A stretch of 64,000 nucleotides of DNA, taken from contig JAFDGA010000002.1 of the NCBI GenBank assembly GCA_019309545.1, forward strand, positions 1-64,000, given 5' to 3'. The notes below the pieces were generated by a model. That model was given only the letters and a program-made list of their open reading frames with translations, searched no databases and was not told the origin of the DNA. The stretch is from Deltaproteobacteria bacterium (GTDB lineage Bacteria; Desulfobacterota; Desulfobaccia; Desulfobaccales; Desulfobaccaceae). The position numbers and the translations under genes were made by a program. This document shows, piece by piece, positions 1 through 64,000 of the stretch (positions are counted from its first letter, which is position 1; the number at the start of each line of letters is the position of its first letter).

Positions 1-444
1 ATCAAAAAACAACTGCCGGAGATCGTTGATCTTAATCTGCCGGTGGAAGGCGTTTTTCACAATCTGGCGTTTGTCTCGATTGACAAACGTTATCCCGGCC
101 AGGCCCGCAAAGTCATGCATGCCCTGTGGGGCTTGGGCCAGATGATGTTTACCAAAATTATCGTCATTTTCGATAAAGAAGTAGATGTCCAAAATCTGTC
201 GCAGGTGCTCTGGCGGCTGGGGAGTAATATCGACCCGCGGCGGGATCTGGTCCTGGTCGACGGACCGGTGGATGTGCTGGACCATGCCTCGCCCCTGCCC
301 CACTACGGCTCCAAGATGGGCATTGATGCCACCCGCAAATGGCCCGAAGAGGGCTTTACTCGGGAATGGCCGCCAGTCATTACCATGGCCCCTGAGGTGG
401 TCAAGAAGGTGGATGAATTATGGCCCCGCCTCGGACTGGAATAA
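1..444 (+). CDS. ubiD: UbiD-family decarboxylase, C-terminal part
   Basis: The reading frame is open from base 1 to the TAA at 442-444, so the gene starts outside the window and only about 147 C-terminal residues are present. The segment around AFVSIDKRYPGQARKVMHALWG is typical of the UbiD/MqnL end. UbiD enzymes use prenylated FMN to decarboxylate aromatic or polyprenyl-aromatic acids, here most likely a menaquinone intermediate. The start of ubiX lies inside its last 25 bases and ubiA follows. The UbiD-UbiX-UbiA trio matches the late steps of the futalosine menaquinone route (MqnL/MqnM/MqnP), though the classical Ubi route cannot be excluded from this fragment. Confidence 0.9.
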   Translation: MKKQLPEIVDLNLPVEGVFHNLAFVSIDKRYPGQARKVMHALWGLGQMMFTKIIVIFDKEVDVQNLSQVLWRLGSNIDPRRDLVLVDGPVDVLDHASPLPHYGSKMGIDATRKWPEEGFTREWPPVITMAPEVVKKVDELWPRLGLE

Positions 445-1001
445 ACCGCTACGCTATCGCCCTGACCGGGGCCAGCGGCATGATCTATGCCCGGGAACTT
501 TTTGCCTATTTCCAGAGCCGCCCTGATTTAGAAGTGCATGCTGTGTGTTCCGCGGCCGGGGAACAGGTCCTCGGTTTGGAATTGGGCCTCAGCCTGCCGG
601 AACTGATCGGCCCGCAGGCTATCCTCCACTCGGTTAAAGACTTCGCTGCCCCTCTGGCCAGCGGTTCCTTTCGCCTTCAGGCTCTGGTAGTGATCCCCTG
701 TACTATGGGTACTCTTGGCGCTATTGCCCAGGGCCAGTCGCAGAACCTGATTCATCGGGCTGCCGAGGTCTGTCTGAAAGAACGGCGGCCGCTGCTGTTG
801 GTGGTGCGGGAAACGCCGCTTAACCTGATCCATCTACGCAATATGACCCAGGCGGCTCAAGCCGGGGCGACGATTTTCCCCGCTATGCCGGGCTTTTATC
901 ACCAACCTCGGACGCTGGAGGACTTGGCCCGCAATTTTGTCGGCCGCCTCCTGGATCATCTGGGTCTGGCACATGATCTGACCAGGCGCTGGGGCGAGTA
1001 A
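420..1001 (+). CDS. ubiX: Flavin prenyltransferase UbiX
   Basis: A 193-residue protein of normal UbiX length. It has the N-terminal flavin-binding loop TGASG at residues 16-20, the central PCTMGTLGAIAQG segment, and the ETPLNLIHLRNM and PAMPGFYHQP motifs towards the C-terminus. UbiX adds a dimethylallyl unit to reduced FMN to make the prenyl-FMN cofactor that the neighbouring UbiD needs. The ATG at 420 overlaps ubiD by 25 bases and the stop overlaps the next start (TAATG), so the three genes are probably translationally coupled. Confidence 0.95.
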   Translation: MAPPRTGINRYAIALTGASGMIYARELFAYFQSRPDLEVHAVCSAAGEQVLGLELGLSLPELIGPQAILHSVKDFAAPLASGSFRLQALVVIPCTMGTLGAIAQGQSQNLIHRAAEVCLKERRPLLLVVRETPLNLIHLRNMTQAAQAGATIFPAMPGFYHQPRTLEDLARNFVGRLLDHLGLAHDLTRRWGE

Positions 1002-1921
1002 TGGACCGTTCCTTTTCCCCACTACAGAATTTTCTTAAACGAAAACCGAAAACCGAAAACCGAAAACCATTTTTCCCGTCGATCCTCATCCTGCTGCAGA
1101 TGATCAAGATCGAACACACCGTCTTTGCCCTCCCTTTTGCCTTCATGGGGGCGCTGCTGGCGGCGCGGGGCTTGCCCAGCGCACGGCAGGCGCTGTTCAT
1201 TCTGTTGGCCATGATAGGAGCCCGGAGTACCGCCATGGCCTTCAATCGCCTGGTGGATGCGCCCTATGACGCCCTCAACCCCCGCACCCAGAAGCGGGCC
1301 TTACCCCAAGGTTTGATCAGCCGGGCGGCCACGATCCAATTTATTCTGGTCAGCACCCTGCTGTTTTTCTGGGCCGCGGCGCAACTCAACCGCTTATGCC
1401 TGCTGCTCTCGCCCCTGGCCCTGGCCGTGGTCCTGCTCTATTCTTTTACCAAACGCTTTACCTGGGCCTGCCACCTGTTTCTAGGAGCGGCTCTGGCTAT
1501 AGCTCCCAGTGCTGGCTGGATCGCGGTGCGGGGTGATCTGACCGTAGTGCCGGTGGTCCTCTCCTTGGCGGTACTGCTGTGGGTGGCGGGTTTCGACATC
1601 CTCTATGCCCTGCCGGACGAGGAATTTGACCGCCAGGTGGGGCTATATTCCTGTCCAGGCCGGTTTGGCCGGGTCAAGGCTATGCGGTTGGCTGCGGTAT
1701 TACATCTCGGTGCCGGCGTAGGATTCGTCCTGACCGGCTGGCTGGCCGGGTTGAGTTGGCTTTATTGGGGCATGGCGTTGATAACCGGGGTTTTATTGCT
1801 GGCCGAACATATTTTGCTGTCCCCCCATGATCTTTCCCGCCTTAACCATGCCTTTTTCACCCTCAACAGTCTGGTGGGAGTGTTGTTAGGACTGGCAACT
1901 CTGTTCAGCCTCTGGCCTTAA
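1001..1921 (+). CDS. ubiA: UbiA-family polyprenyltransferase (MqnP-like)
   Basis: Integral membrane aromatic prenyltransferase of about 306 residues with eight or more hydrophobic segments. The first Asp-rich motif is NRLVDAPYDALNPRT (around residues 82-96) and the second is DILYALPDEEFD (around 198-209). Both bind Mg and the prenyl diphosphate in this superfamily. It would join a polyprenyl chain to the quinone ring precursor. The ATG at 1001 overlaps the ubiX stop. The first about 30 residues are unusual: residues 14-22 are encoded by four perfect copies of a 7-base unit, CGAAAAC (1040-1067). Family similarity begins only at about IKIEHTVFALPFA, so a start at the ATG at 1099 is possible. 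Confidence 0.92.
   Translation: MDRSFSPLQNFLKRKPKTENRKPFFPSILILLQMIKIEHTVFALPFAFMGALLAARGLPSARQALFILLAMIGARSTAMAFNRLVDAPYDALNPRTQKRALPQGLISRAATIQFILVSTLLFFWAAAQLNRLCLLLSPLALAVVLLYSFTKRFTWACHLFLGAALAIAPSAGWIAVRGDLTVVPVVLSLAVLLWVAGFDILYALPDEEFDRQVGLYSCPGRFGRVKAMRLAAVLHLGAGVGFVLTGWLAGLSWLYWGMALITGVLLLAEHILLSPHDLSRLNHAFFTLNSLVGVLLGLATLFSLWP
1040..1067 (+). repeat. 4 x 7-bp tandem repeat (CGAAAAC)
   Basis: Four uninterrupted copies of CGAAAAC lie inside the 5' end of the ubiA reading frame, coding for a Lys/Arg/Asn/Pro-rich stretch that is not part of the family. A shorter version of the same unit occurs at about 54228-54240, upstream of the PlsB-like gene. Because the unit is not a multiple of three, a change in copy number would shift the frame if translation starts at 1001. 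Confidence 0.8.
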
Positions 1922-1984
1922 GTTGGCCATTAGACAGCCGATATAATATTGAAGCTTTTTTTCCGATTTTTTTTAACTTTGTGC

Positions 1985-2014
1985 TTGACAATTTTTTCCC
2001 ACTGGCCTTAAAAT
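1985..2014 (+). promoter_or_regulatory. Sigma-70 type promoter of the outer-membrane protein gene
   Basis: TTGACA at 1985-1990 and TAAAAT at 2009-2014 are separated by 18 bases. It would give a leader of roughly 130 bases before the ATG at 2150, which is preceded by the strong ribosome site AAGGGGGG. Assigned by consensus only. Confidence 0.6.
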
Positions 2015-2149
2015 TGTGACATTAGAATTATATGGGGTAGGAACTTATATTGGGAGGCTTATAACAGAAAGGGGGTGGGGGAAAAAGTTTCGACTTGTAT
2101 ACAGAGTATTATTCCAATTGTTTAACTACTTTGTTTAAGGGGGGAAATT

Positions 2150-2839
2150 ATGAGAAGTAAGGGGAAAATTATTCTGCTGGCAGCCGTTGCTGCCTTGGTA
2201 TTGGTCCCAGCTCTCTGCTGGGGCGAAATGTATGTGGAGGGCTATGTCGGCGGTAATTTGGGAGCCAATACTGACATTGACATTACTGCTGGCGCTACTG
2301 CAACTGCCAAAGATGCCAAAGTAGACCCTGCGGTCATTGGCGGCGTCAAGTTTGGCTATTGGTTTACCAAAGAGGGTTTTTTAGGCTATGACTACCCAGA
2401 TTGGATGAAGTATCTGGGCTTTGCTCTCGATCTCAGTTATAATAATCTGGATTTCAAGCGTCAAGAGGTTCAGGTAAATGGTGGCCGGGCTTTTATTTGG
2501 GACCAGGGTCGAGCCTTCACCATCGGCTTCATGTTCAACGGCCGTTACGGCTTCCTGCCTGACTCGGAAGTGCCCTTTGGCCGGTTGCAACCTTATGTCG
2601 CCGTCGGCCCGGCGTTATTTATCTCCAGCATGGAACTTGAGGGCTTGGGTTCCGACAGTACGACCGAAATCGCTCTGATGGTCGATGCCGGAATGCGTTA
2701 TATGTGTCTGAAAAATGTCTCCCTGGATCTAGCCTTCCGGTACCGCTATACCCAACCGTCGTACGATTTCAGAAATGTCTCTGTTGAGCCGGATTTCAAC
2801 CTCTTCAGCTTTTACCTAGGCGCGGCTTACCACTTCTAG
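2150..2839 (+). CDS. Outer-membrane beta-barrel protein
   Basis: A 229-residue protein with a clear Sec signal peptide (Lys/Arg-rich start, hydrophobic core at residues 8-21, probable cleavage after CWG). Alternating hydrophobic strands follow, including YVEGYVGGNLGAN at the start, and the chain ends in LGAAYHF, the terminal Phe typical of BAM substrates. It resembles the OmpW/OmpA-barrel-like porin families found in Desulfobacterota, without a peptidoglycan-binding tail. It stands alone between its own promoter (1985-2014) and a strong terminator (2863-2886), as expected of an abundant surface protein. Substrate or function cannot be read from the sequence. Confidence 0.8.
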   Translation: MRSKGKIILLAAVAALVLVPALCWGEMYVEGYVGGNLGANTDIDITAGATATAKDAKVDPAVIGGVKFGYWFTKEGFLGYDYPDWMKYLGFALDLSYNNLDFKRQEVQVNGGRAFIWDQGRAFTIGFMFNGRYGFLPDSEVPFGRLQPYVAVGPALFISSMELEGLGSDSTTEIALMVDAGMRYMCLKNVSLDLAFRYRYTQPSYDFRNVSVEPDFNLFSFYLGAAYHF

Positions 2840-2862
2840 ACGAGCCACCCAGGAAACCTCGG

Positions 2863-2886
2863 GGCGGCCTGCGGGCCGCCTTTTTT
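2863..2886 (+). terminator. Rho-independent terminator
   Basis: A perfect 7-bp stem, GGCGGCC at 2863-2869 with GGCCGCC at 2874-2880, has a TGCG loop and is followed by six T residues. It lies 23 bases after the barrel gene stop. Confidence 0.92.
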
Positions 2887-3197
2887 ATTGGCTCAGACCC
2901 AAGCTCTCCCAGTAATTTGATTAAGGGGTTTTTTCAAGATCAACAAAAACACGCACGGTTGGATTTCCTCGGGAGTCCAGAATTTCCAATGCACGTATCG
3001 CGGAAATAATTGTTCGTTGTGGACACATTGGTGCCAGCGGGTAAAATTCCTGGCGGAACGGCCGGTGCCATGTTCCCGGTCGAGTTTGTCAAATACATGT
3101 CTAGGAATAAATTTGAGCAGCAGTGTATCATATTATAAAAATAGCTATTATTAAGCAGTAGATTCCACTATAAAAGACGGCGGGGATAGGTGTTGGA
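2887..3197. other. Intergenic stretch with no recognised gene
   Basis: About 310 bases between the terminator and the converging regulator gene. Short broken frames exist on both strands, but none has a ribosome site or recognisable similarity. I see no repeats, hairpins or clear promoter here. It may hold degraded sequence. Confidence 0.5.
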
Positions 3198-3884
3198 TTA
3201 GGACAGGCGGCGGGCAGCGACCGCCAGATCGTGCAACCCCGGGCGGTCGATGATCCTGATCCGGGGACCTTCGGCCTCGATCAGCCCTTGTCGGATCATT
3301 TTGGCCAGAATGCGCGATAGGGTTTCGGGAATGGTACCCAACAGACTGGCCAGGAGGTTTTTCGGGATATCTAATTTTACCTCATCGGTTCCGCCCTGTT
3401 GGTGGCTTAAATATAGCAAATAGGCGGCCAGCCGGCCGGGGACCTCCTTAAGGGACAAATCTTCGATCAACTGGGTAAACTGTCGCAGCCGCCGCGACAG
3501 CACCGCCAACATATTCAAGGCCAGGGAGGGATTTCGTTTGATCAGCTCCACGAAGGCGTTCCGGGGAAAAAAGAACAATCGGCAATCGTCCAGGGCCTCG
3601 GCGTTGGCTGGAAAGCGCTGACCGGCAAACACCGGCACCTCGCCGAATGGTTCCCCCGCTCCAAAGATGTGTAAAATCTGCTCCTTGCCCTCCAGGGAGA
3701 GCTTAAAGATTTTTACCCGGCCGGCCACCACCACGTAAAAGCCATCGCCGTCATCGCCCTCGGAGAAAATCGTCTGCCCGGGGTGGAATACTTTATCCAA
3801 AACGATGGCGGCCAGCTCATCGTATTGCTCCTCAGAAAGACCTTCGAATAGGGGAATATTTGCCAGTTCCTGTGGTATTCTCAT
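3198..3884 (-). CDS. Crp/Fnr-family transcription regulator (HcpR/DNR-like)
   Basis: A 228-residue protein. An N-terminal cyclic-nucleotide-binding-type beta barrel spans about residues 10-125 (LFEGLSEEQYDELA, GQTIFSEGDDGDGFYVV, GEPFGEV). A C-terminal Crp-type winged helix at about 150-215 contains the recognition helix LASLLGTIPETLSRILAKM. There are no N-terminal clustered cysteines, so it is not a Fe-S Fnr; haem-type DNR/HcpR or ligand-free members are closer. It is divergent from the hcp remnant and an Fnr-type operator lies in the shared promoter region, so it probably regulates that operon, and perhaps itself, in response to NO or nitrosative stress. The signal is inference from context. 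Confidence 0.9.
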   Translation of the reverse strand: MRIPQELANIPLFEGLSEEQYDELAAIVLDKVFHPGQTIFSEGDDGDGFYVVVAGRVKIFKLSLEGKEQILHIFGAGEPFGEVPVFAGQRFPANAEALDDCRLFFFPRNAFVELIKRNPSLALNMLAVLSRRLRQFTQLIEDLSLKEVPGRLAAYLLYLSHQQGGTDEVKLDIPKNLLASLLGTIPETLSRILAKMIRQGLIEAEGPRIRIIDRPGLHDLAVAARRLS

Positions 3885-3910
3885 CGACCAGCCTAAAAAA
3901 ATGCAGGCGC

Positions 3911-3924
3911 TTGACCTAAGTCAA
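3911..3924. promoter_or_regulatory. Crp/Fnr-type operator TTGAC-N4-GTCAA
   Basis: A palindrome TTGAC-CTAA-GTCAA is centred at 3917.5 in the divergent region between the regulator and the hcp remnant. Relative to a TATATT -10 box at 3946-3951 (start of transcription about 3958-3959), the centre falls at about -41.5, the standard class II activator position. It also lies 27 bases from the regulator start, so autoregulation is possible. Confidence 0.75.
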
Positions 3925-3945
3925 GGCATTTTTGAGCCTGGTAAT

Positions 3946-3951
3946 TATATT
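3946..3951 (+). promoter_or_regulatory. -10 box of the hcp-remnant operon
   Basis: TATATT, with no good -35 box; the Fnr-type palindrome occupies that place, as in class II activator-dependent promoters. The transcript would run into the hcp remnant and the HD and ferredoxin genes. Confidence 0.55.
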
Positions 3952-4031
3952 AAAGGTAAAAAGTCTGGCTGGAAAGTAAAAGTTAGCATGGTGGCCGGCT
4001 GATATCATTAAACCGAGGTCAGAGCGTAAAG

Positions 4032-4277
4032 ATGTTTTGTTACCAATGTGAACAGACTGCCAATTGCCAGGGCTGTACGGTATTAGGAGTTTGTGGCAAG
4101 TCCCCCGAAGTTGCGGCGCTCCCGGGTTTCCCAGAGGATACCAACGGCCCTTATGTAATGGTGGGGTTTTGCCATCAGTGGGGAGGGTCGGGGGACTGCT
4201 GGCCCCCCGCTTCCCCCAAGAACAGTTTTTTTCGGACTACAATTTACCAATTTTATGACCTAAGCATTAAATTCTAA
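4032..4277 (+). pseudogene. hcp: Hybrid cluster protein (hcp) remnant, N-terminus only
   Basis: The first about 30 residues ([10 protein letters not shown], then [12 protein letters not shown]) are the hallmark N-terminus of hybrid cluster protein, with Cys3, Cys6, Cys15 and Cys21 of the proximal Fe-S cluster in place. After residue 30 the similarity stops. The remaining about 50 residues are Gly/Pro-rich and run through a GC-rich palindrome (4178-4220) to a TAA. Full Hcp is about 540 residues, so the hybrid-cluster region is gone. The promoter, operator and partner genes are intact. The likeliest reading is an internal/3' deletion with a repeat at the junction. A functional 81-residue mini-protein is possible but unsupported. 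Confidence 0.8.
4178..4220. repeat. Dispersed palindromic repeat, palindrome half
   Basis: GTGGGGAGGG... pairs imperfectly with ...CCCCCCGCTTCCCCC across a short loop. On the opposite strand it aligns well with the palindromes at 14611-14648 and 43318-43356 (shared CTTG, then G-rich block, GTCCCCC, CCCTCC). It lies within the non-homologous tail of the hcp remnant. Confidence 0.65.
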
Positions 4278-4289
4278 AGGGAGAAAACC

Positions 4290-5018
4290 ATGCAATGTCC
4301 GGGACAGGATAGACGCTACTGGAAACCGGGGGCCATCTTTGAGAGCAAATGCCCGGAGTGCGGCGCCGATATCGAGTTTTTCAAAGATGAACCCAGCCGC
4401 CGGTGCAAGAATTGCGGTCATCGGGTGTTGAACCCCAAAATCGATTTCGGTTGCGCTTCATATTGCAAATACGCTGAACAATGCCTGGGAGAGCTGTCGC
4501 CAGAACTGCTGGCCCAGCGGGATGATCTGCTCAAGGACCGGGTGGCCATTGCCATGAAGCGTTATTTTGGCCAGGATTTCCGCCGCATCAACCATGCCCG
4601 GCGGGTGGCCCGCTATGCCGAAGAGATCGGCAAGAATGAGCAGGGCAATATGGCGGTGATTCTGTGCGCTGCTTATCTCCATGACATCGGCATCAAAGAA
4701 TCGGAAAGAAAATATCGGAGCCCCTCGGCCCGGTACCAGGAGCAGGAAGGGCCGCCGGTGGCCCGACAGATTTTGGAGCAATTAGGTGCTCGGGCTGAGC
4801 TGATCTACGAGGTTTGCGACATTATCGGCCATCATCATCACCCCCGGCCTGAGGAAACCGTGAATTTCAAGGCGCTCTATGATGCTGACCTGATCGTCAA
4901 TCTGGAGGAGCAACAGGAAAAAGCTCCTGTCGACCGGGATCGACTGGCCGCCAGGATTGACAAGGCGTTTTTGACCGACAGCGGCCGGGCGCTAGCCCGG
5001 CGGGTGTTACTTAAATAA
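4290..5018 (+). CDS. Zn-ribbon HD-domain phosphohydrolase
   Basis: A 242-residue protein. Residues about 20-50 form a zinc ribbon (CPECG ... CKNCGHR), followed by a further cysteine group CASYCKYAEQC. From about residue 90 comes an HD domain with the metal-binding motifs INHARRVARYAEEIG, AAYLHDIGIKES, IGHHHHP and ALYDADLIVNL. HD proteins of this kind hydrolyse phosphate esters or nucleotides in a metal-dependent way; the substrate is unknown. It follows the hcp remnant by 12 bases behind a GGGAG ribosome site and precedes the ferredoxin gene. Neighbourhoods of hcp, HD protein and ferredoxin are known in anaerobes, so a role in the nitrosative-stress response is likely but inferred. Confidence 0.88.
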   Translation: MQCPGQDRRYWKPGAIFESKCPECGADIEFFKDEPSRRCKNCGHRVLNPKIDFGCASYCKYAEQCLGELSPELLAQRDDLLKDRVAIAMKRYFGQDFRRINHARRVARYAEEIGKNEQGNMAVILCAAYLHDIGIKESERKYRSPSARYQEQEGPPVARQILEQLGARAELIYEVCDIIGHHHHPRPEETVNFKALYDADLIVNLEEQQEKAPVDRDRLAARIDKAFLTDSGRALARRVLLK

Positions 5019-5045
5019 CCGGGCCAGGCAGTTAAGGAGAAAAAC

Positions 5046-5771
5046 ATGAAAATCAGGCGTAAAATAATCGAGATCGATGAAGACCTCTGTGACGGCTGCG
5101 GCCAGTGCGTGCCGGCCTGTGCGGAGGGCGCGATTCAGGTGATTGACGGCAAGGCCCGATTGGTGGCGGAGAAATTCTGCGACGGCCTGGGGGCCTGCCT
5201 GGGAGATTGCCCGACCGGGGCCTTGCACATTGTGGAACGGGATGCCGAAGACTTTGACCCCGAGGCGGTGGAGGCCTACTTGCAGTCCACACCCCCGGCC
5301 GAGTCACTGGCTTGTGGCTGCCCCTCGGCTCAGGTGCAGACTTTTCGCCCGCCTCAGCCGGCGCCAAGCCCGGAAGCCCCGGTGGGCTCGGCGCTGTCCC
5401 ACTGGCCCATCAAGATTAAACTGGTCCCGGTTAAGGCCCCGTTTTTACAAGGGGCTGATCTTCTAGTCCTGGCCGATTGCGCCGGGGTCGTCTATCCCCG
5501 GCTGCACCAGGAGCTGCTGTCCGGCAAGGTGGTGCTGCTCGGCTGCCCCAAATTTGATGACCCTCAGGAATATCTAGATAAATTGACCCAGATCTTCCAG
5601 AATGCCGACGTCCGGAGCATTACCGTGGCGATTATGGAGGTGCCCTGCTGTTCCGGCCTGACCGGTATAGTGGAAAAGGCCCTGGCCGCGGCGGGCCCAA
5701 AAGTTCCCCTGGAGCAAATAGTCATCAGCCGCCAAGGCCAGGTGACCCACCGGCAACAGTTGACCGCGTGA
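5046..5771 (+). CDS. Dicluster 4Fe-4S ferredoxin with C-terminal extension
   Basis: A 241-residue protein. The N-terminal about 65 residues hold two Fe-S sites: CDGCGQCVPAC (canonical CxxCxxCxxxC) and a second, CDGLGACLGDCPTG, in which the spacing between the first two Cys is altered. The remaining about 170 residues contain a Cys-Gly-Cys-Pro group, a Pro-rich linker and an alpha/beta part with LADCAGVVYPRLHQEL and EVPCCSGLTGIVEKAL. This architecture accompanies hcp in several anaerobes and may be the electron donor to Hcp. Here Hcp itself is truncated, so its present partner is unclear. The stop codon abuts a dispersed repeat. Confidence 0.88.
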   Translation: MKIRRKIIEIDEDLCDGCGQCVPACAEGAIQVIDGKARLVAEKFCDGLGACLGDCPTGALHIVERDAEDFDPEAVEAYLQSTPPAESLACGCPSAQVQTFRPPQPAPSPEAPVGSALSHWPIKIKLVPVKAPFLQGADLLVLADCAGVVYPRLHQELLSGKVVLLGCPKFDDPQEYLDKLTQIFQNADVRSITVAIMEVPCCSGLTGIVEKALAAAGPKVPLEQIVISRQGQVTHRQQLTA

Positions 5772-5772
5772 T

Positions 5773-5835
5773 ATTACTCCGAGCATTTAAAAGGTTAATA
5801 TGAGGGGAGGAGTTAGGGGTCTGCGACCCCTAACC
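5773..5835 (+). repeat. Dispersed repeat copy A (tail plus hairpin)
   Basis: Begins two bases after the ferredoxin stop with ATTACTCCGAGCATTTAAAA (core from 5774), then GGTTAAT, TGAGGGG, and a perfect 10-bp hairpin GTTAGGGGTC-TGC-GACCCCTAAC (5812-5834). The tail matches copies at 14641-14676 (reverse), 31838-31872 and 61307-61342 (reverse). Confidence 0.8.
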
Positions 5836-5849
5836 CCCCAGTGATTTAT

Positions 5850-5904
5850 CTTATTACCTGTGTAATAAGTCTCCGGGTTGGGTAAATATACCGGTAGGTA
5901 TATT
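5850..5904. terminator. Two hairpins between convergent genes
   Basis: CTTATTAC-CTGT-GTAATAAG (5850-5869) and AATATACC-GGTA-GGTATATT (5885-5904) are perfect 8-bp stems. They lie between the ferredoxin gene (plus) and the FAD dehydrogenase gene (minus), where bidirectional termination is expected. Neither has a long T run. Confidence 0.5.
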
Positions 5905-5911
5905 CGGTAAT

Positions 5912-7258
5912 CTAGATACGGGCGGTGATGGCCTGAGCCGCAAGCAGGCCGCTGACCGAGGCCTGGACCAGACCGCGGGTGATGCCGGCCCCGTCGCCGA
6001 TGATAAACAGATTGCGTATACTGGATTCCAGTTGCGAGGTCAGTTTGAGGCGGTGGGAATAGAACTTGACTTCGACGCCATAGAGCAGGGTATGGCGGGA
6101 ATTGATGCCCGGAGCCAGATGGTCCATGGCCTCTAGCATCTCTAATATGTCGAACAGGTACCGATAAGGCAGGACAAAACTCAAATCCCCGGGAGTGGCC
6201 TGGGCTAAAGTAGGGGTAGTGATGCAGCGGGCCAGCCGGGTCAGAGTGGAGCGGCGGCCGGATTGCAGGTCGCCCAAACGCTGCACCAGCGCGCCTTTGC
6301 CTAGCAGGTTGGCCAGCCGGGCAATATAACGGCCATAGCTGATCGGGTCATCGAAAGGCTCGGTAAAGGTCGAACTGACCAGGATGGCAAAATTGGTGTT
6401 CTCTGATCTGCGGTAGGTGTAGCTGTGGCCGTTGACCGTTAGCAGGCCGTCCAGATCCTCCAGCACCACTTCGCCGTAGGGATTCATGCAAAAGGTGCGC
6501 ACTTTATCATCGAAGGTGCGGGAATAATAGATGAGCTTGGCCTCATAGGCGGCGTCGGTTAAGGGGGCCAACACCGGGGCCGGGGCCTCCACCCTAACGC
6601 CGATATCCACCGGACTGGGGATGGAGGGAATGCCCAGACGCCGGGTCTCTTGCCTGATCCATTCGGCCCCTGCCCGTCCCGGGGCCGCAATAACAAAGCG
6701 GGCTGAGAGGCTCTCACCGCTGGCTAGTTCGACGCCCTGGACCTCTCGATCATTTGCCAAAATCCGGGTAACGCGACAGTTGGTGCGTATGTCAATATGC
6801 CCTTCCAGGTGCTCCCGCAGGCCGGTCAGGACATGCAAGCAATTTTCAGTACCGATATGGCGCAGGCGAGTAGGCACCAGGGTCATCCCGGCGTGGCGGG
6901 CCCGGACCTCCAAAAGCTCCAGGGCTTCGGAATCGCCGCCGTAGAGGCGATCCGGGGCCCCGAACTGGACATATATGGCGTCAGCCTCCTGAATCAGCTC
7001 CTGGAGGGTCGTCAGGGGCAGCAGTTCGGCTAAAAAACCGCCCACTTCCGGGGTGAGCATGAGTTTGCCGTCGCTGTAGGCCCCGGCTCCACCCCAGCCA
7101 CAGAGCAGGTCCCCCGGACCCCGGTGCTGGCGAGCCTCAAGGTCTTTGCCCTGCTCTAGCAGCAATATCCGGTAGCGGTTTGGTTTAGCCAGTGTTAGCG
7201 CGGCGAACAGACCGGCCGGACCGGCGCCGATGATGACGATGTCATAATCAGGGTTCAT
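5912..7258 (-). CDS. FAD-dependent dehydrogenase (COG2509-like)
   Basis: A 448-residue flavoprotein with the N-terminal Rossmann dinucleotide motif GAGPAG at residues 11-16, an acidic LLEQG at the end of the second strand, and the motif GDLLCGWGGAGAYSDGKL characteristic of the uncharacterised FAD dehydrogenase family. A C-terminal IIGDGAGITRGLVQASVSGL segment closes the FAD site. The reaction is unknown; relatives are often annotated as NAD(P)/FAD-dependent oxidoreductases. It is the last gene of a minus-strand group with the two Tat-like genes. Confidence 0.88.
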   Translation of the reverse strand: MNPDYDIVIIGAGPAGLFAALTLAKPNRYRILLLEQGKDLEARQHRGPGDLLCGWGGAGAYSDGKLMLTPEVGGFLAELLPLTTLQELIQEADAIYVQFGAPDRLYGGDSEALELLEVRARHAGMTLVPTRLRHIGTENCLHVLTGLREHLEGHIDIRTNCRVTRILANDREVQGVELASGESLSARFVIAAPGRAGAEWIRQETRRLGIPSIPSPVDIGVRVEAPAPVLAPLTDAAYEAKLIYYSRTFDDKVRTFCMNPYGEVVLEDLDGLLTVNGHSYTYRRSENTNFAILVSSTFTEPFDDPISYGRYIARLANLLGKGALVQRLGDLQSGRRSTLTRLARCITTPTLAQATPGDLSFVLPYRYLFDILEMLEAMDHLAPGINSRHTLLYGVEVKFYSHRLKLTSQLESSIRNLFIIGDGAGITRGLVQASVSGLLAAQAITARI

Positions 7259-7282
7259 CAGGTCAACCAGTCGTCAGATCGA

Positions 7283-7597
7283 TTATGAGGCCAGGGCCTG
7301 TTGATTGCCGGGGCCTTCCTTCAACCGGTGTCCACAGGCCGGGCAGAAGGTGAAGTCGTGACTGAGACTCTGGTGGCATTGGGGGCAGACCTGCTCCTGA
7401 TAATGACTGTGTGGAGAGGGGCTATCAGTCTGCTCGGAGAGCGAGGGTAGGGCGGATTGCAATTCAGCGCTGGCCTGCTTGAATTTTTTGACCATCTGCG
7501 CCAGAGTTTGAGCAAATTCCGGCAGTCTCTGGGGACCAAAGAGGATTAAAGCGAGTAGCAGAATGACCAGTAATTCAGGGAATTCAATCCCAAACAT
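7283..7597 (-). CDS. TatA/TatB-like translocase protein with C-terminal zinc ribbon
   Basis: A 104-residue protein. It begins with the TatA/B membrane helix and hinge (FPELLVILLLALILFGPQRLP, residues 6-26), followed by an amphipathic helix to about residue 50. After a polar linker comes C71-x2-C74-x10-C85-x2-C88, a zinc-ribbon pattern not found in ordinary TatA or TatB. It is encoded 12 bases downstream of a paralogue with the same tail. The Glu at position 8 is TatB-like. No tatC is visible in the window. Export function is inferred from the Tat helix; the role of the zinc ribbon is unknown. Confidence 0.85.
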   Translation of the reverse strand: MFGIEFPELLVILLLALILFGPQRLPEFAQTLAQMVKKFKQASAELQSALPSLSEQTDSPSPHSHYQEQVCPQCHQSLSHDFTFCPACGHRLKEGPGNQQALAS

Positions 7598-7609
7598 GGA
7601 GCGCTATCC

Positions 7610-7918
7610 TTATTTTGGCGGTTCCGCATCCTCCTGGAGGCGATGGCCACAATGCGGACAGAAGGCAAAGCCGGTCAAACTCTCCTGGTGGCATTGAGGG
7701 CAGACTTTGGTCTTGGCGGCAGTCTGGTCAGTCTGGCTGTCAGTTGCGGCGGATTGGTTTTCCTTGGGCAAAGGTTCCGGCGCATCTTCGGTGGCCCGCT
7801 TGAAGCCGCGGATCGCCTTGCCGATGCTGTCCCCCAACTCCGGTAGCCGCTTGGGGCCGAACAACAGCAGGGCAATGACCAGAATAATGATCAGAGTGGT
7901 GAGATTATAACCGAACAT
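7610..7918 (-). CDS. tatA: TatA-like translocase protein with C-terminal zinc ribbon
   Basis: A 102-residue protein starting MFGYNLTTLIIILVIALLLF, with hinge FGPKRLPELG and an amphipathic helix (SIGKAIRGFKRAT), as in TatA. It ends with C73-x2-C76-x10-C87-x2-C90, the same spacing as in the neighbouring paralogue. The start at 7918 is preferred to a longer frame to 7999: it gives the normal TatA N-terminus and has AAAGGGA upstream. It opens the minus-strand group and faces the THUMP gene head to head. Confidence 0.88.
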   Translation of the reverse strand: MFGYNLTTLIIILVIALLLFGPKRLPELGDSIGKAIRGFKRATEDAPEPLPKENQSAATDSQTDQTAAKTKVCPQCHQESLTGFAFCPHCGHRLQEDAEPPK

Positions 7919-8071
7919 GGATAGATATCCCTTTAGGATCATTCTTTTGCTTGCCAGTATATCAGAGAAAAGATAAGATAACAAGCAGTAACCGTGCATG
8001 AGAGAATTACCGCAGTCAATGACCGACTGCCAGCGACGAAAAACTCCGACATTCGCAGTTTAGCTTCGATT

Positions 8072-8608
8072 ATGAAAGATTGGAATGTAGTTCTGACCGC
8101 CTTCATGAATCAAGGCCGCCGCCTGCTCCGGATGATTGATAGTCTGGGAGAATTTCAGGATTCGGGATTTCATGAAGTATTCTTGGGCAAGGTGCCGGAT
8201 ATGGAAGCCTTTTTAGAAGATTTGCGCCGGCGCTGGGAGGAGGAACCGGAATTTTCAGAGGTTCTCAGTACAGTGGTGCCCATTCGCCAGGTTTTTCCCT
8301 TCACCCTGGAAAACCTCCTGTCCCGGCTTCAAGAAGCGACCCAGGTTCTACTTGATGACATCGGCGAATCATCGTTTTATGTGCGGATGAAACGGCGGGG
8401 GCACAAGGGCGAGCTCTCCAGTCTGGCCGTGGAGCAACAGTTAGACGCCTTTCTGAAACAGGAGTGTGAGCGCCGGGGCCAGAAATGTCATATCGACTTT
8501 GACCAAGCAGAAAAAATCGTGGTCATTGAGACCATTCACAATCAGTGCGGCATTGGGCTGGTCACCCGGGAGATGAAAGCCCGCTATCCTTTTATTAAGG
8601 TCAAGTAA
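8072..8608 (+). CDS. THUMP-domain RNA-binding protein
   Basis: About 178 residues from the ATG at 8072. The C-terminal half has the THUMP signature SSFYVRMKRRGHKGELSS followed by a helix and IVVIETIHNQCGIGLVTREM, the fold that binds the acceptor end of tRNA in modification enzymes. No methyltransferase, deaminase or sulfurtransferase domain is attached, so it is a stand-alone THUMP protein like archaeal and bacterial homologues acting as adaptors for tRNA modification. The longer frame from 7994 adds 26 residues without similarity. No strong ribosome site is seen for either start. Confidence 0.75.
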   Translation: MKDWNVVLTAFMNQGRRLLRMIDSLGEFQDSGFHEVFLGKVPDMEAFLEDLRRRWEEEPEFSEVLSTVVPIRQVFPFTLENLLSRLQEATQVLLDDIGESSFYVRMKRRGHKGELSSLAVEQQLDAFLKQECERRGQKCHIDFDQAEKIVVIETIHNQCGIGLVTREMKARYPFIKVK

Positions 8609-8782
8609 TATTTTTATCGTAATGCAATATTAAATCCATCCATTCGGTGCTTGAGAAACTGCGATCTGCTCAAATCAGGAGTGCCGAACCCCGGAGGGTT
8701 AATAATTCTCAGTAATAAAATTAAAAAACCGGGGAGGTCTTTATCTCCTCCCAACTTATTGCCGGGGGTAGGCCCGGAAACC

Positions 8783-10063
8783 ATGCCCCTGGCGGCCCGG
8801 ATGCGGCCTCGGAATCTGGAAGAATTTGTCGGCCAGGAGCATCTGGTGGGGCGGGGGCGGTTGCTGCGGCGGGCCATCGAGGTTGATCGCTTATACTCCT
8901 CGCTGATCTTTTGGGGGCCGCCGGGTTGCGGCAAGACCACCCTGGCCCAGGTGATCGCCGCGGTTACCCGCAGCCATTTTGAGAGTTTGAGCGCAGTGAT
9001 GAGCGGGGTCAAAGAGATCCGGCAACTGGTGAGCGAGGTCCAGCAACGCCGCCCCCGCGGAGTGCGGACCTTGGTGTTGATCGATGAAATTCATCGCTTT
9101 AATAAGGCCCAACAGGATGCCTTGCTGCCCCATGTGGAAGCAGGGACCTTGACACTTATCGGCGCCACCACCGAAAATCCATATTTTGAAATTATCGGGC
9201 CATTACTTTCCCGGGCCCGAATCTTTGTGTTTCAGCCCTTAAGCGAAGCCGACATTCTGGTGCTGCTGCGCCGGGCTTTGCAGGATCAGGAGCGGGGGTT
9301 GGGCACCTATCCGGCTGAGGTAGATGACGAGGCCCTGTGCCATCTGGCCCGAATGGCTGGCGGCGATGCCCGGAATGCCTTGAATGCCCTGGAACTGGCG
9401 GTGTTGAGCACTTCCCCAGGTTCAGATGGGCGCATCCGGGTAGATCTGGCGGTGGCGGCTGAGTCGATTCAGCAGCGGGCCATCTTTTATGACCGGGATG
9501 GCGAGGCCCATTATGACACCATCTCGGCCTTTATCAAAAGCGTGCGCGGCTCCGATGTGGATGCCGCTCTCTATTGGTTGGCCCGCATGGTGCAGGCCGG
9601 GGAGGATCCCAAATTTATCGTCCGCCGCCTTTTTATCCTGGCCGCCGAAGATATCGGCCTGGCCGATCCCCAGGCCCTGGTCCAGGTGGCGGCCGCAGCT
9701 CAAGCGCTCTCCTGGGTGGGGCTGCCGGAGGCCCAATACCATTTGGCCCAGGCCACCATCTATCTGGCCCTGGCGCCCAAGAGCAATTCCACCCAGGCCT
9801 ATTTTCGGGCTCTGCAAGTGGTCAGCGAACAGGGGATAACAGAGGTCCCTTTACATTTGCGCGACCCCAAACGGGATGGCCGAGGCTTGGGACACGGCCG
9901 GGACTATAAATATCCCCACGATTATCCCGGCCACTACGTGCCGCAAACCTACCTGCCGGAAAGACTGGAGGGGGAACGGTTCTACGAACCGGGGGAAGAA
10001 GGGGTGGAAAAAGATTTGAGCGCCCGGTGGAAGCAATTGCGCCAGCCAGATTCTGGGACCTGA
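8783..10063 (+). CDS. rarA: Replication-associated recombination protein A (RarA/MgsA)
   Basis: AAA+ ATPase of the clamp-loader-related RarA family. It has [19 protein letters not shown] at the start, Walker [10 protein letters not shown], Walker [11 protein letters not shown], sensor 1 [10 protein letters not shown], and the C-terminal tetramerisation region with [12 protein letters not shown] and [10 protein letters not shown]. RarA acts at stalled replication forks. The frame is open back to a TTG at 8651. The first ATG is at 8783, directly before the conserved region, and a start somewhat further upstream is possible because relatives carry 10-20 more residues. It is followed by an AT-rich gap of about 280 bases. 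Confidence 0.93.
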
Positions 10064-10344
10064 TAGCCCCGTCCAAGAAAAATTGATCTGTGGCTGGACA
10101 AAAATTAAATTCGTAATTATAATTAAAATGATAATTTTTTCATTAGAAAAGATTTTTGTGAAATATTTTTTCCAAGCCCCCTAATTTTTTAAATTTGTCT
10201 TATATTTCTGGGAAATCCCTAAAAGTGCAGTTTGTCAAGCACCAGGAACCAAACTTTGCCGAAGTAAACACTTTGCAGGGGAAGGAATGGGGCCGGCCAG
10301 CGGTTGGCGAATCTGAGGAACTATCCAGGATTAAGTCCCGGAGC

Positions 10345-10590
10345 ATGCCAACCCAGAGCCGGTTTTATAAGTATCCGATTATCGGTGTTTTATTAAGATT
10401 TTTCAGATGGTGGCTGGTCTTTTCGGGAATCTACGCCATGTCCTCGGTATGCCCTTTTTGCGGTCAATTCGGATGTCCTGTGGGAGGTGGTGCTGCCGGT
10501 TTAGTGGGCGGATTATTTGCCGTATTAGTTCAACAGGGCAAAGCAATCTCACGTTTCGCTAAAAATTTTTTACTAAAACCATCAAACTAA
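10345..10590 (+). CDS. Small membrane protein with CPFCGQFGCPVG motif
   Basis: About 81 residues from the ATG at 10345 (the frame is open to a TTG at 10195). An amphipathic start, YPIIGVLLRFFRWWLVFSG, is followed by SVCPFCGQFGCPVGGGAAG, a three-cysteine motif with CxxC, and then the hydrophobic segment LVGGLFAVLVQQG. The Cys motif next to a glycine-rich membrane helix suggests a metal- or thiol-containing membrane peptide. I do not recognise a named family. The gene stands before a receiver-domain gene but is separated by 64 bases. Confidence 0.55.
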   Translation: MPTQSRFYKYPIIGVLLRFFRWWLVFSGIYAMSSVCPFCGQFGCPVGGGAAGLVGGLFAVLVQQGKAISRFAKNFLLKPSN

Positions 10591-10654
10591 TTAGGCCAGG
10601 AACAAACATGGGCTGGTTCTTAAACTGGGACCAACCTTGGTAAGGGAGGACCAC

Positions 10655-11044
10655 ATGGCCCGGATTCTGTTTGGTGATAGCGACCCGCATATCCAACTGC
10701 TCTGTCAAGAGGAATTTCTTGACGAAGGATATGAGGTGATGGTCGCTTCTGATGGTCAGGAACTAATTCGCCTGATGGATGCGGCGCATCCTGATCTCGT
10801 GGTTATGGAGTTGTTATTGCCCGATATGTCAGGGTTGGAGACCATGCGTATTATTAAGGGTACTGCCAAAGAGACCCCGGTGATCTTTTATTCTGCTTAT
10901 AATCTCTCGCTGCCGGCAAATGCCATTGGGGCCGATGGCTTGGTGTTGAAAAGTTCGGATATGGAGCTCCTGAAGAAAGCAGTCCGCAAATTCATTAAGG
11001 TTAAGAAAGTAGCCCAATTTTCAAATGGAAACTCCTGTAACTAG
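10655..11044 (+). CDS. Stand-alone receiver domain with Glu at the phospho-acceptor site
   Basis: A 129-residue CheY-like receiver without output domain. The acidic pocket is D8/D10 (GDSDPH), the Thr/Ser switch position is S80 (FYSAY) and the conserved Lys is K99 (VLKSS). The position four residues before the conserved Pro (MELLLPDMSG), normally the phosphorylated Asp, is Glu52. An Asp-to-Glu change can mimic the phosphorylated state, so the protein may be signalling-locked or regulated in another way. Start chosen at the ATG at 10655 with AAGGGAGGA upstream; the open frame begins at a TTG at 10637. Confidence 0.85.
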   Translation: MARILFGDSDPHIQLLCQEEFLDEGYEVMVASDGQELIRLMDAAHPDLVVMELLLPDMSGLETMRIIKGTAKETPVIFYSAYNLSLPANAIGADGLVLKSSDMELLKKAVRKFIKVKKVAQFSNGNSCN

Positions 11045-11058
11045 CTCAGGAGGAAATA

Positions 11059-11358
11059 ATGGCGATTATGGAAATCAGTGTAGTTCCCCTGGGGTTGGGG
11101 CAGACCAGTGTCGGTGATTACATTGCGGCGGTAGTGCAATACTTGCAGAAAGAGCAAGTTCCTCATTATCTGACGGATATGGGCACCATTGTCGAGGGCA
11201 GCATCGAGCAGTTGCTCCAAGTGGCTCAGGCTTTGCACGAACTGCCTTTTAACCGGGGAGTGAAGCGAGTTCTTACTCACCTGACCATTGATGATCGACG
11301 CGACAAGGAAGTTCACCTGGATGACAAGATCCGCGCTGTCAAGCAGCGGCTTGTTTAG
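11059..11358 (+). CDS. Thiamine-binding protein of the MTH1187/YqgV family
   Basis: A 99-residue ferredoxin-like-fold protein with the family features MEISVVPLGLG at the start, a central YLTDMGTIVEG segment and VKRVLTHLTIDDRRDK. Structures of this family bind thiamine or its phosphates. It lies 14 bases after the receiver gene and 6 bases before dnaJ, with ribosome site CAGGAGG, so probably in one transcript. A ThiD-ThiN fusion elsewhere in the window (43446) indicates that thiamine phosphate is made by this organism. Confidence 0.85.
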   Translation: MAIMEISVVPLGLGQTSVGDYIAAVVQYLQKEQVPHYLTDMGTIVEGSIEQLLQVAQALHELPFNRGVKRVLTHLTIDDRRDKEVHLDDKIRAVKQRLV

Positions 11359-11364
11359 AAATAA

Positions 11365-12504
11365 ATGGTTCAATTTAATAAAGATTATTATCAGATCCTA
11401 GGGGTCCCCAGGGACGCTAAGGAAGAAGACATCAAGAAAAAATACCGGCAACTGGCCCTGAAATATCACCCGGATCGCAATCCCGGTGATAAAGAGGCCG
11501 AAGAACGGTTCAAGGAAGCTTCCGAAGCCTATGAGGTGTTGCGAGACCCTCAGAAACGGCGGCTGTACGATCAATACGGCCATGAAGGGCTGCGCGATAC
11601 TGGCTTTACCGGCTTCCATGATTTTTCCGATATCTTCGGGGCCTTCAGTGATATCTTCGAAGACCTCTTTGGTTTTGGAGGTCCGCAGGCCCGTCGATCT
11701 GGCCCCCAGGCCGGTGTTGATCGGCGTTACGATTTAGATCTGGATTTTGTCGACGCGGCCCTGGGAACCGAGATCAACATCGAAATAACCCGAACAGTCA
11801 ATTGCCGATCATGCCAAGGCAGTGGTGTCCGGCCGGGCACCCGTAAAATTCCTTGTCCCCAGTGTGGCGGTCGGGGACATATTATCCGTAGCCATGGGTT
11901 TTTAAGGATTAGCACTACCTGCCCCCGGTGCCAGGGGCGGGGCGAAATCATTGCCGAGCCTTGCCCCAAATGTCGAGGAACCGGCCGGATACCGGAAAAA
12001 AAGAAGCTCTCAGTCAGAATTCCACCCGGGGTGGATAACGGTACCCACCTGATCATGTCCGGAGAGGGCGATGAAGGTATTAATGGCGGCCCGCCGGGCG
12101 ACTTATATATTGTTATGCATGTGCGGCCCCATGAACTCTTTGACCGAGAGGGCTATAACCTGCGCTTAAAACTGCCCATCTCCTTTGTTCAAGCCGCTCT
12201 TGGAGATAAAGTTCCCATACCTACCCTCAGCGGCCAAAAGGAAATGATTATTCATCCCGGCACCCAACCGGGGGAAATAATCCGCTTGAAAGGTGAGGGC
12301 ATCCCCATCTTGAAAGGCTACGGGCGGGGGGATTTGCTGGTTGAAGTCCATGTCGTTATCCCACGCCACCTTAGCCCCAAACAACAAGAGTTGTTGGAAG
12401 AATTTGCTGCCTTAGATGATTCCCAGCTAGCAAGTAGTCATCGATCCCTGCCTCAGGAAGGACTCTTAAAAAAATTATGGCGGTCAATTCGGGCCATGGT
12501 CTGA
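11365..12504 (+). CDS. dnaJ: Chaperone protein DnaJ
   Basis: A 379-residue type I DnaJ. The J domain carries HPD at residues 35-37. A short Gly/Phe region follows ([15 protein letters not shown]). Four CxxCxGxG-type repeats form the two zinc centres ([32 protein letters not shown]), and the C-terminal substrate-binding domains follow. It stimulates DnaK ATPase and delivers unfolded proteins. No dnaK or grpE is in the window, so this may be a second DnaJ or CbpA-like copy. Confidence 0.93.
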
Positions 12505-12609
12505 GATCAGATGCTGGCTTGGGGTCGGGCTATCTGCCAGATAACTCAATAAATTTAGGCTATCGAATCGAAAAATGCTTTTTTTCTCTTTTTTTGCTAG
12601 ATTTAATGA

Positions 12610-12615
12610 TATAAT
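12610..12615 (+). promoter_or_regulatory. Perfect -10 box (TATAAT) ahead of a small gene
   Basis: TATAAT at 12610-12615 in an AT-rich region about 92 bases before the small membrane protein gene. No convincing -35 box lies at 16-18 bases, so an activator or an extended element may contribute. Confidence 0.45.
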
Positions 12616-12707
12616 TCACAAGACCGCTGATTCTATAAGGTAGCGAAAAATTTTTGAAACACAGGTCACTGGTGCTAGTTAGTTAAGCGGGAAAGGAGTC
12701 ACAGACG

Positions 12708-12875
12708 ATGGCCACCTTAGCAGATCGTAGCTCTTGGGATATTTTACGCGAGCCCAACCGCATCTTGTTTGAAGAAGATTATGGCTCTCGTATGGAGTTG
12801 TTGATCTACTTTCTCACCTTCAGCGTGGAGTTCGGGCTGGCTCTGGTTCTGGCCCTAACTTATTTGCGTCATTGA
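12708..12875 (+). CDS. 55-residue single-span membrane protein
   Basis: An ATG at 12708 preceded by AAAGGAG opens a 55-codon frame to TGA (12873-12875). The first about 30 residues are polar and charged (ILREPNRILFEEDYGSR), followed by one hydrophobic segment (LLIYFLTFSVEFGLALVLAL) and a short basic end. A good ribosome site, a TATAAT box upstream and the clean two-part layout support a real gene. I do not recognise the family. It resembles in shape the small accessory subunits of membrane complexes, but no complex genes are adjacent. Confidence 0.6.
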   Translation: MATLADRSSWDILREPNRILFEEDYGSRMELLIYFLTFSVEFGLALVLALTYLRH

Positions 12876-12969
12876 GTTGGCTTAACGCTTATTCCGGGGT
12901 TTTGCCGGTTAGTGGTGACCGAGCATTAAGGAAAGTAAACTGCCGTTTTACTTGAATACCAGGCCCAAA

Positions 12970-12998
12970 GGGCCGGGGAAGATTATGAAGCCCGGCCC
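12970..12998 (+). terminator. Hairpin after the 55-residue gene
   Basis: GGGCCGGG (12970-12977) pairs with CCCGGCCC (12991-12998) around a 13-base loop. There is no T run, so it may be a processing or stabilising hairpin rather than a classic terminator. Confidence 0.4.
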
Positions 12999-13099
12999 CT
13001 AAGAAAAACTATTCACCTTCAGAGTACTGTGCTAAAATCTAAGTTTATCAGGCTGGAACCCAAAGTTGCCATTGGTTCATTAAAAGCAGGTCCCGACGC

Positions 13100-13127
13100 T
13101 TGACTTTTGCGGGATCAAGGTTAAAAT
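13100..13127 (+). promoter_or_regulatory. Promoter of the U32 peptidase gene
   Basis: TTGACT (13100-13105) and TAAAAT (13122-13127) are 16 bases apart. The leader of about 115 bases contains a 7-bp hairpin CCATATC/GATATGG (13187-13211). Confidence 0.5.
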
Positions 13128-13248
13128 ATAAAAAGGGAAACCAGGACACTTGTCTGAAATGCACAAGGCCCTAGGTAAAGACAAAACCATATCGGCAAAT
13201 TTTTGATATGGCAATGTGTGAATTAGAAACCTATGGGAGGCCTTGGGA

Positions 13249-14277
13249 ATGACCAATGAATTATTAGCACCAGGTGGAAACCTGGACATGGTGGACGCGG
13301 TCTTTAAAAACGGCGCTGACGCGGTCTATGTCGGGTCCAAGGGTTTTAGCCGGCGAAAGTGTGCTTGGGAATTAGAAGATAGTCAAATCGCTGAAGCAGT
13401 GAAAATCGGGAATAAGTATCACCGCAAGGTGCGGGTGGCGTTGAATGCTGAGGTTCCGGAAGAGAAATTAGAGCTGGCACTGAAGAAAGTGGGCAAGTAC
13501 GCCCACTTTGGGATTGAGGGAGTTATTGTCAAAACCCCGGCCTTGATTAAATTAATCAGCCGGCATTACCCGGAATTGGTTATTCATGCCAGTGTGGGAT
13601 GTAACATCCGCACCAAGGAAGAGATGGCCCGGTACAAGGCACTGGGAGTCACCCAGATCGTGGCCTCCACCGAGATCAAGACCGTGGAGCAACTGCGGCG
13701 CTTCAAGCAGGAGGCCGATACCTTGGGGATCAAAACCGAGGTGCTGATCCATGGCAATCGCTGCATCGGCGGCGTGGGTAACTGTATGTTCCACGAACTG
13801 ATCGCTGATTCCTACATCCGTAAGGTTTATTACGATGAGGACGGCAATGAAATCGTCGAATACGAGGGTTGGCCGGACCGCAGTGGTAGTTGTTTCCGCC
13901 TCTGCCTGCTGTCGGATGAACAGCGGCGCAAAGTTTTATCCCGCCGGGGGGTGAGCGAAGCGCGGATCGCCGAGATCAATGAGCGGGTCCGCCGCGATCC
14001 CAACGTCGCTTTCGCCATCATGGGGGACGAATTAAAACAATACATAGATTTAGGCCTGGCTACGCTTAAGGTCCAGGGCCGGGAATACGCCGTCTCCATG
14101 ATCGGTAAAATGATCTGTTGCTATCGGAAATTAATCGACGGCCATTTGCGCGGCGATGACATCAATGGGCCAATCTATCAACGCATTCAGGACCGGTTAG
14201 CCAATCTGGTGGCCGACCGGGATCGGGCCCGCTGGGAAAAAACCAGGGAACTGCACCGCAATATCGTTGGCCTGTAA
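13249..14277 (+). CDS. Peptidase U32-family protein
   Basis: A 342-residue protein starting at the ATG at 13249 (GGGAGG eight bases upstream). It shows the U32 TIM-barrel pattern: [25 protein letters not shown] at the start, and a Cys set NRC172IGGVGNC179 ... GSC215FRLC219. In the well-studied members (TrhP/RlhA, UbiU/UbiV) this set binds a 4Fe-4S cluster and the proteins modify RNA or ubiquinone with prephenate or hydroxyl chemistry rather than degrading protein. The precise substrate is not deducible. It has its own promoter and terminator. Confidence 0.85.
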
Positions 14278-14309
14278 GGAGGCCAACGAGATAGCTTGGG
14301 CCCCCCAAA

Positions 14310-14338
14310 AGCCTGTCCTCGCTGAGGATAGGCTTTTT
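14310..14338 (+). terminator. Rho-independent terminator of the U32 gene
   Basis: An 11-bp stem AGCCTGTCCTC / GAGGATAGGCT (one G-T pair) with a 3-base loop is followed by TTTTT. It lies 33 bases after the stop. Confidence 0.9.
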
Positions 14339-14357
14339 GCTTAAGGGAGGATACCAC

Positions 14358-14582
14358 CCCCACGCTTACCCGCAGAAGCTGATCCGGGGACGGTTCAATG
14401 AAGTAGTTGAATGGCGATTTTTCGCCTTTCGTAGGCTTCCGGGATTCCCGGCAAAAATGCTCCAACTCCTTATGCCCGTCATCCCAGAAGACCGACATCA
14501 GCGTCAGGATGAAATCCGCCTGGCTAAGCGGCGTACCCTTGCTGTTGATGCGAACCAAGACAGCCGAGACATCCTCTCCCAA
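14358..14582 (-). pseudogene. DUF262 (GmrS-like) gene fragment
   Basis: About 75 codons on the minus strand encode VLVRINSKGTPLSQADFILT, LMSVFWDDGHKELEHFCRES and SPDQLLRVSV, a segment well known from DUF262 proteins (ParB/Srx-fold NTPase family of GmrSD type IV restriction). The fragment lacks the family's N- and C-terminal parts. Similarity stops at about 14358, next to the terminator of the U32 gene, and its other end abuts a dispersed repeat (14611-14676). It is a relic of a defence-type gene, not functional as it stands. Confidence 0.75.
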
Positions 14583-14610
14583 CCCCTTAAAGGGGGGATG
14601 GGAGGGGAAG

Positions 14611-14676
14611 CTTGAGGGGAGGCTGGCGGTCCCCCAGCCCTCCCCTCAGATTAACCTTTTAAATGCTCGGAGTAAT
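14611..14676 (-). repeat. Dispersed repeat copy B (palindrome plus tail)
   Basis: TGAGGGGA (14613-14620) pairs with TCCCCTCA (14641-14648), and GGCTGG with CCAGCC inside. The tail 14641-14676 is the reverse complement of copy A (TAATCTGAGGGGA end; ATTACTCCGAGCATTTAAAA start). This is the most complete copy in the window. Confidence 0.85.
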
Positions 14677-14798
14677 AAAAGTTTGAAAAAATGTTTCTTG
14701 CCATTAACAGGCAAATGGCCTGATTCCCGGCAGCAATCGGGAGATGGTAAACGGGCTGGACACGCAAGCAGCCGCAAACCCATCCGCAACCGGCCAAA

Positions 14799-14838
14799 AT
14801 GCAAAAGGCGTAATCTTAAGAGGTTACGCCTTTTGCAT
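14799..14838 (-). terminator. Terminator of the gap-pgk-tpiA-secG-tRNA unit
   Basis: A perfect 15-bp stem ATGCAAAAGGCGTAA / TTACGCCTTTTGCAT has a 10-base loop. Read on the minus strand it ends in GCCTTTTGCATTTTGG, seven bases after the tRNA 3' end. Confidence 0.85.
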
Positions 14839-14844
14839 ATCATC

Positions 14845-14930
14845 TGGTGCCGAAGGCGGGATTTGAACCCGCACGGGTCTCCCCACCACCCCCTCAAGAT
14901 GGCGTGTCTACCAGGTTCCACCACTTCGGC
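14845..14930 (-). tRNA. tRNA-Leu (anticodon GAG)
   Basis: On the minus strand the 86-base gene has acceptor GCCGAAG / CTTCGGC, an anticodon stem CCATC/GGTGG around loop TTGAGGG with anticodon GAG, a long class II variable arm, a T arm GGGTTCAAATCCC and an encoded 3' CCA (14845-14847). It follows secG by eight bases. Confidence 0.97.
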
Positions 14931-14938
14931 ACTAAGGT

Positions 14939-15253
14939 CTATTTTTGCTGCGGCCCGGATTCACTCTGGGCTGGGGGCGCGGCCGGAGTTGGCTGGCTCT
15001 CCACCCCGGTCATCACTGACGGCCCGCCATGGTGGCTCAAGAAGGTCAGCCCCAATGAGGTGAGCATAAAAATAATGGCGGCGGCGGCCGTCACCTTCGC
15101 CAGAAAGGGGGCAGCCCCGGAACTGCCGAACACCGTCTGGCTGGTTCCCCCAAATACCGCGCCGATCTCCGAACCTTTGCCTTTCTGGAGCAGGACAAAA
15201 AAGATCAGGGCGACACAGACAATTACATGGACGATGATAATTACGGTTGTCAT
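14939..15253 (-). CDS. secG: Preprotein translocase subunit SecG
   Basis: A 104-residue protein with two membrane helices (IIIVHVIVCVALIFFVLLQKGKG and VTAAAAIIFMLTSLGLTFL) joined by the conserved loop GAVFGGTSQTVFGSSGA, then a Pro/Gln-rich tail. SecG assists SecYE in Sec export. The gene order gap-pgk-tpiA-secG-tRNA-Leu is common in bacteria and supports the call. Confidence 0.96.
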   Translation of the reverse strand: MTTVIIIVHVIVCVALIFFVLLQKGKGSEIGAVFGGTSQTVFGSSGAAPFLAKVTAAAAIIFMLTSLGLTFLSHHGGPSVMTGVESQPTPAAPPAQSESGPQQK

Positions 15254-15319
15254 ATTTTAATTGTAATCTATAAGCATTAAAAAAATCAAGCCAATTAGCT
15301 TGCCGGGCCAATCCTGACG

Positions 15320-16093
15320 TTAATGGCCCAAAGCAGCAATGCGCAAAAAGGTCTCGGCCTTTAGGGAAGCCCCTCCTACCAGAGCCCCATCGATGTCTGG
15401 TTCCCGGATTAGCTCGCTGATGTTTTCCGGGGTAACGCTGCCGCCATAGAGCAAACGCCGATTTTTAGCGACCTCATCTCCGAAGCGGGTCCGTAACTGT
15501 TGGCGGATGAAAGCGTGGACCTCTTGGGCTTGCTCGGGGGTGGCGGTGCGGCCGGTGCCAATCGCCCAGATCGGTTCATAGGCTACCACCAGGCGCGCGA
15601 TCTGATCGGCAGCCAAACCTGCCAGCCCCTCTTCCAGCTGCTTTACCACCCGGGTCAAGGTCTGTCCGGCCTCTCGTTCCTCCAGGGTTTCCCCAATACA
15701 GACAATGGGGTTCAGACCGACGCTCAGGGCGGCTTTGATTTTGCGGTTCACCGTGTCATTGGTCTCGCCGAAATACTGCCGCCGCTCCGAGTGGCCGATG
15801 ATCACATACTGGCAGCCGACATCAGCGAGCATTAAGGGAGAGATCTCGCCGGTAAAGGCCCCTTGCTTTTCCCAAAAGGTGTCCTGGGCGGCCAGCTTAA
15901 TCTGGGAGCCGGCCAATACCTGGGCCACTGCCGCCAGGGCCGTGAAAGGCGGGGCCAATACCACTTCCGCGGCCAGCGGGGTGGCCATTTTCTCCCGCAC
16001 CTCTTGGGCTAAAGCGGTGGCCTCCGCCAAGGTCTTGTGCATCTTCCAGTTACCGGCGATGAGCGGGAATCGTTTCGGCAAAGGCATCATCAT
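15320..16093 (-). CDS. tpiA: Triosephosphate isomerase
   Basis: A 257-residue TIM with AGNWKMHKT (catalytic Lys), the His in GHSERRQYFGE, the catalytic Glu in VAYEPIWAIGTG and the C-terminal phosphate-binding LYGGSVTPENISEL and GALVGGASL. It interconverts DHAP and glyceraldehyde 3-phosphate. Three successive ATG codons are possible starts; the first overlaps the pgk stop (TAATG), implying coupling. Confidence 0.97.
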   Translation of the reverse strand: MMMPLPKRFPLIAGNWKMHKTLAEATALAQEVREKMATPLAAEVVLAPPFTALAAVAQVLAGSQIKLAAQDTFWEKQGAFTGEISPLMLADVGCQYVIIGHSERRQYFGETNDTVNRKIKAALSVGLNPIVCIGETLEEREAGQTLTRVVKQLEEGLAGLAADQIARLVVAYEPIWAIGTGRTATPEQAQEVHAFIRQQLRTRFGDEVAKNRRLLYGGSVTPENISELIREPDIDGALVGGASLKAETFLRIAALGH

Positions 16094-17295
16094 TATAAAT
16101 CCGGATGCTTTTTATGCCATTCCTGCAAGGCAACGATGCCGGGGAGTTGTTTGCCCTCCAGCAGTTCCAGGAAGGCCCCACCGCCGGTGGAGATATAAGA
16201 AAACTTCTGTATTTCTCCACTCTTATGAATCGCCACGTCGGTATCCCCGCCCCCGACAATGGTCAGGGCAAAGGAATTGGCGACGTTGTGCACCATGGCC
16301 TGGGTGCCCCGGCTGAAGGCATCGATTTCAAAGGCTCCCATGGGTCCGTTCCAGACCACGGTCTTGGCATTCTGCAGGGCTTCGTTGAACAGGGTCACGG
16401 TAGCCGGACCGATATCGGCGATCACCCACTCATCCGGTACTTCTTGCACCGGGGTGATTTTGGTCTCGGCCCGGGAATCAAAGGCATCAGCCACCACACA
16501 ATCGACCGGCAGGTAGAATTTTACCCCTTTTTCCAGAGCGGTAGCCATCAATTTTTTGGCCGCGTCGATTAAATTGTCATCCACCAGGGACTTGCCAACA
16601 TGGTATCCCTTAGCCTTGAGAAAAGTGTTGGCCATGGCCCCACCGACGATCAATTTATCGACGTGGTTTAAGAGATTTATCAAGGCCGTCAGCTTACTGG
16701 AAATCTTGGCGCCGCCGATCAGGGCGACCAGGGGCCGGGCCGGATCTTCCATGGACTTATGGAAATAGTGCACTTCATCCCGCATCAAAAAGCCAGCCAC
16801 GCAGATAGGAGCATAATGGGTGACGGCATCCACGGAAGCATGGGCACGGTGAGCCACGGCAAAGGCGTCGTTAACGTAGATGTCAATGTTTTCCATTAAT
16901 TGTCGGGCGAACTCGGGGTCGTTTTTTACCTCCCCGGGGTGGAAGCGCAGATTTTCCAGCAAGACCACATCTCCCGGCTTCATGGCCTTAATGATTTTTT
17001 GGGTTTCTGGACCGATACAATCCGGGGCAAACTTCACCCGTTTATGAATGAGCCGGGAAAGCCGCCGGGCTACCGGCGCTAAGGAAAGATTTTCATCCGG
17101 TCCGTTTTTAGGGCGTCCCAGGTGCGAGGCCAGAACTACCTTGGCATTTTCATCCAGGCAGTAATTAATGGTAGGCAAGACGGCCCGGATGCGGCTGTCA
17201 TCGGTGATGTTCCGGTTGCGATCCAGGGGAACATTGAAATCAACCCGGATAAATAAGGTCTTGTCTCTGATATCGACTTCATCAATAGACTTCAC
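16093..17295 (-). CDS. pgk: Phosphoglycerate kinase
   Basis: About 400 residues with [20 protein letters not shown] at the N-terminus, [28 protein letters not shown] and the nucleotide loop [11 protein letters not shown] near the C-terminus. The start is taken as GTG at 17295, preceded by AAAGGAG and giving the normal [12 protein letters not shown] start; a longer frame to 17376 has no family support and runs into the gap gene. Second gene of the glycolytic run. Confidence 0.95.
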
Positions 17296-17335
17296 CGGAG
17301 GCTCCTTTGGATTTTTAAGGTTAGCAAGCAAAGGG

Positions 17336-18349
17336 TTAACTGCCCAGGCGTTGTCCCATATAAACCGCCATATCAATCATGCGGTGTGAAAAACCTGATT
17401 CATTATCGTACCAGGCCATGACTTTGACCAGATTGCCGCCCATCACATTAGTTAATTCCGCGTCCACGATCGATGAATAACTGCAGCCGTTATAATCAAT
17501 GGAGACCAGAGGAACCGTAGAGACATGTAAAACGCCTTTCAGCGCTCCTGCTTGAGCCGTTGCCAGGGCCCGGTTGACCTCTTCCTTGGTGGTGGATTTC
17601 TTTACCGTCGCTACCAAATCTACCACAGAAACGTTGGCGGTCGGAACCCGGACGGCCAACCCATCCAGGCGTCCTTTCAGTTCGGTGATGACTTCGGTTA
17701 CCACCCGGGCGGCCCCGGTGGTGGTCGGCACCATAGATAAAGCTGCAGCCCGGGCCCGCCGCAAGTCCTTATGGGAACCGTCTAACAACCGCTGGTCCAT
17801 GGTATAGGAGTGAATGGTAGTCATTAAACCGTATTCCAGGCCAAAATTATCGTGGATCACTTTGGCCACCGGCGCCAGACAGTTAGTGGTGCAGGAGGCA
17901 TTGGAGACGATCTGATGCTGCTGGGGAGCATAGGTCTCGTGGTTGACGCCGTACACAAAAGTGGCGTCAACTTTTTTGCCCGGTGCGCCGATAATCACTT
18001 TATGAGCCCCAGATGCCAGATGGCCTTCATTGGAGATGCGGTCCCGGAAGGCTCCGGTCGATTCCAACACGATCTGCACCCCCATATCCTTCCAGGGTAA
18101 TTGATGCGGATCATCTATCCGGGTAATATGGACTTCTTTGCCATCGATGATCATGCTATCGGCTTTGGCCTCCACCGTGCCCTTAAAGGGGCCGTGGATG
18201 GAATCGTAACGCAGCAGGTGGGCCAGAGTCTCGGTATCGCCTCGACTGTTGATGGCTACCAGCTCGACATCTTGGCGTTCCGCCAAGCTGATTCGAGCTA
18301 AGTAGCGGCCAATACGGCCAAACCCATTGATAGCAATTCGAACTGGCAT
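17336..18349 (-). CDS. gap: Glyceraldehyde-3-phosphate dehydrogenase, type I
   Basis: A 337-residue GAPDH with NGFGRIGR at the start, catalytic [25 protein letters not shown], the NVSVVDL segment and [12 protein letters not shown]. After the second strand it reads [16 protein letters not shown]. The Asp that selects NAD over NADP in many enzymes (usually VAINDL) is replaced, so either coenzyme could be used. First gene of the minus-strand glycolytic run, with a good promoter at 18431-18459. Confidence 0.95.
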
Positions 18350-18430
18350 AAAGGGCTCCTTTCCTTGAGAACCCTGGCGACGCTGAAGATAAAGGGCTTG
18401 GAAATTGCCAAGATTCTTAGTACATAATAA

Positions 18431-18459
18431 ATGTTAAAAAACCTTTCCCCTCCCGTCAA
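18431..18459 (-). promoter_or_regulatory. Promoter of the gap-pgk-tpiA-secG-tRNA operon
   Basis: On the minus strand TTGACG (18459-18454) and TAACAT (18436-18431) are exactly 17 bases apart. The leader before the gap ATG would be about 75 bases. Confidence 0.65.
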
Positions 18460-18554
18460 GGTTTTTTCCATTCTGGCTGCCGCCAACCTTGAGGCGCGAG
18501 CGGGGGTTAGGCCCAGAGGGTAAGAGGTTTGACCGGGCTGAGTCATTTTATATT

Positions 18555-18582
18555 TTGTTTGGTTCCAGGTTTGTAGTAAAAT
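18555..18582 (+). promoter_or_regulatory. Possible mla operon promoter
   Basis: TTGTTT (18555-18560) and TAAAAT (18577-18582) have 16-base spacing, about 40 bases before the mlaE start. Weak -35 match. Confidence 0.4.
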
Positions 18583-18627
18583 CGTAAACTAAGATCAAAA
18601 TCCATCAATGTTAACAGGGCTGTTTAT

Positions 18628-19398
18628 ATGGTCAATCTGATTCGCCAGCTTGGCTGCCGGACGCTGAGTCTGGTTCAGGAAGCTGGTCGGATGCAATTAT
18701 TTCTGTTGCAAGCCCTGGGGCTGTTTTTTGTCCCGCCCTACCGGTTCCGTAATATTATCAAGCAGCTGCAGTTTATCGGGGTCAAATCGAGCTCGATCAT
18801 TCTGCTCACCGGTGCCTTTACGGGCATGGTCCTGGGGTTGCAGGGTTATTATACTTTAAGGAAGTATGGCTCCGAGAGCGCCCTGGGATCTGCGGTGGCC
18901 TTAAGTCTGGTACGGGAACTGGGGCCGGTATTGACCGCCTTGATGGTCTCAGGTCGGGCCGGTTCCGCCATCACTGCCGAAATCGGCATTATGCGGATCA
19001 CCGAGCAACTCGATGCGCTGGACACCATGGCCATCAATCCCATGCAATATGTGGTGATGCCCAAGATGATCGCCGGATTGATGGCGGTGCCGCTGTTGAC
19101 CGCCATCTTCGATGTAATCGGCATCTGGGGCGGTTATCTGGTGGGCGTGGTCTTATTGGGCGTGAGTTCGGGAAGTTACTTTTCAGGCATGGTGCAAAGC
19201 GTGGAATCTTTAGATGTTAATGGTGGTATCGTCAAGTCCCTGGTGTTTGGCATTACCATCATGCTGGTCGCCTGTTACAAAGGTTATTATACAGCCCGCG
19301 GCGCTGAGGGGGTCGGTCGGGCTACCACTCAAACCGTGGTCCTCTCCGCGGTGCTGGTGCTAGGGTGGGATTATATCCTCACCTCCTTTTTCATGTGA
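18628..19398 (+). CDS. mlaE: Phospholipid transport ABC permease MlaE
   Basis: A 256-residue inner-membrane permease. It shows the MlaE signature SLVRELGPVLTALMVSGRAGSAITAEIG, ITEQLDALDTMAINPMQYVVMPK and the C-terminal GVGRATTQTVV. With MlaF, MlaD and MlaC it moves phospholipids between the inner and outer membranes. mlaF begins four bases after its stop. No mlaB (STAS) or mlaA gene is present in the cluster. Confidence 0.95.
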   Translation: MVNLIRQLGCRTLSLVQEAGRMQLFLLQALGLFFVPPYRFRNIIKQLQFIGVKSSSIILLTGAFTGMVLGLQGYYTLRKYGSESALGSAVALSLVRELGPVLTALMVSGRAGSAITAEIGIMRITEQLDALDTMAINPMQYVVMPKMIAGLMAVPLLTAIFDVIGIWGGYLVGVVLLGVSSGSYFSGMVQSVESLDVNGGIVKSLVFGITIMLVACYKGYYTARGAEGVGRATTQTVVLSAVLVLGWDYILTSFFM

Positions 19399-19401
19399 AC
19401 C

Positions 19402-20145
19402 ATGATCCGAATCATTGATCTGACCCGATCCTTCAATGGCCACGCCGTCCTGGACGGTATCAATCTGGAGGTTCCCCAGGGGGAGATTACCGTCATCATC
19501 GGCAAAAGTGGAGTCGGCAAGAGCGTCTTGCTGAAGCATATCATCGGTCTGCTTAAACCGGACCGGGGCCAGGTGTTGATCGATGGGGTGGATATCACCA
19601 AAGCCCGGGGGCAGACCCTTAAGGAATTGAAGCAGCGGTTTGCCTATCTCTTCCAGGGCGGAGCTTTATTTGATTCATTGACCGTGTTTGAGAACGTTGC
19701 TTTTCCCTTGCGAGAAAAAACCAAGCTGTCGGAAGCGGAAATCAACAGCCGCACCCGGGAACGCTTGGCTCAGGTGGCCCTCACTGCCGAGGTGGAAAAC
19801 AAGTTTCCCGATGAGTTGAGCGGGGGCATGAAGAAGCGGGTGGCCCTGGCCCGGGCCCTGATTCAGGAGCCGGAGATTATCCTGTTTGATGAGCCGGTAA
19901 CCGGCCTGGATCCACCCATGACCAATACTGTCTTTCATTTGATTAGCAAGACCCACCAGGAGAGTGGCTACACCGCACTGATCGTCAGCCACGATATTCC
20001 CGAGATCTTTGGGATTGCCGATCACGTGGCCATGCTCCACAAAGGCCGCATTATCGCTTACGGTTCCCCAGAGGACATCCAGCGGGAAACCAATCCGGTG
20101 GTTCAACATTTCATCCAGGGGGAGCCGGATTTTTTGGAGGAATGA
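19402..20145 (+). CDS. mlaF: Phospholipid transport ABC ATPase MlaF
   Basis: A 247-residue ABC ATPase with Walker A GKSGVGKS, Q-loop LFQGGALFDSLTV (Mla-type), signature LSGGMKKRVALARAL, Walker B EIILFDEPVTGLDPP and H-loop VSHDIPE. The LSGGMKKR form and GALFDSLT are typical of Mla/Mce ATPases. It energises transport by MlaE. Confidence 0.95.
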   Translation: MIRIIDLTRSFNGHAVLDGINLEVPQGEITVIIGKSGVGKSVLLKHIIGLLKPDRGQVLIDGVDITKARGQTLKELKQRFAYLFQGGALFDSLTVFENVAFPLREKTKLSEAEINSRTRERLAQVALTAEVENKFPDELSGGMKKRVALARALIQEPEIILFDEPVTGLDPPMTNTVFHLISKTHQESGYTALIVSHDIPEIFGIADHVAMLHKGRIIAYGSPEDIQRETNPVVQHFIQGEPDFLEE

Positions 20146-20155
20146 GTCCAGTACT

Positions 20156-20596
20156 ATGAAGAAAGCCAGCCTCGAATTGATCGTCGGCCTGTTTGTCCTG
20201 ATCGGTCTGGCCTGTTTGATCTATCTGGCCGTTCATTTAGGAGAATGGGAAATGTTTGGCAAGGGTTATCGGGTCAAGGCCGAGTTTGACAACATCTCGG
20301 GTTTAAAAGTGGGAGCGCCGGTCGAAATCGCCGGGGTGGAAGTGGGGCGGGTGGAAGCCATCCAGGTCACCAAGGATAATTTGGCTTGTCTGACCCTCAA
20401 ACTCAATAAGGGGGTGGAAGTTCATGATGACGCCATCGCCTCGATCCGGACCAAAGGGATTATCGGGGATAAGTTTGTCAAGCTGATGCCCGGCAGTTCG
20501 GAGCGGCTGATTCCTCCGGGTGGCAAAATTCATGATACTGAGTCAGCCGTGGAATGGGAAGAATTGATCAGTAAATTTATCCATGGTAAGGTCTGA
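20156..20596 (+). CDS. mlaD: Mce-domain substrate-binding protein MlaD
   Basis: A 146-residue protein: one N-terminal membrane helix (LIVGLFVLIGLACLIYLAV) and a single Mce domain with ISGLKVGAPVEIAGVEVGRV and IRTKGIIGDKFVKLMPG. MlaD hexamers sit on MlaE and pass lipid through a central pore. The start is the ATG at 20156; a longer overlapping frame inside mlaF is not supported. Confidence 0.93.
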   Translation: MKKASLELIVGLFVLIGLACLIYLAVHLGEWEMFGKGYRVKAEFDNISGLKVGAPVEIAGVEVGRVEAIQVTKDNLACLTLKLNKGVEVHDDAIASIRTKGIIGDKFVKLMPGSSERLIPPGGKIHDTESAVEWEELISKFIHGKV

Positions 20597-20762
20597 ATTA
20601 CCAGAAGGAATCCGAAGACAAAGTTATGGGGGGTGAATCAGGCTGAGTCGAAAGAAGTAATCAAAAGCCCCGGATGATAATCGGGGTGCCCTGGCGGAGT
20701 TAGATGACGCCAGCGGCAATCAGGTGCAATTCTCCCAATAACCTTTAAAGGAGTAAAGTTGT

Positions 20763-21386
20763 ATGCGAGGTCTTATGCGACTGCTGGTAGTTGGCGTCTG
20801 CCTTTATCTGGCTATGGTCATGGTAACTCCCGCAGCCTGGGGAAGCTCGGCCATGGATCAACTGCGGTCCACGGTGGATGAGGTGATCAGCATCCTCTCC
20901 AATCCCAGTCTGAAAAGACCTGGCCAGGAAAAGCGACGCCTCCAGATGGTGAAACAGGCTATTAATCAGCGCTTTGATTACTCGGAAATGGCCAAGCGAA
21001 GCCTCTCCCGCTATTGGAAGCCACTCAGTCCCAGCCAACGGGAGCAGTTCGTCGAGCTGTTCAGCCAACTGCTGGAGCGGTCCTATTCCGGCAAGCTGGA
21101 GGCCTATTCGAATGAAAAAGTAATCTATCAGTCAGAACGGCTGGATGGCGACTATGCCGAGATCCGGACAATAGTGGCCCGACCCAATGATCGGATTCCG
21201 ATGAATTACCGGATGATCAATAAAGGCGGCAAGTGGTGGGTCTATGATATTGTGATCGAAGGGGTCAGTCTGGTCAGCAACTACCGGAACCAGTTCGGCC
21301 GCATCATCCGGGAATCATCTTATCAGGAATTGGTGCGGCGGATGCAGACCAAGGTAAAAGCCCAGCAAGGGGTTAAAAGGTTATAA
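20763..21386 (+). CDS. mlaC: Periplasmic phospholipid-binding protein MlaC
   Basis: A 207-residue protein with a Sec signal peptide ending near AAWG and the MlaC/Ttg2D fold motifs FDYSEMAKRSLSRYWKPLS, QREQFVELFSQLLERSY, and WWVYDIVIEGVSLVSNYRNQF. It shuttles lipid across the periplasm. It lies 166 bases after mlaD; the gap contains two GC-rich hairpins (CCCCG/CGGGG near 20670 and a CTGGCG/CGCCAG stem near 20692-20715). These may reduce or stabilise expression relative to mlaE-F-D. Ribosome site AAAGGAG. Confidence 0.92.
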   Translation: MRGLMRLLVVGVCLYLAMVMVTPAAWGSSAMDQLRSTVDEVISILSNPSLKRPGQEKRRLQMVKQAINQRFDYSEMAKRSLSRYWKPLSPSQREQFVELFSQLLERSYSGKLEAYSNEKVIYQSERLDGDYAEIRTIVARPNDRIPMNYRMINKGGKWWVYDIVIEGVSLVSNYRNQFGRIIRESSYQELVRRMQTKVKAQQGVKRL

Positions 21387-21514
21387 GCTGCAATCCGGCG
21401 GGCTGCGGGACGCCGCCCGGCCGGCACTTCCCGTGTTTTGGCAAACCAAAAATATCATTAACAGCAAGGCCTTGGCAGGATAATCGTGAAATAACCCGGG
21501 CTAAGTTTTAAGTC

Positions 21515-22348
21515 TTACAAGTTGCGATATAATTCCGGATACTGGTTTTTCCAACGCTTGTGGAGCCAGAGCCATTGTTCTGGGTAACGGCGCACCCAGG
21601 CTTCGATGGCCTGGGTCTGGGCCTGGACCTGGGCCAGGATATCGGCCTTTTCATCCCCTGTTTTGACCAGCGGCAGCGGCGGGTGGATAACCAGCCGGTG
21701 GCGGCCGTTGGGCAAGCGTTGCGAGAACACCGGAATTACCGGGGTATCGAAGCGACGGGCTAAAATCGCCGCCATGGGCGTGGTGCGGGCCCGATGGCCG
21801 AAAAAATCCACCAATACCCCGCCCTTGGTAGTAGTATTCTGGTCGATTACCACCCCGACAATATGGTTCTGTTTCAAATGTGAAATAATTGCCTTCAGCC
21901 CGCCCTGCTTGACAATCATCCAGTTGTGGCCTCGTTCCCTTAAATAACGGATCAGGCGATTGAGCAGGGGATGGTCGTGCTCTCGAGCCACCACTGCCAC
22001 CGGCTGATAATGCAGGCCATAACCCATAACGGTATATTCCCAGTTACCGGCGTGGGCGGTGATGGCCAGCACCCCCCGGCCCTGGGCCAAGGCAGCTTCA
22101 AAGTGCTCCTGGCCAATAATTTCCACCTTGTTTTTGATCCGGGAGAGCGGCAGGATTAGCAGTTCCAATCCTTCCCCGAACAGCCGTATAAACTGTCGAA
22201 AGACCTCTTGGGCCAGACGTTGGCGGTGATCGGGGGGCATTTCCGGTCCATAGGCAAATGCCAGATTGCGCATGGTAATCTGGCGATGCCGCCGGTCCAA
22301 CCGATACCACAGCCGGGCTAGGGCCGAAACTAGAAATTCAGCAATCAT
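21515..22348 (-). CDS. LpxL/HtrB-family lipid A acyltransferase
   Basis: A 277-residue lysophospholipid/lipid A acyltransferase with the catalytic HxxxxE motif in ITAHAGNWEY, the VVAREHDHPLLNRLIRYLRERG block and a C-terminal WLHKRWKNQYPE similar to other HtrB proteins. It would add a secondary acyl chain to Kdo-lipid A in the inner membrane. The N-terminus is short and lacks an obvious first membrane helix, so the start may lie a little upstream or the protein is peripheral. Confidence 0.88.
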   Translation of the reverse strand: MIAEFLVSALARLWYRLDRRHRQITMRNLAFAYGPEMPPDHRQRLAQEVFRQFIRLFGEGLELLILPLSRIKNKVEIIGQEHFEAALAQGRGVLAITAHAGNWEYTVMGYGLHYQPVAVVAREHDHPLLNRLIRYLRERGHNWMIVKQGGLKAIISHLKQNHIVGVVIDQNTTTKGGVLVDFFGHRARTTPMAAILARRFDTPVIPVFSQRLPNGRHRLVIHPPLPLVKTGDEKADILAQVQAQTQAIEAWVRRYPEQWLWLHKRWKNQYPELYRNL

Positions 22349-22357
22349 ACCTCAATT

Positions 22358-22463
22358 CAAATTAACCTTTTCAATGCCTTGATACCGATTAGCTTTCAAA
22401 TGAGTTATTTTATCCTTTATCCCCTCTCCCCCGCTGGCGGGGGAGAGGGCGAGGGTGAGGGGG
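22358..22463 (-). repeat. Degenerate repeat tail plus REP-like palindrome
   Basis: ATTAACCTTTTCAATGCC (about 22361-22378) is close to the tail of the dispersed repeat. A separate perfect 12-bp stem CCCTCTCCCCCG-CTGG-CGGGGGAGAGGG spans 22422-22449, followed by GAGGGTGAGGGGG. It sits at the 3' end of the glycosyltransferase gene, upstream of the acyltransferase gene. Confidence 0.6.
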
Positions 22464-22536
22464 CATTTTAGCTCTTTGATCGCAACTAGGTATTAGTGAT
22501 AAATAAACTTGCCTTAGATTACCTCATGCTTTTAAT

Positions 22537-23679
22537 TCAGGGGTTTGGCCTCGACAGAACCCGGTCATAAATGGCCTCCACGGCCTCAGCCATGTGGCTG
22601 AGAGAAAAGTGGTCCTGCACCAGGGCCAGTCCCTGGCGGCCAAAGGCTCTGGCCTGCTCCGGGTTGCGCCTCAGGGATTGCAGGGCCTGGGCCAGGGCTT
22701 CCGGGTCCCGGGGCGGCACCAACAGGCCGTTCACGCCCGACGTAATGATTTCCGGAATGCCGCCACAAGAGGTCCCGATTACCGGTCGGGCCATGGCCAT
22801 GGCCTGCAACAGGGCCTGGGGAACCCCTTCGTTGGCATAAGAGGACAGCACCACCACATCCATCCGGGCCAGCCAGTCGGCCACCTGTTCCTGATGTCCG
22901 GTCATCCACACCCTTTCCGTCAGTCCCAATGACTGAATGCGGTCCCGGATGACTTCCCGATAGGGACCGTCTCCGATGATCAGCAGGTAAGCTGGTTCTT
23001 CAGCCGTGGCCAACCGTTTCAGGGCTTCCAGCAGATAAAGATGCCCCTTCCAGGAGCGCAACACCGCGACCACGCCAATGATATAAGCCTCGGATGGCCA
23101 GGTTTGGGGTAGGAGCGGCCTGGCCTCCACCGGACGGGGGTGAAATTCCGTCAACCGCACCCCGGTAGGGACAGGGTAGACCCGCTCGGCCGGCACCCGG
23201 GCCCGGCTGACAATCAACTCTTTGATGGCCTGGCCGGTAGTAATTACCGCTTCCGGGGCCTGATAAAGCAAACGGGTCGGCCAGGTACCCTGAATGGGCG
23301 TAGTTAAATGACGGGTGCGGACCAACCGGGGCCGCTGATGATTGGCCGGCCCCCTCAAATTTGCAGTCGATAACAGCCCGATCCAGCTATCCAGAGAGCT
23401 GTGGGTATTGAGAATATCCACTACAGCGGACCGACAAACCTGGCGTAAGGCCCACACTGCTTTTAGATTATTAAACCCTCCGAAATCGAGGTTCACCACT
23501 GCGAACCCGGCCCGGCGGGAGCGCTGCCATAACTCTCCTCGGGGATCGGCCCCGATGATCAGCCGATGTCCCCGCTCCCGCATGACTTCGGCTTCGCTCA
23601 GGATGCGCCGCTCCTGGCCGCCCCAGCCCCGAGACGATTCGGTATGCAGGATGGTATATGTATGGCGTGGGTGACTCAT
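22537..23679 (-). CDS. Glycosyltransferase family 4
   Basis: A 380-residue GT-B enzyme. The N-terminal acceptor domain starts HTESSRGWGGQERRILSEA. The C-terminal GT4 domain has VAVLRSWKGHLYLLEALKRL, LIIGDGPYREVI and the nucleotide-sugar motif SYANEGVPQALLQAMAMARPVIGTSCGGIPEII. It overlaps the preceding GT gene by four bases, so the three GT genes form one minus-strand operon, probably building a cell-surface or LPS-core oligosaccharide. Sugar specificity is not predictable. Confidence 0.92.
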   Translation of the reverse strand: MSHPRHTYTILHTESSRGWGGQERRILSEAEVMRERGHRLIIGADPRGELWQRSRRAGFAVVNLDFGGFNNLKAVWALRQVCRSAVVDILNTHSSLDSWIGLLSTANLRGPANHQRPRLVRTRHLTTPIQGTWPTRLLYQAPEAVITTGQAIKELIVSRARVPAERVYPVPTGVRLTEFHPRPVEARPLLPQTWPSEAYIIGVVAVLRSWKGHLYLLEALKRLATAEEPAYLLIIGDGPYREVIRDRIQSLGLTERVWMTGHQEQVADWLARMDVVVLSSYANEGVPQALLQAMAMARPVIGTSCGGIPEIITSGVNGLLVPPRDPEALAQALQSLRRNPEQARAFGRQGLALVQDHFSLSHMAEAVEAIYDRVLSRPNP

Positions 23680-24803
23680 AACTCCTGTCGTTTGGAGTAC
23701 AGAGACAGGTAGATCTCTGATAATCGCTGCAACATGGCCTGGATTGAATAGCTCTCGGCGATAGTCTGCCGGGCCTGTTGGCCCCAGGCCTGGCGCAGCT
23801 CGGGACGGTAATAAAGCTTGAGGATGGCGTCTGCCAAGGGGCCGGGCTGCCCCGGAGGCACCAAACAGCCATTCTCACTGTCCTTAATGACCTCGCTGGA
23901 GCCGCTGACTCGGGTCGCCACCACTGGCAACCCTGCGGCCATGGCTTTCAAGAGCACCAGCGGCAGCCCTTCCCATAGAGAGGGCAGCACAAAGATATCC
24001 ATGGCCCGGTAGAGTTGCGGCAGATCCCGGCGGGTTCCCAGGAAACGGACCATATCAGCCACTTCCAGGGCTTGGGCCTGGGTCTGCAGCTCAGCTGCCA
24101 ACCGCCCTTCGCCCACCAACAGCAGGGTCAGGTCAGGGATTTGGCGCCGTAGTTCCGGCAAGGCCGCCAGCAGATATTTCTGCCCTTTCTGCTCCTCCAG
24201 TCGGCCAATGGTGCCCAGACAGAACCCGCTCAACCCCAGCCGGGCTTTGGCCGCGGTAGGGCTGTCGGGAATATCCAATTCCTCCATGCGGATACCATAG
24301 GGTAGGAGAGTTACCCGGGAAGCCGGGACCCGGTCATATTGCCGGACATCAGCTTCAACCTGAGAGGAACCGACCAACAGGCGATCAGTCAGCGGCCACA
24401 GCAGCAAATTCCACAACTGACGATGGAACTTAACCCTAGTATAGGAATTATGCACCGAGGCCACTACCGGCAGATCCAGACCCAGGGCAGCCAGACGGCC
24501 ATACAGGTTGGGGTGGTAAAGATGGGTGTGCAGGATATCGGGTTTTTCCTTCTGGAGCAAGCGCCTTACCGCCATTATTATCTTCCCGCCCAGGGTGTGT
24601 TTGATATCCAGGCCCAGACTGATAACCTGGTGACCGGCACGGGTAAGCTCCATGCCGACCGGACCGGGAGAGCCGATACAAGCGACCTGGACCTGGAACC
24701 TGGCGTCATCGAGTCCCCGGACAATAGCGGCCACCAGGTCCTCTGCCCCGCCGACCGGCAGGGTAACCAGCAGATGCAGGACTTTAATTTTCTTGGTAGA
24801 CAT
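23676..24803 (-). CDS. Glycosyltransferase family 4
   Basis: A 375-residue GT-B enzyme: N-terminal LLVTLPVGGAEDLVAAI, IGRLEEQKGQKYLLAALPEL at the domain boundary, LLLVGEGRLAAEL, and the EX7E-type donor site LPSLWEGLPLVLLKAMAAGLPVV. It overlaps the gene before it by 20 bases and the one after by four. It resembles capsule or LPS sugar transferases; the substrate is not predictable. Confidence 0.92.
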   Translation of the reverse strand: MSTKKIKVLHLLVTLPVGGAEDLVAAIVRGLDDARFQVQVACIGSPGPVGMELTRAGHQVISLGLDIKHTLGGKIIMAVRRLLQKEKPDILHTHLYHPNLYGRLAALGLDLPVVASVHNSYTRVKFHRQLWNLLLWPLTDRLLVGSSQVEADVRQYDRVPASRVTLLPYGIRMEELDIPDSPTAAKARLGLSGFCLGTIGRLEEQKGQKYLLAALPELRRQIPDLTLLLVGEGRLAAELQTQAQALEVADMVRFLGTRRDLPQLYRAMDIFVLPSLWEGLPLVLLKAMAAGLPVVATRVSGSSEVIKDSENGCLVPPGQPGPLADAILKLYYRPELRQAWGQQARQTIAESYSIQAMLQRLSEIYLSLYSKRQEL

Positions 24804-25827
24804 CCTCAGGCCATTTGGTTTTGAGATGGCGGGCGATAGCCCGGACCAACCCGGTCACCCGCTTTTCCCAGGTATGGCGTTGGTTGATCAATTCAACCCC
24901 GGCCTGGGAGATTCTGACCATCTCCTCGGGGGCGGCGATCAGGTAGTGTTCCATTTTTTCGATAAAATTATCAGGGTTTACCGCCACAAAATTTTCACCA
25001 TCCCTGAACCCCAGAGCCTCCAGATCCGGAGTCGGCTCGGCAAAGAGGAGAGTCCCGCAGGCCGGAATTTCAAAATATTTCATCAAGGTATATTGATAAA
25101 TCGAAGCACAGGTGAAGGAGGCCCGTAACCGGTTCAAGGCCCTGGAGAAAATTACCCCATCATGGCCACAGACCCGGAGCTTTTTGAAAAATTTTAATCG
25201 GCGCTGCGCCAGTAAATATTCCCGGACCTGGTTGCGAAAGGGATAGGTCCCCGGGGTATGGGAGCCTAAACAACCGATATCATATCGCCGCCAGCGGCCT
25301 TGCGGCCGGAAAATACGGGTGGGAACGGCCCAATAACATCCAACCATCGGCGTCTGGGCACCGTTCATAACCGGCCTGACCAAGCCATTGGCATTAGGAT
25401 AAGGATTAATTAATATTTCAGGTCGCAAGTAGTGAAAAAAGTCAATCTTCTGCTTAAATCTGGGCTCGGTCCGGATGAAATCATGGGGGTCGCCGACAAA
25501 AGCCGCCACCGGCGCTCCCAGCTCCTCCCAGCCGCTCAATTTGGCAGTAAAACTATGGCGGTAATTGACCCAAACCCAATCGATCTGCTGGCTCGGGCTC
25601 AGGCGGCCGACGATCTCCTTTAAATCATAACCATATTGGGAAAAGGGGAAAGCTTCGCTGATCCAGATAGTGGAGAATCGGCGGGCCAGTTCCACGTCCC
25701 GATAATAATTCTGATTGCGTTTTTCAGAAGTGACCATTAACAGCCAGGGCCGGCCCGGTTTGGCCGAAACCAATTCGGGGCCCTCTGGCTTGCGGTTGAG
25801 CCACTTCCGGGTAAAATCAAAACCCAT
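24784..25827 (-). CDS. CgeB-like glycosyltransferase
   Basis: A 347-residue protein with the CgeB/Glyco_trans_1_2 type C-terminal motif LMKYFEIPACGTLLFAEPTPDLEALGF followed by NFVAVNPDNFIEKMEHYL. The N-terminal half is divergent. CgeB-like enzymes are GT-B proteins of surface glycan loci. It is the first gene of the three-gene glycosyltransferase run and faces a TPR gene across a 254-base divergent region. Confidence 0.82.
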   Translation of the reverse strand: MGFDFTRKWLNRKPEGPELVSAKPGRPWLLMVTSEKRNQNYYRDVELARRFSTIWISEAFPFSQYGYDLKEIVGRLSPSQQIDWVWVNYRHSFTAKLSGWEELGAPVAAFVGDPHDFIRTEPRFKQKIDFFHYLRPEILINPYPNANGLVRPVMNGAQTPMVGCYWAVPTRIFRPQGRWRRYDIGCLGSHTPGTYPFRNQVREYLLAQRRLKFFKKLRVCGHDGVIFSRALNRLRASFTCASIYQYTLMKYFEIPACGTLLFAEPTPDLEALGFRDGENFVAVNPDNFIEKMEHYLIAAPEEMVRISQAGVELINQRHTWEKRVTGLVRAIARHLKTKWPEDVYQEN

Positions 25828-26081
25828 CCGACAAATTCCTCAAGTCTATTACAAGAGCTTGATATACGGTTATGTATCATTCTGAGCAGAACCAGGACCT
25901 AGTTTTGTTCTAAACGGGTGAATCCAGTATTGGCCTTCAGGATGACTCTTTAAATTAGTATTCAGCTAGATTTCTGTTGGATGAGTTGATTATAACAAAA
26001 TCTACTCTCTGAAAAGAAAAAATTAAGACAGCCGCAATCGTTTGTGATAATATGATGATTCAAATAAATATGGAGAGAACC

Positions 26082-26486
26082 ATGCAATTTACCCGCTACC
26101 TGCTACTGAGTCTGATCGGTCTATCCCTGATAAACCCTTCTCCGAGTTGGGGTGACAAAGTAAAGGAGGCCATGCAAAGCGCCGCCCGCAATTATTATCG
26201 CCATGCTATGATGTTGGGTACCGATGGCAAAGATGCCGAAGCAGTCCGAGCTTTGCAACAGGCAGTCGGTTGCGACGCTGATTTTTATGAGGCCTATAGC
26301 ATGATGGGCTCTTCGTTGGATCGTCTGGGCCGCTATGGGGAAGCCGAAGAGGCCCTGCGCCGGGCCATCCAGATCAATCCCAATTATGCCGAAGGGTATT
26401 ATTACCTGGGAATATTTTTAAAGAATCGGGGGCGGACTCAAGAGGCCGAGCAGGCCTTCCAAAAGGCCCGACAACTGCAGCGCTGA
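26082..26486 (+). CDS. Exported TPR protein
   Basis: About 134 residues: a signal peptide (FTRYLLLSLIGLSLINPSPSWG), then at least two tetratricopeptide repeats, FYEAYSMMGSSLDRLGRYGEAEEALRRAI and NYAEGYYYLGIFLKNRGRTQEAEQAFQKA. These form protein-protein interaction helices in the periplasm. The start is placed at ATG 26082 behind GGAGAG; an upstream ATG at 26052 lacks a ribosome site. It converges with the HATPase gene. Confidence 0.82.
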   Translation: MQFTRYLLLSLIGLSLINPSPSWGDKVKEAMQSAARNYYRHAMMLGTDGKDAEAVRALQQAVGCDADFYEAYSMMGSSLDRLGRYGEAEEALRRAIQINPNYAEGYYYLGIFLKNRGRTQEAEQAFQKARQLQR

Positions 26487-26511
26487 CAGCTAGCGTCAGT
26501 GCTTTTCGGGA

Positions 26512-26922
26512 TTAAAGGGGAAGATATACCACCAGCCGGTTTTTATTGTCTGCGGTTCGGTAATAGACAATTGATTCAGCTAATCTCCTGACCAAACAGA
26601 TGCCCAAACCGCCGATGGGCCGACTCTCTAAATCCAGATCTTCCGGGGGATAATAATTAAGGAGAAGGTCAAAAGGTCGAGCGTCATCTTCCATAATCAA
26701 CCGCAATCGGGGTCCTTGCTGCTCTACGGTTACATCAATCTGCCCCGACTGGCCGGGTTCATAACCGTGATTGACGATGTTGATAAACAGTTCTTCCCCG
26801 ATCAATTCGAGATGGGCCAGGGAGCGCTCCGAAAGCCCCCATTCCAAGGCCTGGGCTTGCAGAGCCTCATTAAGCAGTGCCAGGTTTTCGGGCCGATTGC
26901 TAAGGCTCAGATTGACACCCAT
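26512..26922 (-). CDS. Anti-sigma/serine kinase type HATPase (RsbW-like)
   Basis: A 136-residue GHKL ATPase domain with N box EELFINIVNHGY, the acidic MEDDARPFDLL and the G box GGLGICLVRRLAESIVY. It matches RsbW/SpoIIAB-type kinases that phosphorylate a STAS antagonist or bind a sigma factor. It overlaps the STAS gene by one base (ATGA-type). Together with the STAS protein and the SpoIIE phosphatase it completes a partner-switching module; the final target is not encoded nearby. Confidence 0.9.
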   Translation of the reverse strand: MGVNLSLSNRPENLALLNEALQAQALEWGLSERSLAHLELIGEELFINIVNHGYEPGQSGQIDVTVEQQGPRLRLIMEDDARPFDLLLNYYPPEDLDLESRPIGGLGICLVRRLAESIVYYRTADNKNRLVVYLPL

Positions 26923-27245
26923 TAGAGTTCCAAGGCCTCCTCTTGAGAATTATAGATCTGAAATATCTGGGTAAATCCCGCAATATCGAACACTTCTCGC
27001 ACGGTCTCATTAAGCCCACACAGACGTAACAGCCCTTGATGGCGGTTTACCGCTTTGGCCAGGGACAGCAGCACCCTTAATCCCGCGCTACTGATATAAT
27101 GGACCCCGGACATATTTACCAGAATCCGGGGTTGATCTTGAACCGTCTGAAATTTTTCCTCCACCGCCTTGGCGGTCATGGAGTCAAACCGACCGTTCAG
27201 GGACACAATGACAAAATTCTTTTCCTCGTTTACCTTAATTTTCAC
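26922..27245 (-). CDS. STAS-domain anti-sigma factor antagonist
   Basis: A 107-residue single STAS domain with VSLNGRFDSMTA and the phosphorylation-site segment MSGVHYISSAGLRVLLSLAKA, in which the Ser before SAGLR is the expected kinase target. It would be phosphorylated by the adjacent HATPase and dephosphorylated by the SpoIIE-type phosphatase. Its start overlaps the phosphatase stop by 11 bases. Confidence 0.93.
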   Translation of the reverse strand: MKIKVNEEKNFVIVSLNGRFDSMTAKAVEEKFQTVQDQPRILVNMSGVHYISSAGLRVLLSLAKAVNRHQGLLRLCGLNETVREVFDIAGFTQIFQIYNSQEEALEL

Positions 27246-28968
27246 TTTTTCCCTCCATTTTCAGGATCATCAGGGTCATATCATCGGCTTGGGCCACCCG
27301 GATGGAAAACCCCTTAACCTGGTTCAGGGTTTCTTCCACCAAAGTTTGGGGAAGCTCTTGCTGCCTGGTTTTTAACGTCTCTTCCAATCGGATTAGCCCA
27401 AAATCCTCGCCCCCCTGGTTCTGGGCTTCGGTAATGCCGTCAGTATAAAGCACCAGCAGGTCGCCAGGGTTGAGAGTCACCTGCCTCTGTTCGTAACCGG
27501 TGGTGGGATCGATTCCCAAGGCCATTCCGGTTCGAGCCAGTCTTTCGACCGAACCTTCGGCCCTCAGCACCAGGGCCGGAAGATGACCGCCATTGGCGTA
27601 ATCCAGGGTTCCGGTGCGGGTATCCAGAACCCCGAAAAACAGGGTTACGAACATACAGGTGGGATTTTCTTCGGAGAGTTGTTGATTGACCCGGGCCAAC
27701 ATGGTGGCGGGCCGCCAATCTTGGCAGGAGATGCCGCGAATCAGGCTGTGCACCGAGGACATAAACAGTGCCGCCGGCATCCCCTTGTCAGAGACATCAG
27801 CTATCACCAGAGCCCACTGGTGGGGGTCGATTTGGAAAAAATCATAAAAATCACCGCTCACCATCTTAGCCGGAATATTGTGGGCGTACAGACAGAAGGT
27901 CTCCCCCTGCGGAAATCGAGTCGGCAAGATGCTTTCTTGAATCTGTCGGGTAAACTCCAGTTCTTTGTTGATTACTTCTTGTTTCAGTCTTTGGGCCTGC
28001 AGGGCCTTTTTGGCGATCACCACCGCACCCAGGATAAACAGAAAGACAATGGAACCACTAATAATGGTCAGACGCAGGAAAATGGGCGCCACCATATCTT
28101 CGGCTTCTTCCAAGGGCATTGATACCAATACTGACCAGTGTTTGTGGTCTATTATCACCGGGGTATAGGCCACCAGATAATCGACTCGCCGCTGGTTACA
28201 GACCTTGGTATATTCGCCCCGGCCTTCCTCGCCGCGCAGGATATGGTCTCTTTCCAGGCGACAGAGTTCTTCCGAGTGTTCACAGTCTTGGGATAATTTA
28301 CCCAGCAGATTAAGCTGGGGATGTCCCAGCAGACGCCCTTGCCCATCCAGCATCCAGGCATAGCCCTGATTTCCCATGCGCACCGGCTTGATGTAAGCTT
28401 CATTGATATAACTTAGCCGAACATCGGTGCCCAAAACTCCCAGGAATCGGCCGTGGTCGCCTAGGATGGGGACCGCGATGATCAGAGCTTGAAAACGATC
28501 TTTAACATCGCCATAGCGTTGGCCGCCAGCGGTGAGATAATCTGAAATGGTCGGTTTGTGGGTGCGGCGAATTTCCTGAAAATAGGGGCGAAAGGAAAAA
28601 TCCTTGCCGATCACCCCTTCCAGGGCGGTGGCCGGATTCATATAGGTGCAGATACCGTTGGCGTCCAGGCGAAAAATGGTTACCCGACTTATCCCCATAC
28701 TTTCCCGCACCATGCTGACTATGTGGTTGCTGACCGGAGTCATCTGTTGTACCGGTTTCAGACGGGCCAGCAGAGTCAACTGTCCTTTCAAAGTGTCAAA
28801 AAAATACTGAATGTTCTTGGCGGTCTGCCGGGCCAGGATCATTTCTTGATCCTGAACCACGATTTTTATCTCCTGAAGGGCATGACGGTAAACATTGTAG
28901 GCTCCCAACAGGACTAAAGCCATAGCTAGCAGCAGTATCAGCAATACTGTGATTACTGTTTTACGCAT
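27235..28968 (-). CDS. Cache-sensor SpoIIE-type PP2C phosphatase
   Basis: A 577-residue membrane protein. TM1 is at about residues 6-27, a periplasmic double-Cache-like sensor domain at about 40-290 (GDVKDRFQALIIAVPILGDHGRFLGVLGTDVRLSYI), TM2 near 300-322 (IISGSIVFLFILGAVVIA), a short linker, and a cytoplasmic PP2C/SpoIIE domain (ALVIADVSDKGMPAALFMSSV, YANGGHLPALVL, LVLYTDGITEAQN). It probably senses a small external ligand and dephosphorylates the STAS protein encoded next, releasing the switch. Confidence 0.93.
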   Translation of the reverse strand: MRKTVITVLLILLLAMALVLLGAYNVYRHALQEIKIVVQDQEMILARQTAKNIQYFFDTLKGQLTLLARLKPVQQMTPVSNHIVSMVRESMGISRVTIFRLDANGICTYMNPATALEGVIGKDFSFRPYFQEIRRTHKPTISDYLTAGGQRYGDVKDRFQALIIAVPILGDHGRFLGVLGTDVRLSYINEAYIKPVRMGNQGYAWMLDGQGRLLGHPQLNLLGKLSQDCEHSEELCRLERDHILRGEEGRGEYTKVCNQRRVDYLVAYTPVIIDHKHWSVLVSMPLEEAEDMVAPIFLRLTIISGSIVFLFILGAVVIAKKALQAQRLKQEVINKELEFTRQIQESILPTRFPQGETFCLYAHNIPAKMVSGDFYDFFQIDPHQWALVIADVSDKGMPAALFMSSVHSLIRGISCQDWRPATMLARVNQQLSEENPTCMFVTLFFGVLDTRTGTLDYANGGHLPALVLRAEGSVERLARTGMALGIDPTTGYEQRQVTLNPGDLLVLYTDGITEAQNQGGEDFGLIRLEETLKTRQQELPQTLVEETLNQVKGFSIRVAQADDMTLMILKMEGKSEN

Positions 28969-29483
28969 CGCTTGGTTACATCACCAAAGGCAATTCCGGG
29001 ATTACCGGGAGAAGGCTGTTGAACAGCGACATCAGCAAGGCCATTTAACCATATCCAGGATGAAAAAGCAAGCTTGCCAGGTTAGTTTAAACAGGTTTCC
29101 CAACGGGTCTGATTAGCTTCTCTCCTTGAACCCGATACTAGCCTTTTCCTGCAAAATGATCATCTAAAAAGATGTTAAACAAGCACAGGCCAGACTTTAA
29201 ACAATAAAATTCAATAATCCGACCAGGTTTATGCACTAAAGTGATCATAAGGTAACCTTAATTAGTAAGGAAAGTTAGTTAAATATGTTACCTGAAGGTC
29301 CAGCCCCAGCCCTGCCGATATATAAAAGCTGATATCCTTATCGGCTTTAACGACTCAATTGTTAAGACCAAAAAAGAGTCAAGCGTCAGTATTATTCCTT
29401 TGCCTTGCAGTCTTGACACCTTTTTAGATTTCGCATAAAAGCAAGGCATAACCCCAGCCCCTTCGGGAGGAAGGATAGTTTCG
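28969..29483. other. 515-base divergent intergenic region
   Basis: No supportable reading frame. It contains AT-rich sequence with no strong hairpin, a good promoter for the downstream transglycosylase (29413-29441, listed separately) and, near 29470, a strong ribosome site. The start of the phosphatase operon on the other strand is not clear to me. Confidence 0.5.
29413..29441 (+). promoter_or_regulatory. Promoter of the lytic transglycosylase gene
   Basis: TTGACA (29413-29418) and TAAAAG (29436-29441) are 17 bases apart, about 40 bases before the ATG, with GGGAGGAAGGA as ribosome site. Confidence 0.6.
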
Positions 29484-30422
29484 ATGTTTTTTATAATCCT
29501 GCTTTTTTTGGCTGTCTGCTTGTGGCCTTATGGGTCGGTCGCCACCCACCCAAAGTCAAGCCCCTGGCCCTCAGCCCAGCCTACCGTGCGGATGCCTTAC
29601 TATGAGCTTCCCAAGCGGTTGACCCTGTGTGGCGAGGTGGTGCCGGTGCATGATCGAGCGGTCTGGGAGGCCATGGACAAAGAATTTATTATCGTGGTCT
29701 GGAACCGCATTCAGACCACTCTGTGGCTCAAACGGGCTACCCGCTATTTCCCCGATATTGAAAAAAAATTACGGCAGGCACGTCTCCCGGATGACTTGAA
29801 GTATGTCGCCCTGGTAGAGAGTGACTTGCGTCCGGAAGCCCGCTCTCCCCGCGATGCCTGGGGCCCCTGGCAGATTATCAAAGCCACCGCCAACCGCTTC
29901 GACCTCAAGACCGAGAAACATCTTGATGAGCGCCTGGATTTCGACGCCGCTACCGAGGCGGCGTTGCAGTACCTGAAGTTTTTACACCGAAAGTTTGGCA
30001 ACTGGGCCTTGGCGCTTGCGGCTTATAATTGCGGCGAGGGCCGCTTGCAGAAGGAAATCGCTGAACAGGGCGTCCGGGATTACTATCGCCTCAGCCTGCC
30101 GGAGGAAACCGAGCGTTATGTCCTGAGGATTATCGCCGCCAAGATCGTGCTGGGTCAACCGGCCCATTATGGTTATGAGATTCCGGCCGATCAACTTTAC
30201 CCTCCCCTGGAGTATGACCAGGTAAAATTTATTCTGCACCGCCAGGTTCATTTGCGTCAGGTAGCCCAGGCCTGTGGCACTTATTTCAAGGCCATTAAAG
30301 GCTTGAATCCCCAGATCCAGGGTTATGTCCTGGTTCCCGGCTTTTATCGCCTTAAAGTGCCCCGGGGGTCGGCTCCTGATTTTTATGAATCGTTAATTAG
30401 GGAACACCTTACTATTCCCTGA
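29484..30422 (+). CDS. Lytic murein transglycosylase (SLT/GH23 domain)
   Basis: A 312-residue exported protein with an N-terminal hydrophobic signal. The SLT domain carries the catalytic Glu in ALVESDLRPEARS, then DAWGPWQIIKATANRF, ALQYLKFLHRKFGNWALALAAYNCGEG. This is the MltD/Slt family 1 order of motifs. It cleaves peptidoglycan glycan strands to form anhydro-muropeptides. The C-terminal region (YFKAIKGLNPQIQGYVLVPGFYRLKVP) resembles the part preceding LysM modules, but no full LysM repeat is present. Confidence 0.92.
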   Translation: MFFIILLFLAVCLWPYGSVATHPKSSPWPSAQPTVRMPYYELPKRLTLCGEVVPVHDRAVWEAMDKEFIIVVWNRIQTTLWLKRATRYFPDIEKKLRQARLPDDLKYVALVESDLRPEARSPRDAWGPWQIIKATANRFDLKTEKHLDERLDFDAATEAALQYLKFLHRKFGNWALALAAYNCGEGRLQKEIAEQGVRDYYRLSLPEETERYVLRIIAAKIVLGQPAHYGYEIPADQLYPPLEYDQVKFILHRQVHLRQVAQACGTYFKAIKGLNPQIQGYVLVPGFYRLKVPRGSAPDFYESLIREHLTIP

Positions 30423-30433
30423 AGGAGGTTATT

Positions 30434-31777
30434 TTGTCCGGCTCACCCCAAGTTGCGAGATCCCCGGAAAAAGTTGATGTGCTGCTCCTGGGGGGCCTGG
30501 TCCTGACCCTGAATGATAATCGAGAGGAGTTTAACCCGGGAGCCCTCGCGGTCAGGGGCAATCATATTTTAGCAGTGGGTTCCCGGACCGAGATCGAAGC
30601 CCGCTATGAGGCCCCCGAGGTTCTTGATTATCCCCATGATTTGATCCTTCCTGGGCTTATCAATGCCCATACCCATGCTGCCATGACCTGCTTCCGGGGG
30701 CTGGCTGATGACTTGCCCCTGGCGGAATGGCTGCAAGATTACATTTTCCCGGCGGAACGCCATATCAACCGGGATCTGGTCTATTGGGGCAGCAAACTGG
30801 CGGCGGCGGAAATGTTGCTCTCCGGCACTACCACCTTCTGCGACATGTACCTGTTTGCTGATGCCGTGGCTCAGGCCGCTAAACAGGCGGGTATCCGGGC
30901 GGTGATCGGTGAGGTGCTTTATGATTTTCCCTCTACCAATTACGGACCGCCCGAGCAGGGGCTGCAGTTCAGCGAGGATTTATGCCGCCACTGGCAAGCT
31001 GACCCCCTTATCCAGGTGGCTATTCAGCCCCATGCCATTTATACCTGTTCTCCGGAACTTTTAATCCGCTGTGGCGAGCTGGCGGCCCGGCACGAGGTCC
31101 GGCTCATCATCCATCTGGCTGAAACCTGGCAGGAGGTCAAGGATTGTCAGACCCGTTATGGAGCGACTCCGGTGGCTCATCTGCATCGACTAGGGTTGCT
31201 CACTCCCCGCCTGGTGGCCGACCATGCTGTGGCCTTAACCGACACCGATGTGGAGCTGCTCGCCCAGCACGGGGCCGCGGTGGTGCATTGCCCGGAAAGC
31301 AATATGAAGCTGGCTTCGGGCATTGCACCAGTGGTGCAATTGCTGGCTCAGAGAGTCAAGGTGGCCCTGGGCACGGATGGCTGCGCTTCCAATAATAACC
31401 TGGACCTGCTGCAGGAAATGGACACCACTGCCAAAATCCACAAAGTCCATCACCAGGATCCAACCGTCATTCCGGCAACCGTAGTTGTTGATCTGGCCAC
31501 CCGAGGGGGCGCCCGGGTGCTAAACCTGGATCAGGAGGTCGGTTCCCTGGAGCCGAACAAAAAGGCCGATGTGATCGTCATTGACTGTCAGCAACCTCAT
31601 ATGATACCAATGTATAATCCTTATTCACACTTGGTTTACGTGGCCTCCGGAGCCGATGTGCGCACTGTCCTGGTCAACGGCCGGGTGGTGGTGAAGGATC
31701 GCCGGGTGCTGACCTTTGATGTGGGGGAGGCCATGGCCCGGGTGCGAGAAATCGGCCGTCGCATCAAGGCCCCCTGA
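30434..31777 (+). CDS. Amidohydrolase, MTA/SAH deaminase-type
   Basis: A 447-residue TIM-barrel amidohydrolase. Metal ligands are in NAHTHAAMTCFRGLADDLPL, IHLAETWQE, VADHAVAL and LGTDGCASNNNLDLLQEM. The sequence matches MtaD-type 5'-methylthioadenosine/S-adenosylhomocysteine deaminases; the same group includes aminofutalosine deaminase of the futalosine menaquinone pathway, so a role beside the UbiD/UbiX/UbiA genes is possible. It begins with TTG at 30434 behind AAGGAGG, since no ATG or GTG fits. It follows the transglycosylase by 11 bases. Confidence 0.9.
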   Translation: MSGSPQVARSPEKVDVLLLGGLVLTLNDNREEFNPGALAVRGNHILAVGSRTEIEARYEAPEVLDYPHDLILPGLINAHTHAAMTCFRGLADDLPLAEWLQDYIFPAERHINRDLVYWGSKLAAAEMLLSGTTTFCDMYLFADAVAQAAKQAGIRAVIGEVLYDFPSTNYGPPEQGLQFSEDLCRHWQADPLIQVAIQPHAIYTCSPELLIRCGELAARHEVRLIIHLAETWQEVKDCQTRYGATPVAHLHRLGLLTPRLVADHAVALTDTDVELLAQHGAAVVHCPESNMKLASGIAPVVQLLAQRVKVALGTDGCASNNNLDLLQEMDTTAKIHKVHHQDPTVIPATVVVDLATRGGARVLNLDQEVGSLEPNKKADVIVIDCQQPHMIPMYNPYSHLVYVASGADVRTVLVNGRVVVKDRRVLTFDVGEAMARVREIGRRIKAP

Positions 31778-31837
31778 ACTGGGGAACAGTGACGGTGCTG
31801 CTAAAGGAATGCAGCACCAAAATGGCTAATTAATCTT

Positions 31838-31872
31838 ATTACGCCGAGCACTTAAAAGTTTAATTTGAGGGA
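31838..31872 (+). repeat. Dispersed repeat copy C (tail only)
   Basis: ATTACGCCGAGCACTTAAAA followed by GTTTAATTTGAGGGA matches the tail of copies A, B and D with few changes, 60 bases after the deaminase stop. The palindrome half is absent or degraded. Confidence 0.75.
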
Positions 31873-31921
31873 AGCGCGGTTTTTTCTGAGCTGAGTAATA
31901 TTTCAGATTACAGGTGACCCA

Positions 31922-33202
31922 GTGGTTAAACTCAAATATTTTAAATGGCTCATCATGGCAGTGGCCAGTTGGGCCCTAGTAGCTTGCTCGGCGCCCCCTA
32001 CCGACTCGGGCTGGGAGGAGCGTCTGGATCATATTCTTAGGCAAACCTGGGAAGGCTACCGGGTAAATTTTATCTCGCCGGGCGGCCGGGTGATCAGGCC
32101 GGAAAACCAGCAGGATAGTATCTCGGAAGGCCAGGCCTATGCCATGTTGCGGGCCGTTTGGAGCCAGGATCAGGCCACCTTTGATCGTTGTTATGCCTGG
32201 ACCGAAGCCCATCTTTCCCGCCTCAGGGCCAAGGGCGACCACCTCCTGGCCTGGCGCTGGGGACAGACCAGCAATGGTCAATGGCAGGTTTTAGACTGGA
32301 ACAGCGCCAGCGATGCCGACCTGGATTACGCCCTGGCCTTGATCCTGGCCCACCGGCAATGGGGCCGGCCGTCGCCACCGCTGCCCGGGTATCTGGCTCA
32401 GGCCCGCCTGATCCTGGATGACATCCTGGCCCAGGAGACCGCTACCGACGCTTCCAGCCGCCGCTGGCTGACTCCGGGGTGCTGGATAGCACCTAAGTTG
32501 CCGCTGCTGCTCAATCCTTCTTATTTCTCCCCAGCGGCCTATCGTCTGTTTTATGGGGTGAGCCAGGACCGCCGCTGGTTAGAACTGATTGATTCAACCT
32601 ATTATGCCCTGGGAAAAATAAGCCGCCAGCTAGGATCGATGCGGGGGGCAGGGCTATTTCCGGACTGGTGTGTCCTGGCCACTCCGGATAGATTTGACCC
32701 CTCGGCCGCGCATAGCTCCAATTTTGGCTGGGAAGCGGTGCGCATTCCCTGGCGCCTTGCTCTGGATCAGCTATGGTTTCAAGAACCGCGGGCCTTAAAA
32801 TGCCTGCAAGAGTCCTTGCTGCCCTTTTTCTCCCGACAATGGCGTGAGAGGCAGAAACTGGCCGCGGTTTATACCTATCCGGGCCAACCGGCGGTGGATT
32901 ATGAAAGTCCGGTGATCTATGCCGGGCTGGCGGCCGCGGCGCTGGCCGGAAAAGAGCCAGCTCTGGCCCGGCAATGGACCGAAAAGATTGTCGCCACCTA
33001 TCAGGAAGGCAGCCAGGGAGGATATTTCAACCGGCCCGATGACTATTATGGCAACAACTGGGCCTGGCTGGGGCTGGCCACCTATCGGGGCTGGGTCAAA
33101 CCTTTCAATACCTGGCGGTCCAGTAACCGGGCCAGTTCGCCCTCGGCCGGAACAAACCCAAAAACTGCCTGCCAGACGGACGGACTCTCCATGCACAAAT
33201 AA
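31922..33202 (+). CDS. Glycoside hydrolase family 8 lipoprotein
   Basis: A 426-residue GH8 (BcsZ/endoglucanase-like) enzyme. A lipoprotein signal peptide ends at LVAC (Cys22). The likely catalytic Glu is in ISEGQAYAMLRAV and the Asp in DWNSASDADLDYALAL; WIAPKLPLLLNPSYFSPAAYRLF and HSSNFGWEAVRIPWRLALDQ are further family blocks. GH8 lipoproteins usually trim beta-1,4-glucan-type exopolysaccharides. The GTG start at 31922 is the only fit. The last about 40 residues lie antisense to the end of a spore photoproduct lyase gene and look non-conserved. Confidence 0.9.
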   Translation: MVKLKYFKWLIMAVASWALVACSAPPTDSGWEERLDHILRQTWEGYRVNFISPGGRVIRPENQQDSISEGQAYAMLRAVWSQDQATFDRCYAWTEAHLSRLRAKGDHLLAWRWGQTSNGQWQVLDWNSASDADLDYALALILAHRQWGRPSPPLPGYLAQARLILDDILAQETATDASSRRWLTPGCWIAPKLPLLLNPSYFSPAAYRLFYGVSQDRRWLELIDSTYYALGKISRQLGSMRGAGLFPDWCVLATPDRFDPSAAHSSNFGWEAVRIPWRLALDQLWFQEPRALKCLQESLLPFFSRQWRERQKLAAVYTYPGQPAVDYESPVIYAGLAAAALAGKEPALARQWTEKIVATYQEGSQGGYFNRPDDYYGNNWAWLGLATYRGWVKPFNTWRSSNRASSPSAGTNPKTACQTDGLSMHK

Positions 33203-33843
33203 ACCAGGACCTGGGGGGCCCGCCGGGTGATCCACTCTCGCAGGCGAGAATACATCTCAATCCGCAGGGTCTTGAAGTAGCGCAGCTTACCGTCCAGGGC
33301 GGTAATGATCTCTTCCTCGGCGATACGGCTGGCGGGCGAAAAACGGGATCAACCGGTGATTAAGGCCCATAAGGTCATCCAGGGCCAGACTGTCGGCGAA
33401 TTCTCCGGTTTCCAGCCGCCAAACTCGCTCTGGGTCGGACGCCCGCCGGTCCTGTAATTCAGTCATGAGATCGGCAATATTGGTAAAAATGGTGATGGCC
33501 GGGTAATTAAGATAACCCTGAAGAATGCAGTAACTACAGTCCATGGGGCAACCAGTGACTACCTGCAGCACCTGATAACCACAGCACAGACAGCCTTTGG
33601 TCCCTGGGCAGGGCCGCCCAAACGCCCCCTTCTGGTGGGCCAGAAGCAAGGTGCGCTTGGCTCGGGCAAAATCAGCCGGGCTTCAGGGGGGCCCTGGCCA
33701 CGCAACTCCCGGGCTTGGGGAATAATCTCTACCGGCAGGTGGGACAGCCGGGAGCGTACCCGGTGAGTAACATCATCCCCCTGGGCCGCCTCTTCAATCA
33801 GCAGCCGGTGAAACCGCCAGGGAAGTCGGGGTATGGTCGTCAA
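33082..33843 (-). pseudogene. Spore photoproduct lyase-like radical SAM gene with two frameshifts
   Basis: Three adjacent minus-strand segments form one protein. 33843 to about 33668 carries LLIEEAAQGDDVTHRVRSRL. About 33667 to 33340 carries FGRPCPGTKG and VTGCPMDCSYCILQGYLN, the radical SAM CxxxCxxC site. About 33330 to the TAG at 33082-33084 carries LRYFKTLRIEMYSRLREW and MESPSVWQAVFGF. The two frame changes compensate: one G seems missing near 33667 and one T extra in a T run near 33340. Family motifs are intact throughout, so this is either a recent pseudogene or two sequence errors in a functional gene. SPL enzymes repair UV thymine dimers in spore formers; related proteins occur in non-spore-formers. 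Confidence 0.75.
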
Positions 33844-33857
33844 ATCATTAAACAGGA

Positions 33858-34301
33858 TTATTTAGGAGGAGTTTTTCCATTGGAGTCACATACGGTATAG
33901 GTATGGCCGGCGACCGTATAATCATCGGCCTTAAAGCGAATGATCAGGGTGCTGTGCAACACCTTGCTTTTTTTCTTTACCGGCACCTTCTTGACGGTTT
34001 TGTCCTGGTCCAGATAAAACGGCACGGTTGACTGGGGATTAATCTCCCTTTCCTTAGCAAATGCTGGCAGGGTGGCATCTTTGTAGCTCTTATAGGTGAA
34101 TATCAGGCCGGCCGGGGTGCGGTTAACTTCCTGGGGTTCGCCGAACAGCAACATAATCTCGTTTTTGGTGGTCTGGCCATCCTTGATGCGGTTGACGTAT
34201 TCGGGGTTGATAGTGTTGCCGGATATATCTACCCAGCCCAGCAAAGGTATGATCAGGCTGAGGGTTAATGCCATCATTTTCCAGCCAGATGGTCGAATCA
34301 T
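33858..34301 (-). CDS. Exported BamE/SmpA-like small protein
   Basis: A 147-residue protein with an N-terminal hydrophobic signal (MALTLSLIIPLLGW) and then NPEYVNRIKDGQTTKNEIMLLFGEPQEV, the typical SmpA/OmlA (BamE-like) start in which a helix-turn is followed by a GxP-containing segment. There is no lipobox Cys, so it is probably periplasmic. BamE-like folds occur in several envelope proteins besides BamE. It lies just upstream of the SPL gene on the same strand, with ribosome site GGAGGAG. Confidence 0.7.
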   Translation of the reverse strand: MIRPSGWKMMALTLSLIIPLLGWVDISGNTINPEYVNRIKDGQTTKNEIMLLFGEPQEVNRTPAGLIFTYKSYKDATLPAFAKEREINPQSTVPFYLDQDKTVKKVPVKKKSKVLHSTLIIRFKADDYTVAGHTYTVCDSNGKTPPK

Positions 34302-34346
34302 AGGTACTCCTCCCGGGTTGAGTTAAATTGGTCGGCAGACTACAAT

Positions 34347-35018
34347 TTAACTGAGTAATACCGCAATGATGCCGCTCAAAAAAACCCCATCAAAGGTGCC
34401 GGCGCCGCCGATCGATGCTACCGGAGCGTTCAGATTACGCAGCTCCTTAATTTTCAGCAGGTCGGCGCCGATCAGCGTTCCCATCGTTCCGGCGATATAG
34501 GCGATCGGGGCCCTAATTTCGACCGGAGAGAAAATCAAGGCTCCCACCGCGGCAATAACCGGCGGAATCAAGGCGGGGATGGCAATGCCCATGCCCTGCA
34601 CCGGCCGTGCCAACCGGTTGGTGACCAGGGCGACGATGCCGGTTACCAAAACCGGCAGCAACAAGCTGTGTATTTTAAATATCAGGTATATCGAGATCAA
34701 CAAGGGGATTAAGGCTCCACCGACATTAATGGCCAGAATGGTTTTTTGGGGCTTGATAACCTTGGGGACCCGATAGCGCATACCGAAATAGCTTACCACC
34801 TCATCGTGGATCAATTGGTTGCTTTCTAGATGACCGATGGGAATATTTACCATGCTGCCTAACAAGGTGGCCAGCAAGATACCGAAAAGATGTTGCGGCG
34901 GCAACCCTAGTTTGGCAAAAGCCAACCCGATCACCCCCACCTGTAAAAAGGCAAAAAGAAAGATGGCCAGAACAAAAAAAACCAGCATGAAAATCATCAG
35001 CAACGGTGGATAAAACAT
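34347..35018 (-). CDS. DUF1614 multi-pass membrane protein
   Basis: A 223-residue hydrophobic protein with seven or so membrane segments and the family motifs GSMVNIPI, AINVGGALIPLLISIYLI, GTLIGADLL and GGAGTFDGVFLSGIIAVLL. Function unknown; some members sit near redox or acetoclastic genes in anaerobes. It is the last gene in a minus-strand group with the sigma-54 regulator and the Rossmann protein. Confidence 0.85.
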   Translation of the reverse strand: MFYPPLLMIFMLVFFVLAIFLFAFLQVGVIGLAFAKLGLPPQHLFGILLATLLGSMVNIPIGHLESNQLIHDEVVSYFGMRYRVPKVIKPQKTILAINVGGALIPLLISIYLIFKIHSLLLPVLVTGIVALVTNRLARPVQGMGIAIPALIPPVIAAVGALIFSPVEIRAPIAYIAGTMGTLIGADLLKIKELRNLNAPVASIGGAGTFDGVFLSGIIAVLLS

Positions 35019-35072
35019 TTTCTGAGTCTCCTTAATGACTCCTGGTTCCCAGCGCAGCCTGGAGCTGCAAGG

Positions 35073-36026
35073 TTAACCGCCATAGGCCTTTAATTTCAGA
35101 TTTAATTCCTCCATCGAGATTCCCAGAATAACCGCGGCTTGCTGGCGATCACCGCCCACCTTATCCAGGGTCCGTAGGATCAGTTCCCGTTCCAACTCCA
35201 CCAGGCTGGGCTCCGCGTCCCGGCGAGGGATTTGATAATCGACCCCAGGATGGCCCTTCAGCTCTTGCAGGGCAGGTGGAAGCTCTTTAAGGGAAAGGAT
35301 TTCCGCCGGACACAGGATTACGCCCCGCTCTATAACATTTTCCAGTTCCCGGACATTACCCGGCCAGGAATACTTGCGGAAAACGCTCAGCACCTCTGGG
35401 TCGATGCTCTTGATCTGCCGGGCATTTTTTTTATTATAATAACTCAAGAAATATTGGGCCAGCAAAACGATATCCTCACCCCGTTCCCGCAGCGGCGGGA
35501 GGGCGATGGAAACTACATTGAGGCGATAGTACAGATCCTCCCGAAAACGTCCTTCCCGGACCTCGACCTCCAACTGTCGGTTAGTGGCGGCAATGATGCG
35601 GACATCAACTTTAAGGGTCCGGTTGCTCCCCAGAGGCTCGAACTCACGGCTTTGCAAAACCCGCAGGATCTTGGCCTGGGTGGTGAAGGAAAGCTCCCCG
35701 ATCTCATCCAAGAATAAGGTTCCCTGATGAGCCAGGAAAAAGCGGCCCTGTTTGCGAGCAACAGCCCCGGTAAAGGCTCCTCGTTCATGACCGAACAGCT
35801 CACTCTCCAGGAGAGTTTCGGGCAGGGCGGCACAATTGACCACCACAAAGGGGCCTTGCCGCCGCCGGCTGTGGCTATGGATGGCGTGCGCGACGATCTC
35901 TTTCCCGGTGCCGGTTTCTCCGAGCAGCAGGATGTTGGCATCGGAAGGCGCGACCAGGCTGAGCAGCTTAAAAATTTCTTGCATGCATGGAGATTGACCG
36001 ATAATGCTGGAAAAATCAAACGCCAC
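35073..36026 (-). CDS. Sigma-54-dependent activator without N-terminal sensor
   Basis: A 317-residue protein made of the AAA+ domain (Walker A GETGTGKE, GAFTGA loop, Walker B GTLFLDEIGEL, arginine region YYRLNVVSIALPPLRER) and a Fis-type helix-turn-helix at the C-terminus (GGDRQQAAVILGISMEELNLKLKAY). No receiver, GAF or PAS domain precedes it (it starts almost at IIGQSPCMQEI), so its activity must be set by expression or by a partner protein. It drives RpoN-dependent promoters; an rpoN gene starts at 63494. The targets are not evident. Confidence 0.92.
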   Translation of the reverse strand: MAFDFSSIIGQSPCMQEIFKLLSLVAPSDANILLLGETGTGKEIVAHAIHSHSRRRQGPFVVVNCAALPETLLESELFGHERGAFTGAVARKQGRFFLAHQGTLFLDEIGELSFTTQAKILRVLQSREFEPLGSNRTLKVDVRIIAATNRQLEVEVREGRFREDLYYRLNVVSIALPPLRERGEDIVLLAQYFLSYYNKKNARQIKSIDPEVLSVFRKYSWPGNVRELENVIERGVILCPAEILSLKELPPALQELKGHPGVDYQIPRRDAEPSLVELERELILRTLDKVGGDRQQAAVILGISMEELNLKLKAYGG

Positions 36027-36037
36027 CTATCCCTCCG

Positions 36038-36697
36038 TCATCCTTGTTTGCTAAGACCATGAACTACCCCATGGCAACGACAGGCCGTGGCAATCAATAG
36101 CTTACCGGAAGCAGCTTGGACCTGATCCCACAATTGCCATAAGTCAGCGGGCGGATAACCGCCGACCCCGGGAGCCAGTTGCTCACTGTGCACTACCAGC
36201 GACTCAAAACCAGGCAACACCAGATCTTCCAGGGCTTCGTACAGGGTGCCGACCCGCGGCAGGCCGGTAACCCGGCACTGGTCGTCCGGTTCCGGACAAT
36301 CATCCGGGCAGATAAAATCTGCCAAGCTGAGGAGCACCTCCCCTTGCTGGCCTCGAAAAACCCAGACGGCCAGTTTCTCTACCTCTGGTGGCACCGGTAT
36401 CAATTGCCAACCTGACGCGGGTGGACGTTGGCGCCAGACCCACTCAAAGGCCACATGACAGGGGATGGCCGGGATGATCCAATCATAGGTCGAGTCGTCT
36501 CGGAGGTGGGAGATTAGAAAGTCCACTCCCTCATCGTGTTCCAGGCGCAAGTTAGATAACCCGGGCAGACGGCAATCCATTAATGACTCCGGGTTCTGAT
36601 CAACCACCGTGAAGTAGCTGCCGGGTTCCTGTTGGGCCAGGCGACTAAGCGCCAGATAGCCGAAATGTCCGGCTCCGAGGATCAGGTATCGTTTCAT
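36038..36697 (-). CDS. Rossmann-fold (TrkA-N-like) protein with cysteine cluster
   Basis: A 219-residue protein. It begins with a dinucleotide-binding motif YLILGAGHFGYLALSRL and an acidic strand end (FTVVDQNPE), as in TrkA-N domains. The second half carries CPDDCPEPDDQC and a C-terminal IATACRCHGVVHG, so metal binding or redox activity is possible. I know similar proteins only as uncharacterised or loosely called potassium transporter. It lies 11 bases upstream of the sigma-54 activator gene. Confidence 0.6.
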   Translation of the reverse strand: MKRYLILGAGHFGYLALSRLAQQEPGSYFTVVDQNPESLMDCRLPGLSNLRLEHDEGVDFLISHLRDDSTYDWIIPAIPCHVAFEWVWRQRPPASGWQLIPVPPEVEKLAVWVFRGQQGEVLLSLADFICPDDCPEPDDQCRVTGLPRVGTLYEALEDLVLPGFESLVVHSEQLAPGVGGYPPADLWQLWDQVQAASGKLLIATACRCHGVVHGLSKQG

Positions 36698-36702
36698 AGA
36701 TT

Positions 36703-37560
36703 CTATTGTGGACGGGGAAAGACCCCAATCACCGTCGGTAACAGGACCATCCGGGGGGCAATCAATTCCCTAGCCTGGCGCTCCAAAAAAGAAGGTGAGG
36801 AAAAACTAAATGCTGAAGTCTTGACCAAGAGTTGAGCCATGGAACCACCGTCGAGGTTAAGGGCGGTATCGATCTCAAACTCACTGCTTTTAAGGAAGCA
36901 GGCCAGCTCATAAAGCGTAAAATACTTATCTGGACTATTAAATACCAGGATATTACCCTTGCGGTCGGTGCAGATCACGGTGCGCGGGGCTACCAGTGAG
37001 GTCTTTTTAACTCGAATGCGGCCCCTGGAGTCCAATAAAAGTGGGAAAGATTGCACCCCTTGGGTCCAAGGCAAATCTTGGGGCTGGATTTTTGTAACCG
37101 TCAGATCCAGGATAGTGGCCCGCGGCAAGTCCGGTGACATGCCTTTCGGCTCAGACACAAACATGCCTCGCATGGCTGAATTATGAAGGGGTCCGGAAAT
37201 CTCCCCATCAGCAATAATAAGCCCGCATGGTTCATCATTGGGGCGAAAATAACTGGCGTTAAACAACACCAGCGCGCCGGTACATTCTTGCCATTCCATG
37301 ATGGTCCGCGGATTGCCGTGGAAAATGCGAAAGGCATTAAAATTGGGATCAATGCGAACCACGAATAAAAACCCTAATCCCTGGTTTCTCTCCGAAACCG
37401 TAACCCTGGCAAAACCGAGACCTTTGTCCAGTTCCTGCCATTCTAATGGCCCATGGCTCCATTCCTGGGCTCGGACCGGGAGGACGGCGGTGGTCCAGTT
37501 CCAACCAAAAACAATCAAGACAGCAATCAGCCGTAACACAATATAACCTTGCCAGGTCAC
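36703..37560 (-). CDS. Phosphodiester glycosidase family protein (NAGPA/DUF2233)
   Basis: A 285-residue exported protein: signal peptide ending near VRAQ, then VVRIDPNFNAFRIFHG, LVLFNASYFRPNDEPCGLIIADG and the NAGPA-family core ALNLDGGSMAQLLV. Members hydrolyse GlcNAc-phosphodiesters, probably on surface glycans. It begins with GTG at 37560 and precedes the Rossmann protein gene by five bases. Confidence 0.85.
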   Translation of the reverse strand: MTWQGYIVLRLIAVLIVFGWNWTTAVLPVRAQEWSHGPLEWQELDKGLGFARVTVSERNQGLGFLFVVRIDPNFNAFRIFHGNPRTIMEWQECTGALVLFNASYFRPNDEPCGLIIADGEISGPLHNSAMRGMFVSEPKGMSPDLPRATILDLTVTKIQPQDLPWTQGVQSFPLLLDSRGRIRVKKTSLVAPRTVICTDRKGNILVFNSPDKYFTLYELACFLKSSEFEIDTALNLDGGSMAQLLVKTSAFSFSSPSFLERQARELIAPRMVLLPTVIGVFPRPQ

Positions 37561-37615
37561 GAAATATGGTTTATCTTAGCATATTAACCGGCTTTAGTCT
37601 ATAGGCCAAGGGATA

Positions 37616-38404
37616 ATGACTGACATCCGCCTCGCTGATTCTCATGCTCATCTGGATCTGCCGGAATACCAGGCCGATCAGTCCCAGGTGATCCAACGCG
37701 CCTGGGAGGCCGGTGTGGAGCTGATTATCAACATCGGCATCAGTCTGGACAACTCCGTCCAGGTCCTGGCCACCACCCAAAAATATAATCAGCTCTACTG
37801 TACGGTGGGCGTCCATCCGCATGGGGTGGGCAATCTTCAGGAACCTATAATTGACGACTTGAGCCGTTTGGCGATTCAGCCCAAGGTAGTGGCCCTAGGG
37901 GAGATCGGCCTCGATTTCTACCGTCGTTACGCCCCACAGGAGGTGCAGAAATATTGGTTCCGACGTCAGTTGGAGCTGGCTCATGCCCTGGGAAAGCCGG
38001 TGGTCATTCATACCCGGGAGGCCACCGCCGACACTCTGGCCATCCTCCAAGAATATGCCCCCCGCTTATGTGGTGGGGTGATGCACTGTTTTGGCGGCTC
38101 CTATCCGGAAGCTCGGGCCTTTCTTGATCTGGGGCTGGTATTGTCGCTGTCCGGGGTCTTGACTTATCCGAAAGCCGACCCATTACGGGAGGTGGTAAAG
38201 AAATTGCCCTTAGAAGGTTTATTGATTGAAACTGATTCTCCTTATCTGGCCCCCCAACCCCGCCGGGGCAAAAGGAATGAACCCGCCTATCTGCTCTATA
38301 CCGCCCAAACCCTGGCCGACCTCAAGGGGGTGGAGCTGGCTACCGTGGCTCAACATACCTGGAATAATACCCGCCGGGTGTTCGGGCTGGAGGCCACGCC
38401 ATGA
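37616..38404 (+). CDS. TatD-family metal-dependent hydrolase/DNase
   Basis: A 262-residue TIM-barrel nuclease: SHAHLDLPEY at the start, GEIGLDFYRR, VIHTREA, MHCFGG, and ETDSPYLAPQPRRGKRNEPA near the C-terminus, all metal-ligand blocks of TatD/YcfH proteins. It has 3'-5' exonuclease activity in its family. Its stop overlaps the yggS start by four bases (ATGA). Confidence 0.94.
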   Translation: MTDIRLADSHAHLDLPEYQADQSQVIQRAWEAGVELIINIGISLDNSVQVLATTQKYNQLYCTVGVHPHGVGNLQEPIIDDLSRLAIQPKVVALGEIGLDFYRRYAPQEVQKYWFRRQLELAHALGKPVVIHTREATADTLAILQEYAPRLCGGVMHCFGGSYPEARAFLDLGLVLSLSGVLTYPKADPLREVVKKLPLEGLLIETDSPYLAPQPRRGKRNEPAYLLYTAQTLADLKGVELATVAQHTWNNTRRVFGLEATP

Positions 38405-39093
38405 ATTCCATTGCTGATAATTTGCGTCACATATTAGACCAAATTGCTGCTGCGGCCCAGCGGGTGGGTCGGCAGCCCGATGAGGTTAAGCTGGTGGCGG
38501 TCAGCAAGACCGTCGACCTGGAACGCATCCGCCAGGCCATTGCCGCCGGGGTGACGATCTTAGGAGAGAATTATCTCCAAGAAGCTCAACGCAAGATGGC
38601 CGCGCTTGGGAATCCGGTAAGCTGGCATTTTATCGGCACCCTGCAGACCAAAAAGGCGTCTGGGGCGGTGGCCGGATTTGATCTGATCCACTCCGTTGAT
38701 CGCCCCAAACTGGCCCAAGCCTTGGAGCGGGCCGCCCAAAAATTGGGGAAAGTCCAGGAAATTTTGATTGAGGTCAATCTGGCCGGGGAGGCCAGTAAGG
38801 CCGGAGTGGCTCCGGAAGACGCCGCATTCCTGCTCGAGACCGTCCTCTCCCTTCCACATCTTCGGGTCCGGGGGCTGATGACCATGCCGCCGTGGTTTAA
38901 TGATCCGCAAGCCGTCCGGCCCTATTTTAAACAATTGCGAGAATTACGAGATCGTCTGAACCGATCTTTCCCGGAAATCAAACTGACGGAGCTGTCCATG
39001 GGCATGTCTGGCGACTTTGAGGCGGCCATTGAGGAAGGCGCCACCTTGGTACGGATCGGCACCGCCATCTTTGGAGCCCGACCCAAAGCCTAA
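38401..39093 (+). CDS. yggS: YggS-family PLP homeostasis protein
   Basis: A 230-residue single-domain alanine-racemase-fold protein. The PLP lysine is in LVAVSKTVDLE, followed by GENYLQEAQRKM, WHFIGTLQTKK and the C-terminal LSMGMSGDFEAAIEEGATLVRIGTAIFGAR. It binds and buffers pyridoxal 5'-phosphate and affects amino-acid pools. The TatD-YggS order with overlap suggests an operon ended by a terminator (39147-39179). Confidence 0.95.
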   Translation: MNSIADNLRHILDQIAAAAQRVGRQPDEVKLVAVSKTVDLERIRQAIAAGVTILGENYLQEAQRKMAALGNPVSWHFIGTLQTKKASGAVAGFDLIHSVDRPKLAQALERAAQKLGKVQEILIEVNLAGEASKAGVAPEDAAFLLETVLSLPHLRVRGLMTMPPWFNDPQAVRPYFKQLRELRDRLNRSFPEIKLTELSMGMSGDFEAAIEEGATLVRIGTAIFGARPKA

Positions 39094-39146
39094 AAGCCTA
39101 TTGTTGGAAGCTATCGCTAGCTGAGCCATAGTCGCGGTATTGTTCT

Positions 39147-39179
39147 AAGGGGTAGACCAGCCTGTCGGCCCCTTTTTTT
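39147..39179 (+). terminator. Rho-independent terminator of tatD-yggS
   Basis: AAGGGG (39147-39152) pairs with CCCCTT (39169-39174) around a GC-rich loop, followed by a run of seven T. A TATAAT box (39182-39187) for the next transcript follows directly. Confidence 0.8.
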
Positions 39180-39234
39180 GATATAATATTATACTAAGAT
39201 CAATCCGATATTAATCACAAGGGCTTTAACCAGT

Positions 39235-40239
39235 ATGCCTGGGACAAAATACCGCCCCGGTACCAAAGTCGGCCTGACCACCACCATTCCGGTGGAGATC
39301 ATCTTAGCCGCGGGGTTGGTGCCGGTCGATCTTAATAACCTGTTCATCACTTCGGATCAGGCCTACCGTTGGGTGGCCCAGGCCGAAGAGGCTGGATTTC
39401 CTCGCACCGTCTGTGCCTGGATCAAGGGCATTTATGCCACCTTATTGGACCACCCTGAAATTCCTGTAGTGGTCGCCGTGACGCAGGGGGATTGCTCCAA
39501 TACCCACGCCCTGATGGAGCTATTGCAGAATCAGGGCCGCGACCTAGTCACTTTTGAATTCCCCTTTTCCCGGGACCGGCGGTTGCTGGCCCAGCAGATC
39601 GAGCAGTTAATGGCCCGCTTCGGGGTCGAGTGGCCGCAGGTCCGGCAGTTCCAGGCTACGTTAACCCCGGTGCGCCAGGATTTGCATACCCTAGATCGAC
39701 TTACCTGGCAGGAGGGCGTGGTCAGCGGCCGGGAGAATTTTCAATTCTTGATTGCCAGTTCGGATTTTAACTCGGATGTTGCCGGATTTGCCGAGCAATT
39801 GACTACCTTCCTGGAGGAGGCCCGCCGTCGGCCGCGGCGATCGGCTCTGGTCCGGTTGGGGTTAATCGGCATTCCACCGATCTTTAATGATCTTTTTGAG
39901 TATCTCTCAAGTCTGGGGGCCGAAGTGGTGTTTAACGAAATCCCCCGGCAGTTCAGCATGCCGTTTGCCGAGGGGGATCTGGTTGAACAATACTTGGCTT
40001 ATACTTATCCATATGATGTGTTTGCCCGTATAAATGATATTGCCGAGGCCATTAAAGTGCGGCAACTGGATGGCCTGATCCACTACACCCAGAATTTCTG
40101 TTTCCGGCAGACCCAGGACCTGTTGCTCCGCCAGCGTCTGGCGGTGCCGATGCTGACCATTGAAGGCGACCGGCCCACCGCCCTGGACCACCGCACCCGC
40201 ATGCGCTTGGAGGGCTTTGTTGATGTCCTGCGCCGCTGA
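39235..40239 (+). CDS. 2-hydroxyacyl-CoA dehydratase D-family protein (HgdB/BcrC-like)
   Basis: A 334-residue protein of the HGD-D family. It starts VGLTTTIPVEIILAAGLVPVDLNN as in BcrB/BcrC and HgdB subunits and contains exactly three Cys: C60 (RTVCAWIKG), C87 (TQGDCSNTH) and C289 (TQNFCFRQ), the pattern of ligands for one 4Fe-4S cluster. Family members reduce or dehydrate acyl-CoA with an ATP-driven electron, or are double-cubane cluster proteins of unknown substrate. Only one dehydratase subunit is encoded here, next to its activator, so its partner subunit and substrate are unknown. Confidence 0.85.
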   Translation: MPGTKYRPGTKVGLTTTIPVEIILAAGLVPVDLNNLFITSDQAYRWVAQAEEAGFPRTVCAWIKGIYATLLDHPEIPVVVAVTQGDCSNTHALMELLQNQGRDLVTFEFPFSRDRRLLAQQIEQLMARFGVEWPQVRQFQATLTPVRQDLHTLDRLTWQEGVVSGRENFQFLIASSDFNSDVAGFAEQLTTFLEEARRRPRRSALVRLGLIGIPPIFNDLFEYLSSLGAEVVFNEIPRQFSMPFAEGDLVEQYLAYTYPYDVFARINDIAEAIKVRQLDGLIHYTQNFCFRQTQDLLLRQRLAVPMLTIEGDRPTALDHRTRMRLEGFVDVLRR

Positions 40240-41056
40240 GATATTAACACGCGCCCCGCTGGTGGGTCTGGATTTTGGCAGCCGCTTTGTCAAGCTGGCC
40301 TGTACCACTGATATGGTAACCTTTGTCAAGCGTAAGTTGGATACCCTTACCTTTTATCGGGATTATTTTCGCCGGACCCCGGAGCAGGTGGAAATAGACT
40401 GGCCGCGTCTGGGGCTGGAGCCTCCGGCCTGCCTGGTAGCCACCGGTTATGGCAAGCATCTATTGCAGGCTTATCTCCCCACCATTACTGAAATCCGGGC
40501 CCATTTTCTGGGGGCTAGGAAGCAGACCGGTCGCAATGATTTTATTTTACTGGAAATCGGCGGCCAAGACACCAAAGTGCTCTATGTTAAGGAAGGGCGG
40601 GTCTTTGATTTTCTCAGTAATGACCGCTGTGCCGCCGGCACCGGCCGTTATCTGGAAAATATGGCCCGCTTTCTAAAAATGTCGTGGCAGGAATTCACCT
40701 CTTACAGCCAGGAACCGGTAACCATCTCCAATACCTGTGCCATTTTTGGCGAGACCGAGTTGATCGGCCATCTGCTGGATGGGGTGCCGCTGCCCCGCAT
40801 CGCCGCCGGAGTCAACGATTCAGTGGCCCGGCGGGCCCTGGCCATGCTCCGCCGCTATCCCTGTCGCACTCTGGTTTTTGTCGGCGGGGTAGCCCGCAAC
40901 CATGCGGTGGTCAACTGCCTGCGCCAGCGGGGCGACTATCAGGTGATCATTCCGCCGGATCCCCAGTTTAACGGCGCCCTGGGCTGTTGCCTGGAGGCCC
41001 GCAAAAGTATGGAGCGCGTCGGCGAGACCAAAAACTTTAGTTACCTAGCCAAATAA
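40223..41056 (+). CDS. 2-hydroxyacyl-CoA dehydratase activator (BadF/BcrA ATPase)
   Basis: A 277-residue ASKHA-fold ATPase with VGLDFGSRFVKLA at the start, ILLEIGGQDTKVL in the phosphate-binding region, and the two Cys of the homodimer-bridging 4Fe-4S cluster, C136 (NDRCAAGTGR) and C172 (NTCAIFGETE). GVARNHAVVNCL closes the nucleotide site. It is the archerase that fires one electron into the neighbouring dehydratase-type protein. The start ATG overlaps that gene by 17 bases. Confidence 0.9.
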   Translation: MSCAAEILTRAPLVGLDFGSRFVKLACTTDMVTFVKRKLDTLTFYRDYFRRTPEQVEIDWPRLGLEPPACLVATGYGKHLLQAYLPTITEIRAHFLGARKQTGRNDFILLEIGGQDTKVLYVKEGRVFDFLSNDRCAAGTGRYLENMARFLKMSWQEFTSYSQEPVTISNTCAIFGETELIGHLLDGVPLPRIAAGVNDSVARRALAMLRRYPCRTLVFVGGVARNHAVVNCLRQRGDYQVIIPPDPQFNGALGCCLEARKSMERVGETKNFSYLAK

Positions 41057-41060
41057 CCGC

Positions 41061-43061
41061 ATGGAAATTCAAATATTAAATGATCTGATCGTCGTTCTTG
41101 CCCTGTCCATTGCGGTGCTGTTCGTCTGCACTCAGATCGGGGTGCCGGTAATTATCGGCTTTGTCCTCACCGGCATCTTGTCCGGACCGCACGTTTTAGG
41201 GTTGGTCAAAGCAGTATCCGAAGTAGAAATTCTAGCCGAGATCGGGGTGATTTTATTACTGTTCGCTATTGGCGTGGAGTTTTCCTTTGCCAATCTGCTG
41301 CAAATCCGCAAATCGGTGCTGCTGGCCGGTCCCTTGCAGGTGGCGGCTACTGCCCTGGCCGGTCTGGCCCTAGCCCTGCAGATGGGCAAGTCCCTGGGCG
41401 AAGCCATTTTTATCGGCTTTTTATTATCCCTGAGCAGCACCGCCATTGTCCTCAAGATCTTCCAGGAACGGGCCGAAATCGATAGTCCGCACGGCCGCAC
41501 CAGTCTGGGCATGTTGATTTTCCAGGACATCATCATCGTGCCGATGATGTTGTTAACCCCATTACTGGCCGGACAGACACAACATTTGAGTGCCGATCTG
41601 CTGACGCTGGGAGTGAAAAGCTTAGTCATCATCCTGTTGGTGATCGTCAGCGCCAAATTTATTGTTCCGCAAGTATTATACCAGATTGCCCGGACCCGCA
41701 GTCGGGAGCTTTTCCTCTTGGTGATAGTAGTGATTTGCTTTGCGGTAGCCTGGTTAACCGCCAACGCCGGCCTTTCTCTGGCCTTAGGGGCTTTTTTGGC
41801 CGGACTGATCATCTCCGAAACCGAATACAGCCATCAGGCCCTGGGCAATATTCTGCCGTTCCGCGACGTTTTTTCCAGTTTCTTTTTTATCTCCATTGGC
41901 ATGCTCCTGGACGTTGGTTTTCTCCTCCAGCACCCAGGGCTGATCGCTTTGCTCACCATAGGGGCTTTAACCTTAAAATCGCTGGTTTCGGCCTTAACCG
42001 CCATTGTCCTGAGATTTCCCCTGCGGACCGCCATCTTAATCGGTCTGGCGCTTAGTCAGGTGGGAGAATTTTCTTTTATCTTATCCAAGGTCGGCATCCA
42101 GCAAGGTATTTTTTCCAGCGACACTTATCAACTTTTCCTGGATGTGGCCATCCTTACCATGGTGACCACCCCGGTCATTATGGCTTTCGCGCCACGGATT
42201 GCCGAATTACTCTTGCGGCTGCCCTGGCCCCCCAGGTTAAGGTCCGGTTCTTATTTTGTAAAAAAGGTCGGGGAGCCGGAAAAGAGAGACCATCTGATTA
42301 TTATCGGTTTCGGCATCAATGGCCGAAATCTGGCCCGCGCCGCCAATGTGGGCGGGGTGCCCTATGTGATTATTGAAATGAACCCGGAAACCGTCAAAAC
42401 TGAAAGAGCCCGGGGCGAACCGATCTATTTCGGCGATGCCACCCAGGAAGAAATACTCCGGTTGGCCAATATTAAAGAGGCCCGAATCGTAGTAGTGGCG
42501 ATCAACGACCCGGCCGCCACCCGGCGCATCACCACAATCGCCCGCCAGCTCAATGCCAACGTGCATATCATCGTCCGGACCCGCTATATCCAAGAAGTCC
42601 AGCCGTTATATGAGCTAGGGGCCAATGAAGTGGTCCCCGAAGAATTTGAAACATCATTAGAAATCTTCGTGCTGGTGTTGAAGAAATATCTGGTGCCGCG
42701 CGAACAGATTGAAAAACTCATCACCGAGGTGCGGGCTAATGGTTATAAAGTCTTGCGCGGCTTTACCGATGACCTGGCCGCTTTTGTCAATCTAAAACAT
42801 TATCTGCATGATTATGAAATTAATACCGTCAGCCTGGAGGAGAGGTCACCTTTGGCGGGAAAATCGTTGGCGCAGGTGGAATTGCGCAAGAAATATGGCA
42901 TTACTGTGCTGGCGGTGCGACGCGATGGCCAGATGCTGGCCAATCCCGAGCCGGACATGGAGCTGGAGGGCAATGATCTGTTGATCATCTTGGGCTCCCC
43001 GCGTGATATTGCCCACTATAATTATTTATTTAAAAATCCGGACGGAAAAGTGGAAAATTAA
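41061..43061 (+). CDS. Kef/CPA2-type monovalent cation:proton antiporter
   Basis: A 666-residue protein. Residues about 1-385 are a CPA2 Na/H exchanger domain of 12-13 membrane helices (GVPVIIGFVLTGILSGPHVLG, LSSTAIVLKIFQERAEI, LALGAFLAGLIISETEYSHQ). Then comes a TrkA-N domain (LIIIGFGINGRNLARAANVGGVPYVIIEM) and a C-terminal TrkA-C domain. It resembles KefB/KefC-type K+ efflux antiporters gated by ligand. It begins five bases after the activator gene and precedes a Zn-ribbon miniprotein. Confidence 0.92.
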   Translation: MEIQILNDLIVVLALSIAVLFVCTQIGVPVIIGFVLTGILSGPHVLGLVKAVSEVEILAEIGVILLLFAIGVEFSFANLLQIRKSVLLAGPLQVAATALAGLALALQMGKSLGEAIFIGFLLSLSSTAIVLKIFQERAEIDSPHGRTSLGMLIFQDIIIVPMMLLTPLLAGQTQHLSADLLTLGVKSLVIILLVIVSAKFIVPQVLYQIARTRSRELFLLVIVVICFAVAWLTANAGLSLALGAFLAGLIISETEYSHQALGNILPFRDVFSSFFFISIGMLLDVGFLLQHPGLIALLTIGALTLKSLVSALTAIVLRFPLRTAILIGLALSQVGEFSFILSKVGIQQGIFSSDTYQLFLDVAILTMVTTPVIMAFAPRIAELLLRLPWPPRLRSGSYFVKKVGEPEKRDHLIIIGFGINGRNLARAANVGGVPYVIIEMNPETVKTERARGEPIYFGDATQEEILRLANIKEARIVVVAINDPAATRRITTIARQLNANVHIIVRTRYIQEVQPLYELGANEVVPEEFETSLEIFVLVLKKYLVPREQIEKLITEVRANGYKVLRGFTDDLAAFVNLKHYLHDYEINTVSLEERSPLAGKSLAQVELRKKYGITVLAVRRDGQMLANPEPDMELEGNDLLIILGSPRDIAHYNYLFKNPDGKVEN

Positions 43062-43065
43062 TATT

Positions 43066-43218
43066 ATGAACCCATTCCTAGCCATGCTGAGTGTGATTCT
43101 GGGTCTGAAACGCACCTGTCCCCAATGCCACCGGGATCAGATTGTGCCCGCCCGGGATAGACCTAAAGCAGTGAAATGTAAATTTTGCGGAGCCGCCATC
43201 CCACCACGCCGGTCTTAA
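43066..43218 (+). CDS. 50-residue zinc-ribbon miniprotein
   Basis: A short frame from ATG 43066 to TAA, five bases after the antiporter gene, encoding CPQCH ... CKFCG, a four-Cys zinc-ribbon pattern, with a hydrophobic start. The ribosome site is weak, and translation is probably coupled to the gene before it. Small Zn-ribbon proteins of this sort occur in many genomes; function unknown. Confidence 0.55.
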   Translation: MNPFLAMLSVILGLKRTCPQCHRDQIVPARDRPKAVKCKFCGAAIPPRRS

Positions 43219-43317
43219 GGTTACTCTATTGAGTTTTTACCATCTGGAGAGGGAAGGATCAAATTGGGGAGCAGAGCATAAGCACCGAGATAAAAAAAAT
43301 GGAGCCAGGAAAACCTG

Positions 43318-43366
43318 ACTTGGGAGAGGGGGGCCGTCGGTCCCCCGGCCCTCCTTCCAAATTAAC
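43318..43366 (-). repeat. Dispersed repeat copy with palindrome and short tail
   Basis: CTTGGGAGAGGGGGG ... GGTCCCCCGGCCCTCC followed by TTCCAAATTAAC aligns with copy B (14611-14676) through its palindrome and the first bases of the tail. Confidence 0.7.
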
Positions 43367-43371
43367 TGGGA

Positions 43372-43395
43372 TAGGGGCGGGGTAACCCGCCCCTA
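43372..43395. repeat. Perfect 10-bp inverted repeat (REP-like)
   Basis: TAGGGGCGGG-GTAA-CCCGCCCCTA. A simple GC-rich hairpin of a type common in intergenic regions of many genomes, distinct from the dispersed repeat beside it. Confidence 0.75.
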
Positions 43396-43445
43396 CGCAA
43401 GCGGGACGGGTCTGTTCCTTTGATTAATAAATAAAGAATAAGATT

Positions 43446-44801
43446 ATGAAAAATGTGATGATCATTGCCGGTTCAGATCCCAGTGCCGGGGCCGGGGTGC
43501 AGCAGGACCTGAAGGTGGCCACCCTATTGGGCGCCTATGGCCTGACCGTGGTGACCGCCCTTACCGTGCAGAACACCATGGGGCTGCAGGCCATGCATCC
43601 GGTGGCGGCCTTGGTGGTCGCCGACCAACTGGAGGCAGTCCTGGGAGATATTCGGGTGGACGCGGTAAAAATCGGGATGCTGGCTAATGAGGATATTGTC
43701 CGGGTGGTCGCCGCCAAACTGCGGGAAGCAGAGGTACCCATCGTTATCTTAGACCCGGTGCTGGCAGCCACTGACGGCAGCCCCTTGCTGGCACCGGTCG
43801 GGGTAGAGGTCCTCAAAGAGGAATTGCTGCCTTTGGCCACCCTGGTCACCCCCAATTTGGCCGAAGCCGCCAGCCTTACCGGGCTCGAGGTCCATGATGT
43901 GGCCGGGATGGAGGCCGCGGCCCAAGCTTTGCACCAACAGGGTGCCCAATGGGTGCTGGTCACCGGCGGGCATTTGCCGGGGGAGCCGGTGGATGTCCTC
44001 TTTGATGGGGTTAATTGTTACCGCTTACCGGGCGTGCGTCAGTCCCAAACGCATACCCATGGCAGTGGCTGCGCCCTCGCCACGGCTTTGGCCACTATGC
44101 TGGCCCAAGGACTGGCCTTGCCGGAGGCGGTAAATCAGGCCCGTGAGCTGGTGGCGCAGGCCATTATCTATGGACTGTCTTTGGGGCGGGGCCGGGGGCC
44201 GGTCAATCCCTACGCGCCCTTTGCCCGGGAGTTGGACCGTTATCGCGTGCTGCAGCAACTGGCGGCCGCGGCCTCGTGGCTCCAGGCCGGGGGCATCGAA
44301 ACCCTGATTCCCGAGGTCCAGAGCAATTTAGGTTACGCCACGCTTTTCGCTGCAGGCCCTTCAGATGTCGCCGCCTTTCCAGGACGCATCCTAAAAGGCC
44401 CCCAGGGACTGATCATTCCCCGCGCGCCTGAGTTCGGGGCCTCCCGTCATATTGCTGCGGTGATCCTGACCGCGCTCCGCACCCATCCCCAGCTCCGGGC
44501 CGCCATGAATATCCGTTTTTTTGAAGAAGTGGAGCGGCTAGCGCCGTTGCTCCATTTTAAGGTGGCCAGCTTTGACCGGTCCCACGAACCGCCTGATATT
44601 AAAGCCAAAGAAGGCAGTACCCTGGCCTGGGGGGTGGCCTCGGTACTGAAGCCGGGGGAACCGGCCGCAGATCTCATTTATGACCGAGGCGAGTGGGGCA
44701 AGGAACCGATGATTCGGGTCTTAGGTCCAGATCCAATCAGCGTCGCCGAAAAGGTCCTTGCCCTCAACCAGGCTCTGCAGGCCGCGGGGATGGCCGGTTA
44801 A
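43446..44801 (+). CDS. thiD: ThiD-ThiN fusion: HMP-P kinase / thiamine-phosphate synthase
   Basis: A 451-residue two-domain protein. Residues about 1-260 are ThiD (IIAGSDPSAGAGVQQDLK, VDAVKIGMLANEDIV, TVLDPVLAATDG-like block and THTHGSGCALATALATMLA), which phosphorylates hydroxymethylpyrimidine. Residues about 280-448 are ThiN (LIPEVQSNLGYA, EFGASRHIAAVILTAL, EGSTLAWGVASVL), the non-homologous replacement of ThiE that joins HMP-PP and thiazole phosphate. ThiDN fusions are best known from archaea and are less common in bacteria. Short gap to the upstream repeats; likely its own transcript. Confidence 0.93.
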   Translation: MKNVMIIAGSDPSAGAGVQQDLKVATLLGAYGLTVVTALTVQNTMGLQAMHPVAALVVADQLEAVLGDIRVDAVKIGMLANEDIVRVVAAKLREAEVPIVILDPVLAATDGSPLLAPVGVEVLKEELLPLATLVTPNLAEAASLTGLEVHDVAGMEAAAQALHQQGAQWVLVTGGHLPGEPVDVLFDGVNCYRLPGVRQSQTHTHGSGCALATALATMLAQGLALPEAVNQARELVAQAIIYGLSLGRGRGPVNPYAPFARELDRYRVLQQLAAAASWLQAGGIETLIPEVQSNLGYATLFAAGPSDVAAFPGRILKGPQGLIIPRAPEFGASRHIAAVILTALRTHPQLRAAMNIRFFEEVERLAPLLHFKVASFDRSHEPPDIKAKEGSTLAWGVASVLKPGEPAADLIYDRGEWGKEPMIRVLGPDPISVAEKVLALNQALQAAGMAG

Positions 44802-44847
44802 AGCCAGTAAATTAGACCTGCAATATGCCCTTCACCTTTTCAGCGAC

Positions 44848-45348
44848 TTAACGAAGATCGGCTTCGTGGGGCCGGCCGCGAATATCGCCTAGTCGCCCTC
44901 TGATTGACATCTCTTTATACTTGTCGGGATGATATTCGCCTACTAGGTACCACTCCCCTACGATATCAAAACCGAGGTGCTCAAATAATTGCCCCATGTA
45001 CTTGACCGCCGGGATGGCTTCGTTGATGCCGGTGTGACAACCGCCGTAGGTACAATAGACCACCACTTTCTTCCCGGCCCGACGCGGGGCCGCGGGTTTG
45101 ATCTCCCCCTGTTCGGCGTAGCCGCGGCGGAGTTTGGTAAACAGATCGATCAGCGGCTGTCCGGGCAGCCATTCATAGACTCCCGAGCCCACTAAGATAA
45201 AATCATAAGCCAGCACATCCAAATCCATGTCCTTGGTGATTTTTGCTGTTTCCACCTGGTGCCCGGCTTGTTGGAGGGTATCTGTTATGGTCTGGGCCAC
45301 TTTGGCGGTGTTGCCGGTAGCTGAAAAAAAGAGATTGAGAATCTTCAT
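44848..45348 (-). CDS. Flavodoxin-family protein
   Basis: A 166-residue flavodoxin fold: FMN phosphate loop SATGNTAKVAQTI, then VGSGVYEWLPGQPLIDLFTKL and YCTYGGCHTGINEAIP. It carries electrons or reduces quinones in relatives. The ATG at 45348 has GGGAG upstream and gives the usual KILNLFFSATGNT start; a longer frame to 45381 is not needed. It lies downstream of the plsC-like gene on the same strand. Confidence 0.88.
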   Translation of the reverse strand: MKILNLFFSATGNTAKVAQTITDTLQQAGHQVETAKITKDMDLDVLAYDFILVGSGVYEWLPGQPLIDLFTKLRRGYAEQGEIKPAAPRRAGKKVVVYCTYGGCHTGINEAIPAVKYMGQLFEHLGFDIVGEWYLVGEYHPDKYKEMSIRGRLGDIRGRPHEADLR

Positions 45349-45384
45349 GAGGTACTCCCTGGTTTTAAGTCTTGAGGTCATTAA

Positions 45385-45996
45385 TTATTTGGAAAGCTGG
45401 TCGATCTGGGCCATCAGGGTCTGGGTCAGCTCTCGGGCCTGGGCCGGGCCGGGAGCGTAAACAGGAGGGCCAAGCTGCACCCGGACCCGATAACCGGGCG
45501 GTTGGGGCTGATAAGCGATACCCACCGGCAGGAAGGGTAATGGCGAGAGGCCGTCGCGGTTCTGCAATCTTAGCAGCAGTTGGATCAGCCGGTGTTTGCC
45601 CGGTCCCACCCGGCCCTTGATATAGGTACCTTCCGGGAATAGCACTAGGTATTGCCGCTGATGGAGAAGATATTCCAGATAGCGGAACGAGGAGAGTGTG
45701 GCCTGAGGTCGGGTGCGATCCAGCGGCACTCCGCCCAGGGCCAACATCAGTCGCCGCAGCCCGGGATGTCGGAACAACTCTACTTTGGCGATATAGTAAA
45801 GCGGTGAGGAAAAGGCCAGTCCCACAACGGGAATGTCTTCCCAGCGCTGGTGTTTGGGGCACAAGATGGCCGGCCCGGTGGGAAGCCAGTGTTGCTGGCC
45901 AGTGATTTCGAGACGATAGAATCGCCCAAAGGTAAAATCAGCCAGCTGGCGGCTCAGGTTGTAGAAAGGGGTCGAAAGCTGATTCAGCAAAGGCAA
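45385..45996 (-). CDS. PlsC-type 1-acylglycerol-3-phosphate acyltransferase
   Basis: A 203-residue acyltransferase with the catalytic HxxxxD-type motif in CPKHQRWEDIPVVG, FRHPGLRRLMLALGGVPLDR, and LVLFPEGTYIKG. It transfers the second acyl chain to lysophosphatidic acid in phospholipid synthesis. Followed by the flavodoxin gene 36 bases on. Confidence 0.88.
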   Translation of the reverse strand: MPLLNQLSTPFYNLSRQLADFTFGRFYRLEITGQQHWLPTGPAILCPKHQRWEDIPVVGLAFSSPLYYIAKVELFRHPGLRRLMLALGGVPLDRTRPQATLSSFRYLEYLLHQRQYLVLFPEGTYIKGRVGPGKHRLIQLLLRLQNRDGLSPLPFLPVGIAYQPQPPGYRVRVQLGPPVYAPGPAQARELTQTLMAQIDQLSK

Positions 45997-46115
45997 ACTT
46001 ATTACTCCGGTCCGGTGGTGCCTTCTCGGTGTCTCAGTGGTTAAAATTTTGCCCGATCAAGACCCAAATCAGCAACCCCGAGTACTGCCAACTCTCTCAG
46101 CCAGTTGGGAATCCG

Positions 46116-48581
46116 TCAGGGAGTAATCCCCAGTTCTTTTTCCTTCTTGGCGATCTCTAGCTTGGTCTTGACCACAGTGTCAGGGGTGAGGCTGATGGAA
46201 TCAATGCCGCATTCCACCAGGAAGGTAGCGAATTCCGGGTAATCGCTAGGGGCCTGACCGCAGATGCCGATTTTACGGTCGTATTTGTGGGCCATTTCAA
46301 TAACCTGGGCCACCATGCGTTTGACTGCCGGATGCCGTTCATCAAACAGGTGGCTGATCAGATCGGAATCCCGATCTAACCCTAGCACCAGCTGGGTGAG
46401 GTCATTAGAGCCGATGGAGAAGCCATCAAAGACCTGGGCAAATTCCTCGGCCAGGATGACATTACTGGGAATCTCGCACATGACATAGATTTCCAGATTA
46501 TTTTCGCCCTGTACCAGGCCATATTCACGCATCACCTCAATAACCCGGCGACCCTCTTCCGGGGTCCGACAGAAAGGCACCATTACTTTAATATTGGTGA
46601 GCCCCATATCTTCCCGAGCCCGGAGAAAGGCCTGGCACTCCAGACCGAAGGCAGGTTTATATTTTTCATCATAGTAACGCGAGGCGCCGCGCCAGCCGAT
46701 CATCGGGTTGCTTTCTTCCGGTTCGAACAAATAGCCCCCGATCAGATTGGCATATTCATTGGTTTTGAAATCCGACAAGCGAACAATGACATCATTGGGA
46801 TAAAAGGCCGCGCCGATGCGACCGATTCCCTGGGAGAGGCGATCGATGAAAAACTCTGCCTTGTCTTCGTACATTTTGGTCCGTTCATCGATCTTGGCAA
46901 TTTCTTGGGCTAGCCGGGTATCGTTTTCGGCCTGTTCTTTCAATCGATTATAGTGGATCAGAGCTAGCGGATGAATACCGATATGGGAGTTGATGATGAA
47001 TTCTAGCCTGGCCAGACCGACCCCGTCGTTGGGGATTTGCCCGTCCATGAAGGCCTTCTCGGGAATACCGACATTCATCATGATCTTGGTCCGGGTAGGA
47101 GGCAGAGCTTTTAAATCCAGACGTTCGACCTCGTAAGGCAACAAGCCCTCATAAACATAGCCGGTTTCGCCTTCGGAGCAGGATACCGTAATTTCCGCCC
47201 CTTCCGCAATAACCCGGGAACCGTTGTCAGTGCCGATCACACAAGGAATGCCTAACTCGCGCGAAACAATGGCAGCATGGCAGGTGCGGCCGCCCCGGTT
47301 GGTGACAATGGCCGCCGCTATTTTCATGATCGGTTCCCAATCCGGGTCGGTCATATCGGTAACCAGGACTTCGCCTTTGCGAAACTGGGCGATATGGGCG
47401 GCGGTTTCGATAATGTGGGCTTTACCCTGGCCTATCTTGGAACCAACAGCCTGGCCTGAAGTGATTATCGGGCCGCGTTCTTTTAAGGCATAGGTTTCCA
47501 GGACACTAAAATCCCGTTGGGCATGCACGGTCTCCGGGCGGGCCTGGACAATAAAGAGCTGTCCCGAGCCGACTAATTTGCCGTCCCCATCTTTGGCCCA
47601 CTCAATGTCCATCGGCCGGTAGACCCCGGTCTGCTGAGTATAGTGGTCTTCAATGATACAGGCCCAGCGGGCCAAAGTAAGAATTTCATCATCTGTCAGG
47701 ACATAGCGGTTGCGTTCTTCCTCGGTAGTGGCAATGGTGCGCACCGGCCGGGTCTCATCCGTGGTATAGACCATTTTAATGTTGTGGTCTCCCAACTTTT
47801 TACTGACAATGGCCCGCTTACCCATTTTGAGGGTTGGTTTGAAAACATAAAATTCATCCGGGGTGACCTGCCCCTGAACTACGGTTTCGCCCAAACCATA
47901 GCTGCCGGTAATATAGACGGTATCTTTAAACCCGGTTTCGGTATCAATGGAGAATATCACCCCCGAGCAGGCGGAGTCGGAGCGGACCATCTTTTGCACG
48001 GCGACTGAGAGAGCCACGTCAAACTGATCAAAACTCTTATCGTGACGGTAACTGATGGCTCGGTTGGTAAACAGCGAAGCAAAGCATTTCTTCACCGCCT
48101 GGATTAAGGAGACCTTGCCCCGCACATTGAGAAACGTTTCTTGCTGGCCCGCGAAAGAAGCATCCGGTAAATCCTCCGCGGTAGCCGAGGACCGCACGGC
48201 CACATCCACATCCGCTCCGGACTGGCCGTAAAGGTCTTCCAACTCCTCGTAAGCCTTACCGATCTCGGCGACCAAAGCCGAAGGTAAGTTGGCGGCTAAA
48301 ATCACGTCCCGCACCCGCTTACCCCGGCGGATGAGATCGTTCATGTCGCTGGTATCCAGACCGTCCAGAATCTGGCGGATGCTCTTCTCAATACCCGCGG
48401 TTTTCAGAAAGTAACGATAGGCCTCGGCGGTAATGGCAAAACCATTGGGCACCAGGATATTTTTGGCCGACAGGTTTTTGATCATCTCGCCCAAGGAGGC
48501 ATTTTTCCCTCCGACCAGCGGTACGTCATTGATACCGATCTCATCAAACCAGAGAATAAATTTTTCTTCCTTTACCACCAT
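46116..48581 (-). CDS. ppsA: Phosphoenolpyruvate synthase
   Basis: An 821-residue three-domain enzyme: N-terminal ATP-binding domain (GGKNASLGEMI, RSSATAEDLPDASFAGQQETFLNVRG), the phospho-His swivel domain (TNRGGRTCHAAIVSRELGIP, His in GRTCHA) and the C-terminal PEP/pyruvate TIM barrel (IGSNDLTQLVLGLDRDS, GICGQAPSDYPEF). It makes PEP, AMP and phosphate from pyruvate and ATP, the gluconeogenic entry used with acetate or lactate. Followed by an intergenic gap; monocistronic. Confidence 0.96.
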   Translation of the reverse strand: MVVKEEKFILWFDEIGINDVPLVGGKNASLGEMIKNLSAKNILVPNGFAITAEAYRYFLKTAGIEKSIRQILDGLDTSDMNDLIRRGKRVRDVILAANLPSALVAEIGKAYEELEDLYGQSGADVDVAVRSSATAEDLPDASFAGQQETFLNVRGKVSLIQAVKKCFASLFTNRAISYRHDKSFDQFDVALSVAVQKMVRSDSACSGVIFSIDTETGFKDTVYITGSYGLGETVVQGQVTPDEFYVFKPTLKMGKRAIVSKKLGDHNIKMVYTTDETRPVRTIATTEEERNRYVLTDDEILTLARWACIIEDHYTQQTGVYRPMDIEWAKDGDGKLVGSGQLFIVQARPETVHAQRDFSVLETYALKERGPIITSGQAVGSKIGQGKAHIIETAAHIAQFRKGEVLVTDMTDPDWEPIMKIAAAIVTNRGGRTCHAAIVSRELGIPCVIGTDNGSRVIAEGAEITVSCSEGETGYVYEGLLPYEVERLDLKALPPTRTKIMMNVGIPEKAFMDGQIPNDGVGLARLEFIINSHIGIHPLALIHYNRLKEQAENDTRLAQEIAKIDERTKMYEDKAEFFIDRLSQGIGRIGAAFYPNDVIVRLSDFKTNEYANLIGGYLFEPEESNPMIGWRGASRYYDEKYKPAFGLECQAFLRAREDMGLTNIKVMVPFCRTPEEGRRVIEVMREYGLVQGENNLEIYVMCEIPSNVILAEEFAQVFDGFSIGSNDLTQLVLGLDRDSDLISHLFDERHPAVKRMVAQVIEMAHKYDRKIGICGQAPSDYPEFATFLVECGIDSISLTPDTVVKTKLEIAKKEKELGITP

Positions 48582-48691
48582 GAAGGCCTCCCTCCCGATA
48601 CCAGCTGTAATCGCCGAGATTATTTAACAGTAACTTCAAAATTATCATAAACTGATTTATAGTGTCAATAAATTACCCCTGTGGGTGCACC

Positions 48692-49810
48692 ATGATCTAT
48701 TTAGATAACAACGCCACCACGCCCATCGCCCCGGAAGTGACGGCGGGGCTTAAAAAGTATATCACAGAATTCGGCAATCCCAGCAGTGCCTATGCCCTCG
48801 GCCAACGGGCCCGGGGTGCTGTAGAACAGGCTCGCCAGCAGGTGGCCAACCTGTTAGGTTGCCAGCCCCAGGAACTGGTCTTTTTAAGCTGTGCCAGCGA
48901 AGCCAACAATACCGTGCTCAAAGGGGTGGCGCACCATTTGGCTGCTCGGGGCAACCATCTGATCACCACCCAGATTGAGCATCCCGCGGTATTGAACCCT
49001 TGCCTGTTTTTACTGGAGCAGGGTTTTGAAGTTACCTTTGTGCCAGTAGACAGCCGGGGGCTGGTGGATCCGGATGACATCCGCCGGGCCTTGACCGCCC
49101 GGACCATTCTAATCAGTGTGATGCATGCCAATAACGAAACCGGTGCCATTCAGCCGCTGGCCGAGATCAGCGCGGTGGCCCGCGAGGCCGGAGTCTGGTG
49201 CCACACCGACGCGGCCCAAAGCGTCGGCAAGATTCCCGTCCGCGTCGATGACCTGGGGGTCGATTTTCTTACCCTGGCGGGCCACAAATTTTATGCCCCC
49301 AAAGGCATCGGTGCTTTGTATATCCGAACCGGTTGCCACTTCACTCCCTTGATTCACGGTGGCGGCCAGGAGGGCGGGCGGCGTTCGGGCACGGAGAATG
49401 TCATCTTTGCCGTGGCCTTGGGAATTGCCGCTGAGTTGGTTCAAACTCGCCTGGGTCAGGATCAGACCCACCTCAAGCATCTGCGGGACCGACTCCATCA
49501 GCGACTGCAGGAGGAGTTCCCCAAACTGGTGCTGAACGGGCCGGGGACGGAACGGCTGCCCAACACCCTCAATGTCTCATTTCCAGGGTTAAATGGAGCC
49601 GAGATCCTGTCCGGCCTGTCGGAACTGGCGGCTTCCACCGGGGCCGCCTGCCATGGCCCGGAAGTCAAACTGTCGCATGTCTTGGCTGCCATGGGGGTCA
49701 GCCCGGAAGTCGGCCGGGGGGCGCTGCGCCTCAGCGTCGGCCGCTACACCACTGAATCCGAGGTGGACCAGGCCGCGATGATGATTGGGCAAAGGGTGCG
49801 GGATATTTAA
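48692..49810 (+). CDS. Cysteine desulfurase (NifS/IscS family)
   Basis: A 372-residue class V aminotransferase fold. MIYLDNNATTPIAPEV at the start, SEANNTVLKGV, MHANNETGAIQPL, HTDAAQSVGKIPV, and the PLP lysine in AGHKFYAPKGIGALYI. The catalytic Cys region reads STGAACHGPEVKLSHVL, a variant of the usual SGSACTS, as in the NifS-like group that includes some selenocysteine lyases. It mobilises sulfur (or selenium) from cysteine. The start at ATG 48692 is preferred over 48662. A perfect palindrome follows its stop. Confidence 0.92.
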   Translation: MIYLDNNATTPIAPEVTAGLKKYITEFGNPSSAYALGQRARGAVEQARQQVANLLGCQPQELVFLSCASEANNTVLKGVAHHLAARGNHLITTQIEHPAVLNPCLFLLEQGFEVTFVPVDSRGLVDPDDIRRALTARTILISVMHANNETGAIQPLAEISAVAREAGVWCHTDAAQSVGKIPVRVDDLGVDFLTLAGHKFYAPKGIGALYIRTGCHFTPLIHGGGQEGGRRSGTENVIFAVALGIAAELVQTRLGQDQTHLKHLRDRLHQRLQEEFPKLVLNGPGTERLPNTLNVSFPGLNGAEILSGLSELAASTGAACHGPEVKLSHVLAAMGVSPEVGRGALRLSVGRYTTESEVDQAAMMIGQRVRDI

Positions 49811-49817
49811 AAGTATA

Positions 49818-49859
49818 GTCATTAACCCCCTCTCCCTATAGGGAGAGGGGGTTAATGAC
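49818..49859. terminator. 42-bp perfect palindrome between convergent genes
   Basis: Both arms are exact reverse complements without a spacer (GTCATTAACCCCCTCTCCCTA, 49818-49838, and its mirror, 49839-49859). It lies 8 bases after the desulfurase stop and 17 before the end of the FmdB-like gene. It could end both transcripts and resembles the CCCTCTCCC/GGGAGAGGG core near 22422. Confidence 0.8.
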
Positions 49860-49875
49860 ATCACTCAGTAGAGGA

Positions 49876-50100
49876 TTAACGTGCGCAGCTGCTACAGCTG
49901 GTGGCGGTGCAGCCGGCACAGGAACCGCCGCTCGTGGAGGTAGAGGTAAATTTGAAGCCGACCTTGGCGGCGCAGGCGCTCATCAGTTTTTCGACATCAG
50001 TCAGATGGCATTCAGGACATTCGACGGCGGGGTCATTACCAAACACCAGTTGCTCAAAGACCTTGCCACAGTTACGGCAGCGATATTCAAAGATAGGCAT
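49876..50100 (-). CDS. FmdB-family zinc-ribbon protein
   Basis: A 74-residue protein: PIFEYRCRNCGKVFEQLV and CPECHLTDVEKLM (FmdB/CxxC_CxxC_SSSS domain), ending in a Ser/Cys-rich tail (GGSCAGCTATSCSSC). FmdB proteins are putative regulators of amidase/formamidase genes, but most are uncharacterised. Converges with the desulfurase gene. Confidence 0.88.
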   Translation of the reverse strand: MPIFEYRCRNCGKVFEQLVFGNDPAVECPECHLTDVEKLMSACAAKVGFKFTSTSTSGGSCAGCTATSCSSCAR

Positions 50101-50160
50101 TTTTTATTGGTTCTCCTTTGATTTATGAGATCAGATTCAATTAATTGACCATGCTTAATT

Positions 50161-50538
50161 TCATCCAACTTTATCAACTTTTATTATAATACCGGCTTGC
50201 ACCTGTTTCAAGCTGTGGATCCCACCAAACATCCGGCCGACCCGATTAACGGCGCTAGCCGGGCGGATTTCCCCCGGTCCGCTGATCGGCGTGGGGCCAA
50301 AAAACAGGCACAAGGCCCGGCCCTGGGGCCAGTATCCCAGATCGCCCCTTTCCACCAGCTCGACCGCAGTATCATCCAGCTCCGCCATTACCGGTATGGC
50401 GAAATAGATTTCCTCCCCCCAAGTCAGGGCAGTGCCTTGCAGGGGCAGGACGCTGGCAATGGCCTGGGCCGTGGGGGAGTCGTTTAACTCGCCATTCAGT
50501 TGGAGTTCTCCAGCAGTGATGCTGATCTTTTGGGGCAT
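50161..50538 (-). CDS. Cyclophilin-like (TM1367-type) protein
   Basis: A 125-residue beta-barrel protein of the cyclophilin-like family: ISITAGELQLNGELNDSPTAQAI, LTWGEEIYFAIPV, DLGYWPQGRALCLFFGPTP and ASAVNRVGRMFGGIHSLKQV. Catalytic prolyl-isomerase residues of cyclophilin are not obvious; the function is unknown. It sits one base from the end of the next gene in a minus-strand run. Confidence 0.8.
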   Translation of the reverse strand: MPQKISITAGELQLNGELNDSPTAQAIASVLPLQGTALTWGEEIYFAIPVMAELDDTAVELVERGDLGYWPQGRALCLFFGPTPISGPGEIRPASAVNRVGRMFGGIHSLKQVQAGIIIKVDKVG

Positions 50539-50539
50539 G

Positions 50540-51490
50540 TCAGTCTCCCCACTCCTCCACTACCAAAGCGGCCAGCAATGGAAACATGATCTCATGGTGT
50601 CCGGTCAGGGCATAACCTTTGCCGTGCGCTTGGGTGGGCCGGCGGACCACGTTGATCAGCGGCCGGTAATGCTGGATAAAGTCGAGGTTGGCGGTGGTCA
50701 GCGGCTCCACCAGGTGGCCCAGGTTGCGGGCCAGGGACAGAGCCTTGAGAAAGACCTCCGGCAGCACCACCGCCGACCCCAGATTGAGGTATAGTCCTCC
50801 TGACAGGCGGCTGACCAGAGCTGCGAACAGGCGGAAATCCCGGTGACTGGCGGCTCCTACCGCGGCCCCGTCAACTGAGGGATGCATATGAATGATATCG
50901 GTTCCCAGGGCCACATGCACGGTTACCGGCACCTCGATTTCGGCGGCACAGGCCAGCACGCTGAGATGGTTGAAGGGCCAGCCGGCCTCCAGCAGCCTCT
51001 GGCCCACGGCCTCTCCCAGACCCAGGCCCTGGGCCGCGCCCCAGTTAATGGCGGCGTTGAGGAAGTTGGCGGTCTCTTCGGCCATGCCAAAGCGGCCGGT
51101 CCCCAATTCCTGCCCGACATCTTCAGAGGTGCGGCCCACCATGGCGATTTCCGCATCGTGAATAATGCCGGCGCCATTGAGGGCCAGCCCCGACAGAAGA
51201 TTGCGGTGCATCAGATCAATGACCACCGGGCTTAAACCCACCTTGAGGACGTGGGCGCCGAAGCCTAATAGCACCAGGTTATCCTGGCGACGGGCCTGCA
51301 CCCAGCTAGCGGCTAACTCCCGGAGTTCTTGGGCGGCCAGAAGGTGCGGCAGTTTTTCAATAAAATCCTTAAATGATTGACCCCGGCTCCAGGGCTGGCC
51401 GAAGTCCTGCTGACTGACCTTGGAGGGCCGCTCTTTCAGACTGTAAGTCTCAATGCCTTCCAGAGATAGAGGAGATATTTTTTCCGCCAC
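50540..51490 (-). CDS. Conserved uncharacterised protein (deoxyhypusine-synthase-like?)
   Basis: A 316-residue protein with LVLLGFGAHVLKVGLSPVVI, NGAGIIHDAEIAMVGRTSED, GRFGMAEETANFLN and VTVHVALGTDIIHMHPSVDGA. Gly- and His-rich segments of this order look conserved and suggest a Rossmann-type nucleotide fold with a small-molecule active site. I know relatives from Desulfobacterota only as unnamed proteins; a distant link to deoxyhypusine synthase is a guess. The GTG at 51490 is preferred, just after the gmhA stop, with AGGA upstream. Confidence 0.55.
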   Translation of the reverse strand: MAEKISPLSLEGIETYSLKERPSKVSQQDFGQPWSRGQSFKDFIEKLPHLLAAQELRELAASWVQARRQDNLVLLGFGAHVLKVGLSPVVIDLMHRNLLSGLALNGAGIIHDAEIAMVGRTSEDVGQELGTGRFGMAEETANFLNAAINWGAAQGLGLGEAVGQRLLEAGWPFNHLSVLACAAEIEVPVTVHVALGTDIIHMHPSVDGAAVGAASHRDFRLFAALVSRLSGGLYLNLGSAVVLPEVFLKALSLARNLGHLVEPLTTANLDFIQHYRPLINVVRRPTQAHGKGYALTGHHEIMFPLLAALVVEEWGD

Positions 51491-51492
51491 TT

Positions 51493-52086
51493 TTATCCTG
51501 CCGCACAATGATTAGGAAACATTAATTGATCCACCAGTTCGCACAGCACGTGGCCGATGGTGAGATGCACCTCCTGGATGCGGGGGGTATCATTAGAATG
51601 CACTATCAGGGCCACATCGGCCAGGGGGGCCAGGGGGCCACCGTCCCGGCCGGTAACCGCAATGGTCTTCAAGCCCTGTTGCCGGGCTACTTCCAAGGCG
51701 GCCACGACATTAGGGGAGAAGCCACTGGTGCTGATCCCCCAGGCTACGTCTCCGGGCTGGCCCAGGGCCATGATCTGTTTGACAAAAATGTCGTTGAAAT
51801 GGTAATCGTTGCCGATGCTGGTCAGGATCGAGCTATCGGTAGTCAGCGCCAGGGCGGCCAGTGGGGGGCGTTCAATCCGAAAGCGGTTGACAAATTCGGC
51901 CGCCAGATGCTGGGCATCGGCAGCGCTGCCCCCATTGCCAAAAATCAGGATTTTATGCCCTGCCTGCAAGGCGGCAGCCAACAACTGAGCAGCCTCGACC
52001 ACCAGATGGGCCTGTTCTTCGACAAAGCGGGTTTTCAACCGCACCGAGTCGGCGAAAAACTCTTTAACTCGGGCCTCCAGTAACAT
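51493..52086 (-). CDS. gmhA: Phosphoheptose isomerase
   Basis: A 197-residue SIS-domain protein: ILIFGNGGSAADAQHLAAEFVNRF, LTTDSSILTSIGNDYHFNDIF, WGISTSGFSPNVVAAL and a C-terminal QEVHLTIGHVLCELVD, all GmhA motifs including the Zn-ligand His region. It converts sedoheptulose 7-phosphate to the first ADP-heptose precursor of LPS core. First gene of a four-gene minus-strand run. Confidence 0.95.
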   Translation of the reverse strand: MLLEARVKEFFADSVRLKTRFVEEQAHLVVEAAQLLAAALQAGHKILIFGNGGSAADAQHLAAEFVNRFRIERPPLAALALTTDSSILTSIGNDYHFNDIFVKQIMALGQPGDVAWGISTSGFSPNVVAALEVARQQGLKTIAVTGRDGGPLAPLADVALIVHSNDTPRIQEVHLTIGHVLCELVDQLMFPNHCAAG

Positions 52087-52292
52087 AATTTTATCCTACT
52101 CAATTAAGCTTTGTGATCATGCCATCAGCCTGGCAAGATCTGGAGAGGACTACAAACCTTAGTCGAGCCTTGTCTATGATCAGATCAAGATTTTTTACCA
52201 TACCTGTTTTCCGGCCAACGGTCAACAATCTAATCGTTTTTGCAGAGATTTCCAGTTGCCCGCGGCCCCGCTTCCGACTTGCCATTACCGGT

Positions 52293-52321
52293 TTGACAAT
52301 TCCTTTATTGATTGATAAAAC
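52293..52321 (+). promoter_or_regulatory. Promoter of the CoA-disulfide reductase gene
   Basis: TTGACA (52293-52298) and TAAAAC (52316-52321) are separated by 17 bases. The start codon is 50 bases downstream with CAGGAGG as ribosome site. Confidence 0.65.
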
Positions 52322-52370
52322 CTCAAACGGAGATAATCAGGCTTTTGCAAGGTGGTTCAGGAGGCTGACA

Positions 52371-54092
52371 ATGGGAAAAAAGATTGTCATTATCGGAGCG
52401 GTGGCCGCTGGACCCAAGGCTGCTTGCCGGGCCAAGCGCCTCGATCCTGAGGCTCAAGTAATCATGGTAGACCAGGCCGAACTGATTTCTTACGGCGGCT
52501 GTGGCCTGCCTTATTATATTTCCGGAGATGTATCGGATATAAAAGAGTTGATGTCCACCAGTTTTCATCTGGTGCGGGATGCCAGATTTTTCGCGGGATG
52601 CAAGGGGGTTGAGGTCCGCACCCGGACCCGGGCCCTGGCCATTGACCGGGCCCAGAAAACGGTGTGTCTCCAGAATTTGGCCTCAGAGGAAACTTATCAT
52701 CAGGACTACGATCAGTTGGTGTTGGCCACCGGCAGTTTCCCGGTGCGTTTACCTATTGCTGGAGCAGACTTAGCTGGGGTGTTCACCGTGGCCAATCCCA
52801 GGGATGGAGAGGCCATCCGGGAGCCGGTATCCCGGGGGGAAGTCGAGCGGGTGGTGATCATCGGCGGCGGCGCCATCGGGCTGGAACTGGCCGAGGCCTT
52901 CACCGAACTCTGGGGTCTGGAGACCGCAGTAGTGGAACTTCAGGAGCACCTGTTGCCGGGCCTGATCGATTCGCCCCTGGCCCGGATGGTCCAAAACCAC
53001 ATCGAGTCTCAGGGAGTAAAAGTATATTGTGGCGAGCAGGTTCAACGTCTGGAGGCCGACAACGGCCGGGTGGCCCGGGTGGTGACCTCGGAGCGTACAC
53101 TGCCGGCGGACCTAGTAGTGATGGCGGTGGGAGTCCGGCCAAATTCCCGGCTGGCCCAGGAAGCCGGGTTGCTGGTCGGCCCGACCGGCGGCATTGTAGT
53201 CAATCAACGCCTTCAGACTTCCGATCCCTGCATCTATGCCGGTGGGGATTGCATTGAAAATTACCATTTGCTTACCGGTAAAAGGGTTCACTATCCTTCC
53301 GGGTCGATTGCCAACCGCCAAGGACGGGTGATTGGCACCAACCTGAACGGCGGTCACGAAATTTTTGAGGGGGTGGTGGGCACCTATATCATGAAGCTAT
53401 TTGAGCTCAGCGTCGGCTGCACCGGCCTGACCCTGGGGGTGGCCCGGAGCGAAGGTTTTGACGCCTTCGAGACCCTGGTTTCGCAGGCCGACCGGGCCCA
53501 TTTCTACCCCGGCCAGGAGTTGATGTATCTGCAGTTGGTGGTTGATCGCCCCACCCAGCGGATTTTAGGGCTGCAGGCAGTGGGTCCCATGGGACAAGGG
53601 GTAAAAGCCCGGATCGACGCGGTGGCGGCCATGTTGAAGTTCAGGCCGACCCTGGATGATCTGTCCAACCTGGAGCTCGCCTATGCCCCACCCTTTGCCG
53701 CGGCCATGGATATCTTAAATGCCGCTGCCAATACCGCCAAAAACATCCTGGCCGGTAAAAACCATCCGCTAAAAATGGATGACTTCCTGTCAATCTGGAA
53801 AAATCGGTCAGAGGCCGGGGTGACTTTCCTGGATATCCGGGAACCGGATAATGCTAATCCTCTGGTAGAAAAGTGGGGGCCGCAGTGGGTCAATATCCCC
53901 CAGGGACAGTTGCGGGATCGCCTGGCCGAGGTGCCCCGGGATCAAAAATTGATTCTGATCTGTAATGCGGGGATGCGCTCTTATGAATCTCAGATTATTC
54001 TGGACCATGCCGGGATTACGGGTAGTGAGAATCTGCAGGGGGGTATGGCAGCCCTGAAAAAGGCCGGGATCGATCTGCTGGCCGAGGAATGA
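52371..54092 (+). CDS. CoA-disulfide reductase fused to rhodanese domain
   Basis: A 573-residue flavoprotein. FAD motif IGAVAAGPKAACRAKRL at the N-terminus, the single active Cys44 in SYGGCGLPYYISG as in CoADR/NADH oxidase, the NAD-binding GGGAIGLELAEAF, and the dimerisation region. Residues about 475-573 form a rhodanese domain (FLDIREPDNANP, ILICNAGMRSYES with active Cys near 530). Such fusions reduce CoA-disulfide or CoA-persulfides and polysulfide. Start at ATG 52371; a longer frame to 52113 has no support. Confidence 0.93.
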   Translation: MGKKIVIIGAVAAGPKAACRAKRLDPEAQVIMVDQAELISYGGCGLPYYISGDVSDIKELMSTSFHLVRDARFFAGCKGVEVRTRTRALAIDRAQKTVCLQNLASEETYHQDYDQLVLATGSFPVRLPIAGADLAGVFTVANPRDGEAIREPVSRGEVERVVIIGGGAIGLELAEAFTELWGLETAVVELQEHLLPGLIDSPLARMVQNHIESQGVKVYCGEQVQRLEADNGRVARVVTSERTLPADLVVMAVGVRPNSRLAQEAGLLVGPTGGIVVNQRLQTSDPCIYAGGDCIENYHLLTGKRVHYPSGSIANRQGRVIGTNLNGGHEIFEGVVGTYIMKLFELSVGCTGLTLGVARSEGFDAFETLVSQADRAHFYPGQELMYLQLVVDRPTQRILGLQAVGPMGQGVKARIDAVAAMLKFRPTLDDLSNLELAYAPPFAAAMDILNAAANTAKNILAGKNHPLKMDDFLSIWKNRSEAGVTFLDIREPDNANPLVEKWGPQWVNIPQGQLRDRLAEVPRDQKLILICNAGMRSYESQIILDHAGITGSENLQGGMAALKKAGIDLLAEE

Positions 54093-54253
54093 TTATTTAC
54101 AGTTGTTAGTTCTTAGTTTTAGTTGTTTGTTTTAATAAATGCTGGGGGCTGATAATACCAGGTTTAGTTTCGGGTGGCCCCGGAATCAAAACTAATCTGT
54201 GGATATTGTTAATATTTATTAGGAAGAAACCGAAAACCGAATACTATCTTTGT
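54093..54253. other. Intergenic leader with short tandem A-rich motifs
   Basis: About 160 bases without a gene. It contains an AGTTGTTAGTTCTTAG-type T-rich stretch near 54100-54135 and a short CGAAAAC repeat at about 54231-54237, related to the repeat in ubiA. No clear promoter. Confidence 0.4.
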
Positions 54254-54338
54254 CCTGGCAACTTTCCTCAGGCGGATTAGCCGTCTCCAGGCCGGAACCA
54301 GCCGGGCTGGGCTAGGCGACGGTTATTCACTTGCCAGG
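54254..54338 (+). ncRNA. Candidate folded leader RNA upstream of the PlsB-like gene
   Basis: Outer stem CCTGGCAA (54254-54261) with TTGCCAGG (54331-54338) is perfect. Inside, AGCCGTC (54279-54285) pairs with GACGGTT (54318-54324, one G-U), GCC (54291-54293) with GGC (54315-54317), and CCAGC (54298-54302) with GCTGG (54306-54310). It lies 104 bases upstream of the ATG. I do not recognise it as a known riboswitch class; it could also be an intergenic inverted repeat. Confidence 0.35.
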
Positions 54339-54442
54339 TCGGATAACACCGCCAGATATCAGAAAAGTCAGTTTTTGTTTCAAGTTTAGTGCCTGGGCAT
54401 ATACAATATTAACTCAAAACTTATAACTCACAACACGAAACT

Positions 54443-57136
54443 ATGCAGAGGATTCCCATGGATGATCGGGAAGACCAGCAAAAACCCCGGTTAGGCTGGA
54501 CCGTCCGCCTCAAAGCCTGGTTCAGCAAATTATTCAGTGGTAAGGAATATCACTTTTACGGTTATCTCCCCAGTCGCCCCGGAATCTTGTTGCGATTTAC
54601 CCTGGACCCGTTTTTCAGCCGGGTAAAGCTTAATCAACGGCAGGTGGAGCGGCTTCGCGAGTTGGGCCAACGGGGCGCGGTGGTTTATGCTTTAAAATAT
54701 CGCAGTCATCTGGATTTCCTTTTTTTTAACCGGCGTTATCGGCAAACTGGAGCCCCCCACCCCGAAGTGGCTTTCAACCTCAACCTGTGGATCTGGCAGC
54801 CGCTTTCTCACCTTATTCAGATTATCTCGGCAGCCCTCAATTATTTTACTAAACGCCATGCCTGGCCTAATCCCTATCGGGATGGTTACTACAAATGGAT
54901 TTTGGAACAACGGATGTCGGCGCTTTTGTTCTTAGTAGACCAAGTCGGCTTTCGGCAGCGGTTTTTTAAACCCAAGGAAGATCCTCTGCGTCATCTTCTG
55001 GAACTTCAGCAAGAGCTGTCCTTTCCGATCTTCCTGATTCCCCAGATGATATTATACGGCCGCGAACCGAGCCGCGAATCCAAGGGACTGATGCAACTAT
55101 TTTTTGGCGACAGTGAGAATCCGGGCAAGCTCCGTAAACTGGGTCTTTTTTTCCTGCGGGCCCGAAAAGCGGTAGTCGAGGTGGCCGACCCGATAAATCT
55201 TCAGGACGTCCTGGCCTTGCCGGCCAACCAGGTTCTGCCTCTCAGCGAGATTGCCCAGGGTATCCGTCGGCAATTGATCGACCGCATCGATCGGAAACGG
55301 CGGGTAATCACCGGTCCGGTGATCAGGTCATCCGAGGAGTTAATGGAACTCACGCTGACCGACTCGTGTCTGAACAAATTTATGGAACATATGGCCGAAG
55401 TAGAGAACAAGAAGCTCTCCAAAATAAAGAAGACCGCCCGGAGTTATTTTCGCGAGATTGCTTCTGATTACAACCTTTTTTACATCCATCTGATGGATCG
55501 TCTGCTTACCTGGGTCTGGCAAAACATCTTTGACGGTATCTCCCTGGATCAGGAAAGCTTGGAAAAGATTCGCGAAATTTCTCAGCATGGCACCTTGGTC
55601 TATGTCCCCTGTCACAAAAGTCATGCTGATTATTTGATTCTCAACCATCTGCTCTATCAGAACAATATTCACCCCCCCCGCACTGCCGCGGGGAAAAATC
55701 TGGCTTTCTGGCCCATGGGGACCATTTTCCGGAAATCCGGGGCCTTTTTTATTCGGCGCCGCTTCCACGGCGCTAAGCTCTACGCCAAAGTCTTCAGCAC
55801 TTATCTCAAGACCTTGGTCAAAGAAGGCTACAATCTGGAATTCTTTATTGAGGGGGGGCGCAGCCGCACCGGCAAATTAGTCTTGCCGCAGTTGGGATTG
55901 TTGAACATGATCCTCCAGACTGCCCAGGAGGGGGCTACCCAGGACCTGATTTTTCTTCCCACCTTCATCGGTTATGACCAGGTCATCGAAGAGAAGGCCT
56001 ATCTTAAGGAGCTGAGCGGCTCTCAGAAAAAAACCGAATCGGTTCGCCAACTGTTGGGTATGGGTAAATTGCTCAAAAAACGCTATGGCCGGGTCTACAT
56101 CCAATTCAGCGACCCCCTCTCCTTCAAAGACTATCTGGCCCAGCGCCAGTTGTGCGACCGGATGCTCACCGATGACGAACGCCGGGCCATCAGTCAGGAC
56201 CTGGCCTTTACCATTATCCAGTCCATCAATCGCATCTCCGTGGTTACCCCCTTCTCCCTGGTCTGTGCGGCGTTGCTGACTTATCCCCGCAAAGGAGTCT
56301 ATCGTCGCGAACTGCTTCGGATTATTGAGGTTTTCCATGATTATTTGGTTGATCAAGACATTCCCCTGGCTGAGACCCTGACCAATCTCCCCCAGGCCGT
56401 CGAAGATACCCTGGCTTTGTGCGAATCTCGCAAGCTGATTACGCCTATTGAAAAAGAGGAGGAATTGGCTGACGAATTGGGGCTGGGAGGCTATAGCATC
56501 GACGAAAGCAAACGGCCGCTGTTAGAGTATTATAAGAATAATATCATTCATTTTTTCCTGCCAGCCTCTCTGGTGGCCATGTCCATTCTGGCTACCCAGG
56601 GATTTGAGTTTACCCGTGATCAAATTATCGAGGATTACTGCTTCTTGATGGACTTTTTCAAATATGAATTTGTCTACGACGGTGGTAGTCCGGAGGCCAA
56701 TGTCGACCGCATGCTGGCCTATTTTTCCCAGCGGGGGGTAATTGCCAGCATCCCCCGGGAAAGCTCGCCCTACACCCTGTCCGCTCCCGGCCTCAAGGAA
56801 CTGGCCTATTTTGCCAATCTGCTGCATAACTATCTGGAATCGTATTGGATCGTATTGCGGTCGATCAAATATCTCAAAAAACGGCCCCGCAACGAACGCG
56901 AGTTCTTGAAGCGCATCCATTCCATCGGCAACAAATTGAGTAAGGTCGGCGAAGTCGAACGGGCAGAGGCCCTGTCTGATGTTAATTTCCGTAACTCTCT
57001 GAAACTTTTCGGGGAAAAAGGGGTCATCCTCAAAAAGGCCCGGGAAGGCAAGAAGCTGCCAACATTCAGCCGCCCGGAGGACGAGGACGCCAAAGAATAC
57101 TACGGCCGCCAACTGGCCCGGTTCTTAAAGCGTTGA
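54443..57136 (+). CDS. PlsB-like glycerol-3-phosphate acyltransferase with a second acyltransferase-like block
   Basis: An 897-residue protein. The active acyltransferase block is in the middle: VPCHKSHADYLILNHLLY (HxxxxD motif about residue 391), FWPMGTIFRKSGAFFIRR and FFIEGGRSRTGKLVLPQLGL, all as in PlsB. A block near residue 86, VVYALKYRSHLDFLFFNRRY, resembles the same motif but has Tyr where the catalytic His should be, so it may be a degenerate duplicate. E. coli PlsB is about 807 residues. The reaction would be the first acyl transfer to glycerol 3-phosphate. The gene is monocistronic. Confidence 0.85.
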   Translation: MQRIPMDDREDQQKPRLGWTVRLKAWFSKLFSGKEYHFYGYLPSRPGILLRFTLDPFFSRVKLNQRQVERLRELGQRGAVVYALKYRSHLDFLFFNRRYRQTGAPHPEVAFNLNLWIWQPLSHLIQIISAALNYFTKRHAWPNPYRDGYYKWILEQRMSALLFLVDQVGFRQRFFKPKEDPLRHLLELQQELSFPIFLIPQMILYGREPSRESKGLMQLFFGDSENPGKLRKLGLFFLRARKAVVEVADPINLQDVLALPANQVLPLSEIAQGIRRQLIDRIDRKRRVITGPVIRSSEELMELTLTDSCLNKFMEHMAEVENKKLSKIKKTARSYFREIASDYNLFYIHLMDRLLTWVWQNIFDGISLDQESLEKIREISQHGTLVYVPCHKSHADYLILNHLLYQNNIHPPRTAAGKNLAFWPMGTIFRKSGAFFIRRRFHGAKLYAKVFSTYLKTLVKEGYNLEFFIEGGRSRTGKLVLPQLGLLNMILQTAQEGATQDLIFLPTFIGYDQVIEEKAYLKELSGSQKKTESVRQLLGMGKLLKKRYGRVYIQFSDPLSFKDYLAQRQLCDRMLTDDERRAISQDLAFTIIQSINRISVVTPFSLVCAALLTYPRKGVYRRELLRIIEVFHDYLVDQDIPLAETLTNLPQAVEDTLALCESRKLITPIEKEEELADELGLGGYSIDESKRPLLEYYKNNIIHFFLPASLVAMSILATQGFEFTRDQIIEDYCFLMDFFKYEFVYDGGSPEANVDRMLAYFSQRGVIASIPRESSPYTLSAPGLKELAYFANLLHNYLESYWIVLRSIKYLKKRPRNEREFLKRIHSIGNKLSKVGEVERAEALSDVNFRNSLKLFGEKGVILKKAREGKKLPTFSRPEDEDAKEYYGRQLARFLKR

Positions 57137-57377
57137 ACCTGGCCCGGATAGTGGATTTGAGGCGACTGGGGCTTTATGGCTTGACCGGGGTGATTAACCA
57201 CGTCCAGACCCAGATTAAAAAATCCTCCAAACTTTTTTCTTTACCTGACTACCGATATCGTTTATTATTAAATTGATTAAGAAAATGGTTCCGATGGGCT
57301 AGATCTGAGTAGTCCTTTGGATCTGGAAACAGGCAAACGTAATCAGGCTGATTTTTTCCGGTGGGAGTAATGGTCGT

Positions 57378-57662
57378 ATGAATAAGTCGCAACTCATCGA
57401 GGGACTGGCAAAAGCCGAGGGGCTGACCCTTAAAAAGGCCGAGATGGTGGTCAATACCCTGTTTGAAAATATGACCGAAGCTCTGGTAGAAAACGAACGC
57501 ATTGAAATCCGCGGCTTCGGCAGTTTTAAAGTCAAGAGCTACGAGGGCTATCAAGGCCGCAATCCCAAAACCGGTGAGATCATCGAAGTAGGTGAAAAGA
57601 AACTACCTTTCTTCAAGGTGGGCAAAGAACTGAAAGAACGGGTTGACAGCCCGGATAAGTAA
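57378..57662 (+). CDS. HU/IHF-family DNA-binding protein
   Basis: A 94-residue histone-like protein: LIEGLAKAEGLTLKKAEMVVNTLFENM dimer helices, RIEIRGFGSFKVK and the DNA-binding arm GRNPKTGEIIEV, ending in KVGKELKERV. It is between HU and IHF-alpha in character. It precedes the SRP RNA by 17 bases. Confidence 0.94.
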   Translation: MNKSQLIEGLAKAEGLTLKKAEMVVNTLFENMTEALVENERIEIRGFGSFKVKSYEGYQGRNPKTGEIIEVGEKKLPFFKVGKELKERVDSPDK

Positions 57663-57679
57663 CCGGTAGTGGTTAAAGT

Positions 57680-57949
57680 CTGGCCGTGCTAGACGGGGAG
57701 CTAGCGGTGCCCTGTAACCCGAAAACCGCTTTAGCGGGGTTGAATCCCCTCTCAGAGGATTGCAGCGTTGTTCGGCATCTGTGGACAAAGGCGGGGGGTT
57801 GGACCCCACGCAACGGACGCTTGTGAACCCCGTCAGGTCCGGGAGGAAGCAGCGGTAAGCAAGGCAGTGCGTGTCGTGGCGGATGCTAATCCGAAACCCC
57901 TTTGCCACAGCCCGAGCAATGGCGAGTTCGATGGAGGGTGCACGGCCAG
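57680..57949 (+). ncRNA. ffs: Signal recognition particle RNA, long form
   Basis: About 270 bases closed by CTGGCCGTGC (57680-57689) pairing with GCACGGCCAG (57940-57949). The S-domain core GTCAGGTCCGGGAGGAAGC (57833-57850) is the universal SRP RNA motif that binds Ffh, and a long stem (57780-57796 with 57897-57909) leads to it. The 5' part (GTGCTAGACGGGGAG, GCGGTGCCCTGTA) adds hairpins as in the long, Alu-containing bacterial SRP RNAs, not the about 110-base type of enterobacteria. It lies between the HU gene and pyrG. Confidence 0.92.
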
Positions 57950-58166
57950 TTAATTTTCGCAAACCTTTTCAAACCAACATTTGCTTTACCCCCCAGAAGG
58001 TTGGACCGAAAACTGCCAGCATATTTTCAAAAATAATTAACCTTCCTTATTGGTTGATCAATTGGGCGGATGAATCCGCCTTGATTTACTATTACCGCTG
58101 GGGATGAGGAGAGTCTACACTGAGACCCTGGTTTTTTGATCGTAAAAAGGCAGGAAGTTCAGTATC

Positions 58167-59913
<1,747 letters not shown>

Positions 59914-59916
59914 GCT

Positions 59917-60753
59917 ATGGGTCATTGCGTGCCGGTCGCGGATTTTCTGGTGGGCAACGGTGACCTGGTTCTGATCGCCGGTCCCTGCGTCATTGAATCC
60001 GCTGCGCTGACTCTGGAGATCGCCTGGACGCTTAAAGACTATGCCCAACGATTGTCTCTCCCTTTAATCTTCAAGGCCTCCTTTGACAAGGCTAACCGGA
60101 CCTCCGCATCATCCTACCGCGGGCCGGGGTTGGCCGTTGGTCTGGAACTCCTGGCCCGGGTGCAAGAAGAGGTAGGCCTGCCGGTGATTTCCGATGTGCA
60201 TGAAGTATGGCAGGTGGAGCCGGCTGCTCAGGTCCTGGATGTACTCCAAATCCCGGCCTTCTTATGCCGGCAGACCGATCTCCTGCAGGCCGCGGCTGGG
60301 ACCGGCAAACCCCTCAATATCAAAAAAGGCCAGTTCCTGGCCCCCTGGGACATGGCCCCGGTGGTAGAGAAAATCACTGCTCTTCGCCATCACCACCTGA
60401 TGCTTACCGAACGGGGCACCCTGTTCGGCTATAATAATTTGGTGGTGGATTTTCGCAGTCTGCCCATTTTGCGTACCCTGGGCTATCCGGTGGTGATGGA
60501 TGTTACCCATAGCGTGCAGTTACCCGGCGGGCAAGGTAGCGCTTCAGGCGGCCAGCGGGAATTCATCCCTTACCTGGCCCAGGCCGCGGTGGCGGTCGGA
60601 GTCGATGCCCTGTTTATGGAAGTGCACCCCCACCCGGAGCAGGCCCGCTGCGACGGCCCCAACTCCCTGCCTCTGAACCAGGTGTTCCGCCTGTGGCGGC
60701 ATCTCCAAGAACTGCATAATTTTCAACAGCAACAGAGAAAAGAGTCAGAATGA
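59917..60753 (+). CDS. kdsA: 3-deoxy-8-phosphooctulonate synthase (KdsA)
   Basis: A 278-residue KDO-8-phosphate synthase with [72 protein letters not shown] and [22 protein letters not shown]. It condenses PEP and arabinose 5-phosphate on the way to Kdo of lipid A. It begins three bases after pyrG and overlaps kdsC by four. Confidence 0.97.
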
Positions 60754-61280
60754 AGCCCCTGGAGTACCCCACCGCGGTTTGGGAGCAGGCCCGCCATATT
60801 CGCCTGCTGCTGCTGGATGTGGATGGGGTGCTCACCGATGGGCGGATCATTTATACTGACTCGGGCCAGGAGATCAAGTTCTTCCATGTCCGGGATGGCC
60901 ACGGCATCAAACTGGCCCAGCGGATGGGAATTGAAGTGGCCCTGATCACCGGCCGGCACTCTGAGGTGGTCAACCATCGGGCCCGGGATCTGGGTATCAC
61001 CCGGATTTTCCAGGCGGTGCGGGACAAAATCGCCATTCTCCAAGAACTCCTGGAATTGCTCAAACTAGAGCCGCAACAGGTGGCGGCGATGGGCGATGAT
61101 CTGGTTGACCTGGCCCTGTTCCGGCGGGTGGGCCTGGCCATCGCTGTAGCCGACGCGGTGCCGGAAGTCCAGACCGCGGCCCACTGGGTGACCTCCTTCC
61201 CGGGAGGTCGGGGCGCGGTCCGGGAGGTCTGCGAATTGCTCCTCAAAGCCCAGGGTTTCTGGAATCAATTAATCGACTAA
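60750..61280 (+). CDS. kdsC: KDO-8-phosphate phosphatase KdsC
   Basis: A 176-residue HAD-family phosphatase: [19 protein letters not shown] (nucleophile Asp), [25 protein letters not shown] and [25 protein letters not shown]. It releases phosphate to give free Kdo. The ATGA overlap with kdsA and the location before the lpt genes complete a standard Kdo/Lpt cluster. A dispersed repeat follows its stop. Confidence 0.96.
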
Positions 61281-61289
61281 GCCTATTGC

Positions 61290-61342
61290 CGGTGGTCCCC
61301 TGGCCCTCCCCTCAAATTACCCTTTTAAATTCTCGGAGTAAT
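61290..61342 (-). repeat. Dispersed repeat copy D (degraded palindrome plus tail)
   Basis: GGTCCCCTGGCCCTCCCCTC (61295-61314) followed by AAATTACCCTTTTAAATTCT and CGGAGTAAT. The tail is the reverse complement of copies A and C. The pairing partner of the palindrome is partly lost. Confidence 0.78.
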
Positions 61343-61409
61343 ATCTTGGGACAAGGACAGGAAAGGCCACAGGTCCACTTACTCCCGGTTCAACATCTCC
61401 AGATTATCC

Positions 61410-61439
61410 TTTACAGAGCTGGTCAGAAGACAATATAAT
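61410..61439 (+). promoter_or_regulatory. Promoter of lptC-lptA-lptB-rpoN
   Basis: TTTACA (61410-61415) and a perfect TATAAT (61434-61439) with 18-base spacing, about 30 bases before the lptC ATG. Confidence 0.65.
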
Positions 61440-61469
61440 AACCCTAACCGATATGATATTTTATTAAAA

Positions 61470-62057
61470 ATGGACAAAAACAAGTGGCTGGCCAGGAAAG
61501 GGATCAGACGAGCCATATTATTGATTATGGTGGGGGGGTTGGCATTGGGTTGGTGGACCCTGATCAGGCCCCAACCAGGGGAAAAAACCGTGACGTCGCC
61601 CACCTCTGCTCTGAAACAGCCGTCCCATATGGAAGCAATCCGGCTTACCGAAATCGAAGAGGGGGACAAGAAATGGACCCTGGTAGCCAAACAGGCTGAT
61701 TACTTAAAAGACCAGAATTTGATCCGCTTGACCGACGTCCGAGTTGAGGTTTTCTGGAAAGAGGGCGGCAATATTACCTTAATCGGCAATATCGGCTATA
61801 TTAATACCAAAACTCGGCAGTTGACCCTGGAAGGGGAAGTTCAAGTCCGGTTGGCAGATTATCGGTTCACTGCGCCTGAAGTGAGCTATATCCCGAAAAA
61901 GCGAGTTTTGCTCGCCACCGGCGCGGTAGACATTGAAGGGCCCCAGATAGAGGTGAAGGGTAGGGATCTCAGAGTTGAACTAGATAACAAGAAGTTGGTA
62001 TTAACGGAGCACTTATTAACCCGATGTCGTTTTCCCGAAAAAATAGGGAGGCGCTAG
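61470..62057 (+). CDS. lptC: LPS export protein LptC
   Basis: A 195-residue protein with one N-terminal membrane helix (ILLIMVGGLALGWW) and a periplasmic OstA-like beta-jellyroll (LVAKQADYLKDQNLIRLTDVRVEVF, RVLLATGAVDIEGPQIEVKGRDLRVEL). It takes LPS from LptB2FG and passes it to LptA. lptA starts inside its last 34 bases. Confidence 0.88.
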   Translation: MDKNKWLARKGIRRAILLIMVGGLALGWWTLIRPQPGEKTVTSPTSALKQPSHMEAIRLTEIEEGDKKWTLVAKQADYLKDQNLIRLTDVRVEVFWKEGGNITLIGNIGYINTKTRQLTLEGEVQVRLADYRFTAPEVSYIPKKRVLLATGAVDIEGPQIEVKGRDLRVELDNKKLVLTEHLLTRCRFPEKIGRR

Positions 62058-62656
62058 CCCGACGCTGTTGGTGGATTATTCTGGGCCTGGTTCTGGGTCT
62101 AGCTGCAGCCGGCGCGGTAGACGCTCAAAAATCTCCCGAGCCGGAAGGGGACTTTCCCCTCAACATCACCGCGGCGCGGCTGGAAGCCGACCACCCTCGC
62201 CAGGAAGTTACCTTTATGGGTGAGGTAGTGGCTCGCTATAAGGATATGATTCTTTATAGCGATGTGCTGAAAATTTTTTATGAGACCAAAGACAAGCCAG
62301 CGGCCCCGGTAACCCGAGCTACTTCTGAAAAGCCCGCCGCGGCGGAGGGGGAATCTCCGCTTGACGCGGTCGGGATCGAAAAGATCTCCAGAATTGAGGC
62401 TCGGGGTCATGTCCGTATGGTCCAAGAGGATAAAGTGGCCACCGGCGACCAGGCGATTTATTACAAAGATGAAGAAAAGGTGGTGCTGTTGGGGCATCCC
62501 CAACTCTGGCAGGGAGAAAACCACCTGAAAGGGGAAAAGATTACTTTTTATCTGAAAGAAAATAGAGCGGTGGTCGAAGGAGCCCCCCAAAAGCGGGTCG
62601 AGGCTATCGTCTATCCCTCAGCGAAAACCACTTTACCCGGGAAACCCAAACCTTAA
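62024..62656 (+). CDS. lptA: LPS export periplasmic protein LptA
   Basis: A 210-residue protein with a signal peptide ending near VDAQ and an OstA/LptA beta-jellyroll (PLNITAARLEADHPRQEVTFMGEVVARYKDM, GHVRMVQEDKVATGDQAIYYKDEEKVVLLG). It forms the periplasmic bridge for LPS between LptC and LptD. A long Ala/Pro/Glu-rich insert (about residues 90-115) is not usual. Confidence 0.88.
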   Translation: MSFSRKNREALARRCWWIILGLVLGLAAAGAVDAQKSPEPEGDFPLNITAARLEADHPRQEVTFMGEVVARYKDMILYSDVLKIFYETKDKPAAPVTRATSEKPAAAEGESPLDAVGIEKISRIEARGHVRMVQEDKVATGDQAIYYKDEEKVVLLGHPQLWQGENHLKGEKITFYLKENRAVVEGAPQKRVEAIVYPSAKTTLPGKPKP

Positions 62657-62669
62657 TCCAGATCCGAAA

Positions 62670-63410
62670 ATGGCCGAAATAAGAGAGCGGCATCAACTGT
62701 ATACCCAGAAACTGACCAAAAGTTTTGGCAGCCGGACTGTAGTTAACGAGGTCTCCATCCAGGTCAAGAGTGGAGAGATTGTCGGGCTTTTGGGTCCTAA
62801 CGGGGCTGGTAAGACCACCACTTTTTATATGATCGTCGGCATCCTCAAACCCGATAGTGGGGGGATCTTTTTGGATGAGGAAGACCTGTCGTCTTTGCCC
62901 ATCTATCTCCGGGCCCGCAAAGGGGTCCAGTATCTCCCCCAGGAGCCTTCGGTATTTCGGAAGTTGACCGTGGCCGAGAACATCATGGCCATTCTGGAGA
63001 CCCTGGAGATGGATAACGATGTCCGTCAACACCGTCTGCAGGAATTGTTGGGCGAGTTAAAAATTACCCATCTGGCTCAGAACCGGGCAGATTCCCTCTC
63101 TGGCGGTGAACGGCGGCGGGTGGAGATTACCCGGGCCCTGGTAACCTCACCCCGGTTCATTCTGTTAGACGAACCTTTTGCTGGCATTGACCCGGTGGTC
63201 TTAAACGACATCAAAAACATCATTGTCCAGCTCAAGGCGCGGGGCCTGGGGATCCTGGTTTCAGATCACAATGTCCGCGAGACCCTGGGAATCTGTGATC
63301 GGGCTTATATTCTCCATGAAGGTGTAATTCTGGAAGAAGGTCCCCCCGAGGACATTGTGGCAAGTGAGTTGGCTAAAAAGATTTACTTAGGAGAATCTTT
63401 TAGGTTATAA
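62670..63410 (+). CDS. lptB: LPS export ABC ATPase LptB
   Basis: A 246-residue ABC ATPase: Walker A GPNGAGKTTTFYMIVG, Q-loop YLPQEPSVFRKLTVAENI, signature LSGGERRRVEITRAL, Walker B FILLDEPFAGIDPVV and SDHNVRETLGICDRAYI. The SDHNVRETL form is typical of LptB. It drives LPS extraction from the inner membrane. Confidence 0.96.
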   Translation: MAEIRERHQLYTQKLTKSFGSRTVVNEVSIQVKSGEIVGLLGPNGAGKTTTFYMIVGILKPDSGGIFLDEEDLSSLPIYLRARKGVQYLPQEPSVFRKLTVAENIMAILETLEMDNDVRQHRLQELLGELKITHLAQNRADSLSGGERRRVEITRALVTSPRFILLDEPFAGIDPVVLNDIKNIIVQLKARGLGILVSDHNVRETLGICDRAYILHEGVILEEGPPEDIVASELAKKIYLGESFRL

Positions 63411-63493
63411 TAAATTTGATGGCTTACAGGAACCTTAGCCAATCGGCCAGGGAGAACATCGCTCTGATAGTTATCTATGAGGAAGTGGGATAA

Positions 63494-64000
63494 ATGGCGC
63501 TGGAGATCAAACAGAGTCTGAAACTCACCCAGCAACTGATCATGACCCCCCAGTTGCAGCAGGCCATAAAATTGCTGCAACTTTCTCGCCTGGAATTACT
63601 GGCCGCCATCAATCAAGAACTGGAGACCAATCCCATATTAGAAGAAGTCTTGTCTGAGGAAGATCAAGGATCAAAATCTTGGGAATTAGGGGAAGAAAAT
63701 GTTCCTGAGAAGGGCAGCAATAATAATGAAGAGGTCCCACTTCCGGAAGTGACCGTAGAGAATCGGGTGCGGGAAGATTTTGAATGGGGAGCTTACCTGG
63801 AGGATAAAATCTCGCCTCCCATGCGGCACGAATACGAAGAGCGTGAAACCCCGTCCTTTGAAAATGTTTACCGGCAAGAAATTTCCCTGAAATCACATCT
63901 CTTGTCGCAATTACAATTGGCCGAATTTAGCGATCAGGAGAAATATCTGGGGACCCTGATTATTGGCAACCTGGACGAAGATGGTTACCTGAGGGCTACC
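63494..64000 (+). CDS. rpoN: RNA polymerase sigma-54 factor, N-terminal part
   Basis: The frame opens at ATG 63494 and runs off the window (169 codons seen). It begins with region I, LEIKQSLKLTQQLIMTPQLQQ, AIKLLQLSRLELLAAINQEL and ETNPILEE, followed by an acidic region II. Its position after lptB is standard. It would serve the sigma-54 activator at 35073-36026. Confidence 0.96.
   Translation, partial: MALEIKQSLKLTQQLIMTPQLQQAIKLLQLSRLELLAAINQELETNPILEEVLSEEDQGSKSWELGEENVPEKGSNNNEEVPLPEVTVENRVREDFEWGAYLEDKISPPMRHEYEERETPSFENVYRQEISLKSHLLSQLQLAEFSDQEKYLGTLIIGNLDEDGYLRAT

Follow-up and report, generated by a model that had tools for sequence, protein, structure and literature searches.

An HGD-D protein and activase pair from Desulfobaccales forms its own branch of the BCR/HAD superfamily, with a predicted single-cubane archerase function

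The examined window is a stretch of 64,000 nucleotides from a Desulfobaccaceae genome (assembly GCA_019309545.1, contig JAFDGA010000002.1, positions 1 to 64,000). It carries a gene for an HGD-D family protein, followed by an overlapping activase gene and by an antiporter gene that we count outside the system. The features identified at this locus, all on the forward strand, are the following:

39235..40239 (+): HGD-D family protein, 334 aa, predicted catalytic, cluster-binding component (ORF, Pfam PF06050, alignment, AlphaFold)
39412..39414 (+): Cys60 codon, first predicted cluster ligand, CAWIKGIY motif (invariant in 57 members)
39493..39495 (+): Cys87 codon, second predicted cluster ligand, GDCSNTH motif (invariant; universal HGD-D column)
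40099..40101 (+): Cys289 codon, third predicted cluster ligand, HYxQxFCxRQ motif (invariant; universal HGD-D column)
40223..41056 (+): activase (archerase), 277 aa, ASKHA ATPase with a predicted subunit-bridging [4Fe-4S] cluster (ORF, Pfam, NCBIfam)
40628..40630 (+): activase Cys136 codon, NDxCAAGTGR motif (invariant, 22 relatives)
40736..40738 (+): activase Cys172 codon, TCxIFGETE motif (invariant, 22 relatives)
41061..43061 (+): Kef/CPA2 monovalent cation:proton antiporter with TrkA_N and TrkA_C domains, 4 bp downstream

The first-pass annotation of this DNA had described a 334-residue HGD-D protein with exactly three cysteines, at positions 60, 87 and 289, and the ORF translation agrees. 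Pfam PF06050 (HGD-D) was matched over its full length, spanning residues 16-332 (E 1.5e-31; 110.7 bits against a gathering threshold of 28.4), and the same model was matched by 57/57 family members. For the activase, the mechanical ORF list starts at TTG 40160, but the likely start is ATG 40223, which gives 277 aa and a 17 nt overlap with the HGD-D stop. This start puts the bridging cysteines at 136 and 172, as had been annotated, within the canonical motifs NDRCAAGTGR and SNTCAIFGETE, respectively. Both cysteines and the ATPase motifs are invariant across 22 activase relatives. The protein matched PF01869 (BcrAD_BadFG, E 2.1e-31) and exceeded the cut-off of the NCBIfam model for acyl-CoA dehydratase activases (TIGR00241, CoA_E_activ); the solved activases nearest to it were those of HadBC, HgdAB, MbdQ and DCCP.

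In the gap between yggS and the HGD-D gene (39148-39180), a GC-rich inverted repeat followed by a T-run was recognised by eye, unlisted by the consensus scan, and is likely a terminator separating the HGD-activase unit from yggS. RNA-family and promoter scans over the gene-pair region returned nothing relevant. Elsewhere in the window, Rfam identified a Bacteria_large_SRP RNA (57684-57945, +; 153.9 bits), an SRP RNA of the large type in this Desulfobacterota genome, and we observed a ThiD fused to a ThiN-type thiamine-phosphate synthase domain (43446-44801, +).

The gene pair is not idiosyncratic to this genome, as it belongs to a widespread conserved orthologous family. With one genome taken for each species, a pattern scan gave 350 candidate stretches. 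A relative is encoded in 291 of them, and the best 80 of these 291 were kept for follow-up. Since family members from several phyla share 48-87% identity with the window protein, the HGD-D ORF is conserved far beyond chance. The family is present in Desulfobacterota, Bacillota, Armatimonadota and Actinomycetota, with hosts among Desulfobaccales, Desulfarculales, Geobacter, Geomonas, Desulfotomaculia, Thermincola, Armatimonadota, WS1 and Actinomycetota such as Solincola, many of the hosts being strict anaerobes. It was matched in 28 of 40 relatives, some near and some more remote, and in 60 of 198 genomes of the window's own phylum, nearly always in single copy. Our literature search found no paper on this HGD-D clade and no function assigned to the family.

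Cys60, Cys87 and Cys289 are invariant in the 57 aligned members, while every other cysteine varies. We compared them with 25 DCCP-type, 7 beta-type (HadC/BcrC/BzdN-like) and 5 alpha-type (HadB/BcrB-like) sequences from the family's host genomes, 20 of them typed by NCBIfam and the rest assigned by similarity. The three columns hold Cys in every DCCP and every alpha sequence, as well as in 6 of the 7 beta sequences. DCCP has three more ligands, Cys38, Cys273 and Cys304 (L149 numbering), which match Cys36, 263 and 293 of BzdN (PMC11971306). In the columns of these ligands, all 24 members aligned with the comparators have Thr15, a gap and Tyr260, and both Thr15 and Tyr260 are invariant in the 57-member set. 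Since the triad is kept and the additional DCCP ligands are replaced by non-Cys residues, one [4Fe-4S] cluster per chain, with an open iron, would be expected, and a double cubane is ruled out for the family as far as the sequence goes.

The AlphaFold model of the 334-aa protein (mean pLDDT 94.1, pTM 0.90) has the BCR/HAD fold, and all 19 confident Foldseek matches were HadBC, DCCP, BzdNO or MbdNO chains, with HadC at the first rank (E 3e-15). In an IQ-TREE phylogeny of 61 sequences, the family formed one clade (support 100/99, stem of 3.3 changes per column) outside the DCCP, beta and alpha groups; the relations between these groups are uncertain because of long branches among the beta comparators, with the unity of the family unaffected. 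The phylogenetic comparison that had been proposed, against dehydratases, benzoyl-CoA reductases and double-cubane proteins, hence gives the window protein a clade of its own.

By profile, the nearest family was DCCP (PDB 7yyl, E 6.8e-15), and hhalign probabilities were 99.9% for DCCP, 99.6% for beta subunits and 98.0% for alpha subunits. The relation to double-cubane proteins suggested in the first-pass annotation therefore stands as profile proximity, but not as cluster type, as the double-cubane ligands are all missing. Moreover, the window protein scored only 33.4 bits for NF040772 (DCCP) against a cut-off of 350, which true DCCP comparators exceed with 385-525 bits. A double-cubane reductase, or a degenerate DCCP with DCCP-like small-molecule reduction, would explain the profile match, but it is very improbable given the non-Cys ligand columns in every member, the low score, the separate clade and the coexistence of true DCCPs with the family in some hosts.

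Another candidate is a divergent homodimeric 2-hydroxyacyl-CoA dehydratase or aryl-CoA reductase whose CoA thioester is made by enzymes encoded elsewhere. The superfamily fold and the activase are common to both, and the conserved N-terminal TTTIPVE resembles alpha (substrate-binding) subunits at the Thr15 column. The window protein had no match, even at E 0.1, among the dehydratase and benzoyl-CoA reductase NCBIfam models, nor to TIGR02260, TIGR02263, TIGR03190 or TIGR03191, whereas the comparators do match such models (L181 with 645.6 bits for BcrC). At 334 aa, it is also shorter than alpha subunits, which have roughly 400-440 aa. According to the alignment, the column of the BzdO catalytic Glu65 is Asn34 in 57/57 members and the position of BzdO His131 (second Cys + 3) is Thr90 in 56 of 57, replacements which speak against benzoyl-CoA-type chemistry. 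Together with the separate clade, and with conserved neighbourhoods in which no acyl-CoA genes were recognised (see below), these points make a CoA-dependent enzyme of this kind unlikely. The earlier description of the pair as an uncharacterised archerase-type system is in line with the missing NCBIfam matches and the separate clade.

The first-pass annotation had also remarked that no second dehydratase-type subunit is adjacent, and had allowed for a known enzyme with its partner gene elsewhere. None was found beside the pair, and the whole assembly of the source genome, which is 99% complete, contains a single PF06050 match, the protein itself falling outside the known enzyme groups. Single PF06050 matches were also found in genomes G004, G008, G054, G085, G089 and G177, among which are several complete ones with the family. 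G089, which is 100% complete, encodes the family protein and a downstream activase (46% identity), but no other PF06050 protein, no DUF2229/PlsA protein and no homologue of the f11 partner described below. At least one complete genome is thus devoid of any other HGD-type protein, and the family protein must function there with no second subunit of this type. This argues for a homo-oligomer, like that of DCCP.

In the f11 lineage, the gene directly upstream of the HGD gene, which overlaps or abuts it (22-nt overlap in G109), encodes a DUF2229/HGD-like protein of 366 aa that has conserved Cys motifs of its own. This neighbour counts against a universal homo-oligomer, since it hints at heteromers there, and f11 may hold a heteromeric offshoot of the system. 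At the f11 loci L163:136-2246 (22-nt overlap), L162, L164 and L161, radical SAM and ATP-grasp genes were seen adjoining.

It could be argued from f11 that the window protein forms a heterodimer with a distant HGD-like protein of the DUF2229/PlsA type, encoded elsewhere or fused in a multidomain protein, and the source genome does have a 1404-aa PlsA/GeR-like protein with such a domain, the only protein found there with the f11 partner as query. We consider this quite unlikely. A homologue of the f11 partner is missing from eleven of the family's host genomes, the family protein is the only HGD-type protein of G089, and whether a genome of the phylum encodes a PlsA-type protein does not depend on whether it has the family (PF09989 in 49/60 genomes with the family vs 104/138 without, p 0.36, 198 genomes). 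The same independence led us to reject a link between the family and ether lipids. The PlsA/GeR-like protein itself (1395-1404 aa; source genome G000, C4:99836-103960; L169:1795-5979, minus strand) has two activase domains, DUF2229 and an HGD-like C-terminus, an architecture that suggests ether lipids or plasmalogens. Gene trios resembling a split PlsA, in which the gene for a DUF2229/HGD-like protein is accompanied by those for a DUF2229 protein and an activase, were also observed at L167:3631-6594 and L168:5046-8057.

We examined the position of the activase at 81 loci. It was adjacent to the HGD gene at 36 and 1.2-4.5 kb downstream at 5; at 35 it was absent from the at least 1.2 kb of downstream sequence examined, and at the remaining 5 the sequence was too short. 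Positional pairing is therefore not obligatory. Hosts without a neighbouring activase carry other activases elsewhere in the genome, so sharing of an activase is possible. In Desulforudis and Desulfopertinax, whose HGD genes have no activase alongside, an O-methyltransferase-like protein is encoded beside a stand-alone activase (L156:3313-5142 and L155:6853-8657); as a functional clue, this neighbour gave no usable lead.

The conserved neighbourhoods are of a housekeeping kind. In Bacillota, the pair lies within a murI-rph-rdgB-yfcE block (gene names read from the sequence, not all library-confirmed), in several delta lineages a phosphatase and a radical SAM gene adjoin it (names likewise read from the sequence), and in Desulfobaccales it follows tatD and yggS. 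No CoA ligase or acyl-CoA genes were recognised among the conserved neighbours inspected, which we count in favour of a non-CoA archerase. The neighbour of the window pair is, as had been annotated, a Kef-type antiporter, but apart from the window, only a genome of the same genus has Kef behind the pair, with thiD-thiN or other genes in this place in other Desulfobaccales. This neighbour is genus-specific and uninformative, and a link to electrophile detoxification was accordingly set aside.

These housekeeping contexts and the strict-anaerobe distribution would also suit an electron-transfer or reactivation device for another metalloenzyme, such as a super-reductase for a corrinoid protein, CODH or similar, all the more as beta-type HGD-D subunits are electron relays. 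A weak association with CODH/ACS was indeed detected (46/60 genomes with the family vs 78/138 without; odds ratio 2.5, p 0.01, uncorrected for ancestry). We rejected this link, as it is broken in G054 and G089, both 100% complete, which have the family but no CODH/ACS match. A reactivation device seems decidedly improbable, given these two genomes, the absence of a conserved adjoining target gene and the many invariant residues around the Cys triad in the 57-member alignment, which look active-site-like.

On balance we favour, with moderate confidence, a homo-oligomeric, single-cubane, ATP-driven archerase reductase acting on a small, probably non-acyl-CoA substrate. In such a system, the activase dimer would hydrolyse ATP and drive single low-potential electrons, presumably drawn from ferredoxin, into the HGD-D protein. 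The latter would be a homo-oligomer, most likely a homodimer, each chain of which would hold one [4Fe-4S] cluster on Cys60, Cys87 and Cys289. The fourth iron of the cluster would be open to water, hydroxide, sulfide or substrate, and at this iron a small metabolite would be reduced or undergo a reductive elimination. Judging from the gene context and the missing catalytic residues, the substrate is probably a small housekeeping-type metabolite and not a CoA thioester. More tentatively, and with rather less confidence, the pair may represent a third BCR/HAD architecture, a single-cubane homodimer with its activase, for an undescribed ATP-driven reduction of a core metabolite across several anaerobic phyla.

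Among the known systems, DCCP with DCCP-R of Carboxydothermus hydrogenoformans (PDB 6ENO, 7YYL; NF040772) is similar in having a single type of HGD-D subunit, one activase and no acyl-CoA genes, besides the closest profile and the common Cys triad; DCCP is a homodimer (PMC11971306). It differs by six cluster cysteines for an [8Fe-9S] cluster, against three in the window family, by the length of its comparators (mostly 388-468 aa against 334 aa) and by its separate clade. (R)-2-hydroxyisocaproyl-CoA dehydratase, HadBC with HadI (PDB 3O3M, 4EHT), has the same fold and three Cys per subunit, and its activase aligned to the window activase with 136 bits. Unlike the window system, whose genome has no second subunit, it is an alpha-beta heterodimer with a CoA substrate, and the window protein had no HadB or HadC NCBIfam match and fell in a clade separate from both.

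The class I benzoyl-CoA reductases BzdNO and MbdNO (PDB 8S02, 9GAI) also have the fold, with a TM-score of 0.82 to 9g87_B, and differ as heterodimers with two activase-type subunits and with a double cubane in BzdN. The Cys triad of BzdO, where exactly three such cysteines bind one [4Fe-4S]-OH2 cluster (PMC11971306), is the best analogue for the cluster predicted in the window protein, although the catalytic Glu65 and His131 of BzdO are not conserved in the family. PlsA/GeR-type ether-lipid reductases (two PF01869 domains, DUF2229 and an HGD-like domain) have activase and HGD-like domains in common with the pair, but in one 1400-aa chain with no usable sequence similarity to the window protein and with an uncorrelated presence. 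The window system would therefore resemble DCCP in organisation and BzdO/HadB in cluster type, without belonging to either group.

The reductions catalysed by ATP-driven archerases include some of the lowest in potential in biology. The normal pattern in the superfamily is two different enzyme subunits or a larger double cluster, and the window pair, with its predicted function, stands on a branch of its own. In published models of superfamily evolution, homodimers with double cubanes come first and give way to heterodimers that have one simple cubane (PMC11971306). If the favoured reading is true, a conserved homomeric member with simple cubanes only would be a distinct evolutionary route or an intermediate. 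With 334 aa and only three cysteines, the window protein is an unusually clean object for spectroscopy. As housekeeping-like contexts recur in Bacillota, Desulfobacterota, Armatimonadota and Actinomycetota, the family may serve a function of anaerobes in these four phyla.
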